Part shown: piece by piece, positions 1-64,000 of the stretch
How the letters are laid out: every line of letters begins with the position of its first letter
How positions within the stretch are numbered: the first letter of the stretch is position 1
Origin: Caulobacter sp. Root343
GTDB lineage: Bacteria > Pseudomonadota > Alphaproteobacteria > Caulobacterales > Caulobacteraceae
Length of the DNA stretch: 64,000 nucleotides
Direction: 5' to 3'
Assembly (NCBI RefSeq): GCF_001425745.1
Contig: NZ_LMDF01000011.1
Coordinates: forward strand, 112,260-176,259
Made by a program: the position numbers and the translations under genes
The notes under the pieces: model-generated
Seen by the model: the letters and a program-made list of their open reading frames with translations, nothing else
Databases searched by the model: none
Told to the model about the DNA's origin: nothing

Positions 1-2
1 TA

Positions 3-419
3 TGGTTCGTAGGGGCCGCCGCGGCGGCCGGTCTGTTAGCGTTTGGGTTGGCTGGTTGCAGCGACGGCGGCGCGAAGACGAAAGTCGCGCAAGCCAATCA
101 AGTTGTCGTCGAAGGAACACCTATCACGGCGTCGGGCTGCGTGCGGCCCGTCGAAAAGACCAATTGCCTCGTCGTGAAGGGTCGCGGCGGCGGCTATTAT
201 GACATCAGCTCCGCCAGTCCAGCGCCCGACCTGTCCAAGGGCGTGGCGGTGTCGCTGCGCGGCACGGACAGCGGCAAGAACACTCAGTGCGGACGTGAGC
301 TGACGAACATCAAGTTCAGCTACCTGGGCATTCAGTGTGGCGCGACCTTGCCGGCCAGTGCGTCCACGGACGCCGATAAGGACAAGGCGGCCAAGACCAA
401 GACCGAGAAGGCCGGCTGA
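3..419 (+). CDS. Lipoprotein of unknown function, 5' end outside window
   Basis: The reading frame is open from the first bases, so the true start lies upstream. The first visible residues form a hydrophobic run (WFVGAAAAAGLLAFGLAGCS) ending in a lipobox L-A-G-C, with the Cys codon at 57-59. This marks a lipoprotein processed by signal peptidase II. The exported part, about 120 residues, has several Cys (CVRP, NCLV, QCGR, QCGA) that could form disulfides and ends in a Lys/Thr-rich tail. A TTG at 48 could be mistaken for a start, but it lies inside the signal peptide. I do not recognise a domain. Lipoprotein status is confident; function is unknown. Confidence 0.7.
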   Translation, partial: WFVGAAAAAGLLAFGLAGCSDGGAKTKVAQANQVVVEGTPITASGCVRPVEKTNCLVVKGRGGGYYDISSASPAPDLSKGVAVSLRGTDSGKNTQCGRELTNIKFSYLGIQCGATLPASASTDADKDKAAKTKTEKAG

Positions 420-921
420 TCTAGCCGCCTTCCGGATGACCTCAACCCTCGCCGGAGCCCGGATCGGTCCGGGTCTTCGGCGAACGGACGCTGTCGGCCG
501 CGCCCCGCGGCTCGGTGGCCGGCCGGGGAGGCTGTCCTTCCCGAGGCGCGGACCGCTGGTTCTCGTGCTCGACCTCCCGATTCGACGGGCGGCCGGAGGA
601 AGAAGGCTGTGAGGGCTGGCTGGAGATCGTCGGCATGGAAGGGTAACGCCCGATCCGAGCCTTCGATCCTGTCGCGAATCTCGTGCGAGATCGGCCCGGA
701 ACCCCGTCCACGAACGCCGCCTACAACCCGGCCGCCAACGCGGCCCATTGGCCTGAAACGCCGCGAACCCGCCAAACCTCAGCGCGCCGCTTGCCCGCCG
801 GGTGCGACCCTGCTAAATGGCGCGGCTCTGGCGACTGGACGTGGCGCGTCGAGGCTGCAAAGCCCTCTGGCGCGCTGTCTGTCTCCGGGTGTCCGTCAGC
901 CCGAAAGGGCGGTCGGTCTGC
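420..921. other. Intergenic stretch without a supportable gene
   Basis: About 500 bases between the lipoprotein stop and tRNA-Trp. Several open frames cross it on both strands. None has a convincing start with ribosome binding site or a recognisable product, and they overlap one another, as expected for random open frames in high-GC DNA. A short hairpin (arms CCCGGA and TCCGGG, 458-473) follows the lipoprotein gene but lacks a clear T-run. A possible promoter for the tRNA lies at 791-819. Confidence 0.5.
791..819 (+). promoter_or_regulatory. Candidate housekeeping promoter for tRNA-Trp/secE/nusG
   Basis: TTGCCCG (791-797), 14 bases, then GCTAAATG (812-819). This fits the Caulobacter sigma-73 consensus (TTGACGS, 10-14 bases, GCTANAWC) in spacing, with small mismatches. 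It would give a leader of roughly 95 bases before the tRNA. Predicted from the sequence only. Confidence 0.4.
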
Positions 922-997
922 AGGAGTGTAGCTCAGCTGGTAGAGCGTCGGTCTCCAAAACCGAAAGTCGTGGGTTCGAGTCCCCCCACTCCTGCCA
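922..997 (+). tRNA. trnW: tRNA-Trp (anticodon CCA)
   Basis: A 76-base cloverleaf. The acceptor stem AGGAGTG (922-928) pairs with CACTCCT (987-993), followed by discriminator G and encoded CCA (995-997). The D arm is AGCTCAGCTGGTAGAGC. The anticodon loop CTCCAAA carries CCA, so the tRNA reads UGG (Trp). The T arm has the GGTTCGAGTCC signature. It lies 64 bases before secE, the tRNA-Trp-secE-nusG order common in bacteria, and may be processed from a shared transcript. Confidence 0.97.
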
Positions 998-1061
998 CTA
1001 TATGTTTGCGACGGGTCGGCTTCCGGCCTCGTCACATTTGAAAGTCGTGAGCCTCTAAAGC

Positions 1062-1379
1062 ATGGCCAGGAAACCGGGATCCAGCCCGTCCGCGATCAAG
1101 TCCCGCGCCGCCAAGACGGCCGCGGCGATGGCGCCCGCTGGCGCAGCCGCGACGAGCGCCGCCCCCGCCGCCCCGAAGAAGCGCACCAGCCCGGTGCAGT
1201 TCTTCCGCGAGGTCCGCGCCGAGACCCGCAAGATCACCTGGACCACCCGCAAGGAGACCTGGATCACCTCGGTGATGGTCTTCATCATGGTGGTGATGGC
1301 GTCGCTGTTCTTCCTCGCCGTCGACGGCGGTCTGGGCTTCGCCGTGAACCAGCTTCTGAAGCTGGCCACCTCGGGATAA
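1062..1379 (+). CDS. secE: Preprotein translocase subunit SecE
   Basis: 105 residues. The SecE core stabilises SecY in the SecYEG channel of the inner membrane. The N-terminal 45 residues are a low-complexity Ala/Pro/Lys extension. The conserved amphipathic stretch FFREVRAETRKITWTTRKE follows, then one membrane helix (about residues 68-90). The core matches the single-span SecE of non-enteric bacteria; enteric SecE has three spans. It starts 64 bases after tRNA-Trp and ends 9 bases before nusG, so the two protein genes are very probably co-transcribed. No strong Shine-Dalgarno is visible before the ATG. Confidence 0.95.
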   Translation: MARKPGSSPSAIKSRAAKTAAAMAPAGAAATSAAPAAPKKRTSPVQFFREVRAETRKITWTTRKETWITSVMVFIMVVMASLFFLAVDGGLGFAVNQLLKLATSG

Positions 1380-1388
1380 GATAGAGCG

Positions 1389-1946
1389 ATGAGCACCGAA
1401 ACCGCCTCGAACCCGAACCACAAGTGGTACATCGTCCACGCCTACTCGAATTTCGAGAAGAAGGTGGCCGAGAGCATCCGCGAGCAGGCCAAGAACCAGG
1501 GCCTGGAGGAGAACTTCTCCGAGATCCTGGTGCCGACCGAAGAGGTCGTCGAGATCCGCCGCGGCCGTAAGGTCAACGCCGAGCGCAAGTTCTTCCCGGG
1601 CTACGTCCTGGTGAAGATGAACCTCTCGGACGAGGCCTATCACCTGATCAAGAACACCCCGAAGGTGACGGGCTTCCTGGGCAGCGGCTCCAAGCCGATG
1701 CCGGTCTCCGAAAAGGAAGTCCAGCGCATCGTCGGCGCCATCGAGGAAGGCGTCGCCGCCCCGAAGGCCGTGGTGCTGTACGAAGTGGGCGAGAACGTCC
1801 GCGTCACCGACGGCCCGTTCGCCAGCTTCAACGGCTCGGTCGAATATGTCGACGAGGAGAAGGCCCGCCTGCGGGTCACCGTCTCGATCTTCGGCCGCGC
1901 CACCCCGGTCGAGCTGGAATACAGCCAGGTCGAAAAGATCGCCTGA
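1389..1946 (+). CDS. nusG: Transcription termination/antitermination factor NusG
   Basis: 185 residues, the usual length. NusG binds the RNA polymerase clamp, suppresses pausing and links transcription to Rho or ribosomes. The N-terminal NGN domain begins KWYIVHAYSNFEKKVAE and includes the FFPGYVLVKM strand. The C-terminal KOW domain contains VRVTDGPFASFNGSVEYVD. It follows secE by 9 bases and is closed by a strong terminator. The ribosomal genes rplK-rplA, which often follow nusG, are not next to it here. Confidence 0.97.
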   Translation: MSTETASNPNHKWYIVHAYSNFEKKVAESIREQAKNQGLEENFSEILVPTEEVVEIRRGRKVNAERKFFPGYVLVKMNLSDEAYHLIKNTPKVTGFLGSGSKPMPVSEKEVQRIVGAIEEGVAAPKAVVLYEVGENVRVTDGPFASFNGSVEYVDEEKARLRVTVSIFGRATPVELEYSQVEKIA

Positions 1947-1973
1947 TCCTTCGCTCGAACTGAAGCTTTCGAA

Positions 1974-2004
1974 AGCCCCGCGCCGGCAACGGCGCGGGGC
2001 TTTT
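1974..2004 (+). terminator. Rho-independent terminator after nusG
   Basis: A perfect 11-bp GC-rich stem: AGCCCCGCGCC (1974-1984) and GGCGCGGGGCT (1991-2001), with a 6-base loop GGCAAC, followed directly by TTTT. It sits 28 bases after the nusG stop and should end the tRNA-Trp/secE/nusG transcript. Confidence 0.9.
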
Positions 2005-2051
2005 GCGTTGTGGGCGTCGGCGCGGTGGGGTGAAGTTATCCACAGGGGCGA

Positions 2052-2215
2052 CTCCCTTCTCCCCTTGCGGGAGAAGGTGGCCCGAAGGGCCGGATGAGGG
2101 ATTGATAGACCTGTCGGCTTGGCGCCTAGCATCAATCGCCGCCGCGGCGGATCCCATCTTCAACCCCTCACCCGACCGCCTCCGGCGGCCACCCTCTCCC
2201 GCAAGGGGAGAGGGA
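2052..2215. repeat. Inverted pair of palindromic intergenic repeats
   Basis: Two inverted copies of one motif. The left copy (2052-2100) has CTTCTCCCCTTGCGGGAGAAG, a hairpin in itself, followed by GGCCCGAAGGGCC and ending GGATGAGGG. The right copy (2165-2215) is its approximate reverse complement, starting CCCTCACCCGACCG and ending CTCTCCCGCAAGGGGAGAG. About 64 bases separate them. The layout resembles REP doublets. A related pair lies at 36281-36392. No coding potential is apparent. Confidence 0.75.
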
Positions 2216-2329
2216 AATTCCCGTGGATATCCCCGCTAAAAAATACGCGTTTCTGTTTTCCGACAACCACTTATACGAAAACGCACGTTTCCTGTCCCCG
2301 CTACTTTTTCCGGCCTCATGCTTATTCCC

Positions 2330-2677
2330 ATGAGCCAGATCCAAACCCCCTCGCCCAGCCAATGGTGCGCCGACCTGCAGGTCAAGCTGATGGCCGCCCT
2401 CGACGCGGCCTGGGCCTTGGCCGAGAAGAGCGACGACCCGACCGTGATCGCCCGGGCCCGCGACAAGGCCAGGCTGTGCGGCCAGATGGCGGCCGAGGCC
2501 CGCAAGGTCGTCGCCCTGCTCCCGCCGCCCAAACCCGAGAAGCCCTTGCTCCGGCCGGCCGCCGCCACCGCGCCGCTGATCGCGGCCGCCGAGCGTGAGC
2601 TCGAGGCCGAGATCAAGCCGCCGGCGGCCCAGGCCCTGGCGATGCAGGCGGCCTTGCGGAAGCTGAAACGGCGATAG
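2330..2677 (+). CDS. Conserved-looking small protein, unknown function
   Basis: 115 residues from the ATG at 2330 (MSQIQTPSPSQWCADLQVKL); an in-frame ATG at 2318 would add four. Neither start has a strong ribosome binding site. The protein is mostly helical and Ala-rich. Residues about 10-60 form an amphipathic helical segment, then a Pro-rich linker (LLPPPKPEKP) and a second helix ending in basic KLKRR. There is no signal peptide or membrane span. I do not recognise the family. About 100 AT-richer bases upstream (2230-2317) hold a direct repeat TCCCCGCTA at 2230 and 2295, which may be promoter DNA. Confidence 0.6.
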   Translation: MSQIQTPSPSQWCADLQVKLMAALDAAWALAEKSDDPTVIARARDKARLCGQMAAEARKVVALLPPPKPEKPLLRPAAATAPLIAAAERELEAEIKPPAAQALAMQAALRKLKRR

Positions 2678-2747
2678 GGGATCGCCCGCTTTGACTCCGT
2701 AGCGATTAAGAACGAACCTGCCTCTCGGACAACGGAGGAAACCCCCA

Positions 2748-3488
2748 ATGGTCGAAGCATCCAGGGGCGCGTGCCTGGTGGTGGGCGTCGGCGATGGTGT
2801 GGGCGGGGCGATCGCCCGGGCCTTCGCGGGCGAGGGCTACACGGTCTGCATGACCCGCCGGCCGCGTCACCTCGACCAGCTGGAAGCGCTGGCTGTCGAG
2901 ATCCGTCAGAACGGCGGCGACGCCCGCGCCTATGGCGTCGACGCCCGGCAGGAGGCCGAGATGGTCGCCCTGGTCGACCGCATCGAGGCCGAGGTCGGAC
3001 CGCTGGAGGTGGTGGTCTTCAACATCGGCGCGAACGTGCGGTTCGGCGTCGTCGAGACCACCGCCCAGGTGTTTTCCAAGGTCTGGGAGATGGCCTGCTT
3101 CGCCGGCTTTCTGACCGGACGCGAGGCGGCGCGGGTCATGCTGCCGCGCGGCCGGGGCACGATCCTGTTCACCGGGGCCAGCGCCTCCTTGCGCGGCAAG
3201 GACGGCTTCTCGGCCTTCGCCTCGGCCAAGGCCGGTCTGAGGGCCATGGCCCAAAGCCTGGCGCGCGAGGTCGGGCCCAAGGGGATCCACGTGGCCCATG
3301 TGGTGGTCGACGGCGCGATCGACGGGGTCTTCACGCGCTCGATCCGCGACGACGTCGAAGGGCTGCTGGCCCGCGACGAGATCCTCAAGCCCGACGACAT
3401 CGCCGCGAACTATGTCTGGCTGCACCGCCAGCCGCGCTCGGCCTGGACCCACGAGGTCGACCTGCGGCCCTGGGGAGAGACCTGGTGA
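2748..3488 (+). CDS. SDR-family oxidoreductase with Phe at the catalytic Tyr position
   Basis: 246 residues with a Rossmann fold. The glycine-rich nucleotide loop is VVGVGDGVGGAIA near the N-terminus, and FNIGAN stands for the usual NNAG. The catalytic Ser is S145 (TGAS). The YxxxK motif reads F157-A-S-A-K161, so the Tyr hydroxyl that normally acts as general acid/base is missing while Lys is kept. Length and fold fit a classical SDR and I believe Phe is shared by related proteins, so this looks like a diverged subfamily rather than a broken gene. Its stop overlaps a GTG, and the isomerase gene starts 14 bases later, suggesting one transcript. Substrate unknown. Confidence 0.8.
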   Translation: MVEASRGACLVVGVGDGVGGAIARAFAGEGYTVCMTRRPRHLDQLEALAVEIRQNGGDARAYGVDARQEAEMVALVDRIEAEVGPLEVVVFNIGANVRFGVVETTAQVFSKVWEMACFAGFLTGREAARVMLPRGRGTILFTGASASLRGKDGFSAFASAKAGLRAMAQSLAREVGPKGIHVAHVVVDGAIDGVFTRSIRDDVEGLLARDEILKPDDIAANYVWLHRQPRSAWTHEVDLRPWGETW

Positions 3489-3502
3489 GCGGAGGGCGCG
3501 AG

Positions 3503-4108
3503 ATGACCAAAGCCATCGACTTCATCTTCGACTTCGGCAGCCCCAACGCCTACTTGGCCTGGAAGGTGCTGCCGGCGATCGCCGCCCGCCACGGCGCGAC
3601 CGTCAACCTGCTGCCGTGCCTGCTGGGCGGGATCTTCAAGGCGACCGGCAACCAGGCCCCGGCCATCGCCTTCAGCGGCGTGAAGGGCAAGATGGACTAC
3701 GAGATGCTGGAGATGCGCCGCTTTATCGCCGCGCATGACCTGGCGGCGTTCCGCTTCAATCCGCACTTCCCGGTCAACACCCTGCTGCTGATGCGCGGCA
3801 TGATCGCGGCCCAGCGCATGGGCATCGGCGAGGCCTATCTCGACGCGATGCTGAAGGGCATGTGGGAGGACGGGCTGAAGCTGGACGATCCGGACGTGTT
3901 CGTGGCCGCGGCCGACGCGGCCGGCCTGGACGGCGCGGCCCTGCTGGCGGCGACGGCCGATCCCGAGGTCAAGGCGGGGCTGATGGCCAATACCGAAGCG
4001 GCCGTGGCGCGCGGAACGTTCGGCATCCCGACCTTCTTCGTCGGCGACGAGATGTTCTTCGGCAAGGAACGCCTGGGCCAGGTCGAGGCGGAGTTGGCGA
4101 GGGGGTAG
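3503..4108 (+). CDS. 2-hydroxychromene-2-carboxylate isomerase-like (DsbA fold, GST-kappa type)
   Basis: 201 residues. The opening IDFIFDFGSPNAYLAWKVLP is the hallmark of HCCA isomerases and kappa glutathione transferases. These are thioredoxin-fold enzymes that use glutathione to isomerise aromatic breakdown intermediates. The conserved cis-Pro segment TFGIPTFFVGDEMFFGKERL is near the C-terminus. The ATG at 3503 is preceded by GGAGGG at a good distance, so I prefer it to the GTG at 3485 that overlaps the previous stop. The pairing with an SDR suggests oxidation and isomerisation of a shared, unidentified substrate. No other naphthalene-pathway gene is nearby. Confidence 0.88.
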   Translation: MTKAIDFIFDFGSPNAYLAWKVLPAIAARHGATVNLLPCLLGGIFKATGNQAPAIAFSGVKGKMDYEMLEMRRFIAAHDLAAFRFNPHFPVNTLLLMRGMIAAQRMGIGEAYLDAMLKGMWEDGLKLDDPDVFVAAADAAGLDGAALLAATADPEVKAGLMANTEAAVARGTFGIPTFFVGDEMFFGKERLGQVEAELARG

Positions 4109-4126
4109 GGCTCAGTCTACCCCGTT

Positions 4127-4264
4127 GCCTTCCTAGGCCTTGTGCCTAGGACCCATGGCGGCGCCAGGCTTGGAGATTTCGGGAGCGTTCCGTCGCGTGG
4201 CCGCGCACCTGGAATTCGCAGCGCGAACGGAACGATGGATCCTAGGCACAAGGCCTAGGAAGGC
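4127..4264. repeat. 138-bp element with 30-bp inverted hairpin arms (copy 1)
   Basis: The left arm, 4127-4156 (GCCTTCCTAGGCCTTGTGCC then TAGGACCCAT), and right arm, 4235-4264, are inverted repeats differing at one base. Each arm is itself a hairpin (CCTAGGC, CTTGT, GCCTAGG). The interior is 78 bases with no visible gene. Related copies of the same overall length are at 10131-10268 and 15270-15409. The layout resembles a REPIN or small non-autonomous element. Confidence 0.85.
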
Positions 4265-4332
4265 GGGGATTGTCGCTCGAAATCTTCGGTATCTTTGTGT
4301 GATTGGTCATGGGGGAGAGCCCGAGGCACAGC

Positions 4333-4800
4333 ATGGCCATGTCCGACCCCGTCCTCGTTCGCCCGATCGCCCGTTCCGACCACGGCCAGTGGCTGCCCCT
4401 GTGGGACGGCTACAACGCCTTCTATGGCCGGGAGGGCGACACCGCCTTGGATCCGGCGGTCACCGCCACGACCTGGGAACGGTTCTTCGACGCCTATGAG
4501 CCGGTCCACGCCCTAGTGGCCGAGCGGGAAGGACGGCTGCTGGGCCTGACCCACTACCTGTTCCACCGCAGCACCACGGCCATAGCGCCCAGCTGCTACC
4601 TGCAGGACCTGTTCACGACGGCCGAGGCGCGCGGGCGGGGCGTGGGCCGGGCGCTGATCGAGGCGGTCTACGAAGCGGCGCGCCAGGCCGGCGTCCCTAG
4701 GGTCTATTGGCAGACCCACGAGACCAACGAAACGGCGATGCGGCTGTACGACCAGGTGGCGGAGAAGTCCGGTTTTCTGGTGTACCGGCGGATGGTGTGA
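4333..4800 (+). CDS. GNAT-family N-acetyltransferase
   Basis: About 155 residues from the ATG at 4333 (MAMSDPVLVRPIARSD), chosen because GAGG lies 6-7 bases upstream; an ATG at 4339 is also possible. The acetyl-CoA binding motif of the GNAT fold is clear: LQDLFTTAEARGRGVGRAL, with R/Q-x-x-G-x-G/A as RGRGVG. The last strand and helix carry YWQTHETNETAMRLYDQVA and the typical ending SGFLVYRRMV. Such proteins acetylate amines on small molecules or protein N-termini; the substrate cannot be told. It stands alone between the repeat at 4127 and a LysR gene. Confidence 0.88.
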   Translation: MAMSDPVLVRPIARSDHGQWLPLWDGYNAFYGREGDTALDPAVTATTWERFFDAYEPVHALVAEREGRLLGLTHYLFHRSTTAIAPSCYLQDLFTTAEARGRGVGRALIEAVYEAARQAGVPRVYWQTHETNETAMRLYDQVAEKSGFLVYRRMV

Positions 4801-4910
4801 GGCGCTCCAACACAGGCCTCCCCGGCAAGGCCCGCGGCGAGTGGATCCTTCCCCCAAGCGGCGCTATCCTGGCCGTCTGACCTCCACCCTTGCGGAACGC
4901 GGAAGACCGG

Positions 4911-5846
4911 ATGGATCGTATCGAGGCGATGCGGGTGTTCGTCGCCGCGCTGGACGAGGGCAGCCTGGCCGGGGCCGGGCGTCGGTTGAACCGCTCGCCG
5001 GCCGCCGTCAGCCGGGCGATCGCCTTCCTGGAGCACCGTGTCGGGGCCGAGCTGCTGCACCGCACGACCCGCAGCCTGCGGCTCAGCGAGGCCGGCGAGC
5101 GCTACGCCGCCGCCTGCCGGCGCATCCTGGTCGACCTGGAGGAGGCCGACCTGTCGGCCCTGGGCGAGCGCTCGGCCCCGCGCGGGACCCTGACCATTTC
5201 CGCCCCGCCGATCAGCGGCGAAGAGATCCTGCGCCCCGTCATCGACGCCTATCTGCGGGCCTACCCGGCCGTCTGCGTGAACCTGGTGCTGCTGGACCGT
5301 CACACCAACCTGGTCGAGGAGGGCATCGACGTCGCCCTGCGGGTCGGCCAGCTGCCGGACTCCTCGCTGATCGCCGTGCGGGTCGGCGGCGACGTCAAGC
5401 GGGTGATCGCCGCCTCGCCCCGCTACCTGGACACTCACCCCCGCATCGAAGAGCCGGCCGACCTGGCCAAGCACCAGATCGTCACCACCACCCATTTCGG
5501 CCATGACACCTGGGTGTTCCCGCCGGCCCCGGGCGCGACGATCGCCCGGTCGGTGCATTTCAAGCCGCGGCTGGTGGTCAACAGCGTCCGCGCCGCCCTA
5601 GCCTCGGCCGTCGAGGGCCTGGGGGTGACGCGGCTCTACACCTATCACGTGGCCCCGCGCGTGCTGGATGGGAGCTTGCGGATCGTGCTGCGCGACGCCG
5701 AGCCGCCGCCCCTGCCCGTCCACCTGATCACGCCCCAGGGCCGGACCGCGACGCCGAAGGTCCGCGCCTTCCTCGACTTCGCCGCGCCCCGGCTGAAGGC
5801 CGCGTTCGCCGGACTGTCGGCCGACGCCGAGGCGCTGACGTCGTAG
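4911..5846 (+). CDS. LysR-type transcriptional regulator
   Basis: 311 residues from the ATG at 4911 (MDRIEAMRVFVAALDEGSLA), with GGAAG just upstream. Residues 1-60 form the winged helix-turn-helix: GSLAGAGRRLNRSPAAVSRA and LLHRTTRSLRLSEAGERY. The rest is the periplasmic-binding-protein-like effector domain, with the start RGTLTISAPPISGEEI typical of the large group regulating single oxidoreductase operons. It is co-directional with the SDR-tautomerase-nitronate monooxygenase genes downstream and is a reasonable candidate for their control. An inverted repeat at 5932-5955 may be its site. The inducer is unknown. Confidence 0.9.
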   Translation: MDRIEAMRVFVAALDEGSLAGAGRRLNRSPAAVSRAIAFLEHRVGAELLHRTTRSLRLSEAGERYAAACRRILVDLEEADLSALGERSAPRGTLTISAPPISGEEILRPVIDAYLRAYPAVCVNLVLLDRHTNLVEEGIDVALRVGQLPDSSLIAVRVGGDVKRVIAASPRYLDTHPRIEEPADLAKHQIVTTTHFGHDTWVFPPAPGATIARSVHFKPRLVVNSVRAALASAVEGLGVTRLYTYHVAPRVLDGSLRIVLRDAEPPPLPVHLITPQGRTATPKVRAFLDFAAPRLKAAFAGLSADAEALTS

Positions 5847-5931
5847 CGCTGCATTCAACCGCCACACGGAAGGATGCCTGCCGGACGGCGTCCATTCAGT
5901 TGTTTCGCGATCGAACCGACATTGCCTCTCA

Positions 5932-5955
5932 TCCGATGGCGATCTCCGCATCGGA
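5932..5955. promoter_or_regulatory. Inverted repeat upstream of the SDR operon, possible LysR site
   Basis: TCCGATG (5932-5938) and CATCGGA (5949-5955) form a perfect 7-bp inverted repeat with a 10-base spacer. It lies 20 bases before the SDR start and 86 bases after the LysR stop. Size and position suit a transcription-factor site. The link to the neighbouring LysR is inference. Confidence 0.35.
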
Positions 5956-5975
5956 CCAAACGAATGAGGCAAGTC

Positions 5976-6686
5976 ATGAGCAACGAACGGAAGGTCGCCA
6001 TCGTCACCGGCGCGTCGCAAGGCATCGGCGCCGAACTGGTCAAGGCCTATCGCGACCGCGACTATCGGGTGGTGGCCACGTCGCGCTCGATCAAGCAGGG
6101 CGCCGATCCCGACATCCTGGCCGTCGCCGGCGACATCGGCGACCCGGCCACCGCCGATCGGATCGTCGCCAAGGCCCTGGCCCGGTTCGGCCGGATCGAC
6201 ACCCTGGTCAACAACGCCGGGATCTTCCAGGCCAAGCCGTTCACCGCCTATACGGCCGACGACTTCGCCGCCAAGGTCTCGACCAACCTGGCCGGCTTCT
6301 TCCACATCACCCAGCGCGCCGCCGCCCAGATGCTGAAGCAGGGCTCGGGCCATATCGTCAGCATCACCACCAGCCTGACCGACCATGCCCTGGCCGACGT
6401 GCCTGCAGCCCTGGCCAACCTGACCAAGGGCGGCATCAACTCGGCGACCAAGTCGCTGGCCATCGAGTTCGCCGACAAGGGCGTGCGGGTCAACGCCGTC
6501 TCGCCGGGGGTAATCAAGACCCCGATGCACGCGCCCGAAACCCACGCCTTCCTGGCCGCCCTGCATCCGGTCGGCCGCCTGGGCGAGATCCGCGACGTGG
6601 TCGAGGCCGTGCTCTATCTGGAGAGCGCCGGCTTCGTGACGGGCGAGATCCTGCACGTCGACGGCGGCCAGAGCGCCGGTCACTAG
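5976..6686 (+). CDS. SDR-family oxidoreductase lacking the catalytic Tyr
   Basis: 236 residues from the ATG at 5976, with GAGG 7 bases upstream. It has a clean cofactor loop T11-G-A-S-Q-G-I-G18 and NNAG at 79-82. The catalytic region reads VPAALANLTKGG: Lys (K151) is present but the residue four before it is A147, not Tyr. The following NSATKSLAIE helix and VRVNAVSPGVIKTPM strand are well conserved, so the gene looks under selection. The C-terminus LHVDGGQSAGH is typical. A tautomerase gene starts 25 bases later, indicating one operon. The enzyme may use another residue for catalysis or bind rather than reduce its ligand. Confidence 0.85.
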   Translation: MSNERKVAIVTGASQGIGAELVKAYRDRDYRVVATSRSIKQGADPDILAVAGDIGDPATADRIVAKALARFGRIDTLVNNAGIFQAKPFTAYTADDFAAKVSTNLAGFFHITQRAAAQMLKQGSGHIVSITTSLTDHALADVPAALANLTKGGINSATKSLAIEFADKGVRVNAVSPGVIKTPMHAPETHAFLAALHPVGRLGEIRDVVEAVLYLESAGFVTGEILHVDGGQSAGH

Positions 6687-6711
6687 GCTTCAGCCGACAG
6701 GAGAGACTCCG

Positions 6712-6948
6712 ATGCCCATGGTCACCATCCAAGTCACCCGCGAAGGCTCCGGCCCCGGCCGCTCGGCCGTCACCGCCGACGAGAAGGCCAAGCTGATCGC
6801 CGGCGTCAGCCAGCTGCTGCTGGACGTGCTGCACAAGCCGCTGGACTCCACCTTCGTCGTCATCGAGGAGGTCGAGCTGGAAAACTGGGGCTGGGGCGGC
6901 CTGCCCGTGCCCGAATACCGCCGACGCCTGGCCGCCGGCCAGACTTGA
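6712..6948 (+). CDS. 4-oxalocrotonate tautomerase-family protein
   Basis: 78 residues beginning M-P, so Met removal would expose the catalytic N-terminal Pro of this superfamily. The opening strand MVTIQVTREG and the helix TADEKAKLIAGVSQLLLDVL fit the beta-alpha-beta tautomerase fold, as does the VVIEEVELENWGWGG strand. Members shift keto-enol double bonds in small acids, often within aromatic degradation. It sits 25 bases after an SDR and about 100 before a nitronate monooxygenase. The ATG at 6718 is rejected as start because it would lose the Pro. Confidence 0.88.
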   Translation: MPMVTIQVTREGSGPGRSAVTADEKAKLIAGVSQLLLDVLHKPLDSTFVVIEEVELENWGWGGLPVPEYRRRLAAGQT

Positions 6949-7046
6949 TACCCCTATCCGGGCCGCCCCAGCGGCCCGGGTCTTCACAACAGGAGATGGG
7001 CCGCCCACGTCAGGACGGCCCGGATCCGCGCCACAGGAGGTCAGTC

Positions 7047-8093
7047 ATGGTTTCTTCCCACCGCCTGCTTGACCTGCTCGGCGTCGAGCTGCCGATCATC
7101 CAGGCCCCGATGGCCGGCGCAACCTCGCCCCAGATGGTGATCGCGGTCAGCAACGCCGGCGGCCTGGGCTCGCTGCCCAGCTCGCTCTATTCCGAAGCCG
7201 AGCTGCGGGCGGCGCTGGATGCGGTGCGGGCCGGCACGTCGCGGCCGATCAACGTCAACTTCGTCAGCCACGAGCCCCCGCCCGAAGATCCCGCCCGCCA
7301 GGCGACCTGGCGTCGAGCCCTGGCCCCCTACTATGTCGAGGCCGGCCTGGACCCGGACCAGCCGATTAGCGGCGCCGGCCGCGCGCCATTCGACGAGGCC
7401 TTCGCCGGCGTGGTCGAGGACTATCGGCCCGAGGTGGTCAGCTTCCACTTCGGCCTGCCCGCCCCGGCCCTGGTCGATCGGGTCAAGCGGACCGGGGCCA
7501 AGCTGCTGTCCTCGGCGACCACCGTGGCCGAGGCCCGGTGGCTGGAGGCGCGCGGCGTCGACGCGGTGATCGCGATGGGCTTCGAGGCCGGCGGCCATCG
7601 CGGCAACTTTCTCGACCACGACATGAACAGCCAAGTCGGGACCTTCGCGCTGGTCCCTCGGATCGTCGACGCGGTCTCGGTCCCGGTGATCGCGGCGGGC
7701 GGGATCACCGACCGGCGCGGCGTGGAAGCCGCCTTCGCCCTGGGGGCCCAGGCCGCCCAGGTCGGCACCGCCTATCTGCTGACCCCGGAAGCCAGCATCT
7801 CGGCCGTCTATCGCCAGGCCTTGGCCTCGGCCGAGGAAGTCACGGCGGTCACCAACCTGTTCACCGGCCGCCCGGCGCGCGGGATCGTCAATCGGCTGAT
7901 GGCCGAGCTCGGGCCGCTGTCGGACCTGGTCCCCGCCTTCCCGACGGCCGGCGCGGCGGTGGCCCCGCTGCGCAAGGCGGCCGAGGCGGCCGGGCGCGGC
8001 GACTTCAGCCCGCTGTGGGCCGGCCAGGGCTTTCGCCTGGCCCAGCCGATGCCCGCCGCCGACCTGACCCGGCGACTGGCGGGGGTGGGGTGA
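7047..8093 (+). CDS. Nitronate monooxygenase-family flavoprotein
   Basis: 348 residues from the ATG at 7047, preceded by an excellent CAGGAGGT site; the longer open frame from 6945 lacks support. NMO family enzymes use FMN to oxidise nitronates. Visible family features are LLGVELPIIQAPMAGATSPQ at the N-terminus, MGFEAGGHRGNF (FMN phosphate region with the His), VPVIAAGGITDRRG, and AFALGAQAAQVGTAYLLTPE. The gene closes the SDR-tautomerase-NMO group and its stop abuts the convergent DsbA-like gene. The true substrate is not determinable. Confidence 0.9.
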   Translation: MVSSHRLLDLLGVELPIIQAPMAGATSPQMVIAVSNAGGLGSLPSSLYSEAELRAALDAVRAGTSRPINVNFVSHEPPPEDPARQATWRRALAPYYVEAGLDPDQPISGAGRAPFDEAFAGVVEDYRPEVVSFHFGLPAPALVDRVKRTGAKLLSSATTVAEARWLEARGVDAVIAMGFEAGGHRGNFLDHDMNSQVGTFALVPRIVDAVSVPVIAAGGITDRRGVEAAFALGAQAAQVGTAYLLTPEASISAVYRQALASAEEVTAVTNLFTGRPARGIVNRLMAELGPLSDLVPAFPTAGAAVAPLRKAAEAAGRGDFSPLWAGQGFRLAQPMPAADLTRRLAGVG

Positions 8094-8094
8094 G

Positions 8095-8703
8095 CTACTT
8101 CCCGGCCGCGGCGATCGCCGCGTCGATCTCGGCCAGGGCGTGGTAGCCGGGCTCCATCTTGTGGCCGTTGATCTCGAAGGTCGGCGTGGCGTCGATGTCG
8201 TGGGCCTTGGCGTTGTTCTCGACGCGCTTGTTCAGCGCCGTGATCGCCGCCTCGTCGGAGACGCACCTGTTGAACTGCTCCTCGCTCATCCCGACCGACT
8301 TGGCGATGTCCGACAGCGTCTCGCGCGGCGAATAGAACACCCCGGGCTGGCTGGCGAAGATCGCGTCGTTGACGGCGAAATACTTGTCCTTGCCGGCGCA
8401 GCGCGCCACCAGGAAGCCGGCCGAGGCGACGGTCACCTCCTCGGTTCCGCCCACCAGCATCTCGCGGAACACGTAGTGGACCTTGCCGGTGTCGACATAC
8501 TTGGCCTTGAAGGCCGGGAAGACCTCCTTCTGCCACTTGGCGCAGATCGGGCAGCCGACCGAGGCGTATTCGACCACGGTGATCTTGGCGTCCTTGGAGC
8601 CCAGGTCCATGTCGTCGGGCAGCGCCTCGAACGACTTGGACTTGCCGCAGGCGGCCAGGCTGAGCGCCATCAAGGCGACGGCCGCGATCTTGAAACTACG
8701 CAT
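8095..8703 (-). CDS. DsbA-family thioredoxin-fold lipoprotein
   Basis: 202 residues. The signal peptide MRSFKIAAVALMALSLAACG ends in lipobox L-A-A-C, so it should be anchored in the envelope. The thioredoxin active site is CPIC (YASVGCPICAKWQ) and the cis-Pro segment is DATPTFEING. The stretch FPAFKAKYVDTGKVHYVFRE and the later CAGKDKYF are nearly the same as in the protein at 17953-18567, so the two are paralogues. It probably acts on periplasmic disulfides. It runs convergently into the nitronate monooxygenase gene with one base between stops. Confidence 0.9.
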   Translation of the reverse strand: MRSFKIAAVALMALSLAACGKSKSFEALPDDMDLGSKDAKITVVEYASVGCPICAKWQKEVFPAFKAKYVDTGKVHYVFREMLVGGTEEVTVASAGFLVARCAGKDKYFAVNDAIFASQPGVFYSPRETLSDIAKSVGMSEEQFNRCVSDEAAITALNKRVENNAKAHDIDATPTFEINGHKMEPGYHALAEIDAAIAAAGK

Positions 8704-8788
8704 CGATCAAACATCCCCGGATCAGAACCGTCACCATAAGGGGCGTCGAGCGAGGCGCAAGCCGGACTGGCCGTTCGCCGTCGCGGTC

Positions 8789-9394
8789 TCAGCCTGCGAC
8801 CTCCGCCCCCGTGATCTTGCAGATCTGGTGATCCCAGGCGCCCTCAGCGGCGCCCAGATCGACGGCCGCGAACGCGACCTCTCCGCCGGCGGGGATCGTC
8901 TTGCGCACCGAACCCGCGACTGTCCCGGCGCTCTGCTTTCCCTTCGAGAGGTAGCATTCCACACGTGGGTTCCGGATCGGCCGGGCGGCGGCGTTGGTGA
9001 TCTTGCCGCCCAGGATCACCCTTCCGCCCTTGGCCTTGACGGCCTTCGCCTGGCTGAGTTCCAGATAGTACTCCGGATGCGAGACAACCTCGTCGCCGCT
9101 CTCCGCCGCGGCCGTCTGCGTGGGGGCAGTCTGCGTTGGGGACGTTTGCGTTGGGGAGGTCGCGGTCGCTGGCGGCGCGCCGGCCGTCGCCTCGCCGGGT
9201 TTGGCCCGCATGCTCTCGGGCGCGATCAGGGCGGCCACCACCGGGACGCCGAAGACGAACGCCACCAGCATCAACAGCGCGCGCGGGCGCGTCCCGAAAA
9301 CCGGCCAGCGTCTGCTCGGGCGCACAAGGAACACCAGCGCCGTGAGGCAGGCGGGCAGCCACAGGATCAGCAAGGCATAGGTCAAGAACTTCAT
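8789..9394 (-). CDS. Membrane-anchored protein of unknown function (paralogue A)
   Basis: 201 residues. Two membrane helices lie at about 5-23 and 38-58, separated by the short basic loop RPSRRWPVFGTRPRA. A low-complexity linker with repeats of PTQT follows, then a C-terminal soluble domain of about 100 residues with a beta-rich pattern (GGRVILGGKITNAAARPIRN, AGSVRKTIPAGGEVAFAAVD). The neighbour at 9479-10027 shares this architecture, including the RRWPVFGT/PRWPVVGT loop and the C-terminal strand order, so they are tandem duplicates. The soluble part could be an FxLYD-like immunoglobulin fold, but I cannot confirm that. Confidence 0.75.
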   Translation of the reverse strand: MKFLTYALLILWLPACLTALVFLVRPSRRWPVFGTRPRALLMLVAFVFGVPVVAALIAPESMRAKPGEATAGAPPATATSPTQTSPTQTAPTQTAAAESGDEVVSHPEYYLELSQAKAVKAKGGRVILGGKITNAAARPIRNPRVECYLSKGKQSAGTVAGSVRKTIPAGGEVAFAAVDLGAAEGAWDHQICKITGAEVAG

Positions 9395-9478
9395 CGCGGC
9401 CCCCCGGCGCCGTCGCGGCGCGACCGCATCTAGAAGAAGTTCACCGCGTTTTCCAAGTCCGCCACAAGCCGTACGCGC

Positions 9479-10027
9479 CTAACCTGCCGCCTTCGCCTCG
9501 ACGACCGCGCAGGCCCAACGGTCCCAGACCCCGTCGGCCAGGCCAAGGTTGATGGCCGCGAAGATCAGTCTGCCGCCGGCCGGAACCGTCTCGTGAACGA
9601 CGGTCGTGACGGTTCCCGCCGCGACCTCGCCACGGGACATCCGGCAGGTCAGGCGTGGTTCGCGGATCGGCAGGCCCGAGGTGTTGATCGCCGCGCCGGT
9701 CAGCAGCACGGCCCCGGCCTGGTTCCTGTCGGCCCTCACGCGGTACAGGGCCAGGTATCGCTCCGGATGGGCGCGGACCAGGGCGGGGTCGGGCCAGGCG
9801 GCGCGCGGGGCGGAACGGACAGGCTTTGGCGGGAGCGGCGGCGGCGCCTCGCGCCGCGTCGCCGCCATCAGGGCCGCTCCGCCCAGGAACACCGCCACGA
9901 ACACCAGCAGCGCCCGCGCCGGCGTGCCGACCACCGGCCACCGCGGGCTGGGCTTGAACACGAAGAAGAACGCCGCGCCGGAGGCCAGCAGCCACAGCAG
10001 CGGCACGGCGTTGGTCAGCCAGTTCAT
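9479..10027 (-). CDS. Membrane-anchored protein of unknown function (paralogue B)
   Basis: 182 residues with the same plan as the next gene downstream: two membrane helices (about 6-25 and 40-58) around the loop FKPSPRWPVVGTPARAL, a Pro-rich linker, and a soluble C-terminal domain with GAVLLTGAAINTSGLPIREP and VPAGGRLIFAAINLGLADG. A single Trp-Asp pair (GVWDRWACAV) matches GAWDHQICKI in the paralogue. The gap to paralogue A is 84 bases, both on the minus strand. The duplicated pair has no recognised role; an envelope-facing accessory function is a guess. Confidence 0.72.
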   Translation of the reverse strand: MNWLTNAVPLLWLLASGAAFFFVFKPSPRWPVVGTPARALLVFVAVFLGGAALMAATRREAPPPLPPKPVRSAPRAAWPDPALVRAHPERYLALYRVRADRNQAGAVLLTGAAINTSGLPIREPRLTCRMSRGEVAAGTVTTVVHETVPAGGRLIFAAINLGLADGVWDRWACAVVEAKAAG

Positions 10028-10130
10028 CGGAAGTCCCCTCGCGACCGCTCAGCCGCGAGCGCATCTAGATCAGCGGGGCCGGACTTTCCAAGCCCTGCTT
10101 TCAAGCGATCACCGCTCTCCGGAAAACACC

Positions 10131-10268
10131 GCCTTCCCAGGCCCTGCGCCTGGGACCCATGGTGCGGCTTGGCTCGCCGGTGGTCAGTGGTCGCCGTCGG
10201 GTTGGGCGATCTCCGTCCGATGCACAGTCGGTTGAGTCCTGGGTCCTAGGCATAGAGGCTTGGGAGGT
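10131..10268. repeat. 138-bp element with inverted hairpin arms (copy 2, degenerate)
   Basis: The left arm, 10131-10160 (GCCTTCCCAGGCCCTGCGCC then TGGGACCCAT), closely resembles the arms of the elements at 4127 and 15270. The right arm, about 10241-10268, is recognisable but has several mismatches (GGGTCCTAGGCATAGAGGCT then TGGGAGGT). The overall length matches copy 1 although the interior does not, suggesting an older copy. It lies 37 bases from the end of the GH16 gene. Confidence 0.75.
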
Positions 10269-10304
10269 AGGATTTGGAGCGGATAGCTTTGCAGTCGCTC
10301 TCCT

Positions 10305-11210
10305 CTAAGGCCGCTGGCTGACCCGCACCCAATCCACCTCCATCGTCGCCGGCAGGGCGGCCTCGTCGACGCCCTTGGCGTTGGCGCCCTCGGGCCAGCG
10401 GCCGCCGAAGGCGAGGTTGAGGATCAGGTGGAACGGCTGGTCGAAGGGCGCCGCGCCCACGTCGCCATCGTCGCGCTTCCAGTCGGCCGCCTTGGCCTGC
10501 GCGTACTGGCGGTCGTCGACGAACCAGGTGATCGCCTCGGGCGTCCACTCGACCGCGTAGACGTGAAAGCCGTCGGCCGAGGCCGGCATCGGCGTCGATG
10601 CGCCGTGCTGGCGATGCGCGCCGCTGGCGTCCGCCGCGAAATGGATCGTGCCGAAGATCCGGTTTTCCCGCCCGTCCTGGCAGGCCTCGCCCGTCGGCGG
10701 GCAAGGCGCGCCCAGGTTGACGGTCTCCAGGATGTCGATCTCACCCGACCTGGGCCAACCGCCGTAGGTCGCCAGCTCGGGCATCATCCAGATCGCCGGC
10801 CAGACGCCCTGGCCGCCCGGGACCCGCGCCCGCACCTCGAAGCGGCCATAGCGCCAGCTGGCCTTGCCCTGGGTCAGGATCTTGCCCGAGGCGTAGTCGC
10901 CGGTCTTCATCGGCCCGGTCGGGCCGGCCCAGGGGTTGGCCAGGCCCCGGGTCTTGCGCTTGATCGCCGTCAGCTTCAGGACGCCGCCGGCGACCGCGAC
11001 CGTCTCGGGGCTGACGACGTAGCATTGCCGCTCGTCATTGCCTCCGCCGCCGCAGTCGGCCGCATAGGTCCACTTGGTCTCGTCCAGCCGATCGCCGTCG
11101 AACTCGTCCGACCAGACCAGCGTCCAGCCGTCGGCCCTGGCCGCGCCGTTGCAGGCCAGCATGAGGGCAAGGCCGGCCATGGCGCCGATCGTCCTGGCTT
11201 TCGCGGTCAT
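10305..11210 (-). CDS. Secreted glycoside hydrolase family 16 (beta-1,3-glucanase type)
   Basis: 301 residues. The N-terminal export signal ends around ARA (residues 24-26); a weak lipobox-like MLAC at 17-20 leaves a lipoprotein possible. The GH16 catalytic motif ExDxxE is clear as E157-I-D-I-L-E162, with E157 nucleophile and E162 acid/base. Other family features are LVWSDEFDGDRLDETKW, GRFEVRARVPGGQGVWPAIW, and the C-terminal HLILNLAFGGRWPEG with MEVDWVRV. Laminarinase-like members cut beta-1,3 or mixed-linkage glucans outside the cell. Whether it is linked to the O-acyltransferase 61 bases upstream is unclear. Confidence 0.93.
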   Translation of the reverse strand: MTAKARTIGAMAGLALMLACNGAARADGWTLVWSDEFDGDRLDETKWTYAADCGGGGNDERQCYVVSPETVAVAGGVLKLTAIKRKTRGLANPWAGPTGPMKTGDYASGKILTQGKASWRYGRFEVRARVPGGQGVWPAIWMMPELATYGGWPRSGEIDILETVNLGAPCPPTGEACQDGRENRIFGTIHFAADASGAHRQHGASTPMPASADGFHVYAVEWTPEAITWFVDDRQYAQAKAADWKRDDGDVGAAPFDQPFHLILNLAFGGRWPEGANAKGVDEAALPATMEVDWVRVSQRP

Positions 11211-11271
11211 GGGCGGTCTCCCGGTCGATGAGCTCGCCCCAGTAGAAGGGCCGGATCGGGATTCGCCAAGC

Positions 11272-13281
11272 TCAGGGGTGAGGTGTCTCCAGCGCGGCCC
11301 ATCCGGCGTCCAGCCAACCGGGCGCCAGCCGTCGCGCGCCGGAGGCGGAGAGGTGGTCGTCGTCGAAATAGATCGGCCGGCCGTCCATCATCGCCAGGCA
11401 ACGACCGCCTCGACAGAGCGTCTCGGACGGGAAGACCGCCGCCACGCCGCCGCGATCCTGGATGGCGGCGCGGATCTCGTCCTCGGCCGGACCGGCGCGC
11501 GAGAGGGGCAGTTCGGCGTCGACGTCGGCGCAGACCTCCGCCCGTCCGCCAAGCTGCTTGACCTGGGCCAGGCACTCGGGCGCACCCAGGGTCAGCTCCG
11601 GGAAGGGTCCGACGATCAGCACCCGGACATTCGGATTGCGGCGGACGATCGCCTCGAGCGTGGCCCTCAACGAAGCCGTCATCGAGGGCTTGAAGCCGGG
11701 CTTTCCGACCGCCTCGACGCTCACGCGCGGCGAGTTGACGTCGTAGAAGGGCGGCGCGCCACGATAGAGCGGCCAGCGGCCGGAGAGCACCACCAGCTTC
11801 AGCCGCTTGTCCGATCCGATCCGCTCCAGGGCCGCCTCAGCGGTCGGGGCGCAGTCGAGCGCGAAGCTGGCGCTGAGCCGGATCTTCAGCCCCACCATCG
11901 GCGGACAGCCGCTGCGGGCGGCCTCGCGCACGCTCCAGCCACGCCGCCGGGCCCATTCCACCACGCCAGGCGTAAGGGCGTCGGCGTGCGAGTCGCCCCA
12001 GACGAGGACCTCGTCGCCTACCGCGCCGGGGGCGGCCCCGAACCGGCAGGCGTCGGGACCAGCCTTGTCCTGGCCCTCCAGGCAGGTCGCGCGCGCCGGA
12101 TTGACGTCGGTCTCTTCGAGGTCGGCCAGGGCGCGCGCGGCCGGCGACAGTCGGCCCGGCAGGCCGTGGGTGACGAACAGCAGCGCCCCCGCCGCGACCG
12201 GCGCCAGCAGCGGCAGAAGCATCAGGCCCAGGCGACGCCATGGCCGCTCCAGCGAACCGCGCCGGAAGGGCTGCTCGACGAAGCGCCAGGTCAGGACCGC
12301 CAGGATCAGGGCCATACCCATCAAGGCCAGCCGCCATGCCGCGCTCAGCGGCTGTTGGGCGACGTCGGCGGCCAGGACCAGCAACGGCCAGTGCCAGAGA
12401 TAGAACGAATAGGACACCCGCCCCAGGCCGACGACAGGCGCCAGCCGCAGCAGGGCCGCGCCCGGCGCCGCGCCCGATCCGCTCCAGATCAGTAGCGCCG
12501 CGCCCAGGCAGGCGGGGACCGCCGAGAGGCCGGGAAAGGCGCTGGTCTCGTTTAGCAGGGCGAGGCTGCCGGCGATCATCAGACCGCCGATGATCGCGGC
12601 CAGGTTGGCGGTGTTGCGGTCGCCGGGCGGTCGGACGAGACCTAGGGCCAGGACCCCGCCGGCCAGGAACTCCCAGGCGCGCGCCGGCAGGGCGGCGAAG
12701 GCCAGGGTCGTCGCGCCGGTCGCCACCAGGGCCTGGGCCAGGACCAGCGAGCCGACCAGCAGGGCCGCCGCCAACCCCGCCCGCGCGCCTCGGACCAGCC
12801 GCAGGGACAGCCCGGCCACGACCAGCGGCCAGACCAGGTAGAACTGCTCCTCCACGCCCAGCGACCACAGGTGCAGCAGCGGGTTCTGCTGGGCTCCGGG
12901 CGAAAAATAGCCGGGGGTCTGGAGCAGCAGGAGGTTCGTCACGAACAGGCCGGAGGCCGCCGTCGCCGCGCCGGTCTGGGCCAGAAGCCGGGGCATCTCG
13001 ACCCAGGCCGCCAGCGCCACGGTCGCCATCACCACCACGACATAGGCCGGCGCGATCCGACGCGCCCGGCGCAGGTAGAAGCCGCCCCACGAGAACGTGC
13101 CGGTGTCGCGCGCCTGGGCGATCAGCCGCGTGATCAGGTAGCCCGAGATCACGAAGAAGACGTCCACCCCGACGAAGCCGCCCGGCAGCAGGGCCGGGAA
13201 GGCGTGGTGGAAGACGATGGCGGCTGCCGCCACGGCCCGCAGTCCGTCGATATCCCGCCGATAGCCTGCCTCGCCGCTCAT
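11272..13281 (-). CDS. OafA/YrhL-type O-acyltransferase with C-terminal SGNH domain
   Basis: 669 residues from the ATG at 13281 (MSGEAGYRRDIDGLRAVAAA). The open frame continues upstream, but that part overlaps rnhB and lacks family features. The N-terminal half is the acyltransferase-3 membrane domain, about ten helices, opening with YRRDIDGLRAVAAAAIVFHH and VGVDVFFVISGYLI. The C-terminal part, about 400-660, is a periplasmic SGNH hydrolase-like domain with EVLVWGDSHADAL and a late FDDDHLSASGA holding the Asp-x-x-His. Such proteins move acetyl groups across the membrane and O-acetylate surface polysaccharide or peptidoglycan. Two operator-like palindromes lie just upstream. Confidence 0.92.
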   Translation of the reverse strand: MSGEAGYRRDIDGLRAVAAAAIVFHHAFPALLPGGFVGVDVFFVISGYLITRLIAQARDTGTFSWGGFYLRRARRIAPAYVVVVMATVALAAWVEMPRLLAQTGAATAASGLFVTNLLLLQTPGYFSPGAQQNPLLHLWSLGVEEQFYLVWPLVVAGLSLRLVRGARAGLAAALLVGSLVLAQALVATGATTLAFAALPARAWEFLAGGVLALGLVRPPGDRNTANLAAIIGGLMIAGSLALLNETSAFPGLSAVPACLGAALLIWSGSGAAPGAALLRLAPVVGLGRVSYSFYLWHWPLLVLAADVAQQPLSAAWRLALMGMALILAVLTWRFVEQPFRRGSLERPWRRLGLMLLPLLAPVAAGALLFVTHGLPGRLSPAARALADLEETDVNPARATCLEGQDKAGPDACRFGAAPGAVGDEVLVWGDSHADALTPGVVEWARRRGWSVREAARSGCPPMVGLKIRLSASFALDCAPTAEAALERIGSDKRLKLVVLSGRWPLYRGAPPFYDVNSPRVSVEAVGKPGFKPSMTASLRATLEAIVRRNPNVRVLIVGPFPELTLGAPECLAQVKQLGGRAEVCADVDAELPLSRAGPAEDEIRAAIQDRGGVAAVFPSETLCRGGRCLAMMDGRPIYFDDDHLSASGARRLAPGWLDAGWAALETPHP

Positions 13282-13296
13282 CGCCCGCCCTTCAGA

Positions 13297-13362
13297 ATTA
13301 CACGCGTAATCAGATGAGCGGCCGAGCGCGCCTTGGTCAAGCGCTATTATTACGGGCGTAAT
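13297..13362. promoter_or_regulatory. Paired palindromic operators between acyltransferase and rnhB
   Basis: Two copies of ATTAC-NN-GCGTAAT: ATTACACGCGTAAT (13297-13310) and ATTACGGGCGTAAT (13349-13362). They are exactly 52 bases apart, close to five helical turns, so a dimer bound at each would face the same side. Between them, on the minus strand, lies a TTGACC -35-like box. The first copy is 15 bases before the acyltransferase start and the second 40 before rnhB. This looks like a repressor-controlled divergent promoter. No regulator gene is adjacent. Confidence 0.6.
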
Positions 13363-13402
13363 CTTCTTTCCGACGTCGCCGAACCGGCCTAAACACCGCT
13401 CC

Positions 13403-14056
13403 ATGCCGTCCGGACCCGACATGATGCTGGAGCTGGCCTGCGGACCGGGACCGGTCTGCGGGGTGGACGAGGCTGGGCGCGGTCCTTGGGCCGGACCGGT
13501 CAGCGCCGGCGCGGTGATCCTGGATCCCGACCGGGTGCCCAAGGGCCTCAACGACTCCAAGAAGCTGACCGCCAAGGCCCGCGCGGCCCTGGAGGAAGAG
13601 ATCAAGGCCGTCGCCCTTTCGTGGTCGGTCGGCATGGCCTCGATCGACGAGATCGCCGAGCTCAACATCCTGCACGCCGCCGGCCTGGCCATGTGCCGGG
13701 CCATCGAGGGCCTGTCGGTGACGCCGGCCATCGCTCTCGTGGACGGCAACTACGCCTTCAAGCTGCCCTGCCCGATCAAGACGGTGGTCAAGGGCGACAG
13801 CCTGTCGTGCTCGATCGCCGCCGCCTCCATACTGGCCAAGGAGGCCCGCGACCGGATCATGGTCGAGATGGACGCCGTCTATCCCGGCTACGGCTTCGCC
13901 GGCCACAAGGGCTATCATGCCCGGGTCCACGTCGAAGGCCTGATCCGGCTGGGTCCTTCACCGATCCACCGCCTGGGCTGGGCGCCGGTCAAGGCCGCTC
14001 TGGCGGGCGAGCTGACCCTCGACCTGCCGTTCGAGGATGCGCCCCTCGGCGAATAG
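13403..14056 (+). CDS. rnhB: Ribonuclease HII
   Basis: 217 residues. Cleaves the RNA strand of RNA-DNA hybrids and single ribonucleotides in DNA. Motifs: [20 protein letters not shown] with the DEAGRG metal site, [17 protein letters not shown] with the third acidic residue, and [19 protein letters not shown]. The C-terminal [10 protein letters not shown] and HRLGWAPVK are typical. In Caulobacter rnhB sits immediately upstream of ccrM, as here (97 bases apart). An alternative start at the MM of residues 7-8 cannot be excluded. Confidence 0.97.
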
Positions 14057-14069
14057 GCTGAGTAGGCCG

Positions 14070-15230
<1,161 letters not shown>

Positions 15231-15269
15231 AGGTCAATCGACATTCATCTGGGGCGGTACAAATCCACC

Positions 15270-15409
15270 GCCTTCCTGGGCCTTGTGCCCAGGACCCATG
15301 TTCGAGGCCGGCGTGGACTCTTTGGGTCCGCGCGGCCGAAAGACCGTGAACTCAACCCCTATTCTGTTGGATCTGAGCCCTGGGTCCTGGGCACAAGGCC
15401 CAGGAAGGC
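15270..15409. repeat. 140-bp element with inverted hairpin arms (copy 3)
   Basis: The left arm, 15270-15299 (GCCTTCCTGGGCCTTGTGCC then CAGGACCCAT), and right arm, 15381-15409, are near-perfect inverted repeats, and each folds into a CCTGGGC/GCCCAGG hairpin. Compared with copy 1 at 4127, the stem changes CCTAGG to CCTGGG are matched on both sides, so pairing is kept by compensating changes. It lies between ccrM and the convergent lysozyme gene and could also act as a transcription barrier. Confidence 0.85.
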
Positions 15410-15444
15410 GGGCAAATTCTACTCGCGGTGACTGTTGACAGGCC

Positions 15445-16083
15445 CTAGACCCCGCCCTTCTTCCAGAACGTCTTCAGGACCGCGGCGTCGCCGTTGAACT
15501 TGTCGCGGTCGCAGCGCCCGATGCCGGCGACCTCGTGGGGGGCCGGCCCGATCGAACCGTCGGTATATTGCCAGAAGGTCCACTTGGCCCAGTTGGGCGG
15601 CACCACGGCCGTGGATCCGTACTGGGCCAGCCAGAACCAGCACTGGCCCAGCACCGGATCTTTCTGGGCGTGGAGCAGCTCCTTGACGTAGTGGCCCGAA
15701 TAGAGGCCGGGCCACCGTCCGGTCGCGGCGTGGACATGGGTGACGAAGGCGCGGGCCTCCTCCAGGGTCATGCTCGGCCCGGTCGGATTGCCCTCCAGGT
15801 CCAGGACCAGCAGCATCGAACCGTGGTTGGGCCCGACCGTCTTCAGGAAGTGCTCGGCCTGTTTCACCCCGTCGCTGCCGGTCCCGAAATGATAAGCGCC
15901 CCAGAGCAGGCCGGCGGCCTCGGCCTTCGGACGGCGCGCGGCGTAGGTGGCGTCGACGCCCGACTGGCCCTGGGTGGCCTTGTGGATCACGCCGATCAGG
16001 CCGTCGGCGGCGGCCTTGGCGAAGTCGGGCTTGGTGTTGTGGTGCGAGAGGTCGGCGACGGCGTTGGTGATCGTAGCGGCCAT
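15445..16083 (-). CDS. Glycoside hydrolase family 25 lysozyme
   Basis: 212 residues from the ATG at 16083, with GAGGAG well placed upstream; the longer open frame to 16611 overlaps mutY. GH25 muramidases cut the peptidoglycan glycan backbone. D11 (AVADLSHHNTKPDF) and the D95-L-E97 pair (LLVLDLEGNP) match the family's catalytic acids. GAYHFGTGSDGVKQAEHFL and the closing WTFWQYTDGSIG/DRDKFNGD are also typical. There is no signal peptide, which is usual for phage-derived endolysins, but no phage genes lie nearby. Role in wall remodelling or a domesticated lysin cannot be decided. Confidence 0.92.
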   Translation of the reverse strand: MAATITNAVADLSHHNTKPDFAKAAADGLIGVIHKATQGQSGVDATYAARRPKAEAAGLLWGAYHFGTGSDGVKQAEHFLKTVGPNHGSMLLVLDLEGNPTGPSMTLEEARAFVTHVHAATGRWPGLYSGHYVKELLHAQKDPVLGQCWFWLAQYGSTAVVPPNWAKWTFWQYTDGSIGPAPHEVAGIGRCDRDKFNGDAAVLKTFWKKGGV

Positions 16084-16205
16084 GGGGCGCTCCTCGGCTT
16101 GAGAATGACGCACGCGCGCGACCCTGGGCGAACTGTCGGCCCCCGCCGCGACAGCCTCAGCTTGCCAGTAAAGCTCTGAGTTGTTCCAGAGAAATATTCT
16201 CGATA

Positions 16206-17252
16206 TCAGAGCAGCCGTTCGGCCGCCCGCGCCGCTTTCAGGAACACGCTGGGCAGGGCCGAGAGCCCCGCGCGCGGCGTCCAGACGAAATCGCCCTCCC
16301 CGCCCTCGGCCGCGAACACCCGCAGGGTCAGGGAGAAGTGGGTGAAGACGTGCTCGACCGCGCCCAGGTCGCGCCAGGCGGCGGGAACCGGCGCGGCGGC
16401 CACCGCCTCGGCGTCGGCGTAGGGGCTGGCCCGCCAGTCGCTGGTCGGCAGGCCCAGCATCCCGCCCAGCAGACCCTTCGGCGGCCGGCGGACCAGGGCG
16501 ACCTCGTCCCCCCGCGTCAGGACATAGGCCACGCCATGGCGGCGTGGGCGGTCGGCCTTCTTGGTCTTGCGCGGATAGGTCTCCGGCGCGCCGGTCTTGT
16601 AGGCGTCGCACCAGGTCGAGACCGGGCAGCGATCGCAGAGCGGGGCCTTGGGCTTGCAGATCGTGGCGCCCAGATCCATCAGCGCCTGGGCCCAGTCGCC
16701 GGGACGCTCGTCGGTGGCCAGCTCCCCGGCCAGGGCCTTCAGCTCGGGCTTGGCGTCCGGCAGCGGCGTCTCGACGGCGAACAGCCGCGCCGCCACCCGC
16801 TCGACATTGCCGTCGACCACGTTGGCCGGCCGGTCGAAGGCGATCGCGGCGACCGCGGCGGCGGTGTAGGCCCCGACGCCAGGCAGGGCTCGCAGCCCTT
16901 CTTCGGTATTGGGGAACACCCCGCCATGCTCGGCGGCCACGGCCCGGGCGCAGGCCAGCAGGTTGCGCGCCCGGGCATAGTAGCCGAGGCCCGCCCAGGC
17001 GGCCATCAGGTCGCCGTCCTCCACCGCCGCCAGGTCCGAGACCGTCGGCCAGCGCTGGGTAAAGCTCAGGAAGTACGGCGTGGCGTGCGGCACGGTGGTC
17101 TGCTGCAGCATCACCTCCGACAGCCAGACGCGGTAGGGGTCGGAGCAGACGCCGGCTCGACGCTCGGCCGGACCCACGCGCCAGGCCAGGTCGCGGGCCT
17201 GGCGGTCGTACCAGGCCAGCAGGTTGGAGCGGAGAGCGTCACGGTCTTTCAT
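16206..17252 (-). CDS. mutY: A/G-specific adenine glycosylase MutY
   Basis: 348 residues. Removes adenine mispaired with 8-oxoguanine. The catalytic Glu is E46 (WLSEVMLQQTTV). The helix-hairpin-helix reads LRALPGVGAYTAAAVAAIAF with the essential Asp in NVVDGNVERV. A [4Fe-4S] motif C-x6-C-x2-C-x5-C is seen in CKPKAPLCDRCPVSTWC. The C-terminal NUDIX-like 8-oxoG recognition domain includes LVRRPPKGLLGGMLGLP and FTHFSLTLRVF. Divergent from dciA with only 47 bases between starts, so the promoters must be compact or overlapping. Confidence 0.97.
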   Translation of the reverse strand: MKDRDALRSNLLAWYDRQARDLAWRVGPAERRAGVCSDPYRVWLSEVMLQQTTVPHATPYFLSFTQRWPTVSDLAAVEDGDLMAAWAGLGYYARARNLLACARAVAAEHGGVFPNTEEGLRALPGVGAYTAAAVAAIAFDRPANVVDGNVERVAARLFAVETPLPDAKPELKALAGELATDERPGDWAQALMDLGATICKPKAPLCDRCPVSTWCDAYKTGAPETYPRKTKKADRPRRHGVAYVLTRGDEVALVRRPPKGLLGGMLGLPTSDWRASPYADAEAVAAAPVPAAWRDLGAVEHVFTHFSLTLRVFAAEGGEGDFVWTPRAGLSALPSVFLKAARAAERLL

Positions 17253-17299
17253 CGTCCCTCGCCTACCGCGAAGAACGGGCGCCGTGCTAGGGTTTCGAC

Positions 17300-17839
17300 A
17301 TGGCCCGCCGCCCCCTGCCCTCGCCGGAAGAAGCCCTCGCGATCCTGCGCAGCAAGCGCACGAAGCCGCAGCGCCGCCCGCCGCCGCCCGCCGGCAAGAG
17401 CCTGGCGCCGCTGCTGAAGGACCTGGAGACCCGCTTCGGCCAAGGTCCCGCCGCCCTGCAGACCCGCTGGCGCGAGATCGTCGGCGACACGCTCGCGCGT
17501 CGGACGGAGCCGGTCCGCATCATCAAGGGCCGCAACGGCGAAGGCGGCGCGCTGGAGCTGCGCGTCGATGGCCCGGTGGCCTCGCTGATCCAGCACCAGG
17601 CCCCGCAGATCACCGCGCGCCTCGACATGCTGCTGGGCAAGGGCGTCGTCACCCGGCTTCGCATCGTCCAGGGCCCGGTCAAGGCCGCCGCCGCGCCGGC
17701 CCAGCGTCCGCGCCGCAAGCCGCCGCTGGACGCGGCCCTGGAAAAGCAGCTCGCCGACAGCCTGGCCGAGCAGCCCGAGGGCGGCCTCAAACAGGCCCTG
17801 CTGAAGCTGGGGCGCGGCGTGCTGAACGCCGACCGCTGA
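17300..17839 (+). CDS. dciA: DUF721-family DciA-like replicative helicase loader
   Basis: 179 residues. DUF721 proteins (DciA) load the DnaB replicative helicase in bacteria lacking DnaC/DnaI. The family core is seen in LAPLLKDLETRFGQGPAALQ, followed by TRWREIVGDTLARRTEPVRI and a strand-rich GGALELRVDGPVASLIQHQA. The C-terminal third, after a basic Pro-rich linker, carries a helical tail (DAALEKQLADSLAEQPEGGL). It heads a rightward group dciA, two DsbA-like genes and smc, an order I recognise from alphaproteobacteria. The symbol is a family-level assignment. Confidence 0.85.
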   Translation: MARRPLPSPEEALAILRSKRTKPQRRPPPPAGKSLAPLLKDLETRFGQGPAALQTRWREIVGDTLARRTEPVRIIKGRNGEGGALELRVDGPVASLIQHQAPQITARLDMLLGKGVVTRLRIVQGPVKAAAAPAQRPRRKPPLDAALEKQLADSLAEQPEGGLKQALLKLGRGVLNADR

Positions 17840-17952
17840 GCCATTGACAACAGGGCTCCGCTCAAGCCTTTGAGCCAGTCTTGGTTGCGCCTTTTTCGCT
17901 CCCTAACGAGAATCGGGCTTAACTTCCCAATCGACCGCCGAAGGGCCATTTC

Positions 17953-18567
17953 ATGCGTTCGCTGCTCACCCGCGTCACCCTCGTCATCGCCCTCGCGGCG
18001 AGCCTCGCCGCCTGCGGTCCCAAGGGGGCCAAGGTCACCGCCGACGACATGACCCTGGGCAATCCGAACGCCAAGGTGACGGTGATCGAATACGCCTCGG
18101 TGGCCTGCCCGCACTGCGCCCGGTGGAACGAGGACGTCTTCCCGGCCTTCAAGGCCAAGTACATCGACACCGGCAAGGTCCATTACGTGTCGCGCGAGGC
18201 CCTGACCGGCGAGCCGCGCCTGGCCAACGCCGGCGCCATGCTGGCCCGCTGCGCCGGCAAGGATAAGTACTTCCAGGTGACCGACGCCATCTATCACGCC
18301 CAGGCCAGCATCTTCCAAACCGGCGACATCCGCGGCGAGCTGCTGACCATCGCCCAGGCCGCCGGCATGAACGAAGACCAGTTCAACAGCTGCCTCAGCG
18401 ACGAGAACGCCGCCAAGTCGGCCGAACGCATCGACAAGCTGATGAAGGCCGACAAGATCGAGGGCACGCCCACCTTCATCGTCAACGGCAAGAAGGTCGG
18501 CAGCGAAGAGGGCGGCGAGCGCACCCTGGCCGAGCTGGACGCGGCCATCGCGGAAGCCTCCAAGTAA
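17953..18567 (+). CDS. DsbA-family thioredoxin-fold lipoprotein
   Basis: 204 residues. The N-terminal MRSLLTRVTLVIALAASLAA leads to a lipobox L-A-A-C. The active site is CPHC (YASVACPHCARWNE), as in classic DsbA, and the cis-Pro loop is EGTPTFIVNGKK. It probably forms or shuffles disulfides in the periplasm. It is paralogous to the protein at 8095-8703, whose active site is CPIC. Its TAA stop shares one base with the ATG of the next DsbA-like gene, so translation is coupled. Confidence 0.92.
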   Translation: MRSLLTRVTLVIALAASLAACGPKGAKVTADDMTLGNPNAKVTVIEYASVACPHCARWNEDVFPAFKAKYIDTGKVHYVSREALTGEPRLANAGAMLARCAGKDKYFQVTDAIYHAQASIFQTGDIRGELLTIAQAAGMNEDQFNSCLSDENAAKSAERIDKLMKADKIEGTPTFIVNGKKVGSEEGGERTLAELDAAIAEASK

Positions 18568-19175
18568 TGAGCCTGGACCGGCGCGCGCTGATCGTCTCGG
18601 GCCTCGCCATAGCTGCGAGCCCCGCTGTCGCGCGCGCCAAGCCGCTGCCGCCGGTCCCTGGCGAGATGGTGCTGGGTTCGGCCAAGGCGCCAGTCCAGTT
18701 CGTGGTCTACGCCTCGGCCAGCTGCCCGCACTGCGCGCACTGGTGGACGACGGAGCTGCCGGGGGTCCGCAAGGCTTTCATCGACACCGGCAAGGTGCGG
18801 CTGGTCTTCCGCGAGTTCCTGACTCCGCCCGAGGAGTTCGCCGCCGCGGCCTTCATCCTGGCCCGCCGGATCCCGGGCAAGTATTTCGACGTGCTGACCA
18901 CGATCTTCCAGAAGCAGGAAGCCATCTATCAGAGCGAGCAGCTGTTCGAGGGCCTCGAGGCGATCGGCAAGCAGTACGGGCTGACCGAGACGCAGTTCAA
19001 GGCCGCGCTCAGCGATACGGCGGCGCTGAAGGCGGTCAACGACCGCTTCTTCAAGGCGATCAACGAGGACAATATCGAGGTCACCCCGACCTTCTTCGTC
19101 AACGGCGCGCCCATCACAGGCGAGGCCAACCTCGCCGCGCTGTCCAAGGCCTTCGCCGCCGCGGCGAAGGGCTAG
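18567..19175 (+). CDS. DsbA-family periplasmic thioredoxin
   Basis: 202 residues. The signal peptide MSLDRRALIVSGLAIAASPA has a twin-arginine-like start (DRRALI) and a cleavage site near AVARA-KP, so it may be soluble rather than lipid-anchored. The active site is CPHC (YASASCPHCAHWWT) and the cis-Pro segment is VTPTFFVNGAPI. It starts on the last base of the preceding gene and ends 18 bases before smc. Two adjacent DsbA-like proteins may have different partners or localisations. Confidence 0.92.
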   Translation: MSLDRRALIVSGLAIAASPAVARAKPLPPVPGEMVLGSAKAPVQFVVYASASCPHCAHWWTTELPGVRKAFIDTGKVRLVFREFLTPPEEFAAAAFILARRIPGKYFDVLTTIFQKQEAIYQSEQLFEGLEAIGKQYGLTETQFKAALSDTAALKAVNDRFFKAINEDNIEVTPTFFVNGAPITGEANLAALSKAFAAAAKG

Positions 19176-19193
19176 CCCGGAAGGGACCGCCTC

Positions 19194-22100
19194 GTGCAGT
19201 TCCAGCGCCTCCGCCTTTCGGGCTTCAAGTCCTTCGTCGAGCCGACCGAGTTCCGGATCGAGCCCGGGCTGACGGGCGTCGTCGGCCCGAACGGCTGCGG
19301 CAAGTCCAACCTGCTGGAAGCCCTGCGCTGGGTGATGGGGGCCAACTCGGCCAAGGCCATGCGGGCCGGCGGCATGGACGACGTGATCTTCGCCGGCAGC
19401 GGGGCGCGGCCGCCGCGCAACCACGCCGACGTCACCCTGACCATCGACAACGCCGACCGCACGGCCCCGGCCCAGTTCAACGACGAGCCGGTGCTGGAGG
19501 TCGTCCGCCGCATCGATCGCGGCGAAGGCTCGACCTATAAGATCAACGGCCGCGAAGTGCGGGCCCGTGACGTCCAGCTGCTGTTCGCCGACGCCTCGAC
19601 CGGGGCCAATTCGCCGGCCCTGGTCCGCCAGGGCCAGATCAGCGAGCTGATCGGCGCCAAGCCGCAGAACCGCCGCCGTATCCTGGAAGAGGCGGCCGGG
19701 GTCTCGGGCCTGCATACCCGCCGTCACGAAGCCGAGCTGCGTCTGCGGGCGGCCGAGAGCAACCTGGCCCGCCTCGAGGACGTGGCCCGCGAGCTGGAGA
19801 CAGCGCTGAACCGGCTTCGGCGCGAGGCCAGGCAGGCCGAGAAGTACAAGCGCCTGTCGTCCGAGATCCGCGCCGTGCAGGGGGCCGTGCTCTACGCCCG
19901 CTGGACCGAGGCCCGCGACACGCTGGAGCGCACCCAGAAGGACGCCACCGAGGCCGCGCGACTCGTCGAAGAGACCGCCCGCGCCAGCGCCGCCGCCCAG
20001 GTGGCGATCACCGACGCCGAGACCGCCATGCCGCCGCTGCGCGAGGAGGCGACCATCGCCCAGGCGATCCTGGGCCAGCTGGCCATCCAGAAGGACCGCG
20101 CCGAGCGCGAGGCCGAGGCCGCCGCCGCCGAGTTCGAACGCCTGGCGGGCGACCTGGCCCGCATCGACGACGACCGGACCCGCGAGAGCCAGGCCAAGGA
20201 CGACGCCGCCGCCGCCCTGGCCCGTATCGACGCCGAGCTCGACGAGGTCCGCGCCCTGGTCGCCGCCGCGCCGGAGCGTGGGCCTGAGCTGGCCGAGGCC
20301 GCCAAGGCCGCCGAAGCCGCGCGCGCCGCCGCGGAGACCGCCGTCGAGCAGCTGGCCGCCCGGGTCGCCGCCGAGGAGGCCCAGTTCCGCGCCGCCGCCA
20401 CGCGCCTCGCCGAGGCCGAGGCCCGCGCCAACCGCACCAACCGCGCCCTCGACCAGGCCAAGGCTGAGCGCGCCGCCGTCGGTCCCGAGGTCGATCCGGC
20501 CGCCGCCGACGCCCGCCAGCGCTTCGCCAACGCCGAGGCCGCCCTGGCCGCCGCCCGCGCGGCGCTCGAGGAAGCCGAGGCCGAGCGGGTCAAGGCCGCC
20601 GAGCAGGAGGCCCAGGCTCGCCAGTTGGCCCGCAATGTCGAAGACCAGCTGGGCCGCCTGCGCACGGAAGCCCGGGGCCTGGCCCAGCTGACCGCGCCCC
20701 GTTCCAAGAGCGGCCACGCTCCCGCCCTGGACAGCGTCGCGCCCGACAAGGGCTTTGGCGCGGCCCTGGCGGCGGCGCTGGGCGACGACCTGGACGCCGC
20801 GCTCGACGCCAAGGCGCCGTCCTACTGGGGCGGAGCCGAAGCGCCCGCGCCGACCTGGCCCGAGGGCGCCCAGCCGCTGGCCCCGCTGGTCAAGGCGCCT
20901 CCCGCGCTGGCCGCCCGCCTCTCGCACGTGGCCGTGGTCGCCCGCGCCGATGGCGATCGGCTGCAAGCGGCGCTGAAGCCGGGCATGCGGCTGGTCTCCA
21001 AGGAAGGCGACCTCTGGCGCTGGGACGGCTTCGTGGCCCGCGCCGACGCGCCCCGGCCCGCCGCCGTGCGGCTCGAGCAGCGCACCCGACTGGCCGAGGT
21101 CGAGGCCGAGATCGACCTGATGGCCCCGCGCGCCGAGGCCACCGCCGCCGCCCTGAAGACCGCCGCCGACCGCCTGCGCGCCGCCGAGGATCTGCTGCGC
21201 GACAAGCGGCGCGGCCCGCCCGACGCCGAGCGCCTGCTGAGCGGAGCTCGCGAGGCCGTCGCCAAGTTCGAGCGCGAGCAAGCCTTGCGCGCGGCGCGGG
21301 CCCAGTCGCTGGACGACACCATCGCCCGCTTCGAGGCCGAGAAGGCCGAGGCCGACGCGGCGCTGGATCAGGCCCAGCAAGCCCATGCCGCCGCCCAGAC
21401 CTCGGGCGACCTGCAGCCGCAGTTGGCGCAAGCCCGCCAGGCCTCGGCCCAGGCCCGTGAGGCGGCCAGCGCCGCCCGCACCGCCCTGGACGTCGAGACC
21501 CGCGAACGGGCCGGCCGCCAACGCCGGCTGGAAAGCCTGGAGCGCGACCGCGCAGACTGGGCCAAACGGGCCGAGGCCGCCGCCAAGCGCACGGAGTCTC
21601 TGGAAGGCGATCGCGTCAAGGCCGCCGCCGCTCTGGAGGCCGCCCGCGAGGCGCCGGCCGTGCTGAAGGAACGGCTGCTCGTCCTGCTGGACGAGTTCGC
21701 CGCCGCCGAGGCGCGTCGCGCCAAGGCCAGCGACGCCCTGGAGACCGCCGAGACCACGCGGATCAACGCCGACCGCGCCGCGCGCGCCGCCGAGCAGGCC
21801 GCCGGCGAGGCCCGCGAAAAGCGCGCGGCCCTGGTCGCCCACCTGGACGGCGCCCGCCAGCGCTTCGCCGAGGTCGCCTCGGCCATCCGCGAGCAGGCCC
21901 GCATGGAGCCCGAGGAGTTGGGCCGCCACGTCGCGGGCGAGGCGGTGGCCGTGCCGAAGGACGCCGCCGGCGTGGAGGCTCACCTGTTCGCCCTGGAACG
22001 CGAGCGGGACGCCATCGGCCCGGTGAACCTTCGCGCCGACGAGGAGGCCCAGGAGTATGCCGGCCGGCTGGAGACCATGCGCACCGAACGGGCAGACCTC

Positions 22101-22637
22101 TCCGGCGCGGTGACCAAGCTGCGGGCCGGCATCGAGGAGCTGAACGCCGAGGGGCGCGAGCGCCTGCTGGCCGCGTTCGACGTGATCAACGCCAACTTCC
22201 AGACGCTCTTCCAGGCCCTGTTCGGCGGCGGTCAGGCCGAGCTGAAGCTGATCGAGAGCGAGGATCCGCTGGAAGCCGGCCTGGAGATCTTCGCCTGCCC
22301 GCCCGGCAAGCGGATGGCCAGCATGAGCCTGATGAGCGGCGGCGAGCAGGCCTTGACGGCCAGCGCCCTGATCTTCGGCGTCTTCCTGGCCAATCCGGCC
22401 CCGATCTGCGTGCTGGACGAAGTCGACGCGCCGCTGGATGACGCCAATGTCGACCGCTACTGCAACATGCTGGACGAGATGCGCCGGCGCACCCAGACGC
22501 GCTTCATCGCCATCACCCACAATCCGGTGACCATGAGCCGGATGGACCGGCTGTTCGGCGTGACCATGGCCGAACGTGGGGTGAGCCAGCTGGTCAGCGT
22601 GGACCTGAGCACGGCGGAGAAGCTGGTCGCGGCCTAG
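19194..22637 (+). CDS. smc: Chromosome segregation ATPase SMC
   Basis: 1147 residues with a GTG start. SMC dimers with ScpA/ScpB organise the chromosome and align the arms from ParB-parS. The N-terminal head has Walker [10 protein letters not shown] (31-39). Two long coiled coils, very rich in Ala/Glu/Arg, flank a hinge around 500-590 ([20 protein letters not shown]). The C-terminal head has the signature [19 protein letters not shown] and Walker [16 protein letters not shown]. The Ala/Glu-rich coils produce very long open frames on the opposite strand, which are artefacts. GGAAGGGA lies 8 bases upstream of the start. Confidence 0.98.
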
Positions 22638-22645
22638 GCGGCGGC

Positions 22646-22757
22646 TTGCCCTCTCGGCGCCTGCGGCGCTCCTCCCCCGGAGGGGGAAGAAGGATCGCGC
22701 ACTTCCTTCCGCCCGCCTTTGGGGGCGGACGACCCGCGCAGCGGGTCAGGTGGGGGG
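22646..22757. repeat. Palindromic intergenic repeat
   Basis: Between smc and the TSUP transporter. It contains GGCGCCTGCGGCGC, CTCCCCCGGAGGGGGAAG, CCCGCCTTTGGGGGCGGAC and GACCCGCGCAGCGGGTC in succession, four local hairpins in about 110 bases. Composition and layout resemble dispersed REP-like repeats of Caulobacter-type genomes. It is a different family from the pairs at 2052 and 4127. It may also terminate the two convergent genes. Confidence 0.6.
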
Positions 22758-22759
22758 AT

Positions 22760-23545
22760 CTAGAACCCGATCACCATCCGCAGCGGATTGGCCGGATTCG
22801 CCAGCAACTTCACCGCCATGACGCACGAGATCGCCACCAGCAGCGGCCGGATCAGCTTGGGCCCGAAGCGCATGGCCAGCCTCGATCCCACCTGGGCGCC
22901 GAGGAATGCGCCGACCGCCATGGCCAGGCCGATCGGCCAGATGACCACGCCCTTGGAGATGAACAGGGCCAGGCTGCCCAGATTGCTGGCGGCGTTGGCC
23001 AGCTTGGTATGGGCCGTGGCCTTCAGCGCGCCGTAGCCCAGCAGGGTGACGATCGCGATCATGTAGAAGGCTCCCGCGCCCGGGCCGAAAATGCCGTCGT
23101 AGAAGCCGATCACGGGCGCCACGAAACAGGCGAACGGTATCAACGCCATGCGCGGCGCGACGTCCTCGGTCTTGAGAGCGCGCGAGAAGCCGAAATAGAG
23201 GGCGATGGCGATCAGCAGCAGCGGCACGACGGCCCGCAGCAGCTGCGGCGACAGCAGGCTGGCGCACAGGGCGCCGCACAGGCCGGCGACCGCGGCCCCG
23301 GCGGCGACGGGCAAGGCGGTCTTCCAGTCGATCAGGCCCCGGCGGGCGAAGGCGCTGGTCGAGGAGATCGAGCCCAGGGAGCTCTGCAGCTTGCTGGTGC
23401 CCAGGGCCTGGACCGGCGACAGGCCGGCCAGCAGCAGGGCGGGCAGAGTCAGCAGGCCGCCGCCGCCAGCGATGGCGTCGATGGCCCCAGCGAGGGCGGC
23501 GACCGCGAACAGGGTGGCGATGACGTCGAGATGAACCTGGCCCAT
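22760..23545 (-). CDS. TSUP (TauE/SafE-family) membrane transporter
   Basis: 261 residues from the ATG at 23545 (MGQVHLDVIATLFAVAALAG); an ATG at 23572 would add a charged 9-residue leader. About eight membrane helices in two repeats, each with the family signature: AGAIDAIAGGGGLLTLPALL in the first half and GFYDGIFGPGAGAFYMIAIV in the second. TSUP proteins move sulfite, sulfonates or other organic anions across the inner membrane. No sulfur genes are adjacent, so the substrate is open. Confidence 0.9.
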   Translation of the reverse strand: MGQVHLDVIATLFAVAALAGAIDAIAGGGGLLTLPALLLAGLSPVQALGTSKLQSSLGSISSTSAFARRGLIDWKTALPVAAGAAVAGLCGALCASLLSPQLLRAVVPLLLIAIALYFGFSRALKTEDVAPRMALIPFACFVAPVIGFYDGIFGPGAGAFYMIAIVTLLGYGALKATAHTKLANAASNLGSLALFISKGVVIWPIGLAMAVGAFLGAQVGSRLAMRFGPKLIRPLLVAISCVMAVKLLANPANPLRMVIGF

Positions 23546-23582
23546 GGCCGGCTCATCGCGCCGTTCTCGCATCAGCGCAAAG

Positions 23583-23607
23583 AAAAAGGGGCCCCGAAGG
23601 ACCCCTC
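23583..23607 (-). terminator. Terminator after the DUF6481 gene
   Basis: On the minus strand GGGGTCC, loop TTCG, GGGCCCC form a 7-bp stem (one G-U pair), followed by TTTTTCTTT. It lies 8 bases beyond the stop of the leftward gene at 23615-24004. The UUCG tetraloop is especially stable. Confidence 0.8.
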
Positions 23608-23614
23608 GTCTTCA

Positions 23615-24004
23615 TCAGCCCAGGAGGTTGCCCCAAGCGTGGGCGCGGGACGCCTTGCTGTTGCTGGTCTTGCCCAGGGCGCGAAGCTCGTCGCGCCCCT
23701 TGGCCTTCTCTTCCTTGCGGACGCGCATCTCGGCGGCTTCGAGCGCCTTGCGCTCCTTGCGTTCGGCGCGGCGGGCGGCGGCGACTTCTTCTTCGCGAGC
23801 CAGGGCCTCGAGGCGGGCCTTTTCCTTGGCTTCAGCGCGGGCGGCGCGGACAGCTTCGAGTTCGGCGGCGCGCAGTTCCTCGCGCTTGTCGAAATCGGGG
23901 TCCTGGACGGCGGGCTTGGCCTTGAACTTGGCCAGCATCGCCTTCTTGGCTTCCTGCTGGGCGGTAAGACGATCGGCGAATCCGGTGTTCTTCAGGTGCG
24001 ACAT
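23615..24004 (-). CDS. DUF6481-like highly charged helical protein
   Basis: 129 residues, almost all predicted helix with a dense mix of Lys, Arg, Glu and Ala (EAVRAARAEAKEKARLEALA), so a long single helix or coiled coil. The opening MSHLKNTGFADRLTAQQEAK is what I associate with the DUF6481 family, found in alphaproteobacteria. The closing KTSNSKASRAHAWGNLLG is less charged. No signal or membrane segment. It is monocistronic with its own terminator. Biochemical function unknown; nucleic-acid binding is possible from the charge but is speculation. Confidence 0.75.
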   Translation of the reverse strand: MSHLKNTGFADRLTAQQEAKKAMLAKFKAKPAVQDPDFDKREELRAAELEAVRAARAEAKEKARLEALAREEEVAAARRAERKERKALEAAEMRVRKEEKAKGRDELRALGKTSNSKASRAHAWGNLLG

Positions 24005-24259
24005 GAATCTTCGTGTTATTTGGAGGCGGCGGCTCTAAAGCCCAGATCGGCGCAAAAATCAATGCGTCATCGGGCTTCATCACCCCTTGCCTATGGGAGG
24101 TGATGTCGCCAGAGCACGGTCTATGTAGGGAGCCTTCGCCGATCCGGTAGGGGTCGGCCGACGTCTTTCCCGTCGAGAATGGGGACGGTTTTGCCTCTCC
24201 GCGAAGTCGAAGGCGAAATCCTTAAGTATTCCCGCTACTTGACGGGCGATGCGCTCACC

Positions 24260-24286
24260 TTGACGCACCGCAGCGAGGTCTATAGG
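24260..24286 (+). promoter_or_regulatory. Candidate promoter for the ATP synthase F0 operon
   Basis: TTGACG (24260-24265) and TATAGG (24281-24286) with a 15-base spacer, 77 bases before atpI. A second TTGACG occurs 22 bases earlier. The 358-base stretch 24005-24362 holds no convincing gene; the short open frames on both strands lack start signals and family similarity. It must contain the promoters of atpI and of the leftward DUF6481 gene. Confidence 0.4.
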
Positions 24287-24362
24287 TTCCGCGCCGATCA
24301 AGCCGGCCGGAAAAGCGCCTTGTTTTGGCGCGTCGGCGGCGCTTTCGGACCTGCCGCTTCCC

Positions 24363-24743
24363 ATGCCCAAGGCCGACGAACCGAACGACAAGGCCTTCAA
24401 CAGCCTCGACGCTCGGCTCGACGCATTTGAGGCGAAGAAGGCGGCGGAAAAGCCCGCGAAAGCGGAGTCCGAAAAGGCCAGTCAGGACGGCTACCGCCTC
24501 CTGGCGGACCTGATCGGGGGCGTACTGGTGGGTCTCGGCTTCGGCTGGCTCCTCGACCGCTACGTTCACACGGCGCCCTGGGGCATGATCGGCGGCCTGC
24601 TGATCGGTCTGGGAGTCGCGATTTTCTCCGTCGTCCGCAAGGCGACGACCATGAGCGCGCAGGCGTCGGCGGCTTCCTCGCAAGGGACCGGCGGCGAAGA
24701 CACGGGAGACGGGCCTACCGTCCCCAAGCAGAAGAGAGACTAG
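24363..24743 (+). CDS. atpI: ATP synthase accessory protein AtpI
   Basis: 126 residues. A charged N-terminal half (KAFNSLDARLDAFEAKKAAE) precedes two membrane helices: YRLLADLIGGVLVGLGFGWL (about 45-63) and WGMIGGLLIGLGVAIFSVV (about 73-91). The glycine-rich helices match the AtpI/AtpZ family, which helps assemble the c-ring or handles Mg2+. Position is diagnostic: it ends 5 bases before atpB and heads the F0 genes. Confidence 0.92.
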   Translation: MPKADEPNDKAFNSLDARLDAFEAKKAAEKPAKAESEKASQDGYRLLADLIGGVLVGLGFGWLLDRYVHTAPWGMIGGLLIGLGVAIFSVVRKATTMSAQASAASSQGTGGEDTGDGPTVPKQKRD

Positions 24744-24748
24744 GGCCG

Positions 24749-25510
24749 ATGGCCGATCCGATGCACCAGTTCCAGATCCAGAAGATCGTGGAACTGCCGA
24801 CCGTGACCGTCTTCGGCATGCCGATCGACCTGTCGATCACCAATTCCGTGGCCGCCATGCTGCTGGCCGCGACGCTGCTGACGGTCTTCTACAGCTTCGC
24901 GTCGGCCAAGCGCGCCGTGGTGCCGGGCCGCCTGCAGGCGGTGGGCGAACTTCTCTACAATCTGGTGGACGGTCTCGCGGACTCGATCATGGGTCACGAG
25001 GGCAAGAAGTTCATGCCCTTCGTCTTCACCCTGTTCGCCTTCGTGCTGTTCATGAACCTGCAAGGCATGTTCCTGGTGTTCACGGCCACGTCGCAACTGG
25101 CCGTCACCCTGACCCTGGGCTTCCTGGTCATCCTGACCGTGGTCGCCGTCGGCGTGATCAAGAACGGCTTCAAGTTCTTCAAGCTCTTCGCCCCGTCGGG
25201 CGTGCCGTGGCCGCTGTACTTCCTGCTGGTGCCGATCGAGATCCTGTCGTTCGTCATCCGCCCCGTCACCCTGGCCCTTCGTCTGTTCGGCAACATGCTG
25301 GGCGGCCACGTGGTGCTGAAGATCTTCGCTGGCTTCGTGATCGCCCTGGGCGGCATGGGCCTCATCGGGTTCCCCGGCGCCGTTCTGGCGATGGGTTCGG
25401 TCGTCGCTCTGACGGCCCTCGAGTTCATGGTGGCCTTCCTGCAGGCCTTCGTGTTCGCGGTGCTCACCTGCGTCTATCTCAACGACGTCGTGCACCTCGA
25501 CAGCCACTGA
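24749..25510 (+). CDS. atpB: ATP synthase F0 subunit a
   Basis: 253 residues, about six membrane helices. Forms the proton half-channels next to the c-ring. The essential Arg is in the helix IRPVTLALRLFGNMLGGHVV, with conserved Asn and Gly. The C-terminal helix VAFLQAFVFAVLTCVYLNDV includes the Gln of the family. The opening MADPMHQFQIQKIVELP and length are normal for alphaproteobacteria. It follows atpI by 5 bases and precedes atpE by 47. Confidence 0.98.
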   Translation: MADPMHQFQIQKIVELPTVTVFGMPIDLSITNSVAAMLLAATLLTVFYSFASAKRAVVPGRLQAVGELLYNLVDGLADSIMGHEGKKFMPFVFTLFAFVLFMNLQGMFLVFTATSQLAVTLTLGFLVILTVVAVGVIKNGFKFFKLFAPSGVPWPLYFLLVPIEILSFVIRPVTLALRLFGNMLGGHVVLKIFAGFVIALGGMGLIGFPGAVLAMGSVVALTALEFMVAFLQAFVFAVLTCVYLNDVVHLDSH

Positions 25511-25557
25511 TCAATCTCTAGTCTTTCAACCAATACGTCTTTCAAGGAGTCTCAATC

Positions 25558-25785
25558 ATGGACGCTTCCGCCGCTAAGTTCATCGGCGCCGGCCTGGCTA
25601 TGCTCGGCATGATCGGCGCGGGCATTGGCCTGGGCGTGATGTTCGGCAACTACTTCCAAGGCGCCCTGCGCAACCCGACGGCCGCCGCTCAAGAGCGCCC
25701 GATGCTGTTCCTGGGCATGGCTCTGACGGAAGCCCTGGGCATCTTCGCCCTGGTCGTCGCCATCCTGATCCTCAACGGTAAGTAA
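25558..25785 (+). CDS. atpE: ATP synthase F0 subunit c
   Basis: 75 residues forming two hydrophobic helices joined by a polar loop (RNPTAAAQERP). The first helix has the packed glycine pattern IGAGLAMLGMIGAGIGLGVM. The second carries the proton-binding Glu at position 58 in FLGMALTEALGIF. It assembles into the rotor ring. No sodium-binding signature is apparent, so it is a proton type. Preceded by AAGGAG. Confidence 0.98.
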   Translation: MDASAAKFIGAGLAMLGMIGAGIGLGVMFGNYFQGALRNPTAAAQERPMLFLGMALTEALGIFALVVAILILNGK

Positions 25786-25800
25786 GAGGGCTCTTCGCCC

Positions 25801-26340
25801 ATGGCGACGGTTCATCAAGGCACGGTCGAGACGACCGGTACGCCTCATGGCGAGGAAAGCAGCGGCGGTCTTCCGCAGCTGCAATTCCAGCACTGGGGCG
25901 GCCAGATCGTTTGGCTGCTGCTCATCTTCGCCGTGCTCTACACGGTGCTGGCCAAGGGGCTGCTGCCCCGCGTCAGCGGCGCGATCGACGAGCGCGGCGC
26001 CAAGATCGCCGGCGACATCGCCGACGCCCGTCGTCTAAAGGACGAGGCTGAAGCCCAGGCTCGCGCCGCGGCCGCTGAAGTGGCCGAGGCGCGCGCCAAG
26101 GCCCAGAAGACCGCGGCGGACGCCAAGGCCAAGGCTTCGGCCGAAGCCGCCGAGCGTCAGGCCAAGGAAGAGGCCATCCTGGCTGAAAAGCTGACGGTGG
26201 CCGAGGCCGGTATCCAAGCCGCTCGCGACGAGGCCATGGGCCACGTCGCCGCCGTGGCCCAGGAAACCGCCGCCGCGATCGTCGAGAAGCTGACCGGCAA
26301 AGCGGCCACCGCCGCCGAGCTCAAGTCGGCCCTGGCCTAA
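25801..26340 (+). CDS. atpF': ATP synthase F0 subunit b' (AtpF2/AtpG type)
   Basis: 179 residues. A polar N-terminus rich in Gly/Thr/Glu, then one membrane helix (GGQIVWLLLIFAVLYTVLAK, about 34-52). A long Ala/Glu/Lys coiled coil follows, which with subunit b forms the peripheral stalk holding F1. The two-gene b'/b arrangement is characteristic of alphaproteobacteria and photosynthetic bacteria. The longer N-terminal extension separates b' from b. Confidence 0.95.
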   Translation: MATVHQGTVETTGTPHGEESSGGLPQLQFQHWGGQIVWLLLIFAVLYTVLAKGLLPRVSGAIDERGAKIAGDIADARRLKDEAEAQARAAAAEVAEARAKAQKTAADAKAKASAEAAERQAKEEAILAEKLTVAEAGIQAARDEAMGHVAAVAQETAAAIVEKLTGKAATAAELKSALA

Positions 26341-26352
26341 GGAGCGCTGAAG

Positions 26353-26862
26353 ATGGAACACGAATCCCTGTTCAGCCTCGCCAACCCGGAGTTCTGGGTT
26401 CTGGTCGGCCTGGTGCTGTTCTTCGGCCTGCTGGTCGTTCTGAAGGTCCTGCCGGGCGCGCTGTTCGGCGCGCTCGACGGCTACGCCGCCAAGATCAAGG
26501 CCGAGCTCGACGAAGCCCAGCAACTGCGTGAAGAGGCCCAGGCCCTGCTCGCGGACGTGAAGGCCCAGCGCGAGGAAGCCGAGCGCCAGGCGACGGGCAT
26601 GCTGGAAGCCGCCAAGGCCGACGCCAAGCGTCTGGCCGAGGAAGCCAAGGAAAAGCTCGAGGAGCAGATCAAGCGCCGCGCCGAAATGGCCGAACGCAAG
26701 ATCGCCCAGGCCGAGGCCCAGGCCGCCGCCGACGTGAAGGCCGCCGCGGTCGATCTCGCCGCCCAGGCCGCCGAGACCGTCCTGGCCGCCCGCCTAGCCG
26801 GCGCCAAGAACGATCCTCTGGTCGACATCGCGATCGGTCAGATGGGCGCCAAGCTGCAATAG
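26353..26862 (+). CDS. atpF: ATP synthase F0 subunit b
   Basis: 169 residues. The membrane helix is at the very start ([20 protein letters not shown]), followed by the coiled-coil stalk region ([20 protein letters not shown] and onward) that pairs with b'. The C-terminal stretch [20 protein letters not shown] contacts the delta subunit in the family. It is the last F0 gene and a strong terminator follows. The F1 genes are not in this window, which fits the split operons of alphaproteobacteria. Confidence 0.97.
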
Positions 26863-26890
26863 CGGCAAGGCTCCTTCGGACAAGACAGAG

Positions 26891-26924
26891 AGGGCGCGGA
26901 TCGCAAGGTCCGCGCCCTTTTCTT
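26891..26924 (+). terminator. Terminator of the F0 operon
   Basis: AGGGCGCGGA (26891-26900), 8-base loop, TCCGCGCCCT (26909-26918): a perfect 10-bp stem followed by TTTCTTTT. It begins 28 bases after the atpF stop. Confidence 0.92.
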
Positions 26925-26997
26925 TTGGCCGTCGCGCCCGGAACCGAGCTCCGCGACCGGCCCTTCTAGTCTCTTCGACAACCGATCGGAGAGCGCC

Positions 26998-27864
26998 GTG
27001 TACGCGATCATGGGAGCCACCGGGCACGTCGGGTCCGCCGTCGTCGACGCCCTGCTGGAGGCGGGCGAGCCCGTCCTGGCCCTCACCCACAGCGCCGAGC
27101 ATGGCGATGATCTCCGGCGCAAGGGCGCCGAGGTCGCCGTCGTCGACGTGCGGGATGTCGACGCCCTACGCGGGATCTTGAAACAGGCCCGCCGCGCCTT
27201 CCTGCTCAATCCGCCGGCCGCCGTCAGCGGCGACACCGACGTCGGCGAACGCGCCACGGTCACGGCCATCCTGGCGGCCCTGGACGGCTCGGGGCTGGAG
27301 AAGGTGGTGGCCGAGAGCACCATGGGCGCCCAGCCCGGCGAACGGCTCGGCGACCTCAACGTGCTGTACGAACTAGAGCAAGGGCTGAAAGCCCAGCCCA
27401 TCCCCGCCGCCTGGAACCGCGCCGCCTACTACATGTCCAACTGGGACATGGCCCTGGAGGGCGCGCGCAAGGACGGCGTCGTCCCGACCATGTTCCCGGC
27501 CGATTTCAAGCTGCCGATGGTCGCCCCGCGCGACCTGGGACAGGCGGCCGCCCGGCGTCTGACGTCCGGCCTGGACGATGTCGGCCTGCGCAATGTGGAA
27601 GGGCCGGCGCGCTATACGATGAATGATGTGGCCAGGGCCTTCGCCGACCCGCTGGGTCGCCCGGTGCGCGCCGTCGTCACGCCGCGCGAGCAGTGGGAGC
27701 AGGCCTTCCGGGCCCTCGGCTTCTCGCCGGCGGCGGCGCACAGCTACGCCCGCATGACCGGCGCGACCCTGGACGGCGAGATGGTTCCGGAGCGCGAGAC
27801 GGAGAAGGGCCCGACAACGCTGGAGGCGTATATCGCGGCCCTGGTCGGCGCGAGCCCGAGCTAG
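26998..27864 (+). CDS. NmrA-like NAD(P)-binding protein
   Basis: 288 residues with a GTG start. The opening YAIMGATGHVGSAVVDALLE is the extended-SDR/NmrA dinucleotide loop (GATGxxG). There is no YxxxK motif, as usual for NmrA-like proteins that sense the NADP/NAD ratio or act as atypical reductases. AWNRAAYYMSNWDMAL is the family's substrate-side region. It is monocistronic after the F0 terminator. Its stop overlaps the stop of the leftward gene at 27861. A quinone-reductase relative is at 44119-44973. Confidence 0.85.
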   Translation: MYAIMGATGHVGSAVVDALLEAGEPVLALTHSAEHGDDLRRKGAEVAVVDVRDVDALRGILKQARRAFLLNPPAAVSGDTDVGERATVTAILAALDGSGLEKVVAESTMGAQPGERLGDLNVLYELEQGLKAQPIPAAWNRAAYYMSNWDMALEGARKDGVVPTMFPADFKLPMVAPRDLGQAAARRLTSGLDDVGLRNVEGPARYTMNDVARAFADPLGRPVRAVVTPREQWEQAFRALGFSPAAAHSYARMTGATLDGEMVPERETEKGPTTLEAYIAALVGASPS

Positions 27865-28304
27865 GCCTTCTCCGCCCTCTTCCGCGCGATGTAGCGCTTC
27901 ACGCGCTTGCGGGTCTTCTTCAGCAGCCGCCAGCGGGCCCGGCGCAGGACCATCTTCTCGGTGCGGAGCATCTGCTGCCAGACGACCAGCAGCACCTCCG
28001 GCTCGCGGCGCATCAGCCGGCGGATCGGAAAGACCAGCTTGGGATGGCGCTTCTGCCAGCGGATGAAGGTCTTGCGGGCCTGGAACGAGTAGCGCAGCAC
28101 GATCATCAGGCCGATGACCAGCAGCGGCAGGCCCACGTGCCCCGGCAGCGGCGTCAGCACCGCGCCGGCGACGATCACCAGCGAGCCGAAGCCGATGGCG
28201 ATCCAGCGGAACGCTCGAGCGGCGGATTCGCGCAGCAACAGGGCCAGCCGCGCGCGGCGGCGGACCCTGTGCTTGACGTCGATGGTGGCGGCGATCGCGT
28301 TCAC
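27861..28304 (-). CDS. Small PGPGW-like membrane protein (second of coupled pair)
   Basis: 147 residues from a GTG at 28304 whose bases form GTGA with the stop of the upstream gene, a classic coupled start. An ATG at 28367 would instead give a 67-base overlap, so I reject it. It contains one long hydrophobic hairpin (FGSLVIVAGAVLTPLPGHVG, then LPLLVIGLMIVL) followed by a conserved region (KRHPKLVFPIRRLMRREPEV) and a very basic tail. It closely matches its upstream neighbour, so this is a tandem duplication. The APLPG/TPLPG turn recalls the PGPGW putative membrane family. Confidence 0.75.
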   Translation of the reverse strand: MNAIAATIDVKHRVRRRARLALLLRESAARAFRWIAIGFGSLVIVAGAVLTPLPGHVGLPLLVIGLMIVLRYSFQARKTFIRWQKRHPKLVFPIRRLMRREPEVLLVVWQQMLRTEKMVLRRARWRLLKKTRKRVKRYIARKRAEKA

Positions 28305-28720
28305 CGCCCGGCTTGCTTCGACGAGCGCTGCTTGAGCGACTTGCGCCAGCGAACGGCGACCCGCCACTTGCGCGGGATGATCAGGCGCTCGACGCGCAGG
28401 GCCTGTTGCCAGGCGACCAGCACGACCTCGGGCTCGCGACGCAGCAGGCGGCGCAGCGGGAAGATCAGCTTGGGATGGGCGTGCTGGAAGCGGACGAACT
28501 GCTTGCGCGCCTTGAACGAGTTGCGCAGCACCAGCATCAGGCCGACCACCGTCAGCGGCAGGCCCAGCGGACCCGGCAGCGGCGCGATCAGCGCGCCGGC
28601 CGCGATCAGCACCACGCCCAGCGCCACGAGAAACACGCGCAGGAATCGCGCGATGAACTCACGGGCGAGGTCATCGGCGGGGCGGTGGGCGCGCGACATG
28701 GCGAGGGCGAGAGCAGTCAT
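28301..28720 (-). CDS. Small PGPGW-like membrane protein (first of coupled pair)
   Basis: 139 residues. Two close hydrophobic segments around the turn APLPGPLGLP (LVALGVVLIAAGALIAPLPG and LGLPLTVVGLMLVLRNSFKA), then the block HAHPKLIFPLRRLLRREPEV and a basic C-terminus. Most of the core is identical or similar to the next gene, including EVVLVAWQQALR versus EVLLVVWQQMLR. Cytoplasmic basic tails would suit a membrane protein contacting nucleic acid or phospholipid, but no function is established. The pair is leftward and isolated. Confidence 0.75.
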   Translation of the reverse strand: MTALALAMSRAHRPADDLAREFIARFLRVFLVALGVVLIAAGALIAPLPGPLGLPLTVVGLMLVLRNSFKARKQFVRFQHAHPKLIFPLRRLLRREPEVVLVAWQQALRVERLIIPRKWRVAVRWRKSLKQRSSKQAGR

Positions 28721-28853
28721 GGGAGGAACAAACGAGCTTGCGCGGCGCCTGCTCCCTGGAAAAGCCAGCTAGCCCCGACGCGCCCCTCCGATATGTGGAG
28801 GGATGAGGGCGCCGTAAAGGCGCCCTTCCGTCGCAACAGGGGTATGGAGAATG

Positions 28854-30449
28854 CTATTCAGCCGCCAGTGGCGCCGTAGCCACAGGTTTCCACCTCAACC
28901 GGGGCTTGCGGGCCGCTAAGGTCTCGTCCAGCCGCCGGAGCGGGGCGTGGAACGGGGCGCCCTTGAAGCGTTCCGTCTCGCCCGCCCCCCCCTTCAGATT
29001 TTGGGCGGCGCCCGCCAGGGCGCGGAGCGCTTCGATGAAACGATCCAGCTCCTGCTTGGACTCGGTTTCGGTCGGCTCGATCAGCATCGCGCCATGGACG
29101 ACCAGCGGGAAGTACATGGTCATCGGGTGGAAGCCCTCGTCGATCATCGCCTTGGCGAAGTCGAGCGTGGTGACCCCGGTGCCTTCCAGCCAGGCGTCGT
29201 CGAACAGGGCCTCGTGCATGCATGGGCCGTCGGGGAAGGCCGGGCTCATCACGTCCTTGAGGCGGGCCTTGATGTAGTTGGCGTTGAGGACGGCGTCCTC
29301 GGCCACCTGCCGCAGGCCGTCGGCCCCGTGGCTCAGCATGTAGGCATAGGCGCGGACGTACATGCCCATCTGGCCGTGGAAGGCGCTCATGCGGCCGAAG
29401 GCGGTCTTGGCCCCCTCCTCGCCGGCGTGCTCGACCATGCTGAAGCCGTCGTCGTCGTGAACCAGCCACGGCGTCGGGGCGAACGGCGCCAAGGCCTGGC
29501 TCAGCACCACCGGACCCGCGCCCGGGCCACCGCCGCCGTGGGGCGTCGAGAAGGTCTTGTGCAGATTGATGTGCATGGCGTCGACGCCCAGGTCGCCCGG
29601 GCGCACCCGGCCGACGATGGCGTTGAAGTTGGCGCCGTCGCAGTAGAAGTAGGCGCCGGCGGCGTGGGTCAGGCGAGCGATCTCGACGACGTCGCGCTCG
29701 AACAGGCCGCAGGTGTTGGGATTGGTGACCATGATGGCCGCCACGTGGTCGCCGAGCTTGGACTCCAGGTCCGCCAGGTCGACGCGGCCGTCGTCGGTCT
29801 GGGCGATCTCGACGACGGTGTAGCCGACGAAGGCGGCCGTGGCCGGGTTGGTGCCGTGGGCGCTGGTCGGGGCCAGGACGGTCTTGCGGTGGCCGTTGCC
29901 GGCCGCCTCGTGGGCGGCGCGGATGGCCAGCAGGCCGCACAGCTCGCCGTGGGCGCCGGCCTTGGGCGACAGGGCCACGGCGGGCATGCCGGTCAGGGTC
30001 TTCAGCCAGTGAGCCAGGCGGTCCATCAGCTGCAGGGCGCCCTGCACGGTCGATTGCGGCTGCAGCGGGTGGATGTCGGAGAAGCCCGGCAGGCGCGCCA
30101 TCTTCTCGTTCAGGCGCGGATTGTGCTTCATCGTGCACGAGCCCAGCGGATACAGCGCCAGGTCGATGGCGTGGTTCTTTTGGCTGAGGCGCACATAGTG
30201 GCGGACCGCTTCCGGCTCCGACAGGCCCGGCAGGCCGATCGGGGCGTCGCGCAGCAGGCCGGCCAGATCGTCCGAGGGCGGACCGGCTGGCGGCAGGTCG
30301 ACGCCGGTCTTGTTCCAGCAATCCAGTTCGAAGATCAGAGCCTCGTCCTGCAGCAGGCCACGGCCGCCGGTCAGGGTCTCGTGACCGGTCGAGCCATCAT
30401 TGGCGGCGGCTTCCGGGCGCGTGGGGCGGCCGACGTTGTTCATGCTCAT
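28854..30449 (-). CDS. gcvPB: Glycine dehydrogenase (decarboxylating) subunit 2
   Basis: 531 residues from the ATG at 30449 ([20 protein letters not shown]). This is the C-terminal half of the P protein in organisms with a split enzyme. The pyridoxal-phosphate Lys lies in [20 protein letters not shown], the hallmark of Gcv[21 protein letters not shown] and [16 protein letters not shown] are also diagnostic. With GcvPA it decarboxylates glycine and passes aminomethyl to the lipoyl arm of GcvH. The start overlaps the gcvPA stop as ATGA. It is last in the gcv operon. Confidence 0.97.
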
Positions 30450-31792
30450 TGGGCCACCATCTTGGTCAGCAGCTTGGCGAAGAAAGTGATGTCGACATCG
30501 AGCGTGGTCTCGGTGGCCGCGACCAGCAGCACGTCGTCCAGGCCCGCGTCGGCGTCGAGACGCGAGAACGGCACGCCGGCGATGACGCCGTGGCCGGCCA
30601 GGGTCTCGACGATCGCGTCGGCCTTGCCCGGAACCTTGATCGCGAATTCGTTGAAGAAGCGGGGGGTGAGGATCTCGACGCCGGGGACCGCCGCCAGGGC
30701 GTCGCGCAAGGCGCGGGCCTTCTGGTGGTTCAGGGCCGCCAGCTGACGCAGGCCCGTCTCGCCCAGCAGGCTCATGTGGATCGAGAAGGCCAGGGCGCAA
30801 AGGCCGCTGTTGGTGCAGATGTTCGAGGTGGCCTTGTCGCGGCGGATGTGCTGCTCGCGGGTCGACAGGGTCAGGACGAAGCCGCGCCGGCCGTCCGCGT
30901 CCACCGTCTCGCCGCACAGACGGCCCGGCATCTGGCGGACGAACTTTTCCTTGCAGGCGAACAGGCCGACATAGGGACCGCCGAAGTTCAGGCCGTTGCC
31001 GATCGACTGGCCCTCGGCCACGGCGATGTCCGCGCCCATCTCGCCGGGCGACTTCAGCAGGCCGTACGAGACGGCCTCGGTGGTGACCACGATCAGCAGG
31101 GCGCCGGCCGCGTGGGCGGCTTCGGCGATCCTGGTGACGTCGGTGACCGTACCGAACACGTTGGGGGTCTGGACGACGACGCAGGCGGTGTCGGCGTCGA
31201 TGGCGGCGATCACCGCGTCCTCGGCGTCGATGGCCGGGGCCATGGCCTGGGTCGTGACGCCGGCCGCGTGGGCCAGGGTCTCGATGGTCTCGACATAGTG
31301 CGGGTGGACGCCGCCCGACATCACCGCCTTGTTCCGGCGGGTGACGCGCTGGGCCATCATCACGGCCTCGGCCGCGCCGGTCGAGCCGTCATAGAGCGAG
31401 GCGTTGGCCACCTCCATGCCGGTCAGGGCCGCGACCTGGGTCTGGAACTCGAACAGGACCTGCAGGGTGCCCTGGGCGATTTCCGGCTGATAGGGCGTGT
31501 AGCTGGTCAGGAACTCCGACCGCTGGATGATGTGGTCGACCGTGGCCGGGACATGGTGGCGATAGGCGCCGGCCCCGCAGAAGAACGCGCCCTCCCCCGC
31601 CGAGCGGTTGCGCCGGGCCAGGGCGGCCATCTCGCGCTCGACCTCGATCTCGCCGGCGTGCAGCGGCAGGTCGACGGTTCCAGCGCGCTGGGCCGAGGCC
31701 GGCACGTCGACGAACAGGTCGTCGATCGACTTCACGCCGATCGCGCCGAGCATCTCGACGCGGTCTTCGGGGGTCAGGGGGAGGTAACGCAT
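30446..31792 (-). CDS. gcvPA: Glycine dehydrogenase (decarboxylating) subunit 1
   Basis: 448 residues from the ATG at 31792 ([20 protein letters not shown]). The continuing open frame upstream belongs to the repeat and the gcvH shadow. Typical GcvPA features are [20 protein letters not shown] and the loop [38 protein letters not shown] follows. It forms a heterotetramer with GcvPB; the PLP Lys is in the partner. Separated from gcvH by a palindromic repeat but co-directional, so presumably still co-transcribed. Confidence 0.97.
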
Positions 31793-31818
31793 GGGGAGGG
31801 CGCCTATTGAAAATTGCG

Positions 31819-31913
31819 TGTCATCCCGGCCGGAGCGCAGCGGAGAGCCGGGACCTCGGGAAGCGCGGCGCTTCCGGCGGTCCCGGATCGGCCTTCGGCC
31901 GTCCGGGATGACA
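31819..31913. repeat. Dispersed 95-bp repeat with TGTCATCCCGG termini (copy 1)
   Basis: Terminal inverted repeats TGTCATCCCGG (31819-31829) and CCGGGATGACA (31903-31913), with further internal palindromes (GATCGGCCTTCGGCCGTC). Its reverse complement matches the element at 42023-42119 over most of its length. It is inserted inside the gcv operon between gcvH and gcvPA without touching either reading frame. Unlike a terminator it has no T-run. Confidence 0.85.
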
Positions 31914-31920
31914 GATAAAG

Positions 31921-32286
31921 TTAGAGAGTCGCGAGGAACGCTTCGTACGCGTCGCGGTCCATCAGGGCGTCGACCTCGGCCGGGTTCGACAGCTTGATCT
32001 TGGCGAACCAGCCGCCGCTTTCCGGCAGGGCGTTGACGGTTTCGGGCGTGTCGCCGAGCTCGGCATTGCCCTCGACCACCTCGCCCGACACCGGGGCGTA
32101 GACGTCCGAGGCGGCCTTGACGCTTTCGACCACGGCCAGGTTCTCGCCCTGCTTCACGGTCTTGCCGACTTCCGGAACCTCGACGAACACGACGTCGCCC
32201 AGCTGCTCGGCGGCATAGGCGCTGATGCCGACGGTGGCCACGTCGCCCTGGACGATGACCCACTCATGATCTTTGGTGAAACGCAT
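31921..32286 (-). CDS. gcvH: Glycine cleavage system H protein
   Basis: 121 residues. A lipoylated carrier that shuttles the aminomethyl group between P, T and L proteins. The lipoyl-Lys is in [40 protein letters not shown] and [20 protein letters not shown] are characteristic. The C-terminus ends [13 protein letters not shown]. It starts 15 bases after gcvT. Confidence 0.98.
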
Positions 32287-32301
32287 TGGTCTGGCCCTCT
32301 T

Positions 32302-33414
32302 TCAGATCTTGCGGACGTAACGGTTCGGCACGAAGGGGGTGGCGACGACTTCGGCGGCCGCCTGCTTCCCTCGCACGATGACTTTCAACTTCGTCCCGAT
32401 CGCGGCATGGGCCGGCGAGACGAAACCGATGGCGATGGGGTAGCCCAGGCTGGGGGCGAAGCCGCCGCTGGTGACCTTGCCGACTACGGCGCCCGCCTCG
32501 TCGGCGATCTCGGCGCCTTCGCGGGCCGGAGCGCCTTCCAGCACCTTCAGGTTCACCCTGACGCGCGACAGCTCGCCAGCCAGTTCCTTGCCGATGCGGG
32601 ACGCGCCCAGATAGTCGCCGGCCTCGCGGCGCGACTTGCCGACCGCGAAGTTCAGGCCGGCCTCGATCGGCGAGACGGTCTCGTCCAGGTCGTGGCCGTA
32701 GAGCGGCAGGCCGGCCTCCAGACGCAGGCTGTCGCGGGCGCCCAGGCCGATCGGCTTGACGCGTTCGTCGGTCAGCAGCGTATTCCACACCCGCTCGGCG
32801 GCGTCGGCCGGAACCGAGATCTCGTAGCCGTCCTCGCCGGTATAGCCCGAGCGCGAAAGGACGGCGTCGACGCCGAAGGCGGTCAGGGCCAGGGTGTCCA
32901 TGAACACCATGCCGGCCGCTTCGGGCACATGGGCGGCCAGGACGGCGGCGGCCTCGGGGCCCTGCAGCGCCAGCAGCGCGCGGTTCTCGAGGCGCGTCAC
33001 GGTCGCCTCGCCGGTCAGCGCCTGAGCGATGATCTCGTAGTCGTTGTCCTTGCAGGCGCCGTTGACCACCACGAACAGGCCGTCGTCGTCGGGACGCGCG
33101 GTCATCAGGTCGTCGATGATCCCGCCATCGGCGTTCAGCAGCACGCCATAGCGCTGCTTGCCGGACTTCAGGCCCTGATAGTCGGCCGAAACCACCTTCT
33201 CGAAGCTCTTGGCGGGGTTGGCGCCGCGGATCCGGGCCTGGCCCATGTGCGAGACGTCGAACAGGCCGGCGTGCTCACGGGTCCACAGGTGCTCCTTCAG
33301 CACCCCATCCTTGTACTGCACCGGCATGTGGTAGCCCGCGAACGGCACCATGCGCGCGCCCAGCGCCACGTGGGCGTCGTACAAGGGAGTCTTCTTGAGA
33401 TCTTGATCGGACAC
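32302..33414 (-). CDS. gcvT: Glycine cleavage system T protein (aminomethyltransferase)
   Basis: 370 residues with a GTG start at 33414, preceded by TTGGAG at a suitable distance. It transfers the one-carbon unit from GcvH to tetrahydrofolate, releasing ammonia. Family segments: LYDAHVALGARMVPFAGYHM, HAGLFDVSHMGQARIRG with the conserved Asp, GYTGEDGYEISVPADAAERV and LGARDSLRLEAGLPLYGHDL. First gene of the operon, directly downstream of the glycine riboswitch. Confidence 0.98.
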   Translation of the reverse strand: MSDQDLKKTPLYDAHVALGARMVPFAGYHMPVQYKDGVLKEHLWTREHAGLFDVSHMGQARIRGANPAKSFEKVVSADYQGLKSGKQRYGVLLNADGGIIDDLMTARPDDDGLFVVVNGACKDNDYEIIAQALTGEATVTRLENRALLALQGPEAAAVLAAHVPEAAGMVFMDTLALTAFGVDAVLSRSGYTGEDGYEISVPADAAERVWNTLLTDERVKPIGLGARDSLRLEAGLPLYGHDLDETVSPIEAGLNFAVGKSRREAGDYLGASRIGKELAGELSRVRVNLKVLEGAPAREGAEIADEAGAVVGKVTSGGFAPSLGYPIAIGFVSPAHAAIGTKLKVIVRGKQAAAEVVATPFVPNRYVRKI

Positions 33415-33469
33415 TGCACAGGCTCCAAGCGGGGTCGGCGAGACGACCGGCTCTCGCCGGGTGGTCGCG

Positions 33470-33665
33470 CCCCCGCTGTCCCTTGGACCTGAGAGATTCC
33501 GGCCTTCCCCCTCTGCTGTTTGGGGTCGGCCTTGCTCCTTCGGCGAGCCGCCCTTTCGGGAGACTACTTTCCAGCGTTTCTAAACCCGCGCGGTCCTTTT
33601 GCCTGAGCGTTTCCGGGGCGGTTGCGCCTTCGGCCTCGGGAGCGAATCCCGATGTCTCCCGCGAG
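33470..33665 (-). promoter_or_regulatory. Tandem glycine riboswitch upstream of gcvT
   Basis: Read on the minus strand, two glycine aptamers occur in series. The first (about 33661-33590) has GAGGCCGAAGGCGCAACCGC, then CTCAGGCAAAAGGACCG. The second (about 33560-33470) has GCCGAAGGAGCAAGGCC, then CTCTCAGGTCCAAGGGACAG. These are the conserved cores of the gcvT motif. A hairpin GGCGAGA with TCTCGCC lies between aptamer 2 and gcvT and may be the expression platform. It has no U-run, which favours translational control over a terminator. Glycine should turn on gcvT-H-PA-PB. Confidence 0.95.
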
Positions 33666-33719
33666 GGTCGCTGGGGTGATGCGGGAGGGGCGACGTGGAG
33701 TCAAGGGCGGCCCGCCGGG

Positions 33720-36218
33720 TTAGAGGGCCAGATCGCCAAACCAGTCGTCCTCGCCGATCGGCGGACCAGGCGGGACCACGATCTTGCTCTTTCCATCAGC
33801 GACCAGCGCCGCCAGGCGACCGCCGCTCTCGTCGGCGACGATCCCGGCCAAGGCGCGGGCCTGGGCCCGATCGGCGGGGTCGCCGGCCGCCGTCTTGAGG
33901 CCCTTGCCCCAGTCGGCCAGCCGGGCCCGGATCACGGCGGCGGCGGTCGGCGACAGGCTCTTGTCGTCGAGCGCCTGAGCCAGGTTCGTCACCATCCGCT
34001 GGCGCGCGCGACGGGCCAGCTCGGCTTGGCGCCCCGTCGTCTTGCCGTCGAAGGCGGCGAACGCCAGCGCCTTGTCCAACAGGCCCTCGACGCCGGGTTG
34101 GGCCGGATCGCGGCGCTTGGCCTCGACCAGCCGGTTCAGCCGGGCCGGCGCGAACAGATCGGCCCAGACCAGATCGGCAGCGACTTCCGCCGTGGCGGGC
34201 AGGTCGAAGACCGGGCCCTGGCCGAAGGTCTCGATCTCGTAGGCGTGGTCGCTCCCCTGTGACTGGCCCGAGGTCAGGACGTCGAGCGCCTTGTCGGAGA
34301 GGTCCAGCGCCGCCGGCGTGATGGTGCGCAGCAGGGCGTCGATGGCGGCGGCCTGGCGATCGGCCGGCACGAGCTTGCTGGCCTCCTTGCCGTCGCCTTC
34401 CGCGCCATAGGTGAAGTCGATCCCGCCAACCAGCTTGGCGGTCGCGTCGACCTGATAGCGCTGGAAGATGTAGATCGGCGCGATGACGCGGCGCAGGTCG
34501 GCGACCGAGGCCCCCTTGGGCAGATTGCCGAGACCGAAGCGATCGAGCGCGATCTTGCGCACCGCCATCAGGTGGTCGAGCTCGGCGACCGGATCGGAGC
34601 CGTTGTCCCACACCGCCCCCAGCGGATGCGGCGTGTCGGCCGCGCGGGCGTCCTCGTCGGAGACGTAGCGCAGACCGTCGACCTGACTCTTGTCGGCCTT
34701 GGCCTTCTGCCAGGCCTTGTCATCGGTTCCGGCCGGGGCGGGGCCGTACAGCCAGTCGATCACGAACTTGTCCCAGGCCCCGACGCCGCGGCCATAGGCG
34801 TCGGCGAAGTCGAGCCCACCGTCCTTGATGGCGATCTTCGGAGCCGGATAGTCCATGACCGAAGCCCGGCCGCCATAGGTGCTGGCGGCGAAATTGTGCT
34901 GCAGCCCGATCGAGTGGCCGATCTCGTGGGTGGCTAGCTGGCGCAGGCGGGCCAGGGCGATCTCGATCGGGTCGTTGGGGCCGCCCTTGCCGGTCTTGTC
35001 GGCGCCCTCCAGCCCCTCGAAGATCAGCCGGTCCTGGCGAATGCGCTGCGAGCCCAGCAGGACGTCGCCCTTGACGATCTCGCCGGTGCGCGGATCGACC
35101 ACCGCGTGGCCGTACGACCAGCCGCGCGTCTGGCGGTGCACCCAGTTGACGACGTTGTAGCGGGCGTCCAGCGGGCTCACCCCCTCGGGCAGCACCTCGA
35201 CCCGGAAGGCGTCGATGAAGCCCGCCGCCTCGAACGCCTGGTTCCACCAGCGACCGCCCTCGATCAGGGCCGAGCGCACCGGCTCGGGCGCGGCGCGGTC
35301 GACATAGAAGACGATCGGCTTCTTGACCGGCGAGCGGGCGGCGGTCGGATCGGTCTTCTCCAGCCGGAAGCGATGGACCAGGCGGTAGACCAGCGGCTCG
35401 TTCAGCGGGGCGGAATAGTCGGCCACCGTGTGGTCGATGACGCCGACGCGCGGATCGTTCTGGCGTGGCTGGTAGCCGGGTTCGGGCAGGGCCACGAACG
35501 AGTGGTGCAGGGCCAGGGTGACGTTGCGCGGATCGGGGACGATGCCGCGCACCTCGGAACCCGGATCGTCGCCAACGAAGGTCTCGACCGCCTCCAGCTC
35601 GACATTCAGCGGGAACACGTTGACCTCCCCGGTGTCGGCGTAGGACAGGCCGTCGTTCAGGCGGAAATCGCCCTGCTTGCTGCGCTTGAGGCTCTTGGCG
35701 ATCCCTTGCGCGTCACGGACCAGGAACGAGGTCACGTCGACCAGCAGGCCGCCGTCGGGCGCCTCGGCCTCGACCGTGTTCGACCAGACGCTGGAGACCG
35801 GGAACGAGTCGGCCACCGCCTTCTGCTCGTCCAGCGAGCCGCGCGCGGCCGAGAAGCCCCAGTTCTCGAACTGGGCGATCACCTTGCCGCCCACCCGGCG
35901 GAAGGCGACGATCTGGGTGTCGCCCGGGGCCGAACGGTCCAGGCCCGTCGGGTTCGAGCCGAGGCCGGCCCGCAGATAGGTCTGGTAGAGGTAGCGCCCA
36001 GCGATCCCGTCCGCGCCCGGCTTGGGCAGCAGCAGCAGGATCTTGCCGTCCTTCCTGTCGACGAAGACCGGAACCAGGCCGTCCTTGCGTTCGAGGCCGA
36101 CGATCGCCTCGGCGAACTTGTCCTTGGCCGGGACCTTGGCCTTCTCGGCGAACGCCGGCGCGGCGACCGCGCTCAGGCAGGCGCTGGCCATCAGCATGGC
36201 GATCTTCGACTTGCTCAT
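33720..36218 (-). CDS. Large secreted zinc-dependent metalloprotease (DUF5117/DUF4953 type)
   Basis: 832 residues. A signal peptide (MSKSKIAMLMASACLSAVAA, cut near AFA) is followed by an N-terminal beta-rich domain. A metzincin-like catalytic domain carries LATHEIGHSIGLQHNFAAST near residue 431, HExxHxxGxxH with the third zinc His. ASVMDYPAP gives the Met-turn and WSYGHAVVDPRTGEIVKGDV is typical. The C-terminal third is helical. Members are common in environmental proteobacteria and largely uncharacterised. It is probably periplasmic or outer-membrane-associated, with unknown substrates. Monocistronic, with a REP-like pair upstream. Confidence 0.88.
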   Translation of the reverse strand: MSKSKIAMLMASACLSAVAAPAFAEKAKVPAKDKFAEAIVGLERKDGLVPVFVDRKDGKILLLLPKPGADGIAGRYLYQTYLRAGLGSNPTGLDRSAPGDTQIVAFRRVGGKVIAQFENWGFSAARGSLDEQKAVADSFPVSSVWSNTVEAEAPDGGLLVDVTSFLVRDAQGIAKSLKRSKQGDFRLNDGLSYADTGEVNVFPLNVELEAVETFVGDDPGSEVRGIVPDPRNVTLALHHSFVALPEPGYQPRQNDPRVGVIDHTVADYSAPLNEPLVYRLVHRFRLEKTDPTAARSPVKKPIVFYVDRAAPEPVRSALIEGGRWWNQAFEAAGFIDAFRVEVLPEGVSPLDARYNVVNWVHRQTRGWSYGHAVVDPRTGEIVKGDVLLGSQRIRQDRLIFEGLEGADKTGKGGPNDPIEIALARLRQLATHEIGHSIGLQHNFAASTYGGRASVMDYPAPKIAIKDGGLDFADAYGRGVGAWDKFVIDWLYGPAPAGTDDKAWQKAKADKSQVDGLRYVSDEDARAADTPHPLGAVWDNGSDPVAELDHLMAVRKIALDRFGLGNLPKGASVADLRRVIAPIYIFQRYQVDATAKLVGGIDFTYGAEGDGKEASKLVPADRQAAAIDALLRTITPAALDLSDKALDVLTSGQSQGSDHAYEIETFGQGPVFDLPATAEVAADLVWADLFAPARLNRLVEAKRRDPAQPGVEGLLDKALAFAAFDGKTTGRQAELARRARQRMVTNLAQALDDKSLSPTAAAVIRARLADWGKGLKTAAGDPADRAQARALAGIVADESGGRLAALVADGKSKIVVPPGPPIGEDDWFGDLAL

Positions 36219-36280
36219 ACGCTACCCCGACCCGAATGAGCCGCGACTGTCGGGCGGGTCGGAGGCGATTGCAACGGGCG

Positions 36281-36392
36281 ACTCCCCTACCCCTTGCGGG
36301 GAGGGGCCGGGGGTGGGGGTGTGCACGCGAAACGAGCAGACGCGCAGCCGGCGCCCCCATCCCCAACCCCTTCCCCGCGAGGGGGAAGGGGC
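36281..36392. repeat. Inverted pair of palindromic intergenic repeats
   Basis: The left unit (36281-36320) starts ACTCCCCTACCCCTTGCGGG and continues with GAGGGGCCGGGGGTGGGGGT. The right unit (36352-36392) is an approximate reverse complement, GCCCCCATCCCCAACCCCTT then CCCCGCGAGGGGGAAGGGGC. About 30 bases separate them. It resembles the pair at 2052-2215 in layout and in the CCCCTTGCGGG core. It lies between argS and the metalloprotease gene, which run in the same direction. Confidence 0.7.
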
Positions 36393-36399
36393 TAGAGAT

Positions 36400-38202
36400 T
36401 TACATCCGCTCCGGCGCTTCGATGCCCAACAGATCCAGCGTCAGCACCAGCTGGCGCAAGGTCGTCTCGGCCAGGGCCAGGCGCGAGCCGCGCAGGTCTT
36501 CGCTTTCGGCGCTGACGATCGGGCAGGCGGCGTAGAACTTCGAGAAGGTCTGGGCCAGCTTGTAGGCGTGCTCGGCCACGAAGTTGGGGGCCTTCTTGTC
36601 GTAGGCCTCCTGCAGGGCGCCCTCGAAGGCGTCCAGCAGCATGGCCAGATCGCGCTCGGCCGCCTCGTGGATCACGATCCGGCCGGCGGTCGCGCCGGCC
36701 TCGGCGGCCTTGCGCAGCACGCTCTTGATGCGCACCGACTGGTACAGCAGGTACGGGCCGGTCTTGCCCTCGAAGCTGGTGAAGCGGTCGAGGTCGAACA
36801 CGTACGAGGTGCCGCGGAAGTTCTGCAGGTCGGCGAACTTCAGGGCCGCGACGCCGACCTTGTGGGCGGTGTCCTCGAACTGCTCTTCGGAGAGCTCGGC
36901 GCCGAGGCCGGCCTCGTGCAGGCGCTCGCGGGCCTTTTCACGGGCCATCTCGATCAGGTCGTGCAGCTTCAGCACGCCGCCGGCCCGGGTCTTGAAGGGC
37001 TTGCCGTCGGCGCCGTTCATGGTGCCGAAGCCGATATGCTCCAGCGAGCCGTCGGCCGCGTAGCCGGCCAGGTAGGCGGCGCGGAACACGGTCTCGAAGT
37101 GCAGGGCCTGGCGCTGGTCGACGCAGTAGAGGATCAGGTGCGGGTCGAACGACTTGCGGCGGTCCAGGATCGTCGCCAGGTCGGTCGTGCCGTACATGGC
37201 CGAACCTTCCGACGAGACCACCAGCAGCGGCGGCACGTCCTGCTTGTCGCCCTCACGGGCGACGCGGACGATGCGGGCGCCCTGGTCCTCGACCAGCAGG
37301 CCCTTGTCCTCCAGCTGGCGGACCATCGGCTCGATCAGGTCGTTGACGTCGCTCTCGCCCTTCCAGAGGTCGAAGTCGACGCCCAGGGCGTGGAACTCGC
37401 GCTCCAGGGCGACGCGGCTGACCTTGACGAAGTGGCGCCACAGCAGACGGTAGCCGAAGCGGCCGTTCTGCAGCTCGGCGGTGGCCTTGCGGGCCCGCTC
37501 CTTGAACGCCGGGTCTTCCTTCTGACGCACCGAGGCGGCCGGATAGATGCGGTCGAGGTCGGCCAGGCTGATCCGGCTCTCGAACTCGGCCATCACCTTG
37601 GCCTCGTCGGCCGCCGAGAAGCCGCGCGGCGCTTCCGGCAGCTTCTCCATCAGGGCGTTGATGAAGGCGTCCTCGTCCATGATGGCGCTGATCAGCAGGC
37701 CCATCTGGAAGCCCCAGTCGCCGAAGTGGGCGTCGCCCACCACGTCGTCGCCGCGGAAGCGGTACAGGCGCTTGACCGACTCGCCGATGATCGAGGCGCG
37801 CAGATGGCCCACGTGCATCGGCTTGGCGACGTTGGGACCGGCGTAGTCGATCAGCACCCGGCGCGGGCTTTCCAGCAGCTGGGCGCCGGTGCGGTCGTCG
37901 GACGCGATCTCGCGGGCGCGGGCCGACAGGGCCTCGTCGCTGACGCGCAGGTTGATGAAGCCGACCCCGGCGATCTCCACCGAGGCCAGGCGCGGGTCGC
38001 CCTTCAGGATGTCGACGACCTGCACGGCGATCTCGCGCGGATTGCGCTTGGCGCTCTTGGCCGCCGCGAGGGCGCCGTTGCACTGGAAATCGGCCAGGTC
38101 GGGTCGGTCGGAGGCGGTGACGCGTCCGAATTCGGGAGGAAGTCCGGCGGCCTGGAAAGCGGCCGCGGCCGCTTCACTCAGGGACCGCTTCAAATCGTTC
38201 AT
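36400..38202 (-). CDS. argS: Arginyl-tRNA synthetase
   Basis: 600 residues. Class I synthetase. The HIGH motif appears as HVGH in [20 protein letters not shown]; the KMSKS loop is replaced by [10 protein letters not shown], normal for many ArgRS. The N-terminal Add1 domain recognises tRNA ([20 protein letters not shown]). The C-terminal helical DALR domain runs from about 480 and ends [14 protein letters not shown]. Its ATG overlaps the TGA of the upstream gene, so translation of the two is coupled. Confidence 0.98.
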
Positions 38203-38909
38203 TGCTTGGTAGGCGTCCCTGCTGGGGCTTGGCTCGGCTGGGCTTGGGCCGTCTGGCCCGCATTGACCCGGAAGCGCTTGCCCTCGCGGTTGAAGGCGGC
38301 CATTTCCGGCGTCACGTCGAAGCCGAGCAGCACTTCGAAATTGCCGCCGCTGACCTTGGAGTCGGCGCGCGGAATGGTGATCTGCTCGATGGTCTCACGC
38401 GTATAGACGCGATCCTGGCCGGCGGCGAAGCTCACCGGCAGGTCGAAATATTCCTTGGCGATCACGGCCTGGTTCCGCTCGGTGACGGCCACCCAGTAGC
38501 GGTAGACGTGCTTGTCGCCCTCGGCCTTGGGGCCGCGTCCCAGCTGGAACAGCGCCTCGATACGGATCTTGATCGGCTCGTCGCCCTTGTAGGCGCAGCC
38601 CGAGGCGATGCTCTGGATCTCGCCGGTGAAGCCGGCCTGGGCGGCCGATTCCTTGGCCTCCTTGAACTCGACATAGCGGCTGGCGTCGTACAGCACCTTC
38701 ACATACGGGCACGGGCCGGCGTTGCGAAGTTGCTGCAGCGGAGCCTTGGGCTGGTTCCACTCCTCGTCGCGCTTCTTCTTCTTGGCGCCCTGGTCGTCGT
38801 CGCCGCCCTGGTCGCCGCGGCCGGGCCCCTGGGCGTAAACAGTCGTCGCCGTCGCGGCGATCGAGACGGCCATCAGGGCGCTGAGAGCGAACGAAAGAGT
38901 GCGGCGCAT
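38199..38909 (-). CDS. Secreted protein of unknown function, coupled to argS
   Basis: 236 residues from the ATG at 38909 ([20 protein letters not shown]); the longer frame to 38987 would bury the signal peptide. Cleavage is likely at VYA-QG. The mature N-terminus is charged and disordered ([20 protein letters not shown]). A beta-rich domain follows with two conserved-looking Cys ([20 protein letters not shown] and [20 protein letters not shown]). The C-terminus is Gln/Ala/Pro-rich. I associate this order, next to argS, with alphaproteobacteria, but the function is unknown. The stop overlaps the argS start as ATGA. Confidence 0.8.
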
Positions 38910-39052
38910 GAAACGTCCGGTCCGAGAAAGAAAGAGCCAAGCGGGACCACAGCGCCCCGTCGGCGTCATGCAGCCTGATAAAGGCATATGCGTGACGTCG
39001 CAACGCCGCAGACTCCTGGCGCCGAGGGCTTCGAGAGACTAGTTTCCGCGCC

Positions 39053-40012
39053 ATGAACGCCCATACGCCAGTCCGTCGCCCGATCTCGCTCGTGCTAGCC
39101 AGCCCGCGCGGCTTCTGCGCTGGCGTCGATCGCGCCATCCAGATCGTCGAGCGCGCCGTCGAGAAGTTCGGCGCCCCGGTCTATGTGCGTCACGAGATCG
39201 TGCACAACCGCCACGTGGTCGATCGGCTGAAGGCGCTGGGCGCGGTGTTCATCGAGGAGCTGTCCGAGGCCCCCGACGACCGCCCCGTGGTGTTCTCGGC
39301 CCACGGTGTACCCAAGTCGGTGCCGGCCGAGGCCAAGTCGCGGCAGATGATCTATCTGGACGCCACCTGCCCGCTGGTCTCCAAGGTCCATGTCGAGGCT
39401 CAGAAGCACTTCGACGCCGGCCGCGAGATCGTGCTGATCGGCCATGCCGGCCATCCCGAGGTTATCGGCACCATGGGCCAGCTGCCCGAGGGCGCGGTCA
39501 CCCTGATCGAGGACATCAACGACGCCGCCGCCTGGGTTCCCAAGGACGCCGCCAACGTCGCCTTCCTGACCCAGACCACCCTGTCGGTCGACGATACCGC
39601 CGACATGGTGGCGCTGCTGCGCGAGCGCTTCCCGGGCATCGCCGCCCCGCACAAGGAAGACATCTGCTACGCCACCACCAACCGCCAGGACGCGGTCAAG
39701 CACCTGGCCGAGCAGAGCGAGCTGGTTCTGGTGGTGGGCTCGAAGAACTCGTCCAACTCGGTGCGCCTGATGGAGGTCGGCCTGAAGGCCGGCGCCACCG
39801 CCGCCTATCTGATCGACGACGCCAATGGCGTCGACTGGACCTGGTTCGAAGGCGTGCAGCGCGTGGGCCTCACCGCCGGGGCCTCGGCCCCGGAAGACCT
39901 GGTGCAGGGCGTCATCGACGCCATCTCGGCCCGCTTCGACACCACCGTCGAGGAACTGGTCGAGGCGCGGGAGACCATCACCTTCAAGCTGCCGAGGCTG
40001 CTGACGGCTTAG
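39053..40012 (+). CDS. ispH: 4-hydroxy-3-methylbut-2-enyl diphosphate reductase
   Basis: 319 residues. Last enzyme of the MEP isoprenoid pathway, forming IPP and DMAPP. The three cluster Cys are visible: [11 protein letters not shown] (C22), [12 protein letters not shown] (about 106) and [11 protein letters not shown] (about 204). [20 protein letters not shown] and [17 protein letters not shown] are family signatures. Divergent from the secreted-protein/argS pair, with 143 bases between starts. Confidence 0.98.
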
Positions 40013-40040
40013 CGTGGTGACCGGCCGTTCGCCATGCGCT

Positions 40041-40388
40041 TCATTCGTCCACTACCCAACGGCATACGGCGAGCGCTGCTAAGACAACACTGACGGCAAT
40101 CAACAGGATCGCAGGGCCGAAGAGAAGCCATGCGCCAACTGTCGTGTCAGGAACGCTGTGCGCCCCGGCGAATATCCAGGCAAACGCAAGGGCGAACGCC
40201 CCCAGGGCATATGCTCTTCCAAATCGCCGCGAAAAAGAAATCCAAGAACCACTACCCACAAAGGCGTCTCTGGCCTCAGGCCAGGTCCTAAAGCGTTCGC
40301 GAATTGCCGCCGCATAGAGGGCAGGCCATAGCGTAGCCGAGGCGATGGCCACGAACGCAAGCAGCAGGAATAGGACGACAGCTCCCAT
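40041..40388 (-). CDS. Small membrane protein of unknown function
   Basis: 115 residues with three hydrophobic helices: VVLFLLLAFVAIASATLWPA (about 4-27), AYALGAFALAFAWIFAGAHS (about 59-78) and VGAWLLFGPAILLIAVSVVL (about 83-103). The central loop is charged (RFRTWPEARDAFVGSGSWIS). Its GC content is visibly lower than that of neighbouring genes (AAGAAATCCAAGAACC-like stretches), which could mean recent acquisition or weak selection. It lies between ispH and thrB on the opposite strand. No family recognised. Confidence 0.65.
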   Translation of the reverse strand: MGAVVLFLLLAFVAIASATLWPALYAAAIRERFRTWPEARDAFVGSGSWISFSRRFGRAYALGAFALAFAWIFAGAHSVPDTTVGAWLLFGPAILLIAVSVVLAALAVCRWVVDE

Positions 40389-40614
40389 CCGACGACTTTA
40401 GGCTGAGTGGGCAATGGCGACCATAGGTCTCGAGGCGGCCTCAGCAGCGGGAGCACACCGCCGGAAGACATCAGCGTTCGCTTCCGGATTCGCTAGCACG
40501 GATGTCGGCTCGTTTTCAGGCTCGTCCATGCCGGAACTCCTTCCGCGCGGCCATGGCACGTCGAAGACGAAGCTCCCCCTTGACCGCCAGCGCCGGCTCC
40601 CGCATCCCGGCGTC

Positions 40615-41568
40615 ATGGCCGTCTATACCGACATCACCGACCAAGAACTCGCGACCTTCCTGGAAGGCTACGACCTGGGGGCGCCGCTGGCGTTCAAGGG
40701 CATCGCCGAGGGCGTGGAGAACTCCAACTTCCTGCTGGAGACGGAGAGCGGCCGCTACATCCTCACGGTCTACGAGCGTCGGGTGAAGGCGCAGGACCTG
40801 CCCTATTTCCTCAACATGTTGACCTGGCTGGCCGACAAGGGCTTTCCCAGCGCCCGGCCGATCCCGGACCGCAAGGGCGCGACCCTGTCCAGCCTGCGCG
40901 GCAAGCCGGCGGCGCTCGTCGAGTTCCTACCCGGCCTGTCGGTGCGCAAGCCGACCGTCGCCCATTGCCGCGAGGCCGGCGAGGGCCTGGCCTGGCTACA
41001 CCTGGCCGGCGAGGGCTATCCCGGCCGCCGCGCCAACGACCTGGGCCAACAGGCCTGGTCGCCGCTGTTCGCCAAGCACCGCAAGGCCGCCGAGGACCTG
41101 AAGCCGGGCCTGTCGGCGACCATCGACAACGACCTGGCGCAGCTGGCCCTGATGTGGCCGCGAAATCTGCCGGCCGGCGTCATCCACGCCGACTATTTTC
41201 CGGACAACGTCTTCTTCCAGTCGAACGGCAAGTTCGCCGCGGCGATCGACTTCTATTTCGCCTGCGACGACGCCTACGCCTACGACGTGGCCGTCACCTT
41301 GAACGCCTGGTGCTTCGAGCCCGACGGCAGCTTCAACATCACCGCCGCCAAGGCCCTGCTGAACGGCTACGAGCGCCGCCGGCCGCTGAGTCCGGCCGAG
41401 AAGCAGGCCCTGCCGATCCTGGCGCGCGGCGCGGCCATGCGTTTCTTCCTGACCCGCCTGGCCGACTGGGGCTCGACCCCGCCCGGCGCCCTGGTCCGGC
41501 CCAAGGATCCGCTGGAGTACGAGCGCAAGCTGGCCGTCCACCGCGAAGGGCTCGTGCTGTTCGCATGA
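40615..41568 (+). CDS. thrB: Homoserine kinase (APH-type ThrB)
   Basis: 317 residues from the ATG at 40615 ([20 protein letters not shown]); upstream open frame is spurious. Phosphorylates homoserine on the way to threonine. It is the aminoglycoside-phosphotransferase-like form, not the GHMP form: [20 protein letters not shown] is the nucleotide region, and [15 protein letters not shown] with [20 protein letters not shown] gives the catalytic HxD...N and DFY motifs. The stop overlaps the rnhA start as ATGA. Confidence 0.96.
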
Positions 41569-42014
41569 CGCCCAAGGTCACCATCTACACCGACGGCGCC
41601 TGCAAGGGTAACCCGGGCCCGGGCGGCTGGGGCGCCATCCTGTTCTACGGCGACAAGAAGAAGGAAATCTGCGGCGGCGAGCCGGCGACCACCAACAACC
41701 GCATGGAGTTGATGGCCGCCATCCAGGCCTTGGAGCTGCTGAACCGCCCCTGCAAGATCGAGCTGCACACCGACAGCCAGTACGTGATGAAGGGCATCCA
41801 GGAGTGGATCCGGGGCTGGAAGGCGCGCGGCTGGAAGACGGCCGACAAGAGCCCGGTCAAGAACGACGACCTCTGGAGGCGGCTCGACGCCGCGCGCGAT
41901 CGGCACGACGTCGACTGGCGCTGGGTCAAGGGCCACGCCGGCCATCCGCTGAACGAACGGGCCGACGCCCTGGCCAACGAAGGCCTGCGCAAGGCCAATC
42001 CGCGCTTCGGCTAA
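41565..42014 (+). CDS. rnhA: Ribonuclease HI
   Basis: 149 residues. Cleaves RNA in RNA-DNA hybrids. Catalytic acids: D in [21 protein letters not shown] in [15 protein letters not shown] in [13 protein letters not shown], and the late D in [23 protein letters not shown] is typical. The start is set by the ATGA overlap with thrB, a pairing widely conserved in alphaproteobacteria. RNase HII (rnhB) is also encoded in this window at 13403. Confidence 0.98.
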
Positions 42015-42022
42015 CATTCGAC

Positions 42023-42119
42023 TGTCATCCCGGACGACCCGGAGGGTCGATCCGGGACCGCCGGAAGCTCTGAGCTTGCTGCGGTCCCGGCTCTCCGCTG
42101 CGCTACGGCCGGGATGACA
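42023..42119. repeat. Dispersed 97-bp repeat with TGTCATCCCGG termini (copy 2)
   Basis: Begins TGTCATCCCGG and ends CCGGGATGACA (42109-42119). It aligns with the reverse complement of the element at 31819-31913 through CGGGACCGCCGGAAG and CGGCTCTCCGCTGCGCT. The middle (TCTGAGCTTGCTG) differs. It lies between the convergent rnhA and rhodanese genes. Confidence 0.85.
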
Positions 42120-42129
42120 TTGTTGACGC

Positions 42130-42564
42130 CTAAGCCGCCGAGGCCGACGCCACCAAACTTCCAGGCTGGTCGCCCGTCGCGAACGGCAGGCCTTCGGAGT
42201 GCCAGCCCGTGATCCCGCCGATCATCAGCTTCACCGGCCGCCCCAGCTGGGCCAGCTTCAGCGCCGCGCGGTCGGCGCCGTTGCAGTGCGGGCCTGCGCA
42301 ATAGACGACGAACAGGGTGTCGGCCGGCCATTGCGCCAGGCGCTCGGCATTGATCTCGGCGTGGCGCAGGTGGATGGCGCCGGGCACGTGCCGGCGGGCA
42401 TAGGCTTCGGGCTGGCCGACGACGTGCAGCAGCACGAAGTCGACCTCGCCCGCCCGCAGGGCCGCGGCGACGTCGGCGCAGTCGGTCTCCAGCGACAGGC
42501 GCGCGGCGAAGTGGGCGGCGGCGACTTGGGCGGACGCGGCGGGGATTTCGGATACAAAGCTCAT
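42130..42564 (-). CDS. Rhodanese-like sulfurtransferase
   Basis: 144 residues, a single rhodanese domain. FVLLHVVGQPEAYARRHVPG and AIHLRHAEI are the usual core. The catalytic Cys is C89 in the loop VVYCAGPHCNGADRAALKLA, with a second Cys in the loop. The closing VKLMIGGITGWHSEGLP is also typical. It transfers sulfane sulfur to a thiol or cyanide. It is divergent from ftrA, 86 bases apart, a pairing I recognise from other proteobacteria, suggesting FtrA controls it. Confidence 0.93.
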   Translation of the reverse strand: MSFVSEIPAASAQVAAAHFAARLSLETDCADVAAALRAGEVDFVLLHVVGQPEAYARRHVPGAIHLRHAEINAERLAQWPADTLFVVYCAGPHCNGADRAALKLAQLGRPVKLMIGGITGWHSEGLPFATGDQPGSLVASASAA

Positions 42565-42604
42565 GACGGCCTCCGTGGATGACGGCGGCAGACTTGCCCC
42601 ACGG

Positions 42605-42626
42605 GGCCTGCCCGCGTTAGCAGGCC
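42605..42626. promoter_or_regulatory. Inverted repeat between rhodanese and ftrA
   Basis: GGCCTGC (42605-42611) and GCAGGCC (42620-42626) with an 8-base spacer, in the 86-base divergent promoter region. A candidate FtrA or other factor site. The assignment rests only on position. Confidence 0.35.
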
Positions 42627-42650
42627 AGACCGACAGCGACCGTAAAGATC

Positions 42651-43619
42651 ATGCCAAACCCTCCACCCAAGGGCCGCCTCGTCGTCGCCCTGGCCTATGA
42701 CGGCCTCTGCACCTTCGAATACGGGGTGGCGGTGGAGCTGTTCGCCCTGCCCCGGCCGGAGATGGGACCGGACTGGTACCGCTTCGCCACCGCCGCCGTG
42801 GAGCCGGGCGAGCTGAGGGGCTTGGGCGGCGTGCGGGTCGTCGGCGACGGCGGGTTGGAGCTTCTGGAGCAGGCCAGCATCATCGTCGCGCCGGGCTGGC
42901 GTGGCCCGGACGCGCCCGTGCCGCCGCCCCTGGTCGAGGCCCTGCTGGCGGCCAACGCCCGCGGCGCGCAGCTGATGTCGATCTGCTCGGGCGTCTTCGT
43001 CCTGGCCGCCACCGGCCTGTTGGACGGCCGCCGGGCCACCACCCACTGGCGCCATGCCGACGCCCTGCGCGCACGGCATCCGGCGATCACCGTCGAGCCG
43101 GACCTGCTGTATATCGACGAAGGGGATGTGATGACCTCGGCCGGCAGCGCGGCCGGCATCGACCTGGGCCTGCACCTGATCCGCCGCGACTTCGGGCCAG
43201 AAGCGGCCAACAGCGTCGCCCGCCGCCTGGTGACGCCGCCACACCGCGACGGCGGTCAGGCCCAGTTCGTTCAGCGGCCGGTGCCTGTCATCCACGAAGC
43301 CTCGCGGCTGGGGCCGATCCTCGACCGAATGCGTGCTGACCTGTCGGGCGCCCACACGATCAAGGCTCTGGCCGACACGGCCGGCATGAGCGAGCGGACC
43401 TTCCTGCGGCGGTTCGAGGCCGCCACCGGCGACACCCCGGCCCGCTGGCTGCTGGCCGAGCGGCTGAACCGGGCGCGGGACCTGCTGGAGACCTCGACGG
43501 CCGGAATCGCCCAGGTGGCCGAGGCGGTGGGCCTGGGCGCGCCGGCCCTGCGGCATCACTTCCGCCGCCAGTTCTCGACCACGCCCGGCGCCTATCGCGC
43601 CAAGTTCTCGCGCGGCTAG
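42651..43619 (+). CDS. ftrA: FtrA-type AraC-family regulator with DJ-1/PfpI domain
   Basis: 322 residues. The N-terminal half is a DJ-1/PfpI-like (glutamine amidotransferase class I) domain: VALAYDGLCTFEYGVAVELF, IIVAPGWRG, and the nucleophile-elbow Cys in MSICSGVFVLAATGLLDG. The C-terminal 100 residues hold two AraC helix-turn-helices (HTIKALADTAGMSERTFLRR and IAQVAEAVGLGAPALRHHFR). This GlxA/FtrA layout is well known. It is divergent from the rhodanese gene. The symbol is by family resemblance and context. Confidence 0.88.
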   Translation: MPNPPPKGRLVVALAYDGLCTFEYGVAVELFALPRPEMGPDWYRFATAAVEPGELRGLGGVRVVGDGGLELLEQASIIVAPGWRGPDAPVPPPLVEALLAANARGAQLMSICSGVFVLAATGLLDGRRATTHWRHADALRARHPAITVEPDLLYIDEGDVMTSAGSAAGIDLGLHLIRRDFGPEAANSVARRLVTPPHRDGGQAQFVQRPVPVIHEASRLGPILDRMRADLSGAHTIKALADTAGMSERTFLRRFEAATGDTPARWLLAERLNRARDLLETSTAGIAQVAEAVGLGAPALRHHFRRQFSTTPGAYRAKFSRG

Positions 43620-44056
43620 GGGATAAGCGAATAGGCCGCCCGATCCGCTTCACTCCAGTGCGGCAGGATCCGGTCGAGATTGAGCTCGATCCAGTCGGCC
43701 AGGCCGCGCACCCGCTCGGCCACCTCCACGCCTGTCGGCGTAAGGCTGTATTCCACGTGCGGCGGCACGACCTGGAACGCCACGCGCTTGACGAAACCGT
43801 CGCCCTCCAGCTGCTGCAGGGTCTGGGCCAGCATCCGCTCGCTGACGCCGCCGATACGTCGTCGCAAGGCGCTGAACCGGCAGGTTCGCGTCTCCAGCGC
43901 CATCAGCACCAGCACGCCCCAGCGGCTGGTGACGTGGTTGAGCACCTGGCGTGACGGACAGCCGGCGGCCATCAGGTCGCCGCGCTCCACCCGTTCGGAA
44001 AGCGCGATCGGCGGCGCGGCGGCGATTTCGAGATCTTCTTCCATACTTACATTCAT
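43616..44056 (-). CDS. HxlR-family redox-type regulator (QorR-like)
   Basis: 146 residues (an ATG at 44044 would give 142). A winged helix-turn-helix of the HxlR/DUF24 family: CPSRQVLNHVTSRWGVLVLM, RTCRFSALRRRIGGVSERML and HVEYSLTPTGVEVAERVRGL. C33 is at the conserved position used as the thiol sensor by relatives such as HypR and QorR; a second Cys is C59. It is divergent from a QorB-like quinone reductase, the arrangement seen for ytfH/qorB and qorR/qor2, so control of that gene by disulfide or quinone stress is likely. Confidence 0.88.
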   Translation of the reverse strand: MNVSMEEDLEIAAAPPIALSERVERGDLMAAGCPSRQVLNHVTSRWGVLVLMALETRTCRFSALRRRIGGVSERMLAQTLQQLEGDGFVKRVAFQVVPPHVEYSLTPTGVEVAERVRGLADWIELNLDRILPHWSEADRAAYSLIP

Positions 44057-44078
44057 GTACGTACTTACGAAAAGTAAG
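44044..44078. promoter_or_regulatory. HxlR operator candidate between regulator and quinone reductase
   Basis: TACTTAC occurs twice on the plus strand (44044-44050 and 44062-44068), 18 bases apart. The second copy forms an inverted repeat CTTAC-GAAAA-GTAAG (44064-44078). It overlaps the 5' end of the HxlR gene and lies 41 bases or more before the reductase start. This spacing suits HxlR dimers that repress both directions. Confidence 0.55.
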
Positions 44079-44118
44079 CAAGAGCCCTAGATCGCATCCG
44101 TCATCACGGAGAACGATC

Positions 44119-44973
44119 ATGACCATCGCCATCACGGGCGCGACCGGCCAGTTGGGCCGCCTCGTCATCGAGAAGCTGAAGGCTCGCGTCCCCGCCGGCG
44201 AGATCATCGCCCTGGCGCGCGATCCGGCCAAGGCGGCCGACCTGGGCGTCACGGTTCGAACGGCCGACTACGGCGATCCCGATACCCTGGCGGCCGCGTT
44301 GCGCGGCGTCGACACGCTGTTGCTGATCTCGGGCAACGCGGTCGGCCAGCGTGTCCCGCAGCATCGCAACGTGATCGAGGCCGCCAAGGCCGCCGGCGTC
44401 AAGCGCATCGTCTATACCAGCGTCCTGCGCGCCGACACCTCGCCCCTGGCGCTCGCCGAGGAGCACAAGGCCACCGAGGAACTGATCGAGGCCTCGGGCC
44501 TGACCTACGCCTTCCTGCGCAACGGCTGGTACACCGAGAACTACACCGGCGCCCTGCCGGGCGCGATCGCGGCGGGCGCGCTGATCGGCGCCTCCGGCCA
44601 GGGCCGGATCTCCGCCGCGACGCGCGAGGACTACGCCGAGGCCGCCGCCGTCGTGTTGGCCACGCCGGACCAGGAGAACCGGATCTACGAACTGGCCGGC
44701 GACACGGCCTTCACCGGCGCGGACCTGGCCGCCGAGGTGTCGCGCCAGGCCGGCGAGACCCTGCCCTATAACGACCTGCCCGAGGCCGAATACGCGCGGA
44801 TCCTGGAGAGCTTCGGCCTGCCCGGTCCGTACGCGGCGATTATCGCCCAGTCGGACGCCTCCGCCGCCCGCGGCGCGCTGTTCGACGACGGCCGCCAGCT
44901 GTCGACCCTGATCGGTCGCCCGACCGCGCCGCTGTCGACGGTGGTGGCGGCGGCGCTGAAGGCCGCGACCTAA
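44119..44973 (+). CDS. qorB: NAD(P)H:quinone oxidoreductase, QorB/NmrA-like
   Basis: 284 residues from the ATG at 44119 (E. coli QorB is 286). MTIAITGATGQLGRLVIEKL is the NADPH loop. LRNGWYTENYTGALPGAIAA and ISAATREDYAEAAAVVLATP are characteristic of QorB. It reduces quinones using NADPH, protecting against redox cycling. It is divergent from an HxlR-family gene, with an operator-like repeat between them. The symbol follows the match in length, motifs and neighbour. Confidence 0.85.
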   Translation: MTIAITGATGQLGRLVIEKLKARVPAGEIIALARDPAKAADLGVTVRTADYGDPDTLAAALRGVDTLLLISGNAVGQRVPQHRNVIEAAKAAGVKRIVYTSVLRADTSPLALAEEHKATEELIEASGLTYAFLRNGWYTENYTGALPGAIAAGALIGASGQGRISAATREDYAEAAAVVLATPDQENRIYELAGDTAFTGADLAAEVSRQAGETLPYNDLPEAEYARILESFGLPGPYAAIIAQSDASAARGALFDDGRQLSTLIGRPTAPLSTVVAAALKAAT

Positions 44974-45043
44974 GCGCGACGAAGCTGTGGGCGGCGGGAG
45001 AAACCCTCTCGCCAAGCCCGCCCGGCTTTGCCAAGCACCGGGG

Positions 45044-45523
45044 ATGAACCTCGTCGGCTATTATCGCGTGCCCCCGGTGCGCGGCGTCTTCTTCAGCCCC
45101 GCCCAGGAGGAGCGCCTGCTGCTGATGGGCTGCCAGGAGGTGTTCAGCGACCGCTGCCTGCCGGCCGGCGTGGTCCGGCCGGGCCTGGATCGCGCCTTGG
45201 CCGCGCTGGAGGACGGCGGGACCCTGGCCGTGCTCAGCCTGCACGCCCTGGCGGGCACGATGGTCGACCTGCTGGAGGTAGCGCGGGGACTAAAGGCGCG
45301 CGGCCTGCATCTGGTGGTGGCCCAGCCGGAGATCGACACCCGCGCCGACGCCGCCTTCTTCGAGGCCTGCCAGACGCTGGCCAGCTTCAACGGCGAACGG
45401 GCCCTGGTCCGGGCGGCCGAGGCGTCGCTGGTCGCCAACGGCGTCCGAGGCGGCGGCCTGCAAGGGCTGAAGGCGGCGGCGACGCCGGAACCCGACGCGC
45501 CGCCGTCCTCGGAGGACGACTAG
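45044..45523 (+). CDS. Serine-recombinase-like protein with degenerate active site
   Basis: 159 residues from the ATG at 45044. It follows the resolvase catalytic-domain plan end to end: [82 protein letters not shown]. In gamma-delta resolvase numbering R8 and R45 are present. The nucleophile S10 is P10 and the D67-R68-L-G-R71 cluster reads H67-A-L-A-G71, so strand cleavage is impossible. No DNA-binding domain follows; the tail is short and acidic. The frame is intact, so the protein is probably repurposed. It ends against the convergent ABC permease gene. Confidence 0.75.
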
Positions 45524-46281
45524 ACCTTCAGCCGGTAGCCCGTCTTGAAGATCCACGCGACGGCGGTCAGGCAGACGGCCAGGAACACGGCGGTCATGCC
45601 CAGGCTGACGCCGACGCCCACGTCGGAGCGGCCGTAGAAGCTCCAGCGGAAGCCGCTGATCAGATAGACCACCGGGTTGAACAGGGTGATCTTCTGCCAG
45701 ATCGGCGGCAGCATCTTGATCGAGTAGAAGCTGCCGCCCAGGAAGGTCAGCGGCGTCACCACCAGCAGGGGGACGATCTGCAGCTTCTGGAAGTCGTCGG
45801 CCCAGACCCCGATGATGAAGCCGAACAGGCTGAAGGTGATCGAGGTCAAAACCAGGAACAGCAGCATCACGAACGGATGGGCGATCTCGAACGGCACGAA
45901 GATCCGGGCCGTGGCCAGGATCAGCAGGCCCAGGCAGATCGACTTGGTCGCCGCCGCCCCGACATAGCCGGTCACCGCCTCGATCCAGGCCACGGGGGCC
46001 GAGAGCAGCTCGTAGATCGTGCCGGCCCACTTGGGCATGTAGATGCCGAACGAGGCGTTGGAGATGCTCTCGCCCAGCAGCGACAGCATGATCAGGCCCG
46101 GCACGATGAAGGCGCCGTAGCTGACCCCGTCGATGGCCTGCATGCGCGAGCCGATCGCCGAGCCGAACACCACGAAATAGAGGCTGGTCGACAGCACCGG
46201 CGAGACGACGCTCTGGGCCAGGGTGCGGAACCAGCGCGCCATCTCGAAGCGGTAGATGGCCTTGATCGCGAACAGGTTCAT
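45520..46281 (-). CDS. ABC-2 type exporter permease (YadH-like)
   Basis: 253 residues with six membrane helices. The conserved ABC-2 region is [20 protein letters not shown], followed by [20 protein letters not shown] near the C-terminus. YadH-type permeases pair with the ATPase encoded just upstream (ATGA overlap). The cargo of this transporter in proteobacteria is uncertain; drugs or lipid-linked polysaccharide have been suggested. The stop interleaves with the stop of the convergent recombinase-like gene. Confidence 0.92.
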
Positions 46282-47204
46282 TGCGGGGCCCTCACCAGGC
46301 TGACGAAGATGTCCTCCAGCGAGCTCTGGTCGGTCTTCAGGTCCTTGAATTCGACGCCGTGCTCGGCGAGGCGCTTGAGGAGGTCGGCGATGCCGGTGTC
46401 CTCGGCCTGGGCGTCGAAGGTGTAGACGAGGTCGGCGCCGTCATTGGCCAGGCTCAGCGACGGCTGGTTCAGGCCGGCCGGCAGGGCCGTCAGCGGCTCG
46501 CGCAGGTGCACGGTCAGCTGCTTCTTGCCCAGCTTGCGCATCAGGACCGACTTGTCCTCGACCAGGATGATCTCGCCCTTGTTGATCACCCCGATCCGGT
46601 CGGCCATCTCCTCGGCCTCCTCGATATAGTGGGTGGTCAGGATGATGGTGACGCCGTTCGCGCGGAGCTGGCGGACCATCTCCCACATGTCGCGGCGCAG
46701 CTCGACGTCGACGCCGGCGGTCGGCTCGTCCAGGAAGAGGATGGTCGGCTCGTGGCTCAGGGCCTTGGCGATCATCACCCGGCGCTTCATGCCGCCGGAC
46801 AGGGCCATGATCTTGCTGTCCTTCTTGTCCCACAAGGACAGGTCGCGAAGGATCTTCTCGATCAGGGCGTCGTTGGCCGGCTTGCCGAACAGGCCGCGCG
46901 AGAAGCGCACCGTGGCCCAGACGGTCTCGAAGGCGTCGGTGTGCAGCTCCTGCGGCACCAAGCCGATCTTGGTCCGGGCGGCGCGATAGTCGCGCACCAC
47001 GTCGTGGCCGTCGGCCAGGATCGTGCCCTGGCTAGGATTGACGATGCCGCAGATGATGCTGATCAGCGTGGTCTTGCCCGCCCCGTTCGGGCCCAGCAAC
47101 GCGAAGATCTCGCCCTGCTTGATGTCGAGGTCGATCGTCTTCAGGGCCTGGTGGCCCGACGCATAGGTCTTGGTCAGACCCTTCACCGAAATGATGGAGG
47201 TCAC
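46278..47204 (-). CDS. ABC exporter ATP-binding protein (YadG-like)
   Basis: 308 residues. Walker [12 protein letters not shown], signature [15 protein letters not shown], Walker [14 protein letters not shown] and the H-loop [11 protein letters not shown] are all present. The C-terminal 80 residues ([20 protein letters not shown] onward) are the accessory domain of DrrA/YadG-type exporters. Couples ATP hydrolysis to the permease at 45520. The start follows GGGAGAGCG. Confidence 0.94.
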
Positions 47205-47333
47205 GCGCTCTCCCCTAGGCGCGATGTCGAGGCATCGCGCGTCCTCTGCAGAAACATGGCTTATTCGCGCCTCAAATGGTGTGGTTCAGCCGGGATAACA
47301 GGGGCGTGGCGCGAACTTGTCAGCAGAGGGCCG

Positions 47334-47795
47334 TCAGGTGGGGACCTTGCGCACCTTCAGCACCGCGCCGTCGACCCCGATCACGACCACCTCCTGGCTG
47401 ATCGCCGGGATCGGCTCCTCGGTCTCGGCGGCCCAGTCCTTGCCGTCGACGAACACCCGGCCCCGGCCCTGCTCGAAGGTCGAGAGCACCTGGCCGCGCT
47501 GGCCGATCAGGCGCTGAAGCGGATCGTTGAGATCGGGACTGTTCGGCTCCAGCACCGGCCGCAGGAAGCGCCGCGCCAGATAGGTGGTGGCGATGGTCAG
47601 GACCGCGAACAGGCCTAGCTCGATCACCAGGCCCGGATGCAGCGCCTGGGCGACCAGGGCGACGATGAAGGCGCTGGCGGCCGGCCATAGCAGCCAGCCG
47701 CTGCCCGTGCCGACCTCGATGGCCAGAAACAGGGCCGCGACCGCCAGCCACAGCCAGAGCGGATGCATCGCGTAGAAGCCTCCCAGGGCGTCCAT
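47334..47795 (-). CDS. NfeD-family membrane protein
   Basis: 153 residues. Three or four membrane helices (LWLWLAVAALFLAIEVGTGS, AASAFIVALVAQALHPGLVI, LGLFAVLTIATTYLAR), then a soluble OB-fold domain (LIGQRGQVLSTFEQGRGRVF, VVVIGVDGAVLKVRKV). NfeD proteins are encoded next to stomatin/SPFH proteins; here the SPFH gene is directly upstream with 3 bases between. The pair is thought to act in membrane-domain organisation or quality control. The protease domain of longer NfeD forms is absent. Confidence 0.9.
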   Translation of the reverse strand: MDALGGFYAMHPLWLWLAVAALFLAIEVGTGSGWLLWPAASAFIVALVAQALHPGLVIELGLFAVLTIATTYLARRFLRPVLEPNSPDLNDPLQRLIGQRGQVLSTFEQGRGRVFVDGKDWAAETEEPIPAISQEVVVIGVDGAVLKVRKVPT

Positions 47796-47798
47796 GGA

Positions 47799-48761
47799 TC
47801 AGGCTCCGCGCTTGCCGCCGGTCGGCGTGCTGGTTGTCGCGGCGCGCTGCGTGTCAGAGCCGAGGCTCTTGATCAGCTCGCTGACGCCGGCGACCGTTCC
47901 GGTCAGGCCGGCGAAGTCGGCGGGCACGATCACGGTCTTCTGCTGCGGGCTGCGGGCCAGCTCGCCAAACGCCTCGACGTATTTCTGGGCGATGAAGTAG
48001 TTGATCGCGTTGACGTCGCCCTTCGAAATGGCCTCCGAGACGAAGGCGGTCGCCTTGGCCTCGGCCTCGGCTTCCCGCTCGCGGGCCTCGGCGTCGCGGA
48101 AGGCGGCCTCGCGGCGGCCCTCGGCCTGCAGGATGGCCGACTGCTTCTGGCCCTCGGCGCGGGCGATCTGCGACTGCTTCTCGCCCTCGGCCTCGGTGAC
48201 CACCGCGCGCTTCTCGCGCTCGGCCTTCATCTGACGGGCCATGGCGTTGGTGATGTCCGGCGGCGGCGTCAGGTCCTTGATCTCGATCCGCGCCACCTTC
48301 ACGCCCCAGGGGCCGGTGGCGTGGTCGATGGTCGACAGCAGCCGGGTGTTGATGGCGTCCCGCTGGCTCAGCACCTCGTCCAGCTCCATCGAGCCCACGA
48401 CGGTGCGCAGGTTGGTCTGGGCCAGCTGGGTGATGGCGTAGATCAGGTTGTCGACGCGATAGGCGGCCGCGGCGGCGTCCATCACCTGGATGAAGACGAT
48501 CGCGTCGACCTTCACCGACACGTTGTCCTTGGTGATGACCTCCTGCTGCGGGACGTCCAGCACCTGTTCCATCATGTTGACCCGCCGGCCGATCGTCTCG
48601 ACGAACGGGGTCAGGATGCTGATGCCGGGCTTCAGGGTCCGGGTGTAGCGGCCGAACCGCTCGACGGTGAATTCGCGCCCCTGAGGCACGATCTTGATCA
48701 CACTGATCACCAGCACGAAGGCCAGGATCAGCAGCACCAGAACGACGATCGACGTACCCAA
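47799..48761 (-). CDS. SPFH/band 7 (stomatin, QmcA-like) membrane protein
   Basis: 320 residues. A single N-terminal membrane helix (IVVLVLLILAFVLVISVIKI) is followed by the SPFH domain: VPQGREFTVERFGRYTRTLK, DNVSVKVDAIVFIQVMDAAA and LNTRLLSTID-like region. A long Ala/Glu/Arg coiled coil (QKQSAILQAEGRREAAFRDA) drives oligomerisation. The C-terminal tail (SPQQKTVIVPADFAGLTGTV) is of the QmcA/HflK-like group. It forms large membrane assemblies and partners with NfeD. Confidence 0.93.
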   Translation of the reverse strand: MGTSIVVLVLLILAFVLVISVIKIVPQGREFTVERFGRYTRTLKPGISILTPFVETIGRRVNMMEQVLDVPQQEVITKDNVSVKVDAIVFIQVMDAAAAAYRVDNLIYAITQLAQTNLRTVVGSMELDEVLSQRDAINTRLLSTIDHATGPWGVKVARIEIKDLTPPPDITNAMARQMKAEREKRAVVTEAEGEKQSQIARAEGQKQSAILQAEGRREAAFRDAEAREREAEAEAKATAFVSEAISKGDVNAINYFIAQKYVEAFGELARSPQQKTVIVPADFAGLTGTVAGVSELIKSLGSDTQRAATTSTPTGGKRGA

Positions 48762-48794
48762 GACGCCCTCCCCTCACAAACCTTGTGGTTGAGG

Positions 48795-49253
48795 TTAGCG
48801 CGCCCCTTCGCCTTCCGCCACGGAATCCGGCGCCGGATCGGCATGGCGGGCCGGACGCATCGACTGCGACAGCTTCCGGGCCAGGGCCTGGCCCTTGCGC
48901 GCGGCCTGCTGCTCGGCCTTGTGGCTGGACTCGTCACAGATCGGATATTCGCTGCGGCGGGCGGCGAAGCCGGTGTTGAACCGCTCGCGCAGCTGGACGT
49001 CGAAGGCCTGGTCGGCCTGTTCGACCTCGGTCAGCCGCACCATGCGGGCGCGCCAGTACTGGTCGCCCTCGCCTTCGCAGGCCTGGCGCAGGGCATGGCT
49101 CTCGCCCAGCGTATAGGCGAGGTCCAGCAGGCGCTGGCGCTCGCCGGCGTCCCGCTCCTGGGCCAAGGCCACGGGGGCCCAAGCCACAGAGACCAGGACG
49201 GAAGAGGCGACGAGGGCGGCCAGGGCGACGCCGATGGGGAACGGACGCGACAT
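48795..49253 (-). CDS. TIGR02301-type secreted protein of unknown function
   Basis: 152 residues. The signal peptide runs to about VALA-QE (residue 31). The mature region RQRLLDLAYTLGESHALRQA, CEGEGDQYWRARMVRLTEVE and FNTGFAARRSEYPICDESSH with two Cys fits the alphaproteobacterial family I know as TIGR02301. The C-terminus is disordered. Probably periplasmic; no biochemical function is known. Same strand as the SPFH/NfeD pair, 33 bases upstream, so possibly the same transcript. Confidence 0.8.
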   Translation of the reverse strand: MSRPFPIGVALAALVASSVLVSVAWAPVALAQERDAGERQRLLDLAYTLGESHALRQACEGEGDQYWRARMVRLTEVEQADQAFDVQLRERFNTGFAARRSEYPICDESSHKAEQQAARKGQALARKLSQSMRPARHADPAPDSVAEGEGAR

Positions 49254-49430
49254 GGCGCTGTTATCGCCAAAGCCCGCCGCCCTGTCACGGCCCCGCGCCC
49301 AACGGGCGAGCGGCGGCGCTGGAAGCTTGGGGATAAAATGTCTCCCGGTGTCAAAAAAGCGTGGACGATAAAGGCCTTGCGATCACCACGGATCGGGCGT
49401 TCCCTGTGGATACTGCAAGGAGGTCTGCTC

Positions 49431-49640
49431 ATGACTGAGGTGCATTACGGCGTTGTGCGCGTCGGTGATCGCTGGTCCATCATCGGCGACAACCTGCGCT
49501 TCGGCGCCTACGAGACGCGCGGCGAAGCGCGCGCGGCGGCCCGCCGCCTGGCCGAACATCCGGCTGGCTTGGGCCTGTCGGTGATGCTGCACGAACAGCA
49601 AGACGACTGGGTGCTGCCCCGTCCGATCGCGCTCAGCTGA
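49431..49640 (+). CDS. Small conserved-looking protein (69 residues)
   Basis: 69 residues from the ATG at 49431, with a strong AAGGAGG 8 bases upstream. Sequence pattern: HYGVVRVGDRWSIIGDNLRF, GAYETRGEARAAARRLAEHP, then a strand. This suggests a beta-beta-alpha-beta fold reminiscent of DUF2188-like domains. The much longer open frame from 47763 through this gene is an antisense artefact of the SPFH gene. Function unknown. Confidence 0.75.
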   Translation: MTEVHYGVVRVGDRWSIIGDNLRFGAYETRGEARAAARRLAEHPAGLGLSVMLHEQQDDWVLPRPIALS

Positions 49641-49643
49641 GGC

Positions 49644-50186
49644 TCAGCCCGCCTCCTCGAGCTCGTCGGGGCCGTACAGCCACGGCTTGACCACCCGCCA
49701 CACCTGCAGCACCGAGGCGACCGCGCCGACGATCGAGGCGACGACCTGGAACGCCTGCCAGACGAAGCTGACCAGCGGATCCTCACCCAGCATGGCGACC
49801 AGCGGATAGATCAGGTTGCTGACCGCGATGCGGAACTCGGCATAGGCGCGGGAGTATTCGACCGACGCGCCGGCCAGGGCGGCCATGACCACCACCGCCA
49901 GGACCGGGGCCCACAGCAGCGGCAGGATCAGTAGCAGGGCCAGGGCGGTGACCAGCGACTTGGTCGACAGGCCGACGTCCTTGGTCGCCGTGATCCCGAC
50001 GCCCGCCACCACCGCCAGGCCCAGCAGGGCGAAGGCGGCCGGCAGGGCCAGGTCGGCGGTGTCGGCCAGAGGCAGGCGGGCGGCGAACACCGCCAGCGAC
50101 ATGACCGCCAGGGTCACGACGAACCCGCCCAGCCAGAGCGCGCCATACTGGCTGAGCCGCCGCCGCAGATGCCGTCTCGCGATCAT
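49644..50186 (-). CDS. Membrane protein of unknown function
   Basis: 180 residues. A basic N-terminus (MIARRHLRRRLSQYG), then about four helices: ALWLGGFVVTLAVMSLAVFA, ALPAAFALLGLAVVAGVGIT, LVTALALLLILPLLWAPVLA and a C-terminal one (FVWQAFQVVASIVGAVASVL). The middle EYSRAYAEFRIAVSNLIYPL is amphipathic. No family recognised. It converges with the small gene at 49431, 3 bases apart, and diverges from the Crp-family regulator. Confidence 0.7.
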   Translation of the reverse strand: MIARRHLRRRLSQYGALWLGGFVVTLAVMSLAVFAARLPLADTADLALPAAFALLGLAVVAGVGITATKDVGLSTKSLVTALALLLILPLLWAPVLAVVVMAALAGASVEYSRAYAEFRIAVSNLIYPLVAMLGEDPLVSFVWQAFQVVASIVGAVASVLQVWRVVKPWLYGPDELEEAG

Positions 50187-50294
50187 CGCCGATCTCCCCT
50201 TCGTTTTGAGGGTGCTTCGGAAGACTCTCGCCGTCCACGGGAAACTAAGCCGTGCGCCGCGCGCTTAGACACACGAGCTTCACGGGAGATACGC

Positions 50295-51053
50295 ATGACC
50301 GTCTTCGCCCGCATCGTCCGCGGCGCCGCCGAAGGCGAGGGCGCGCCGTCCTATTCGGCCAACCGCCTGCTGGCCGCGCTGCGCCCGGACGCCCTGGCCG
50401 AACTCTCGCCCCACCTCGTTTTGGTCGACCTGCCCCAGGACGCGGTGCTGTTCGACGCCGGCGACGATGTCGAACACACCTACCTGCCCTGCGGCCCGAC
50501 CCAGGCCTCGCTGCTGGTCGTCACCTCGGACGGCCAGGAGATCGAGGCCGCCAGCATCGGCTTCGAGGGCGCGATCGGCGGTGTGGTCAGCGCCGGCTTC
50601 AAGCCCGCCTACGGCCGCGCCGTGGTGCGCGTGCCCGGGCGCGCCTACTGCATCGCCACGAGCCGGCTGGAGGAGGTCAAGACCCGCCACACCGCCGTGG
50701 GCGACCTGTTCGATCGCGCCGCCGACGTGTTCATCGCCCAGATGATGCAGGTGACCGCCTGCAACGCCCTGCATCCGATCGAGCAGCGCGCCTGCCGCTG
50801 GCTGCTGTTCGCCCACGACCGCTCGGGCGACGAGCCGATCCGCCTGACCCAGGAAACCCTGGCCCAGATGCTGGGCGTGCAGCGCACCACGATCAGCGCC
50901 GTGGCCCGCGCCCTGCAGGACGCCGGCATCATCCATATCGGCCGCGGCCGGGTGACGGTGCTGGACCGTCCCGGCCTGGAGAAACGGGCCTGCGAGTGCC
51001 ACGAAGCGGTCGAGGCCCACTTCCGCAAGGTGCTGCCGAAGGTCGCCGACTAG
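50295..51053 (+). CDS. Crp/Fnr-family transcriptional regulator
   Basis: 252 residues from the ATG at 50295, with GGGAG upstream. The N-terminal cyclic-nucleotide-binding-like barrel (LVDLPQDAVLFDAGDDVEHT, GAIGGVVSAGFKPAYGRAVV) lacks an obvious cAMP phosphate-binding motif. The C-terminal winged helix has PIRLTQETLAQMLGVQRTTI and the recognition helix SAVARALQDAG. There is no Fnr-type N-terminal Cys cluster. This subgroup is numerous in alphaproteobacteria and its ligands are mostly unknown. Confidence 0.9.
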   Translation: MTVFARIVRGAAEGEGAPSYSANRLLAALRPDALAELSPHLVLVDLPQDAVLFDAGDDVEHTYLPCGPTQASLLVVTSDGQEIEAASIGFEGAIGGVVSAGFKPAYGRAVVRVPGRAYCIATSRLEEVKTRHTAVGDLFDRAADVFIAQMMQVTACNALHPIEQRACRWLLFAHDRSGDEPIRLTQETLAQMLGVQRTTISAVARALQDAGIIHIGRGRVTVLDRPGLEKRACECHEAVEAHFRKVLPKVAD

Positions 51054-52015
51054 AGACGGTAGGCGTTGGCCCTGGCCAGCGCCCCCTCCGCCTCGGCCAC
51101 CAGCCGCGCGACGATCTCGCCGGCCGGCAGGATCTCGCGGACGCCGCCGGCGCTCTGGCCCATGGCGAAGCAGGATCTGGCCGGATCCAGCCCCTCGACC
51201 TGGCCGCCGATGCCGCCCATGGCCCCGGCCTGGATCGAGACCAAGGCTTGCCCGGGGAACGGCTGGATGTCGGCCGGCCGGGCTTCCCAGTCGTCGACAT
51301 AGGCGTTCTTGCGCACCCGCATCGGCTTGCCCGAATAGCAGCGGGTGCGGACGGTGTCCTCGTCGGCGGCCTCGATCACCGCCTGGCGATAGGGCTCGCC
51401 CGCGTGGGCCTCAAAGCTGGCGATGAAGCGGGTGCCCATCCAGACGCCCTGGGCGCCCAGCGCCAAGGCCGCCGCCAGGCCACGACCGTCGTACAGGCCG
51501 CCAGCCGCGATGACCGGGATGCGCACCGCCTCCACGGCCTGGGCCACCAGGGGCAGGGTGCCGACCAGGCCCGTATGGCCGCCGCCCTCGCCGCCCTGGC
51601 AGATCACCGCGTCGCAGCCGGCCTGTTCGGCCTTGACCGCGTGCTTCACCGCCCCGCAGACAACCATGACCTTCAGGCCCGCCGCCTTGAGCCGTTCGAT
51701 GATCGACAGCGGCACGCCCAGGCCGGCGACGAAGGCCGAGGCGCCCTCGGCGATGATGACCTCGACGCTGGCGGTCAGGGCGTCGGGCGTGGCGGCCAGC
51801 AGGTCGACCCCGAACGGCTGGTCGGTCAGGCTTTTGACCTCGCGCATCTGGGCGCGGATGAAGTCCGGCGAGGTTCCGGCCATGCCCAGCACGCCGTAGC
51901 CGCCGGCCTTGGACACCGCCGCCGCCAGCGGCGCGTAGGACACTCCGCCCATGCCGGCCAGCAGGATCGGGTGCTCGATATGCAGAAGATCGCAGAGCGG
52001 CGTGCGCAGCCCCAT
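51050..52015 (-). CDS. Nitronate monooxygenase-family flavoprotein
   Basis: 321 residues. TPLCDLLHIEHPILLAGMGG starts the TIM barrel. QGGEGGGHTGLVGTLPLVAQ is the FMN region with the conserved His. RIPVIAAGGLYDGRGLAAAL and LALGAQGVWMGTRFIASFEA follow, then the C-terminal SGKPMRVRKNAYVDDWEARP. It is the second NMO-like gene in the window and of a different subgroup from the one at 7047. The stop overlaps the stop of the Crp-family gene by 4 bases. Substrate unknown. Confidence 0.9.
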   Translation of the reverse strand: MGLRTPLCDLLHIEHPILLAGMGGVSYAPLAAAVSKAGGYGVLGMAGTSPDFIRAQMREVKSLTDQPFGVDLLAATPDALTASVEVIIAEGASAFVAGLGVPLSIIERLKAAGLKVMVVCGAVKHAVKAEQAGCDAVICQGGEGGGHTGLVGTLPLVAQAVEAVRIPVIAAGGLYDGRGLAAALALGAQGVWMGTRFIASFEAHAGEPYRQAVIEAADEDTVRTRCYSGKPMRVRKNAYVDDWEARPADIQPFPGQALVSIQAGAMGGIGGQVEGLDPARSCFAMGQSAGGVREILPAGEIVARLVAEAEGALARANAYRL

Positions 52016-52091
52016 GGCCCTTCCTCCTCGTTTCCGGAAGGATGCCGGGCGCGCGTTCAGGCCCGCAAGCCTGCCGCGAGGTCAGTCGAGC

Positions 52092-52229
52092 TTAGCGGTG
52101 CTTCGCCAGCTCGGCCTCGACGTCCGCTTCGCAGGTCCAGAAGCAGCTGGCCATGGCCGTCAGGACCAGGGCGACCAGCATCATGAAGCCGCGGGGCGGG
52201 GCCAGGCTGACAACGTCTTGTGGCGTCAT
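52092..52229 (-). CDS. 45-residue membrane or lipid-anchored small protein
   Basis: Read on the minus strand from the ATG at 52229 to TAA at 52092: MTPQDVVSLAPPRGFMMLVA, then LVLTAMASCFWTCEADVEAE and LAKHR. A Shine-Dalgarno GAGGAA lies 8 bases upstream. The middle (about 15-30) is hydrophobic; A-S-C is lipobox-like but the flank is short, so a single membrane helix is equally likely. The two Cys are close together. It lies between the nitronate monooxygenase and site-2 protease genes on the same strand. No family recognised. Confidence 0.55.
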   Translation of the reverse strand: MTPQDVVSLAPPRGFMMLVALVLTAMASCFWTCEADVEAELAKHR

Positions 52230-52412
52230 CTGTTTGTTTCCTCGTCGGCGCCCGGATCTGATGTCCGGACTGCCGTAAGGAAAAGCTTCTCACCCCCAAA
52301 GCGGTTCCGCAAGAGGCTGTTTTAAATGGGTTTTTATTGGACTTCAGAGTCCAGGAAACGCACCGTTAGAAGATCGGGTATCCACCGCCGCCGCCGAGGA
52401 CGCCGCGGGAGG

Positions 52413-53174
52413 TCAAGCGCCCCAGAAGTGGAAGGTCTCCCAGCCCGCGCCGATCGCGGAGCGCGAGACGCCCAGCAGGTCGGTGACGAACAGGGCCGCG
52501 GCGAAGATCAGGCGGCTGGCGCCAGGGACCCAGAAGATCAAGGCGAACAGCAGCAGAAAGCCGACGCGCTCGACCTTGACCATCCTAGCCCGCACGCCGT
52601 CGGGCAGGAACGGCCGGATCACGCCGTAGCCGTCCAGGCCGGGGATCGGCAGCAGGTTGAGGACCAGGGCGCTGGCCTGCAGGAAGGCCAGCATCGACAG
52701 GGCGTCGCGCAACGGGGCCGACGCCACGAACGGCAGGGCCAGGGCCAAGGCGATCAGCACCAGCAGCGTCCCCAGCGGTCCGGCCAGCGAGGCCAGCGAT
52801 CGCCAGCCCTTGTTGCGCATCAGGTCCTCGCGCAGATAGACCGCCCCGCCCGGAAAACCGATGCCGCCCAGGGCCAGGGCCAGCAGCGGAAAGAGGATCG
52901 TGGTGACCAGATCCGAATATTTCAGCGGATCGAGGGTCAGATAGCCCTTCTCGACGATGGTCGTGTCGCCGGCCTTGTGGGCGACGAAGGCGTGGCCGAA
53001 CTCGTGGACCCCGACGCTGAGCACCCAGGTCGCGGCGACGAAGGCGAAGGTCAGCACGCCGACCGGCGGCAGCTCCGCCGCCACCGCCCAGCCGAGGGCG
53101 ACGCAGGCGGCGATCAGGATCAGGGCGTTGGGGCTGATCGGGCTGCGCGGGGCGCGGGTTTCGACGACGGTCAT
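52413..53174 (-). CDS. Site-2-protease-like M50 metallopeptidase
   Basis: 253 residues from the ATG at 53174 (MTVVETRAPRSPISPNALIL); the frame upstream belongs to the NUDIX region. About six membrane helices. The zinc motif H57-E-F-G-H61 is in LSVGVHEFGHAFVAHKAGDT. The second motif NLLPIPGLDGYGVIRPFLPD supplies the Asp. This compact form without PDZ domains is widespread and uncharacterised. It may perform regulated intramembrane proteolysis, target unknown. Confidence 0.92.
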   Translation of the reverse strand: MTVVETRAPRSPISPNALILIAACVALGWAVAAELPPVGVLTFAFVAATWVLSVGVHEFGHAFVAHKAGDTTIVEKGYLTLDPLKYSDLVTTILFPLLALALGGIGFPGGAVYLREDLMRNKGWRSLASLAGPLGTLLVLIALALALPFVASAPLRDALSMLAFLQASALVLNLLPIPGLDGYGVIRPFLPDGVRARMVKVERVGFLLLFALIFWVPGASRLIFAAALFVTDLLGVSRSAIGAGWETFHFWGA

Positions 53175-53206
53175 GGGCGGGATTGACCATGGCGGGACGA
53201 GCCGCG

Positions 53207-53644
53207 CTAGCCCCCAAACCGCGCGTACGTCTCTGCGATCACTCGCCGCGTCTCGTCCCATTCGACCAGCGCCATCGCCTCTTCCCGGGAGACGAACCGC
53301 GCCTCGGCCGCGTCGTCGCCGGCCACGGGCTCGCCGGCGATCCAGCGAGCGGCGTAGTCGATCAGCACGTAGTGGCGGGTGATCTCGCCGCCCAGCCCAT
53401 CCTGAGAGGGTCTTGCCGGAAAGACCCCGTCGACCACGTCGATCAGGCCCAGCAGCTCGGCCTCGACGCCGGTTTCTTCCCTCAGCTCGCGCAGAGCGGC
53501 GACCTCCAGCGTCTCGCCCCATTCCAAGCGGCCGCCCGGCAGGCTCCACTGGTTCAGGCGAGGCGGCGTCCCCCGGCGGATCAGCAGAACCTCGGCGCCC
53601 CTCAGGCAGACGACGCCGACGGTCGGTACGGGATGGTTGCTCAC
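53207..53644 (-). CDS. NUDIX hydrolase
   Basis: 145 residues from a GTG at 53644, which forms GTGA with the stop of the upstream patatin gene (coupled translation). The NUDIX box G-x5-E-x7-R-E-x2-E-E-x-G is seen in [20 protein letters not shown] and [26 protein letters not shown] precedes it. It hydrolyses a nucleoside diphosphate linked to another group, possibly ADP-ribose or a damaged nucleotide. The coupling to a patatin gene is unusual and may be incidental. Confidence 0.93.
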
Positions 53645-54702
53645 GGAAAACCGACCTTCAGATCGACGCTGGACTTGACCCCGATACAGGTCCCGCACTC
53701 GGCCAGCCAGGCCTCCGCCGCGGTCCGGCCCCGCTCCTTGAGGTCCAGGAGGAAGCTCCATTCGGTGTTGAACTTGGTGGACAGCGACAGGTCCGCCAGC
53801 GGCTTGTCGGCGGTGATGGCGTGGACCAGCATCCGGCGGTAGCGGCCCCGGGCGGTGTCCTTCAGCAGCCCCTCGTCCAGCAGCTTCTGCACGAAGCCGA
53901 TGGCCCGCAGTTCCGAGGCCAGTGAGGCGTTGAAGGTGATCTCGTTCAGCCGGTCCATGATCTCGCCCGGCGACTTGGGCGTCTCGTCGCGGACGAACGG
54001 GTTGAGGGTGATCACCAGGATGTCGTCGGGCGTGTCGTCGTAGAACAGCGGCCACAGCGGCGGATTGGCGAGAAAGCCGCCGTCCCAATAGGGCTCGCCG
54101 TCGATCTCCACGGCCTGAAACAGCTGCGGCAGGCAGGCGCTGGCCATGATGTGGCGGGCGGTCAGCTCGGTCTCGCGGAAGACCTTGGCCTTGCTTGTCC
54201 GGATCGCCGTGGCGGCGATGAACAGCTTGATCGGGCTCTTCTCGCGGATCTGGCTGAAGGTGATCTCGGCTTCCAGCGTGTCGTGCAGCGGGTTCAGGTT
54301 GAACGGGTTGAACTCGTACGGGCTGAAGGACAGGGCCAGGGTCTCGGCCATCCGCCAGCCGGGGGTGTTCTTGATCCAGTCGGCCCCGCCGCCGAACGCG
54401 CTGGTCCAGATCGAGGTGTCGCCGAAGACGTTGCGGCCGCCCTGGCGGTTGACCTGCCGCCAGAACGAGTCAAGCCGCTGGCGAGCGCCCTCGCGGCCGC
54501 CGTCAATCAGGCCTTGCGCCAGGCAGACGGCGTTCATCGCCCCGGCCGAGGCGGCGGTCACCGCGCGGATCTCGAGATCATCCGCCTCGAGCAGGCGGTC
54601 GAGGATGCCCCACTCGAACGCCCCATGGGCGCCGCCGCCCTGCAGGGCCAGGCTCAGGCCCTTGGGCCCGGACTTCTTCTTGGTGAAAGGCGGGATCGGC
54701 AT
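53641..54702 (-). CDS. Patatin-like protein with DUF3734-type C-terminus
   Basis: 353 residues from the ATG at 54702. Glycine loop [12 protein letters not shown] (21-32). The lipase elbow reads A50-A-S52-A-G54, with Ala for the usual first Gly. The dyad Asp is in [16 protein letters not shown]. The C-terminal [20 protein letters not shown] region is what I associate with DUF3734. Family members hydrolyse lipids. Next to a 3-hydroxybutyrate dehydrogenase gene, a polyhydroxybutyrate-related esterase is plausible but unproven. Followed by the coupled NUDIX gene. Confidence 0.88.
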
Positions 54703-54769
54703 GGGACGAAGCTCTCCTGAAGGGAGCCCTTCGGCAAGCGCGCTTCCTCCGGTCGACGTCCGGCGTCGA

Positions 54770-55567
54770 CTATTGCGCGACCCAGCCGCCGTCGATCTGG
54801 AACGCCGCGCCATTGGCCGAGGCCCCGGCGTCGGAGACCAGGTACAGCAGCATGCCCGTCAGTTGGTCGAAGGTGACGAACTGCTTGGTCGGCTGGGCGG
54901 CCAGGATCACGTCCTTCATCACCGCCTCTTCCGAGATGCCCCGCGCCTTGGCCTGGTCGACGATCTGGGCCTCGACCAGCGGGGTCTTCACGAAGCCCGG
55001 GCAGATGGCGTTGCAGGTGATGCCGTGGGTGGCGACCTCGAGGGCGACGGTCTTGGTCAGGCCCAGGATGCCGTGCTTGGCGGCCACGTAGGCGGCCTTG
55101 AACGGCGAGGCGACCAGGCCGTGGGCCGAGGCGATGTTGACGATCCGCCCGCGCCCCTGCTCCTTCATGATCGGCACCGCCGCCTTGGTGGCGTGGAAGG
55201 CCGAGGTCAGGTTGATCGCGATGATCAGGTCCCACTTGTCGTCCGGGAAGTCCTCGATCGGGGCCACGTGCTGGACGCCGGCGTTGTTGACCAGGATGTC
55301 CAGCTCGCCGAACTCGGCCTTGGCGCCGCGCACCATGTCGGCGATCTCGATCGGCTTGGTCATGTCGGCGCCGTGATACAGCACCTCGACGCCGTGCCGT
55401 TCGGCCATCTCGGCCCGGGCCCGCTCGATGGCGTTCATCTCGCCCAGGCCGTTCATGACGATGTTGCAGCCCTGGGCCGCCAAACCGTCGGCCAGGGCAT
55501 GACCGATGCCGCTGGTCGAGCCGGTGACGATGGCGACCTGCCCTTGCAAACCGAAATCGACGGCCAT
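54770..55567 (-). CDS. bdhA: D-3-hydroxybutyrate dehydrogenase
   Basis: 265 residues, classical SDR with intact catalysis: T15-G-S-T-S-G-I-G22, NNAG at 94-97, S147, Y160 and K164 (KAAYVAAKHGILGLTKTVAL). CNAICPGFVKTPLVEAQIVD and QPTKQFVTFDQLTGMLLYLV, with the lid region around 190-220, are typical of bacterial D-3-hydroxybutyrate dehydrogenases. It interconverts 3-hydroxybutyrate and acetoacetate with NAD, feeding polyhydroxybutyrate into central metabolism. Patatin and NUDIX genes follow, 67 bases on. An inverted repeat sits upstream. Confidence 0.92.
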   Translation of the reverse strand: MAVDFGLQGQVAIVTGSTSGIGHALADGLAAQGCNIVMNGLGEMNAIERARAEMAERHGVEVLYHGADMTKPIEIADMVRGAKAEFGELDILVNNAGVQHVAPIEDFPDDKWDLIIAINLTSAFHATKAAVPIMKEQGRGRIVNIASAHGLVASPFKAAYVAAKHGILGLTKTVALEVATHGITCNAICPGFVKTPLVEAQIVDQAKARGISEEAVMKDVILAAQPTKQFVTFDQLTGMLLYLVSDAGASANGAAFQIDGGWVAQ

Positions 55568-55595
55568 CTACGCGCTCCTGGCTGACGCCCTAATG

Positions 55596-55625
55596 ATGCT
55601 GCTCTAGAATATTGCAATGCAGCAT
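55596..55625. promoter_or_regulatory. TGC-type inverted repeat upstream of bdhA
   Basis: ATGCTGC (55596-55602) and GCAGCAT (55619-55625) form a 7-bp inverted repeat with 16 bases between, containing a further TTGCAA. It lies 29 bases before the bdhA start on the minus strand. PhaR regulators of polyhydroxybutyrate metabolism bind TGC-rich sites of the CTGC...GCAG type, so this could be one. That is inference from family knowledge. Confidence 0.45.
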
Positions 55626-55678
55626 ATAGCTCGCCGATGCGAGAGGCGAGTGCTTATTAAATTCATCACTAGATGAAT

Positions 55679-56446
55679 TCATGGCTGCGGGCGAGCGAAA
55701 ACCCAATCGGCCGGCGTCGACAGCGCCGGCTTGAACCGATAGCCGTCCAGGTCGAAGCCCTTCAGCGCCTCGGACCGGTCGATGCGGTTGTCGATGATGT
55801 AGCGGGCCATGCGGCCGCGCGCCTTCTTGGCGAAGAAGCCCAGCACCCGCAGCTCGCCGTTCTTCTCTTCCTTGAAGTGGCAGGTGACGACCGGCAGCTT
55901 CAGGGCCTTGGCGTCGACGGCGCCGAAATATTCCTGGCTGGCCAGATTGACCAGGGTCGGGTCGTTGTGGCCCTCGGCGGCGGCGTTGAGGGTCTTGGAG
56001 ATGGTCTCGCCCCAGAAGTCGTAGAGATTATGCCCGCGCTTGGTCTTCAGCCGCGTGCCCATCTCCAGGCGATAGGGCTGCAGGGCGTCGAACGGGCGCA
56101 GCACGCCGTATAGGCCCGACAGGATCCGCAGGTGGTCCTGGGCCCATTCCAGCGCCGGCCGGTCCAGTTCGCGCGCCGCCAGGCCGCCATAGACGTCGCC
56201 GTTGAAGGCGATCACCGCCTGCAAGCCATCCTCGACGGCGGCGTCGAAGGCCTGGAACCGCTCGCGGTTCAGCTTGGCCAGGGCGTCGGAGATGTGCATC
56301 AGCCGCTTCAGGTCGGGCGCCGTCAGCTTGCGGGTGACCTTGGCCAGCTCGGCGATCTGGGTTTTGAGCTCGGGCGTCGTGAGCGGCAGCACCGCCTCGG
56401 GGGCGGTGAAGTTCAGCGACTTGGCGGGCGAGATGACCATCAGCAT
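55679..56446 (-). CDS. yaaA: Peroxide stress protein YaaA (DUF328)
   Basis: 255 residues, the usual size. MVISPAKSLNFTAPEAVLPL is the family opening, followed by MHISDALAKLNRERFQAFDA. ILSGLYGVLRPFDALQPYRL and LVNLASQEYFGAVDAKALKL are signatures. The C-terminal HFKEEKNGELRVLGFFAKKA and MARYIIDNRI stretches are conserved. In E. coli YaaA lowers free iron and protects DNA during H2O2 stress under OxyR. Monocistronic here. Confidence 0.96.
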   Translation of the reverse strand: MLMVISPAKSLNFTAPEAVLPLTTPELKTQIAELAKVTRKLTAPDLKRLMHISDALAKLNRERFQAFDAAVEDGLQAVIAFNGDVYGGLAARELDRPALEWAQDHLRILSGLYGVLRPFDALQPYRLEMGTRLKTKRGHNLYDFWGETISKTLNAAAEGHNDPTLVNLASQEYFGAVDAKALKLPVVTCHFKEEKNGELRVLGFFAKKARGRMARYIIDNRIDRSEALKGFDLDGYRFKPALSTPADWVFARPQP

Positions 56447-56492
56447 GGGCGGGGAGATAGAGGGTTCGGCGAGGCTTCGCTAGCGGGCTGCT

Positions 56493-56894
56493 TCACGCCT
56501 CGGCGTCGACACGCCCTTGCATGTCCCGATAGGCCGCCAGGATGAGAGCGCCGAGCGCGGCCTCATCGACAGGCCGCCCCCAGTGCAGCTTCACGTGCCG
56601 CATCCGCTTGCCGGCGCCTTCGAGCAGGCCGGCAGGATCGTCCAGCGACGCGGCCTCGAAGAATCCGACGTTCACATGAGCGCCGAAGGCGTCGACATAG
56701 GCGAAGGCGGCGTCGTCGACGCACGCGGTCGGATGGCCGTCGTGCCGCAGCTCGCGGATATCGGGGCCGCACGCGCGTATCCGTTCGAACTAGGTCCGCG
56801 CCAGCTGGCGCATCGCGGCGTCGCCGCCGGCGAACCACGCCTGGACGTCCGGATCGCGCCGCACGGCGCCTGGAAACCGGAAGAGCTTGCTCAT
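56493..56894 (-). pseudogene. DUF1801-like protein interrupted by an in-frame TAG
   Basis: Reading from the ATG at 56894 (MSKLFRFPGAVRRDPDVQAW), the frame runs to ARRTs-like RQLART, meets TAG at 56790-56792, and continues in the same frame through FERIRACGPDIRELRHDGHP, then VNVGFFEAASLDDPAGLLEG, to a normal stop at 56493. Both parts together look like one DUF1801-type domain of about 133 residues. The position after ART is plausibly Trp (TGG), so one base change to TAG would explain the break. Possibilities are a real nonsense mutation, a sequencing error, or readthrough. Confidence 0.7.
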
Positions 56895-57019
56895 GACCGA
56901 AGACTGCCGACTTCTCCAGCGATGTCGAGAGCGTCCGCCTTCCGCGCTAAACCGCAAGATCGGTCGAGCGCGACAGGGCCGCGGGCGGCTAGCTGGCGTC
57001 GTCACGGAAAGAAGGAACG

Positions 57020-57904
57020 ATGCAGGCGGCGCCGAAAACCTACCATGCCCGGATGCAGCGGGTGCTGGACTATATCGACCAGCACCTTGACGGTGATCTC
57101 GACTTGGACACGATGAGCCGCGTCGCGGCCTTCTCGAAGTTCCATTTCCACCGCCAGTTCACGGCCATCTTCGAGATGTCCGTGCATCGCTATGTCCAGC
57201 TGGCCCGCATGAAGCGGGCTTCGCACCGGCTGGTCGCCGAGAACGCCCAGAGCGTCACCGACATCGCGATGGACGCCGGCTATGACGCGCCGGACGCCTT
57301 CGCCCGCGCCTTTCGGCGCCGGTTGGGGCAGTCGCCTTCGTCGTTCCGCAAGTCCCCCGACTGGGATCCGTGGCTCGCGGCCTTCGGGCCCCTGGACCAT
57401 GCGAGGAGCAAGCTGATGCAGATTATCTTCACCCCCGACGACGTGCAGATCCGCGATGTGCCCCCGATCCCGGTGGCGGTCCTGGAGCATCGGGGCGACC
57501 GGGCCAAGCTCGGCGAAACCCGGGAGCGGTTCATCACCTGGCGCAAGGCCGCCGGCCTGTCGCCCGAGACGAGCTCGACCTTCATGGTCTTCCGGTCCGA
57601 AAGGCTGCCCGCCAACCCGGCCGACTACAGCATGGACCTGTGCGCCGGGACGGACGGACCGGTCGAACCGAACGACCAGCAGATGAAGCCCGGCGTGATC
57701 CCCGGCGGACGCTGCGCGGTGCTGCGCTATCCCGGCAACACCAACAACCTCGAGCCGGCGGCGCTGTACCTCTATCGCGACTGGCTGCCGGCCAGCGGCG
57801 AGGAGGCGCGCGACTTCCCGATCTACAGCCAGCGCCGGCTGTCTCTGATCCCGGAAGCGTCGGCGCACGAGGTGGTCCTGGAGCTGTTCCTGCCGCTCAA
57901 ATAG
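57020..57904 (+). CDS. AraC-family regulator with GyrI-like effector domain
   Basis: 294 residues. N-terminal AraC DNA-binding domain with two helix-turn-helices: LDTMSRVAAFSKFHFHRQFT and VTDIAMDAGYDAPDAFARAF, ending RRRLGQSPSSFRKSP. The C-terminal GyrI-like small-molecule-binding domain starts MQIIFTPDDVQIRDVPPIPV and includes FRSERLPANPADYSMDLCAG. This is the Rob/SoxS-like arrangement, used as sensors of drugs or toxic compounds. Divergent from the interrupted DUF1801 gene. Confidence 0.92.
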   Translation: MQAAPKTYHARMQRVLDYIDQHLDGDLDLDTMSRVAAFSKFHFHRQFTAIFEMSVHRYVQLARMKRASHRLVAENAQSVTDIAMDAGYDAPDAFARAFRRRLGQSPSSFRKSPDWDPWLAAFGPLDHARSKLMQIIFTPDDVQIRDVPPIPVAVLEHRGDRAKLGETRERFITWRKAAGLSPETSSTFMVFRSERLPANPADYSMDLCAGTDGPVEPNDQQMKPGVIPGGRCAVLRYPGNTNNLEPAALYLYRDWLPASGEEARDFPIYSQRRLSLIPEASAHEVVLELFLPLK

Positions 57905-57965
57905 CGGCGTCGGTTCGCGGCGGCGCGACCTCGACCGTCGGCCTCGACCCCGCTATCCAGCCGGG

Positions 57966-58280
57966 ATGTCGAACGCACTAGGCCTCGCCGCCGCCCTCGC
58001 CTGGCCGATCCCGATGATCGCCGCCCTGTTTCTGGTGGCCCGCGACCGGACGCTGAAGTTCCGCGTCGTCTGGGCCGTCGTCTGCTTCGCCGGCGTCGGG
58101 GCGTTCTGGATGCAGCGGGGCACGGGCCAGTGGGGTTTCGTCCCCATGGCGTTCAACCTGCTGGGTCCGGGCTCGCAGCCGGGCTTCTACAAGGCGACGA
58201 TCCCCGCCGGCGCGATCGTCGTCCTGACCCTGCTCTGGCTGCGCGCCCGAAAGCTCCGGGCTCTGAAGGCGGCCGCCTAG
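57966..58280 (+). CDS. Small membrane protein of unknown function
   Basis: 104 residues with three predicted helices: LGLAAALAWPIPMIAALFLV, FRVVWAVVCFAGVGAFWMQR and ATIPAGAIVVLTLLWLRARK. The loop between helices 2 and 3 is uncharged (WGFVPMAFNLLGPGSQPGFY). A basic C-terminus (KLRALKAAA) should be cytoplasmic. No family recognised. The stop overlaps the convergent dehydrogenase stop by 4 bases. Confidence 0.7.
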   Translation: MSNALGLAAALAWPIPMIAALFLVARDRTLKFRVVWAVVCFAGVGAFWMQRGTGQWGFVPMAFNLLGPGSQPGFYKATIPAGAIVVLTLLWLRARKLRALKAAA

Positions 58281-59686
58281 AACAGAACCCGGGGGTTCAT
58301 GATCCGCTTCGGGTCCAGCGCTCCCCGGATGGCGCGCAGGGCGGCAACCTCGATCGGGTCCTTGTAGGTCAGGGCCTCCAGCGTCTTCATCGTCCCCAGG
58401 CCGTGCTCGGCGCTGATCGAGCCCGAGAAGGTCGCGGTGATGTCGTGGACGATCTTGGCCCCCGCCTCGCGCAGGGCGTCGTGGGCGTCGTCGTCGTCGC
58501 CGACCGGCCGCAGCACGTCGTAATGGACATTGCCGTCGCCGACATGGCCGAAGGCGACGATGCGGGTCCCCGGAAAGGCCTTCTCGATCGCGGCGTTGGC
58601 CTGGCCGATGAAGTCCGGGATCTTCGAGACCGGCACCGAGACGTCGTGCTTCCACACCGCGCCTTCGGGTTTCTGGCCTGCGGAGTGGCCTTCGCGAATA
58701 TGCCAGAAGGCCTTCATCTGGGCTTCGGTCTGGGCCACCGCCGCATCGGCGATCAGGCCGCCTTCCAGAGCGCCGGCCAGCAGCCGTTCCAACGCCGCCT
58801 CGGCCGCGCCGGGCTCGCCGCTGGCGACCTCGATCAGCACGTACCAGGGATAAACCTCGGGCAGCGGATCGCGCAGGCCCGGTACGTTGCGGACGGTCAG
58901 TTCGAAGCCCAGGCGGCCCATCAGCTCGAAGGCCTCGACCGCGCCGCCGGTCTCGTCCTTGGCCCGGGCCAGCAGCCGGATGGCGTCGGCCGGCGAGGCC
59001 AGGCCGACGATGGCCACGGCCCGCGAGGCCAGCAGGGCGTGCAGCTTCAGGCTGGCCGCCGTGACCACGCCCAGCGTGCCCTCGGCCCCGATCAAGAGCT
59101 GCTTGAGGTCGTAGCCGGTGTTGTCCTTGCGCAGGCGCTTGAGGCCGTTCCAGATCTCGCCATTGGGCAGCACCGCCTCGATCCCCAGCACCTGCTCGCG
59201 CATCATGCCATAGCGCAGCACGGCCGTGCCGCCGGCGTTGGTCGAGATCAGGCCGCCGATCGTGCACGAGCCTTCCGAGGCCACACCCACGGTGAAGCGG
59301 CGACCGACCTTGGCCGCCTGCTGGTGGGCTTCGTAGAGGGTGACGCCGGCCTCCAGCACCATGGCGTCGTCGATCGGATCGACGTCGCGGATCGCCTTCA
59401 GCTTCTCGGTGGTCAGCAGGATCTCGCCGTGCGGGATCTGGCCGGCGACCAGGCCGGTGTTGCCGCCCTGGGGGGTGATCGCCACGCCCTCGGCCGCGCA
59501 GATGCCGACCACGGCGGCGACCTCGGCGGTCGAGCGCGGCGTGACCAGCAGCGGCGTCTCGCCCTTCCAGCGGCCGCGCCACTCGACCAGCTTGGGCGCG
59601 ATCACGTCGGGATCCTGGCTCCAGCCACCTTCGCCGAGCACGGCCTTCAGGCGGGAGACGACATCAGCGGGAACGGGCTTGGTCAT
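58277..59686 (-). CDS. FAD-linked D-2-hydroxyacid dehydrogenase (D-2-hydroxyglutarate/D-lactate type)
   Basis: 469 residues. The FAD-binding type 4 (PCMH) domain is in residues about 40-220: LLVTPRSTAEVAAVVGICAA, ITPQGGNTGLVAGQIP and GVASEGSCTIGGLISTNAGG. The C-terminal FAD-oxidase domain carries GEGAVWKHD-like AVWKHDVSVPVSKIPDF, IVAFGHVGDGNVHYDVLRPV with the metal-site His residues, and ISAEHGLGTMKTLEALTYKD. This pattern is that of D-2-hydroxyglutarate dehydrogenase and related D-lactate and glycolate enzymes. The exact substrate is uncertain. Electrons go to ubiquinone or ETF. Confidence 0.9.
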   Translation of the reverse strand: MTKPVPADVVSRLKAVLGEGGWSQDPDVIAPKLVEWRGRWKGETPLLVTPRSTAEVAAVVGICAAEGVAITPQGGNTGLVAGQIPHGEILLTTEKLKAIRDVDPIDDAMVLEAGVTLYEAHQQAAKVGRRFTVGVASEGSCTIGGLISTNAGGTAVLRYGMMREQVLGIEAVLPNGEIWNGLKRLRKDNTGYDLKQLLIGAEGTLGVVTAASLKLHALLASRAVAIVGLASPADAIRLLARAKDETGGAVEAFELMGRLGFELTVRNVPGLRDPLPEVYPWYVLIEVASGEPGAAEAALERLLAGALEGGLIADAAVAQTEAQMKAFWHIREGHSAGQKPEGAVWKHDVSVPVSKIPDFIGQANAAIEKAFPGTRIVAFGHVGDGNVHYDVLRPVGDDDDAHDALREAGAKIVHDITATFSGSISAEHGLGTMKTLEALTYKDPIEVAALRAIRGALDPKRIMNPRVLF

Positions 59687-59736
59687 GGCGGGAAGATACG
59701 CCTCCGGCGGTGTCGATGTCAGTATCTGCGGCGGAA

Positions 59737-60054
59737 CTAGCCCAGGGTCGGATCAGGCAGGCCTCGGATGTCGCGCCAATATTCCTCGCGCACGTCGTCG
59801 TCGATCACGGGCGGAGCGCCCGCGCCCTTGAACAGCCGGTCGGCGCCGTCCTTGCGCGCCCGGGCGATCCAGTACGGATGGCCCGTCACGCTGTCCTGGA
59901 AATTGGCCTTCAGGCCCGAGTGACGCAGCGCCGTGAACGACTGGCCGGCATAGTGCAGGGTCTCGCCGCTCTTGGACGATCCTACCCGCCCGATCCGCGC
60001 CGGCCCGTTCACCCCCTTGGACTTGTCCTCGACATACATGATCCGGGATTTCAT
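59737..60054 (-). CDS. Small conserved-looking protein of unknown function
   Basis: 105 residues. KSRIMYVEDKSKGVNGPARI opens, then GRVGSSKSGETLHYAGQSFT and VTGHPYWIARARKDGADRLF, closing DDDVREEYWRDIRGLPDPTL. It looks like a compact beta-rich domain. No signal, no membrane span. I have seen similar short proteins in proteobacteria without assigned function. Four bases separate its start from the end of the Sua5 gene on the same strand. Confidence 0.75.
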   Translation of the reverse strand: MKSRIMYVEDKSKGVNGPARIGRVGSSKSGETLHYAGQSFTALRHSGLKANFQDSVTGHPYWIARARKDGADRLFKGAGAPPVIDDDVREEYWRDIRGLPDPTLG

Positions 60055-60058
60055 CGGT

Positions 60059-61036
60059 CTATCCTACGAAGCCGGCGGCGCGACGCAGCCGGTCATTGAT
60101 CGCTTCGCCCAAGCCTTCTTGCGGTATGGCCGCCACGGCGATCGCCGTGGGCCGTGTCCTATCCGCAGCGCGCAGGAACGCGAAAAGGTTCGCCGCCGCC
60201 TCGCTCAACGCGCCCGTCGGGCTGAGATTGAAGACACCCGGCCCTGGCGGCCACGCGCCAAAGGCCAGGAACGCCTCGCCGGCCTCGGGCGCCTTGGCGT
60301 TGATCCGCACCGGGGCGTCGGGGGCGTAATGCAGGGCCAGGCGGCCGGGCGAGCGCCGGGCGTCGTCCTCGGCCTCGGCCAGCGGGCCGACGATCTGCTG
60401 CAGCTGGACGCGGGTCACGGCGCCGGGGCGCAGCAGGCGGGCCTGGCCGTCCAGCACCGAGACGACCGTGGACTCCAGGCCGACCGCGCACGGCCCGCCA
60501 TCCAGGACGGCGGCGGCCTTGTCGCCGGTCTCGGCCATGGCGTCGGCGAAGGTGGTGGGGCTGGGCCGGCCCGAGCGATTGGCCGAGGGCGCGACCACCG
60601 CGCCGCCAAACGCCTCGAGCACCGCGTGCGAAATCGGATGGCCCGGCACGCGGATGGCCACGGTGTCGAGTCCGGCGCGGGCCAGGTCGCAGACGGCCGA
60701 CGTGTCCCGGATCGGCGCGACGATGGTCAGCGGCCCTGGCCAGAATTCGCGGGCCAGAGCGTATGCGCGGTCGTCCAGATCGGCGATCCGCGCGGCCGTC
60801 GCCAGATCGGCGACGTGGGCGATCAGCGGGTTGAAGCGCGGCCGGCCCTTGGCCTCGAAGATCGCCGCCACCGCCGCCGGATTGGCCGCGTCGGCGCCGA
60901 GGCCATAGACGGTTTCGGTCGGCAGCAGGACGAGGCCGCCGGCGCGCAGCGCGTCGGCGGCGGCGACTATTTCCGCTTGGCGGTCAGCGCGAAGCTGACC
61001 TTCACCTTCGCCGCGATTTCGTCCGTCGACGCCCAT
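60059..61036 (-). CDS. L-threonylcarbamoyladenylate synthase (Sua5/YrdC)
   Basis: 325 residues. Makes threonylcarbamoyl-AMP for the t6A37 tRNA modification. The YrdC domain is clear: GGLVLLPTETVYGLGADAAN, IFEAKGRPRFNPLIAHVADL, FWPGPLTIVAP, VAIRVPGHPISHAVLEAFGG and APSANRSGRPSPTTFADAMA. A C-terminal Sua5 domain starts near PGRLALHYAPDAPV. The only in-frame ATG before the domain is at 61036, which overlaps the 3' end of the upstream gene by 70 bases, unusually long; an undetected non-ATG start may be used instead. Confidence 0.92.
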   Translation of the reverse strand: MGVDGRNRGEGEGQLRADRQAEIVAAADALRAGGLVLLPTETVYGLGADAANPAAVAAIFEAKGRPRFNPLIAHVADLATAARIADLDDRAYALAREFWPGPLTIVAPIRDTSAVCDLARAGLDTVAIRVPGHPISHAVLEAFGGAVVAPSANRSGRPSPTTFADAMAETGDKAAAVLDGGPCAVGLESTVVSVLDGQARLLRPGAVTRVQLQQIVGPLAEAEDDARRSPGRLALHYAPDAPVRINAKAPEAGEAFLAFGAWPPGPGVFNLSPTGALSEAAANLFAFLRAADRTRPTAIAVAAIPQEGLGEAINDRLRRAAGFVG

Positions 61037-62241
61037 TCGCCCTGTCCAACCCCGAACGTGGTCCGGTCGAGGGTGGTTACACCGCGCGCGGTCGCCGTGT
61101 CGCCGTCGATCTTCAGCGAGAACGGCAGGCTGAGCGGCTTTTTCACGCCGCGCAGGTCCAGGGTCCCGTCGGCGACGAACTTGCCCTCGCCGGTCTTGCG
61201 GAACTTGCTGGCGGTGAAGGTGGCCTTCGGGTGCTCGGCGGTGTCGAAGAAGTCGCCGCTGGGCAGGCTCTGGTCGCGCTGGTCGTCGCCGGTGGCGGCC
61301 GAGCCCATGTCGACGTTCACGGTCAGCTTCGAGCGGTCCAGGGCTTCGGGCGAGAACAGGATGTCGGCGGTCCAGGTCTTGAACCGACCCTCGATGGCGC
61401 TGCCCGACCAGGCGGCGGTGAAGGTCAGGCTGGAGCCCTTCTGGACGGACCAGGCGACCGGGTCCTTGAGCTCGGAGACCGGCGCGACGGCCTCGGCGGC
61501 GGGCGGCCCGGCCAAGGCCGGCGGCGGCGCGGCGGCGGGCGTCTCCACCGGAGCGGCTTCGACGGGCGGCGCGGCGGGGGCGGCCTTGAGGGCGGGCCTG
61601 TAGAGGAAGCCGGCGGCGATCACGGCGACGACCGCGACAGCGGCCAGCCAGGCGCGCGGCTCTTTCCAGCCGGGACGGGCGCCGGGGGCCATGTGGCCGA
61701 ACACCGCGTCGCGGTCGAGCAGCTGGTGCTTGGCCACCGCGCCCAGGTGCAGGGCCAGCAGTCCATAGACCAGCCAGACCAGCGCGTGGTGGCTGGTCTC
61801 ACCGGTCTTGTACCAAAGGTGTTTGGGGCCCGCCGCCAGTTCCGGCACTAGCGGCAGGTGCGGCCACGGTACGGTCCCATATAGCAGGGTCGGGATATTC
61901 ACCTTGCTGGCCGAGACCATGATCCAGCCCGTCAGCGGCAGGCCGATCATGATCACGTAGAAGCCGACATGGACCAGCTTGGCCGCGACCCGCTCCCAGC
62001 GGGGCTGGTCGGCCGGGGCCAGCGGCACGGGATTGACCAGCCGCCAGCCCAGCCGCAGCAGGCTGAGCAGCAGGATGGTGATGCCGATCGACTTGTGCAG
62101 CTGGAACAGGGCGTAGGTCGTCGGGCCCTTGGGCCCGTCGTCCATCCGCCAGCCCAGGATGATCTGGAAGAAGATGGCCGCGGCGATCAGCCAGTGAATG
62201 ACGATCGCCACTGTCGTGTAGCGCGTACGGCTTGCGGCCAT
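60967..62241 (-). CDS. Cytochrome b561-YceI fusion protein
   Basis: 424 residues in two domains. The N-terminal part (about 1-190) is a di-heme cytochrome b561 with four helices and paired His: IVIHWLIAAAIFFQIILGWR, FQLHKSIGITILLLSLLRLG, KLVHVGFYVIMIGLPLTGWI and ETSHHALVWLVYGLLALHLG. A fifth helix and an Ala/Pro linker (about 195-255) lead to a C-terminal YceI beta-barrel (SLTFTAAWSGSAIEGRFKTW onward), which binds isoprenoid ligands such as quinones in relatives. A periplasmic quinone-binding barrel tied to a quinone-reactive cytochrome is a sensible design. A free YceI gene lies 31 bases upstream. Confidence 0.92.
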   Translation of the reverse strand: MAASRTRYTTVAIVIHWLIAAAIFFQIILGWRMDDGPKGPTTYALFQLHKSIGITILLLSLLRLGWRLVNPVPLAPADQPRWERVAAKLVHVGFYVIMIGLPLTGWIMVSASKVNIPTLLYGTVPWPHLPLVPELAAGPKHLWYKTGETSHHALVWLVYGLLALHLGAVAKHQLLDRDAVFGHMAPGARPGWKEPRAWLAAVAVVAVIAAGFLYRPALKAAPAAPPVEAAPVETPAAAPPPALAGPPAAEAVAPVSELKDPVAWSVQKGSSLTFTAAWSGSAIEGRFKTWTADILFSPEALDRSKLTVNVDMGSAATGDDQRDQSLPSGDFFDTAEHPKATFTASKFRKTGEGKFVADGTLDLRGVKKPLSLPFSLKIDGDTATARGVTTLDRTTFGVGQGEWASTDEIAAKVKVSFALTAKRK

Positions 62242-62272
62242 GGACTTCTCCCAGATCCCGGTTCGGTAACGC

Positions 62273-62905
62273 TTACTTCTTTTCGAACTCGACCTCGATG
62301 TTCAAGGTCACGTCGTCGCCGATCAACGGCGCGTACTTGCCGACGCCATATTCCGAGCGTTTGATCGTGGTCGTCGCCGAGAATCCGGTCCGGGTCTGAA
62401 GCGGGATCATGCCCGAGCCGACGCCGTTGAAGGTGACGTCCAGCACCACCGGCTTGGTCACGCCGTGGAAGGTCAGGTCGCCGGTCACCGAGCCGTGCTG
62501 GCCGTCGCCGATGTCGATCGCGGTCGAGACGAAGGTGATGGTCGGGTACTTGGCCGCCTCCAGCCAGCCGTCGCCGGTCAGTTCCTTGTTGAACTTCAGG
62601 CCGAACGCGTCGGCGCCGGTGGCGGTGTCCAGCGAGGCCGGGTCGACGGTGACGTTCAGCTTGGTCGTCGCGGGCGACTTCGGATCGTACTGGAAGTCGG
62701 CGTCCAGCTTGGTGAAGCGCAGGGTGTAGTTCGAAAAGCCCATGTGCTTGAGCTTGGCGGTCAGGGTCGCGTGGCTCTTGTCGAGCACATAGTGGCCGGC
62801 GGGCAGGTCGGCCGGCTTGACCGACGACACGCCCGGCGCGGCCAGGGCGGCGGGGGCCGTGAACAGGACCGCCGTCAGGGCGAGGTAAGCGAGGGGACGA
62901 GACAT
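62273..62905 (-). CDS. YceI-family periplasmic lipocalin-like protein
   Basis: 210 residues. The signal peptide ends about ALA-AP (residue 23). The YceI barrel begins HYVLDKSHATLTAKLKHMGF and includes TTKLNVTVDPASLDTATGAD, YPTITFVSTAIDIGDGQHGS and VTGDLTFHGVTKPVVLDVTF. GFSATTTIKRSEYGVGKYAP is the closing signature. It is first in an apparent run with the b561-YceI fusion and Sua5. Confidence 0.95.
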   Translation of the reverse strand: MSRPLAYLALTAVLFTAPAALAAPGVSSVKPADLPAGHYVLDKSHATLTAKLKHMGFSNYTLRFTKLDADFQYDPKSPATTKLNVTVDPASLDTATGADAFGLKFNKELTGDGWLEAAKYPTITFVSTAIDIGDGQHGSVTGDLTFHGVTKPVVLDVTFNGVGSGMIPLQTRTGFSATTTIKRSEYGVGKYAPLIGDDVTLNIEVEFEKK

Positions 62906-63136
62906 CGGGGAAGACTCCAGGAATTAAAACAGCAGCAGTTACCGTTTCACGGAATTAGGAACTCCACCGTGCGATGGAAGGGGCTGGCGATCACGAGCCC
63001 GTGATCCGCTGCTCATAGCTGTGGTGAACCTCGACAATGGCGGACTTGCGGCGGTGGCGCATCGGGACGCGCCGCGCTTGGCGCGCGCGGTCGGGCCGCC
63101 TAAACAGATCGCCGATAACCTGGAGCTCGGCCGACC

Positions 63137-64000
63137 ATGACCTATCGCGCCCCCGTCCGCGACCTCGCCTTTTCGCTGCGCCACGCGGCGGACTTCGGAC
63201 GGCTGGCCGACGCCTTCCCCGAGGCGGATACGGATACGGTGGCGGCGGTTCTGGAGGCGGCCGGGGCCTTCGCGGCCGACGTGCTGGCCCCGCTGAACCG
63301 CCAGGGCGACCTGGTCGGCGCCAAGCTGGAGAACGGCGCGGTCCGCTGTGCGCCCGGCTTCGTCGACGCCTACCAGCAGTTCGCCCAAGGCGGTTGGGCC
63401 AGCCTCGCGGCCCCGCCCGAGCACGGCGGCCAGGGCCTGCCCAAGACCCTGGAGGTCTGCGTGCTGGAAATGGTCCAGGCCGCCAACATGGCCTTCGGCC
63501 TGTGCCCCATGCTGAGCCTGGGCGCCATCGAGGCCCTGGAGCATCACGGGTCGGATCGTCAGAAGCATCTCTATCTTCCGAAACTGGTGTCCGGCGAATG
63601 GACCGGCACTATGAATCTCACTGAACCGCACGCAGGTTCAGATCTGGCCGCGCTAACGACGGTCGCGGCGCCGGATGGCGACGGCGGCTGGCGGATCACC
63701 GGCCAGAAGATCTTCATCACCTGGGGCGACCACGACGCGGCCGACAACATCGTCCACCTGGTCCTGGCCCGCACGCCCGACGCCCCGTCCGGCGTGAAGG
63801 GGATCTCGCTGTTCCTGGCCCCCAAGGTGCTGGTCGGCGAGGACGGCGCTCTGGGCGAGGCCAACGGCGTCCGGGTCGGCGGGCTTGAGCACAAGCTGGG
63901 CATCCACGGCTCGCCCACCTGCGTGATGCTGTTCGAAGACGCCAAGGCCGAGCTGGTCGGCGGTCTGGGCCAGGGCCTGCCCAACATGTTCACGATGATG
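63137..64000 (+). CDS. Acyl-CoA dehydrogenase, 3' end outside window
   Basis: 288 codons are visible from the ATG at 63137 and the frame is still open at the edge. Start [20 protein letters not shown], then [20 protein letters not shown], and the flavin region [20 protein letters not shown] with [20 protein letters not shown]. Further on comes [20 protein letters not shown]. The extended N-terminus resembles the roughly 590-residue DmdC/FadE-like branch rather than the 380-residue short-chain type. It oxidises acyl-CoA thioesters with FAD. A GGAG lies about 12 bases upstream. Confidence 0.92.

Follow-up and report, generated by a model that had tools for sequence, protein, structure and literature searches.

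A predicted resolvase-fold protein of Caulobacter that lacks the catalytic serine and the DNA-binding domain

The window, which is the whole stretch of 64,000 nucleotides from Caulobacter sp. Root343 analysed here, contains a small gene whose product resembles the catalytic domain of serine recombinases (Table 1). G+C at its three codon positions is 0.79, 0.49 and 0.93; GC3 in six nearby genes ranges from 0.87 to 0.98. The initial annotation, which had been made from the letters alone, described an intact frame with a base composition like that of its neighbours, and both parts of this description hold: there is one frame of 159 codons, and its GC3 falls within the neighbours' range.

Table 1. 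Features of the locus in the window and, in the last four rows, degenerate resolvases from other genera, with positions in the respective loci.
Feature	Position	Strand	Remarks
Gene for a resolvase-fold protein, predicted to be catalytically dead	45044..45523	+	159 aa + TAG stop, single open frame
Predicted fold of a resolvase catalytic domain, from strand 1 through helix E (residues 1-133)	45044..45442	+	Pfam, VIA-align rows, Foldseek
R8-V9-P10 codons, proline at the position of the nucleophilic serine	45065..45073	+	R8 and P10 in 41/41 distinct sequences
D36-R37-C38 codons, with D36 conserved and a novel invariant Cys at 38	45149..45157	+	Conservation
H67-A68-L69-A70-G71 codons, replacing D67-R68-L-G-R71	45242..45256	+	Sequence, conservation
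Helix E (residues 104-131), which still has F105, F106 and L112	45353..45436	+	Model secondary structure, conservation, Hin roles as described (PMC4513852)
26-residue C-terminal tail instead of a helix-turn-helix (HTH) domain, mostly predicted disordered	45443..45520	+	pLDDT < 50 at 137-159, net charge -3
5' leader with TTTGCCAAGCACCGGGG immediately before the ATG; no evident Shine-Dalgarno sequence (by eye)	45004..45043	+
ABC-2 type transporter membrane subunit, convergent neighbour	45520..46281	-	Flank of 23/23 clade-A loci
NmrA-like NAD(P)-binding protein, upstream neighbour	43951..44973	+	18/23 clade-A loci, not an obligate partner
Degenerate resolvase L057	2894-3412	-	Other Caulobacteraceae genus
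Degenerate resolvase L058	4029-4556	-	Other Caulobacteraceae genus
Degenerate resolvase L060	2973-3446	+	Other Caulobacteraceae genus
Degenerate resolvase L056	near 3007-3222	+	Other Caulobacteraceae genus; assembly gap

In Pfam, the window protein matches the Resolvase profile PF00239 (E 1.2e-14) with residues 4-131, which cover profile positions 2-137 of 145. Its score of 55 bits compares with a curated cut-off of 23.3; two family members of clade B (see below) reach 45.9 and 52 bits. There is a further match to PHROG 125, 'DNA invertase' (E 1e-7), and no useful match in NCBIfam. The best PDB relative is Gin (E 9e-11), and the gamma-delta and Tn3 resolvases are weaker (E 0.04 and above). An AlphaFold2 model built on 13 sequences (mean pLDDT 78.9, pTM 0.66) points in the same direction; the protein models as a resolvase catalytic domain. 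All 40 Foldseek matches of the model at E ≤ 1e-3 carry titles of serine recombinases, and VIA-align superimposes it on Tn3 resolvase 5cy2 with Z 16.0 and an rmsd of 1.8 over 122 residues. VIA-align rows above Z 5.7 are likewise all titled serine recombinases, save 3lhk ('putative DNA binding protein') and 3ilx (a transposon ORF), both of which we take to be of the IS607 type. The earlier alignment with the whole resolvase catalytic domain is thus borne out by the Pfam match and the model, and neither Foldseek nor VIA-align returned an unrelated fold that fits better.

Relatives that share the features described below occur widely in the genus. A search of 75 Caulobacter genomes at E ≤ 1e-15 gave matches in 43; the one in G150 is an intact recombinase, so 42 genomes hold the family, 41 of them with a full-length copy and one with a truncated copy. 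With the match in G150 discounted, the family is absent from 33 of the 75, and 22 of these belong to the 60 genomes with completeness of 90% or more and contamination of no more than 5%. C. vibrioides DSM 9893 (L037) is one of the carriers. At family rank, 50 of 299 Caulobacteraceae genomes matched at E ≤ 1e-10, some of them through intact or other degenerate recombinases. A class-wide search with A1 matched 4 of 385 genomes at E ≤ 1e-12, namely its own genome and three whose proteins have S10 and a DRL-type motif. The 12 named relatives in genome contigs come, going by their titles, from Caulobacter or from unassigned alphaproteobacterial assemblies. The 41 distinct proteins fall into clade A (23 proteins, including that of the window), clades B1 (8) and B2 (9), and a single protein, L046.

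Relatives on mobile elements are numerous and distant. Matches at E ≤ 1e-5 were obtained in 1348 of 72,556 plasmid records, and 40 phage records match too; all are below 60% identity. Where the phage and plasmid records among the matches listed carry annotation, it names recombinases or invertases. A scan of viral contigs gave 31 pattern matches and no relative. A viral origin was considered and rejected on these two grounds.

Residue numbers refer to the window protein; we take this numbering to agree with that of Tn3 and gamma-delta resolvase. In the window protein R8, D36 and R45 are kept, and S10 is replaced by Pro, S39 by Leu, D67 by His, R68 by Ala and R71 by Gly. This residue-by-residue reading agrees with the initial annotation, which had listed R8 and R45 as kept, proline in place of S10, and H-A-L-A-G at 67-71. 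Across the family, P10, H67 and A68 are found in all 41 distinct sequences, though identity to the window protein drops to 37%. R8 and D36 are equally invariant; position 45 is Arg in 23 and Lys in 18 sequences, and position 71 is Gly in 23 and Ala in 18. The same substitutions in 41 of 41 sequences, together with full-length copies in 41 of 75 genomes, argue against chance. In Tn3 resolvase, the S10A exchange alone is described as abolishing catalysis (PMC9943657). The scissile phosphate is described as contacted by R8 and R68, and R71 has been proposed to contact it as well (PMC4499144). No full-length family member keeps the serine and R68/R71, which are absent from 41 of 41 distinct sequences, and the claim that the protein cannot cut DNA can therefore be kept as a prediction from sequence.

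If positions 8, 10, 36, 39, 45, 67, 68 and 71 are assumed to make up the active site, five of these eight columns are invariant, compared with 24 of the first 133 columns overall (41 sequences; hypergeometric p 0.005). Three of the five (10, 67 and 68) are fixed for a new residue, which argues for reuse of the pocket rather than drift. Besides those already named, the 24 invariant columns include G5, Y6, P11, G14, C30, C38, D98, T99, L112, F115 and E126, and Cys is found at position 109 in 37 of the 41 sequences. Neither Cys at 38 nor His at 67 occurs in any of the 21 intact relatives compared by eye; C30 is common in active invertases, as seen in the Gin alignment. Taken together, the pattern suggests that the old active site has become a remodelled pocket, although part of its invariance may reflect packing of the protein core.

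The part of the domain that serves oligomerisation in the active enzymes appears to have outlived the chemistry. To compare it with Hin, positions were placed through the Gin alignment and a Gin-to-Hin offset that we take to be one residue. On helix E, F105 is present in 39 of 41 sequences, F106 in 40 and L112 in all. In Hin, Phe105, Phe106, Met109 and Leu112 are reported to serve the dimer-tetramer switch and the rotation interface: in the dimer it is Phe105 and Met109 that insert into the catalytic domain, in the tetramer their place is taken by Phe106, and Leu112 is part of the rotation interface (PMC4513852).

Beyond helix E, the family differs from its active relatives. In the three family members scanned, Pfam matched no HTH domain (none at E ≤ 1 for the window protein), and in all 41 sequences the tail beyond residue 133 has 8-35 residues. 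The convergent ABC-transporter gene overlaps the end of the resolvase-like gene by 4 nt (45520-45523), so that an HTH remnant cannot fit behind it. The earlier observation that no DNA-binding domain follows stands on these points and on the low pLDDT of the tail. In summary of the comparison with the small serine recombinases of PF00239 (Gin and Hin invertases, Tn3 and gamma-delta resolvases), the Caulobacter family shares their sequence profile, their fold as predicted, R8, D36, R/K45, the GY and IDT motifs and the hydrophobic pattern of helix E, but is without the nucleophilic serine, R68, R71 and the HTH domain, and its tail is mostly disordered by prediction.

How the family relates to intact and to other degenerate recombinases was examined in a tree of 66 catalytic domains, in which 21 enzymes were called intact by eye from their catalytic residues. 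All 21 lie on one side of a single branch with support 99/99. The other side holds the Caulobacter family, whose own grouping has support of only 70/66, and four degenerate proteins from other Caulobacteraceae genera (L056, L057, L058 and L060). L060, with an end branch of 2.92, has no safe position, and a long-branch warning applies to the join of L056-L058. Like the Caulobacter family, these four (L056 with its assembly gap) no longer carry S10 or the D67/R68/R71 set but still have R8 and D36 (by eye); they differ in having other residues at 10 and 67. In L057 and L060 there is also a weak HTH_7 match, which stays under the curated cut-off, and L060 gives no PF00239 match at E 0.5. A search with L057 scores members of the Caulobacter family (best E 2e-17) a little higher than intact enzymes (best about 1e-15). 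From their sequences, L057 and L060 look as if they were dead but DNA-binding. This suggests an order of descent from enzyme to dead DNA-binding protein to HTH-less module, with the reservation that the joins are long-branch and L060 is unplaceable. The initial annotation had proposed to look for the same substitutions across Caulobacterales; they are shared throughout the Caulobacter family, and not outside the genus, where other genera have different degenerate or intact resolvases.

Selection was estimated by the method of Nei and Gojobori. For six close clade-A pairs, not all of them phylogenetically independent, dN/dS is 0.16 (0.12-0.25); the neighbouring genes give 0.09 (ABC membrane subunit), 0.13 (ABC ATPase) and 0.21 (NmrA-like) in close pairs. 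Medians within subclades are 0.28 (A), 0.21 (B1) and 0.15 (B2). The 42 pairs of lowest dS lie between 0.05 and 0.30, and two of the next three, which join L055 to L027 and L028 across B1 and B2, reach 0.84-0.87. The gene had been described as maintained rather than decaying, and the close pairs and subclade medians agree with this. Frameshifts in sister strains, which would have spoken against it, are not a feature of the family overall: one of 42 copies is broken, the clade-A copy L063 (2276-2554, minus strand), in which an internal deletion leaves the remainder of helix E in another frame. A decaying pseudogene was rejected on the close-pair dN/dS, the common residues and the 41 of 42 intact copies.

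Between lineages the picture is less simple. Over 807 pairs with dS of 0.1-1.2 the median dN/dS is 0.60 and the maximum 1.39; cross-lineage medians are 0.56 (B1-B2), 0.77 (A-B1) and 1.03 (A-B2). In nine genomes compared, B1-B2 pairs give 0.55-0.68 for the ABC membrane subunit and 0.46-0.65 for the resolvase-like gene. Since the values for the ABC subunit are equally high, saturation of dS probably accounts for those of B1-B2. In A-to-B pairs (L046 included) from the nine genomes, the ABC subunit is lower (0.31-0.60) than the resolvase-like gene (0.52-1.18), so saturation alone is insufficient and explains only a part. A and B copies differ more than their genomes do, and it is possible that the protein changed faster after the split, or that the two are old paralogues instead of orthologues. 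As a side observation, dN between clades A and B is about 0.5-0.7 for the resolvase-like protein and 0.09-0.19 for the ABC membrane subunit in these genomes, and the loci differ. Within clade A, identity to the window's copies is 65-77% for the resolvase-like protein and 83-96% for the ABC neighbours.

The gene neighbourhood is stable in clade A. The convergent ABC transporter flanks all 23 loci, at a distance of 1.2-1.4 kb in L006 and L025, and the NmrA-like gene lies upstream in 18 and is missing from the flank in 5. Other lineages have other neighbours, named here by inspection: in the B1 loci read (4 of 8) the resolvase-like gene follows a GGDEF/EAL-type gene, in the B2 loci read (4 of 9) it follows queuosine-synthesis-like genes, and the L046 copy adjoins a cysH-like gene. 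The ABC gene itself is present in all 14 tested genomes without the clade-A arrangement (8 without the family and 6 of B lineages, that of L046 included), and no resolvase-like gene was matched beside it in those 14 stretches, two of which are short. An operon partnership with NmrA was rejected because 5 of the 23 clade-A loci do not have that gene in the flank and copies of other lineages adjoin different genes. Stability within clade A combined with differences between lineages leaves no fixed partner, and hence no genomic pointer to a pathway.

The leader was compared over about 60 bases before the ATG. Three B-lineage pairs (B1, B2, L046) align despite their different neighbours, with 0, 0 and 2 of 500 shuffles reaching the score. 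Among six pairs between clades A and B, one (the window's block with L026) had 5 of 500 shuffles as good, and the others, with 72 to 310 of 500, are not above chance. The leader pattern given in Table 1 has a single match (≤ 2 mismatches) across three genomes, namely at the resolvase-like gene in the window's genome; the backward control also gave one match. Several sequence features upstream were noted in passing. The B-lineage leader, upstream of L026, L046 and L047, reads TTATCCCCGAC ... GCCACACA-like before the ATG in spite of the dissimilar neighbours. In many clade-A copies one finds GAAG-TGTGGGCGG-like letters instead, about 50-65 bases upstream. In L007, L011, L012, L018 and L021, a hairpin-like sequence followed by TTTT was seen by eye between the upstream gene (NmrA or AraC) and the resolvase-like gene; it may act as a terminator and form part of the resolvase-like locus.

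With somewhat more confidence than doubt, we propose that the family is a domesticated, non-cleaving and probably dimeric protein that has a remodelled pocket and serves in binding or regulation; that it dimerises and that the pocket is in use are the conjectural parts. An old serine recombinase of the invertase/resolvase type would have been taken over by the Caulobacter chromosome and would have lost its DNA-cleaving residues and its DNA-binding domain while keeping the fold and the hydrophobic face of helix E. Helix E would hold the dimer together, and the rebuilt pocket (R8, P10, D36, C38, R/K45, H67) could bind another protein, a ligand that carries phosphate or the end of a nucleic acid. 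The earlier suggestion of recruitment as a binding, sensing or regulatory module would fit such a history. In eight family-positive genomes (G077, G091, G101, G164, G185, G203, G215 and G266) just one match to PF00239 reaches E ≤ 1e-8, and its E-value resembles that of the family itself, which makes a role that needs a resident recombinase unlikely. A more specific version of the history is possible but, on balance, doubtful: domestication in Caulobacteraceae would first have produced a dead, HTH-bearing DNA-binding protein, and only later, in Caulobacter, an HTH-less one in which the R8-D36-C38-H67 pocket has a binding or sensory function on an oligomerisation module.

The most interesting rival, although we consider it unlikely, is a defence-like inhibitor, whereby the dead subunit would poison the active serine recombinases of incoming transposons, phages and plasmids by forming mixed dimers with them. 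Truncated transposases can poison active enzymes in a similar way. The retention of the helix E switch residues and the abundance of relatives on plasmids speak for such a role, and the faster divergence of the protein compared with its ABC neighbours, far faster between lineages, would suit an inhibitor. However, none of the anti-phage defence profiles of PADLOC-DB 2.0.0 matches P0001 at E ≤ 0.5, family-positive genomes hold up to eight further PF00239 matches (in G212), and identity to intact enzymes is about 29-39% among the matches listed, which makes mixed dimers uncertain.

Somewhat less probable again is a redox, metal or ligand sensor, in which C30, C38, H67 and D36, with C109 in most members, would make up a novel site within the former pocket. 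The invariance of the first four residues and the lack of C38 and H67 in intact relatives are what such a sensor would lead one to expect, but C30 is shared with active invertases. We give little credence to a DNA-bound architectural protein that would need no more than the catalytic domain and helix E for binding. Here, the invariant R8 and the Arg or Lys at position 45 in all 41 sequences have to be weighed against the loss of the HTH domain, R68 and R71; R125, in the numbering we assume, is lost as well, the net charge of the domain is only -3 to +1, and 33 of the 41 tails are net negative. A new enzyme, in which C38, H67, D36 and R8 would give the resolvase fold another kind of catalytic site, is improbable: the same invariant residues would lie at the former active site according to the alignment, yet a Cys-His-Asp set can also arise for structural reasons. 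That the gene is what is left of a decaying mobile element and persists by chance is hardly credible, since the losses of HTH domain and catalytic residues, the absence from 33 of 75 genomes, the broken copy and the high dN/dS between lineages that this reading would explain are set against full-length frames in 41 copies, new residues that are invariant across lineages, stable synteny in clade A and the estimates of selection within subclades, which already contradict it.

For an inactive serine recombinase, one precedent was met in the literature consulted. Vaccinia F16 is described as an inactive serine recombinase (PMC4304020, PMC11980589). Going by the descriptions in these papers, F16 is derived from a recombinase, predicted to be inactive and kept with a changed role, and the Caulobacter family is likewise homologous to recombinases, devoid of catalytic residues and retained; F16 differs in being viral and targeted to nucleoli. 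In the portion consulted, a review of recruited mobile elements deals with serine recombinases that still invert DNA, and the word 'inactive' is absent from the review (PMC8987985). A literature search for the Caulobacter family found no report in the titles and opening lines of abstracts among the matches listed, with thin coverage of subscription journals. The family itself therefore appears to be new, while an inactive serine recombinase is already known from vaccinia.

If the proposal is right, the resolvase fold can be reused in bacteria as a plain binding module, without cleavage residues or a DNA-binding domain, and naming its members 'recombinase family protein' would give a misleading idea of their function. 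If the reading of the R8-D36-C38-H67 pocket is right as well, these proteins would represent a class of bacterial regulators built from a recombinase fold. Caulobacter lends itself to genetic work and the gene is present in C. vibrioides DSM 9893, so the role is directly testable.

Elsewhere in the window, a 625-codon open reading frame at 47763-49640 on the plus strand has no Pfam match, and 56-78% identity over long stretches is seen in clade-A relatives; the actual gene in this interval may lie in another frame or on the other strand.
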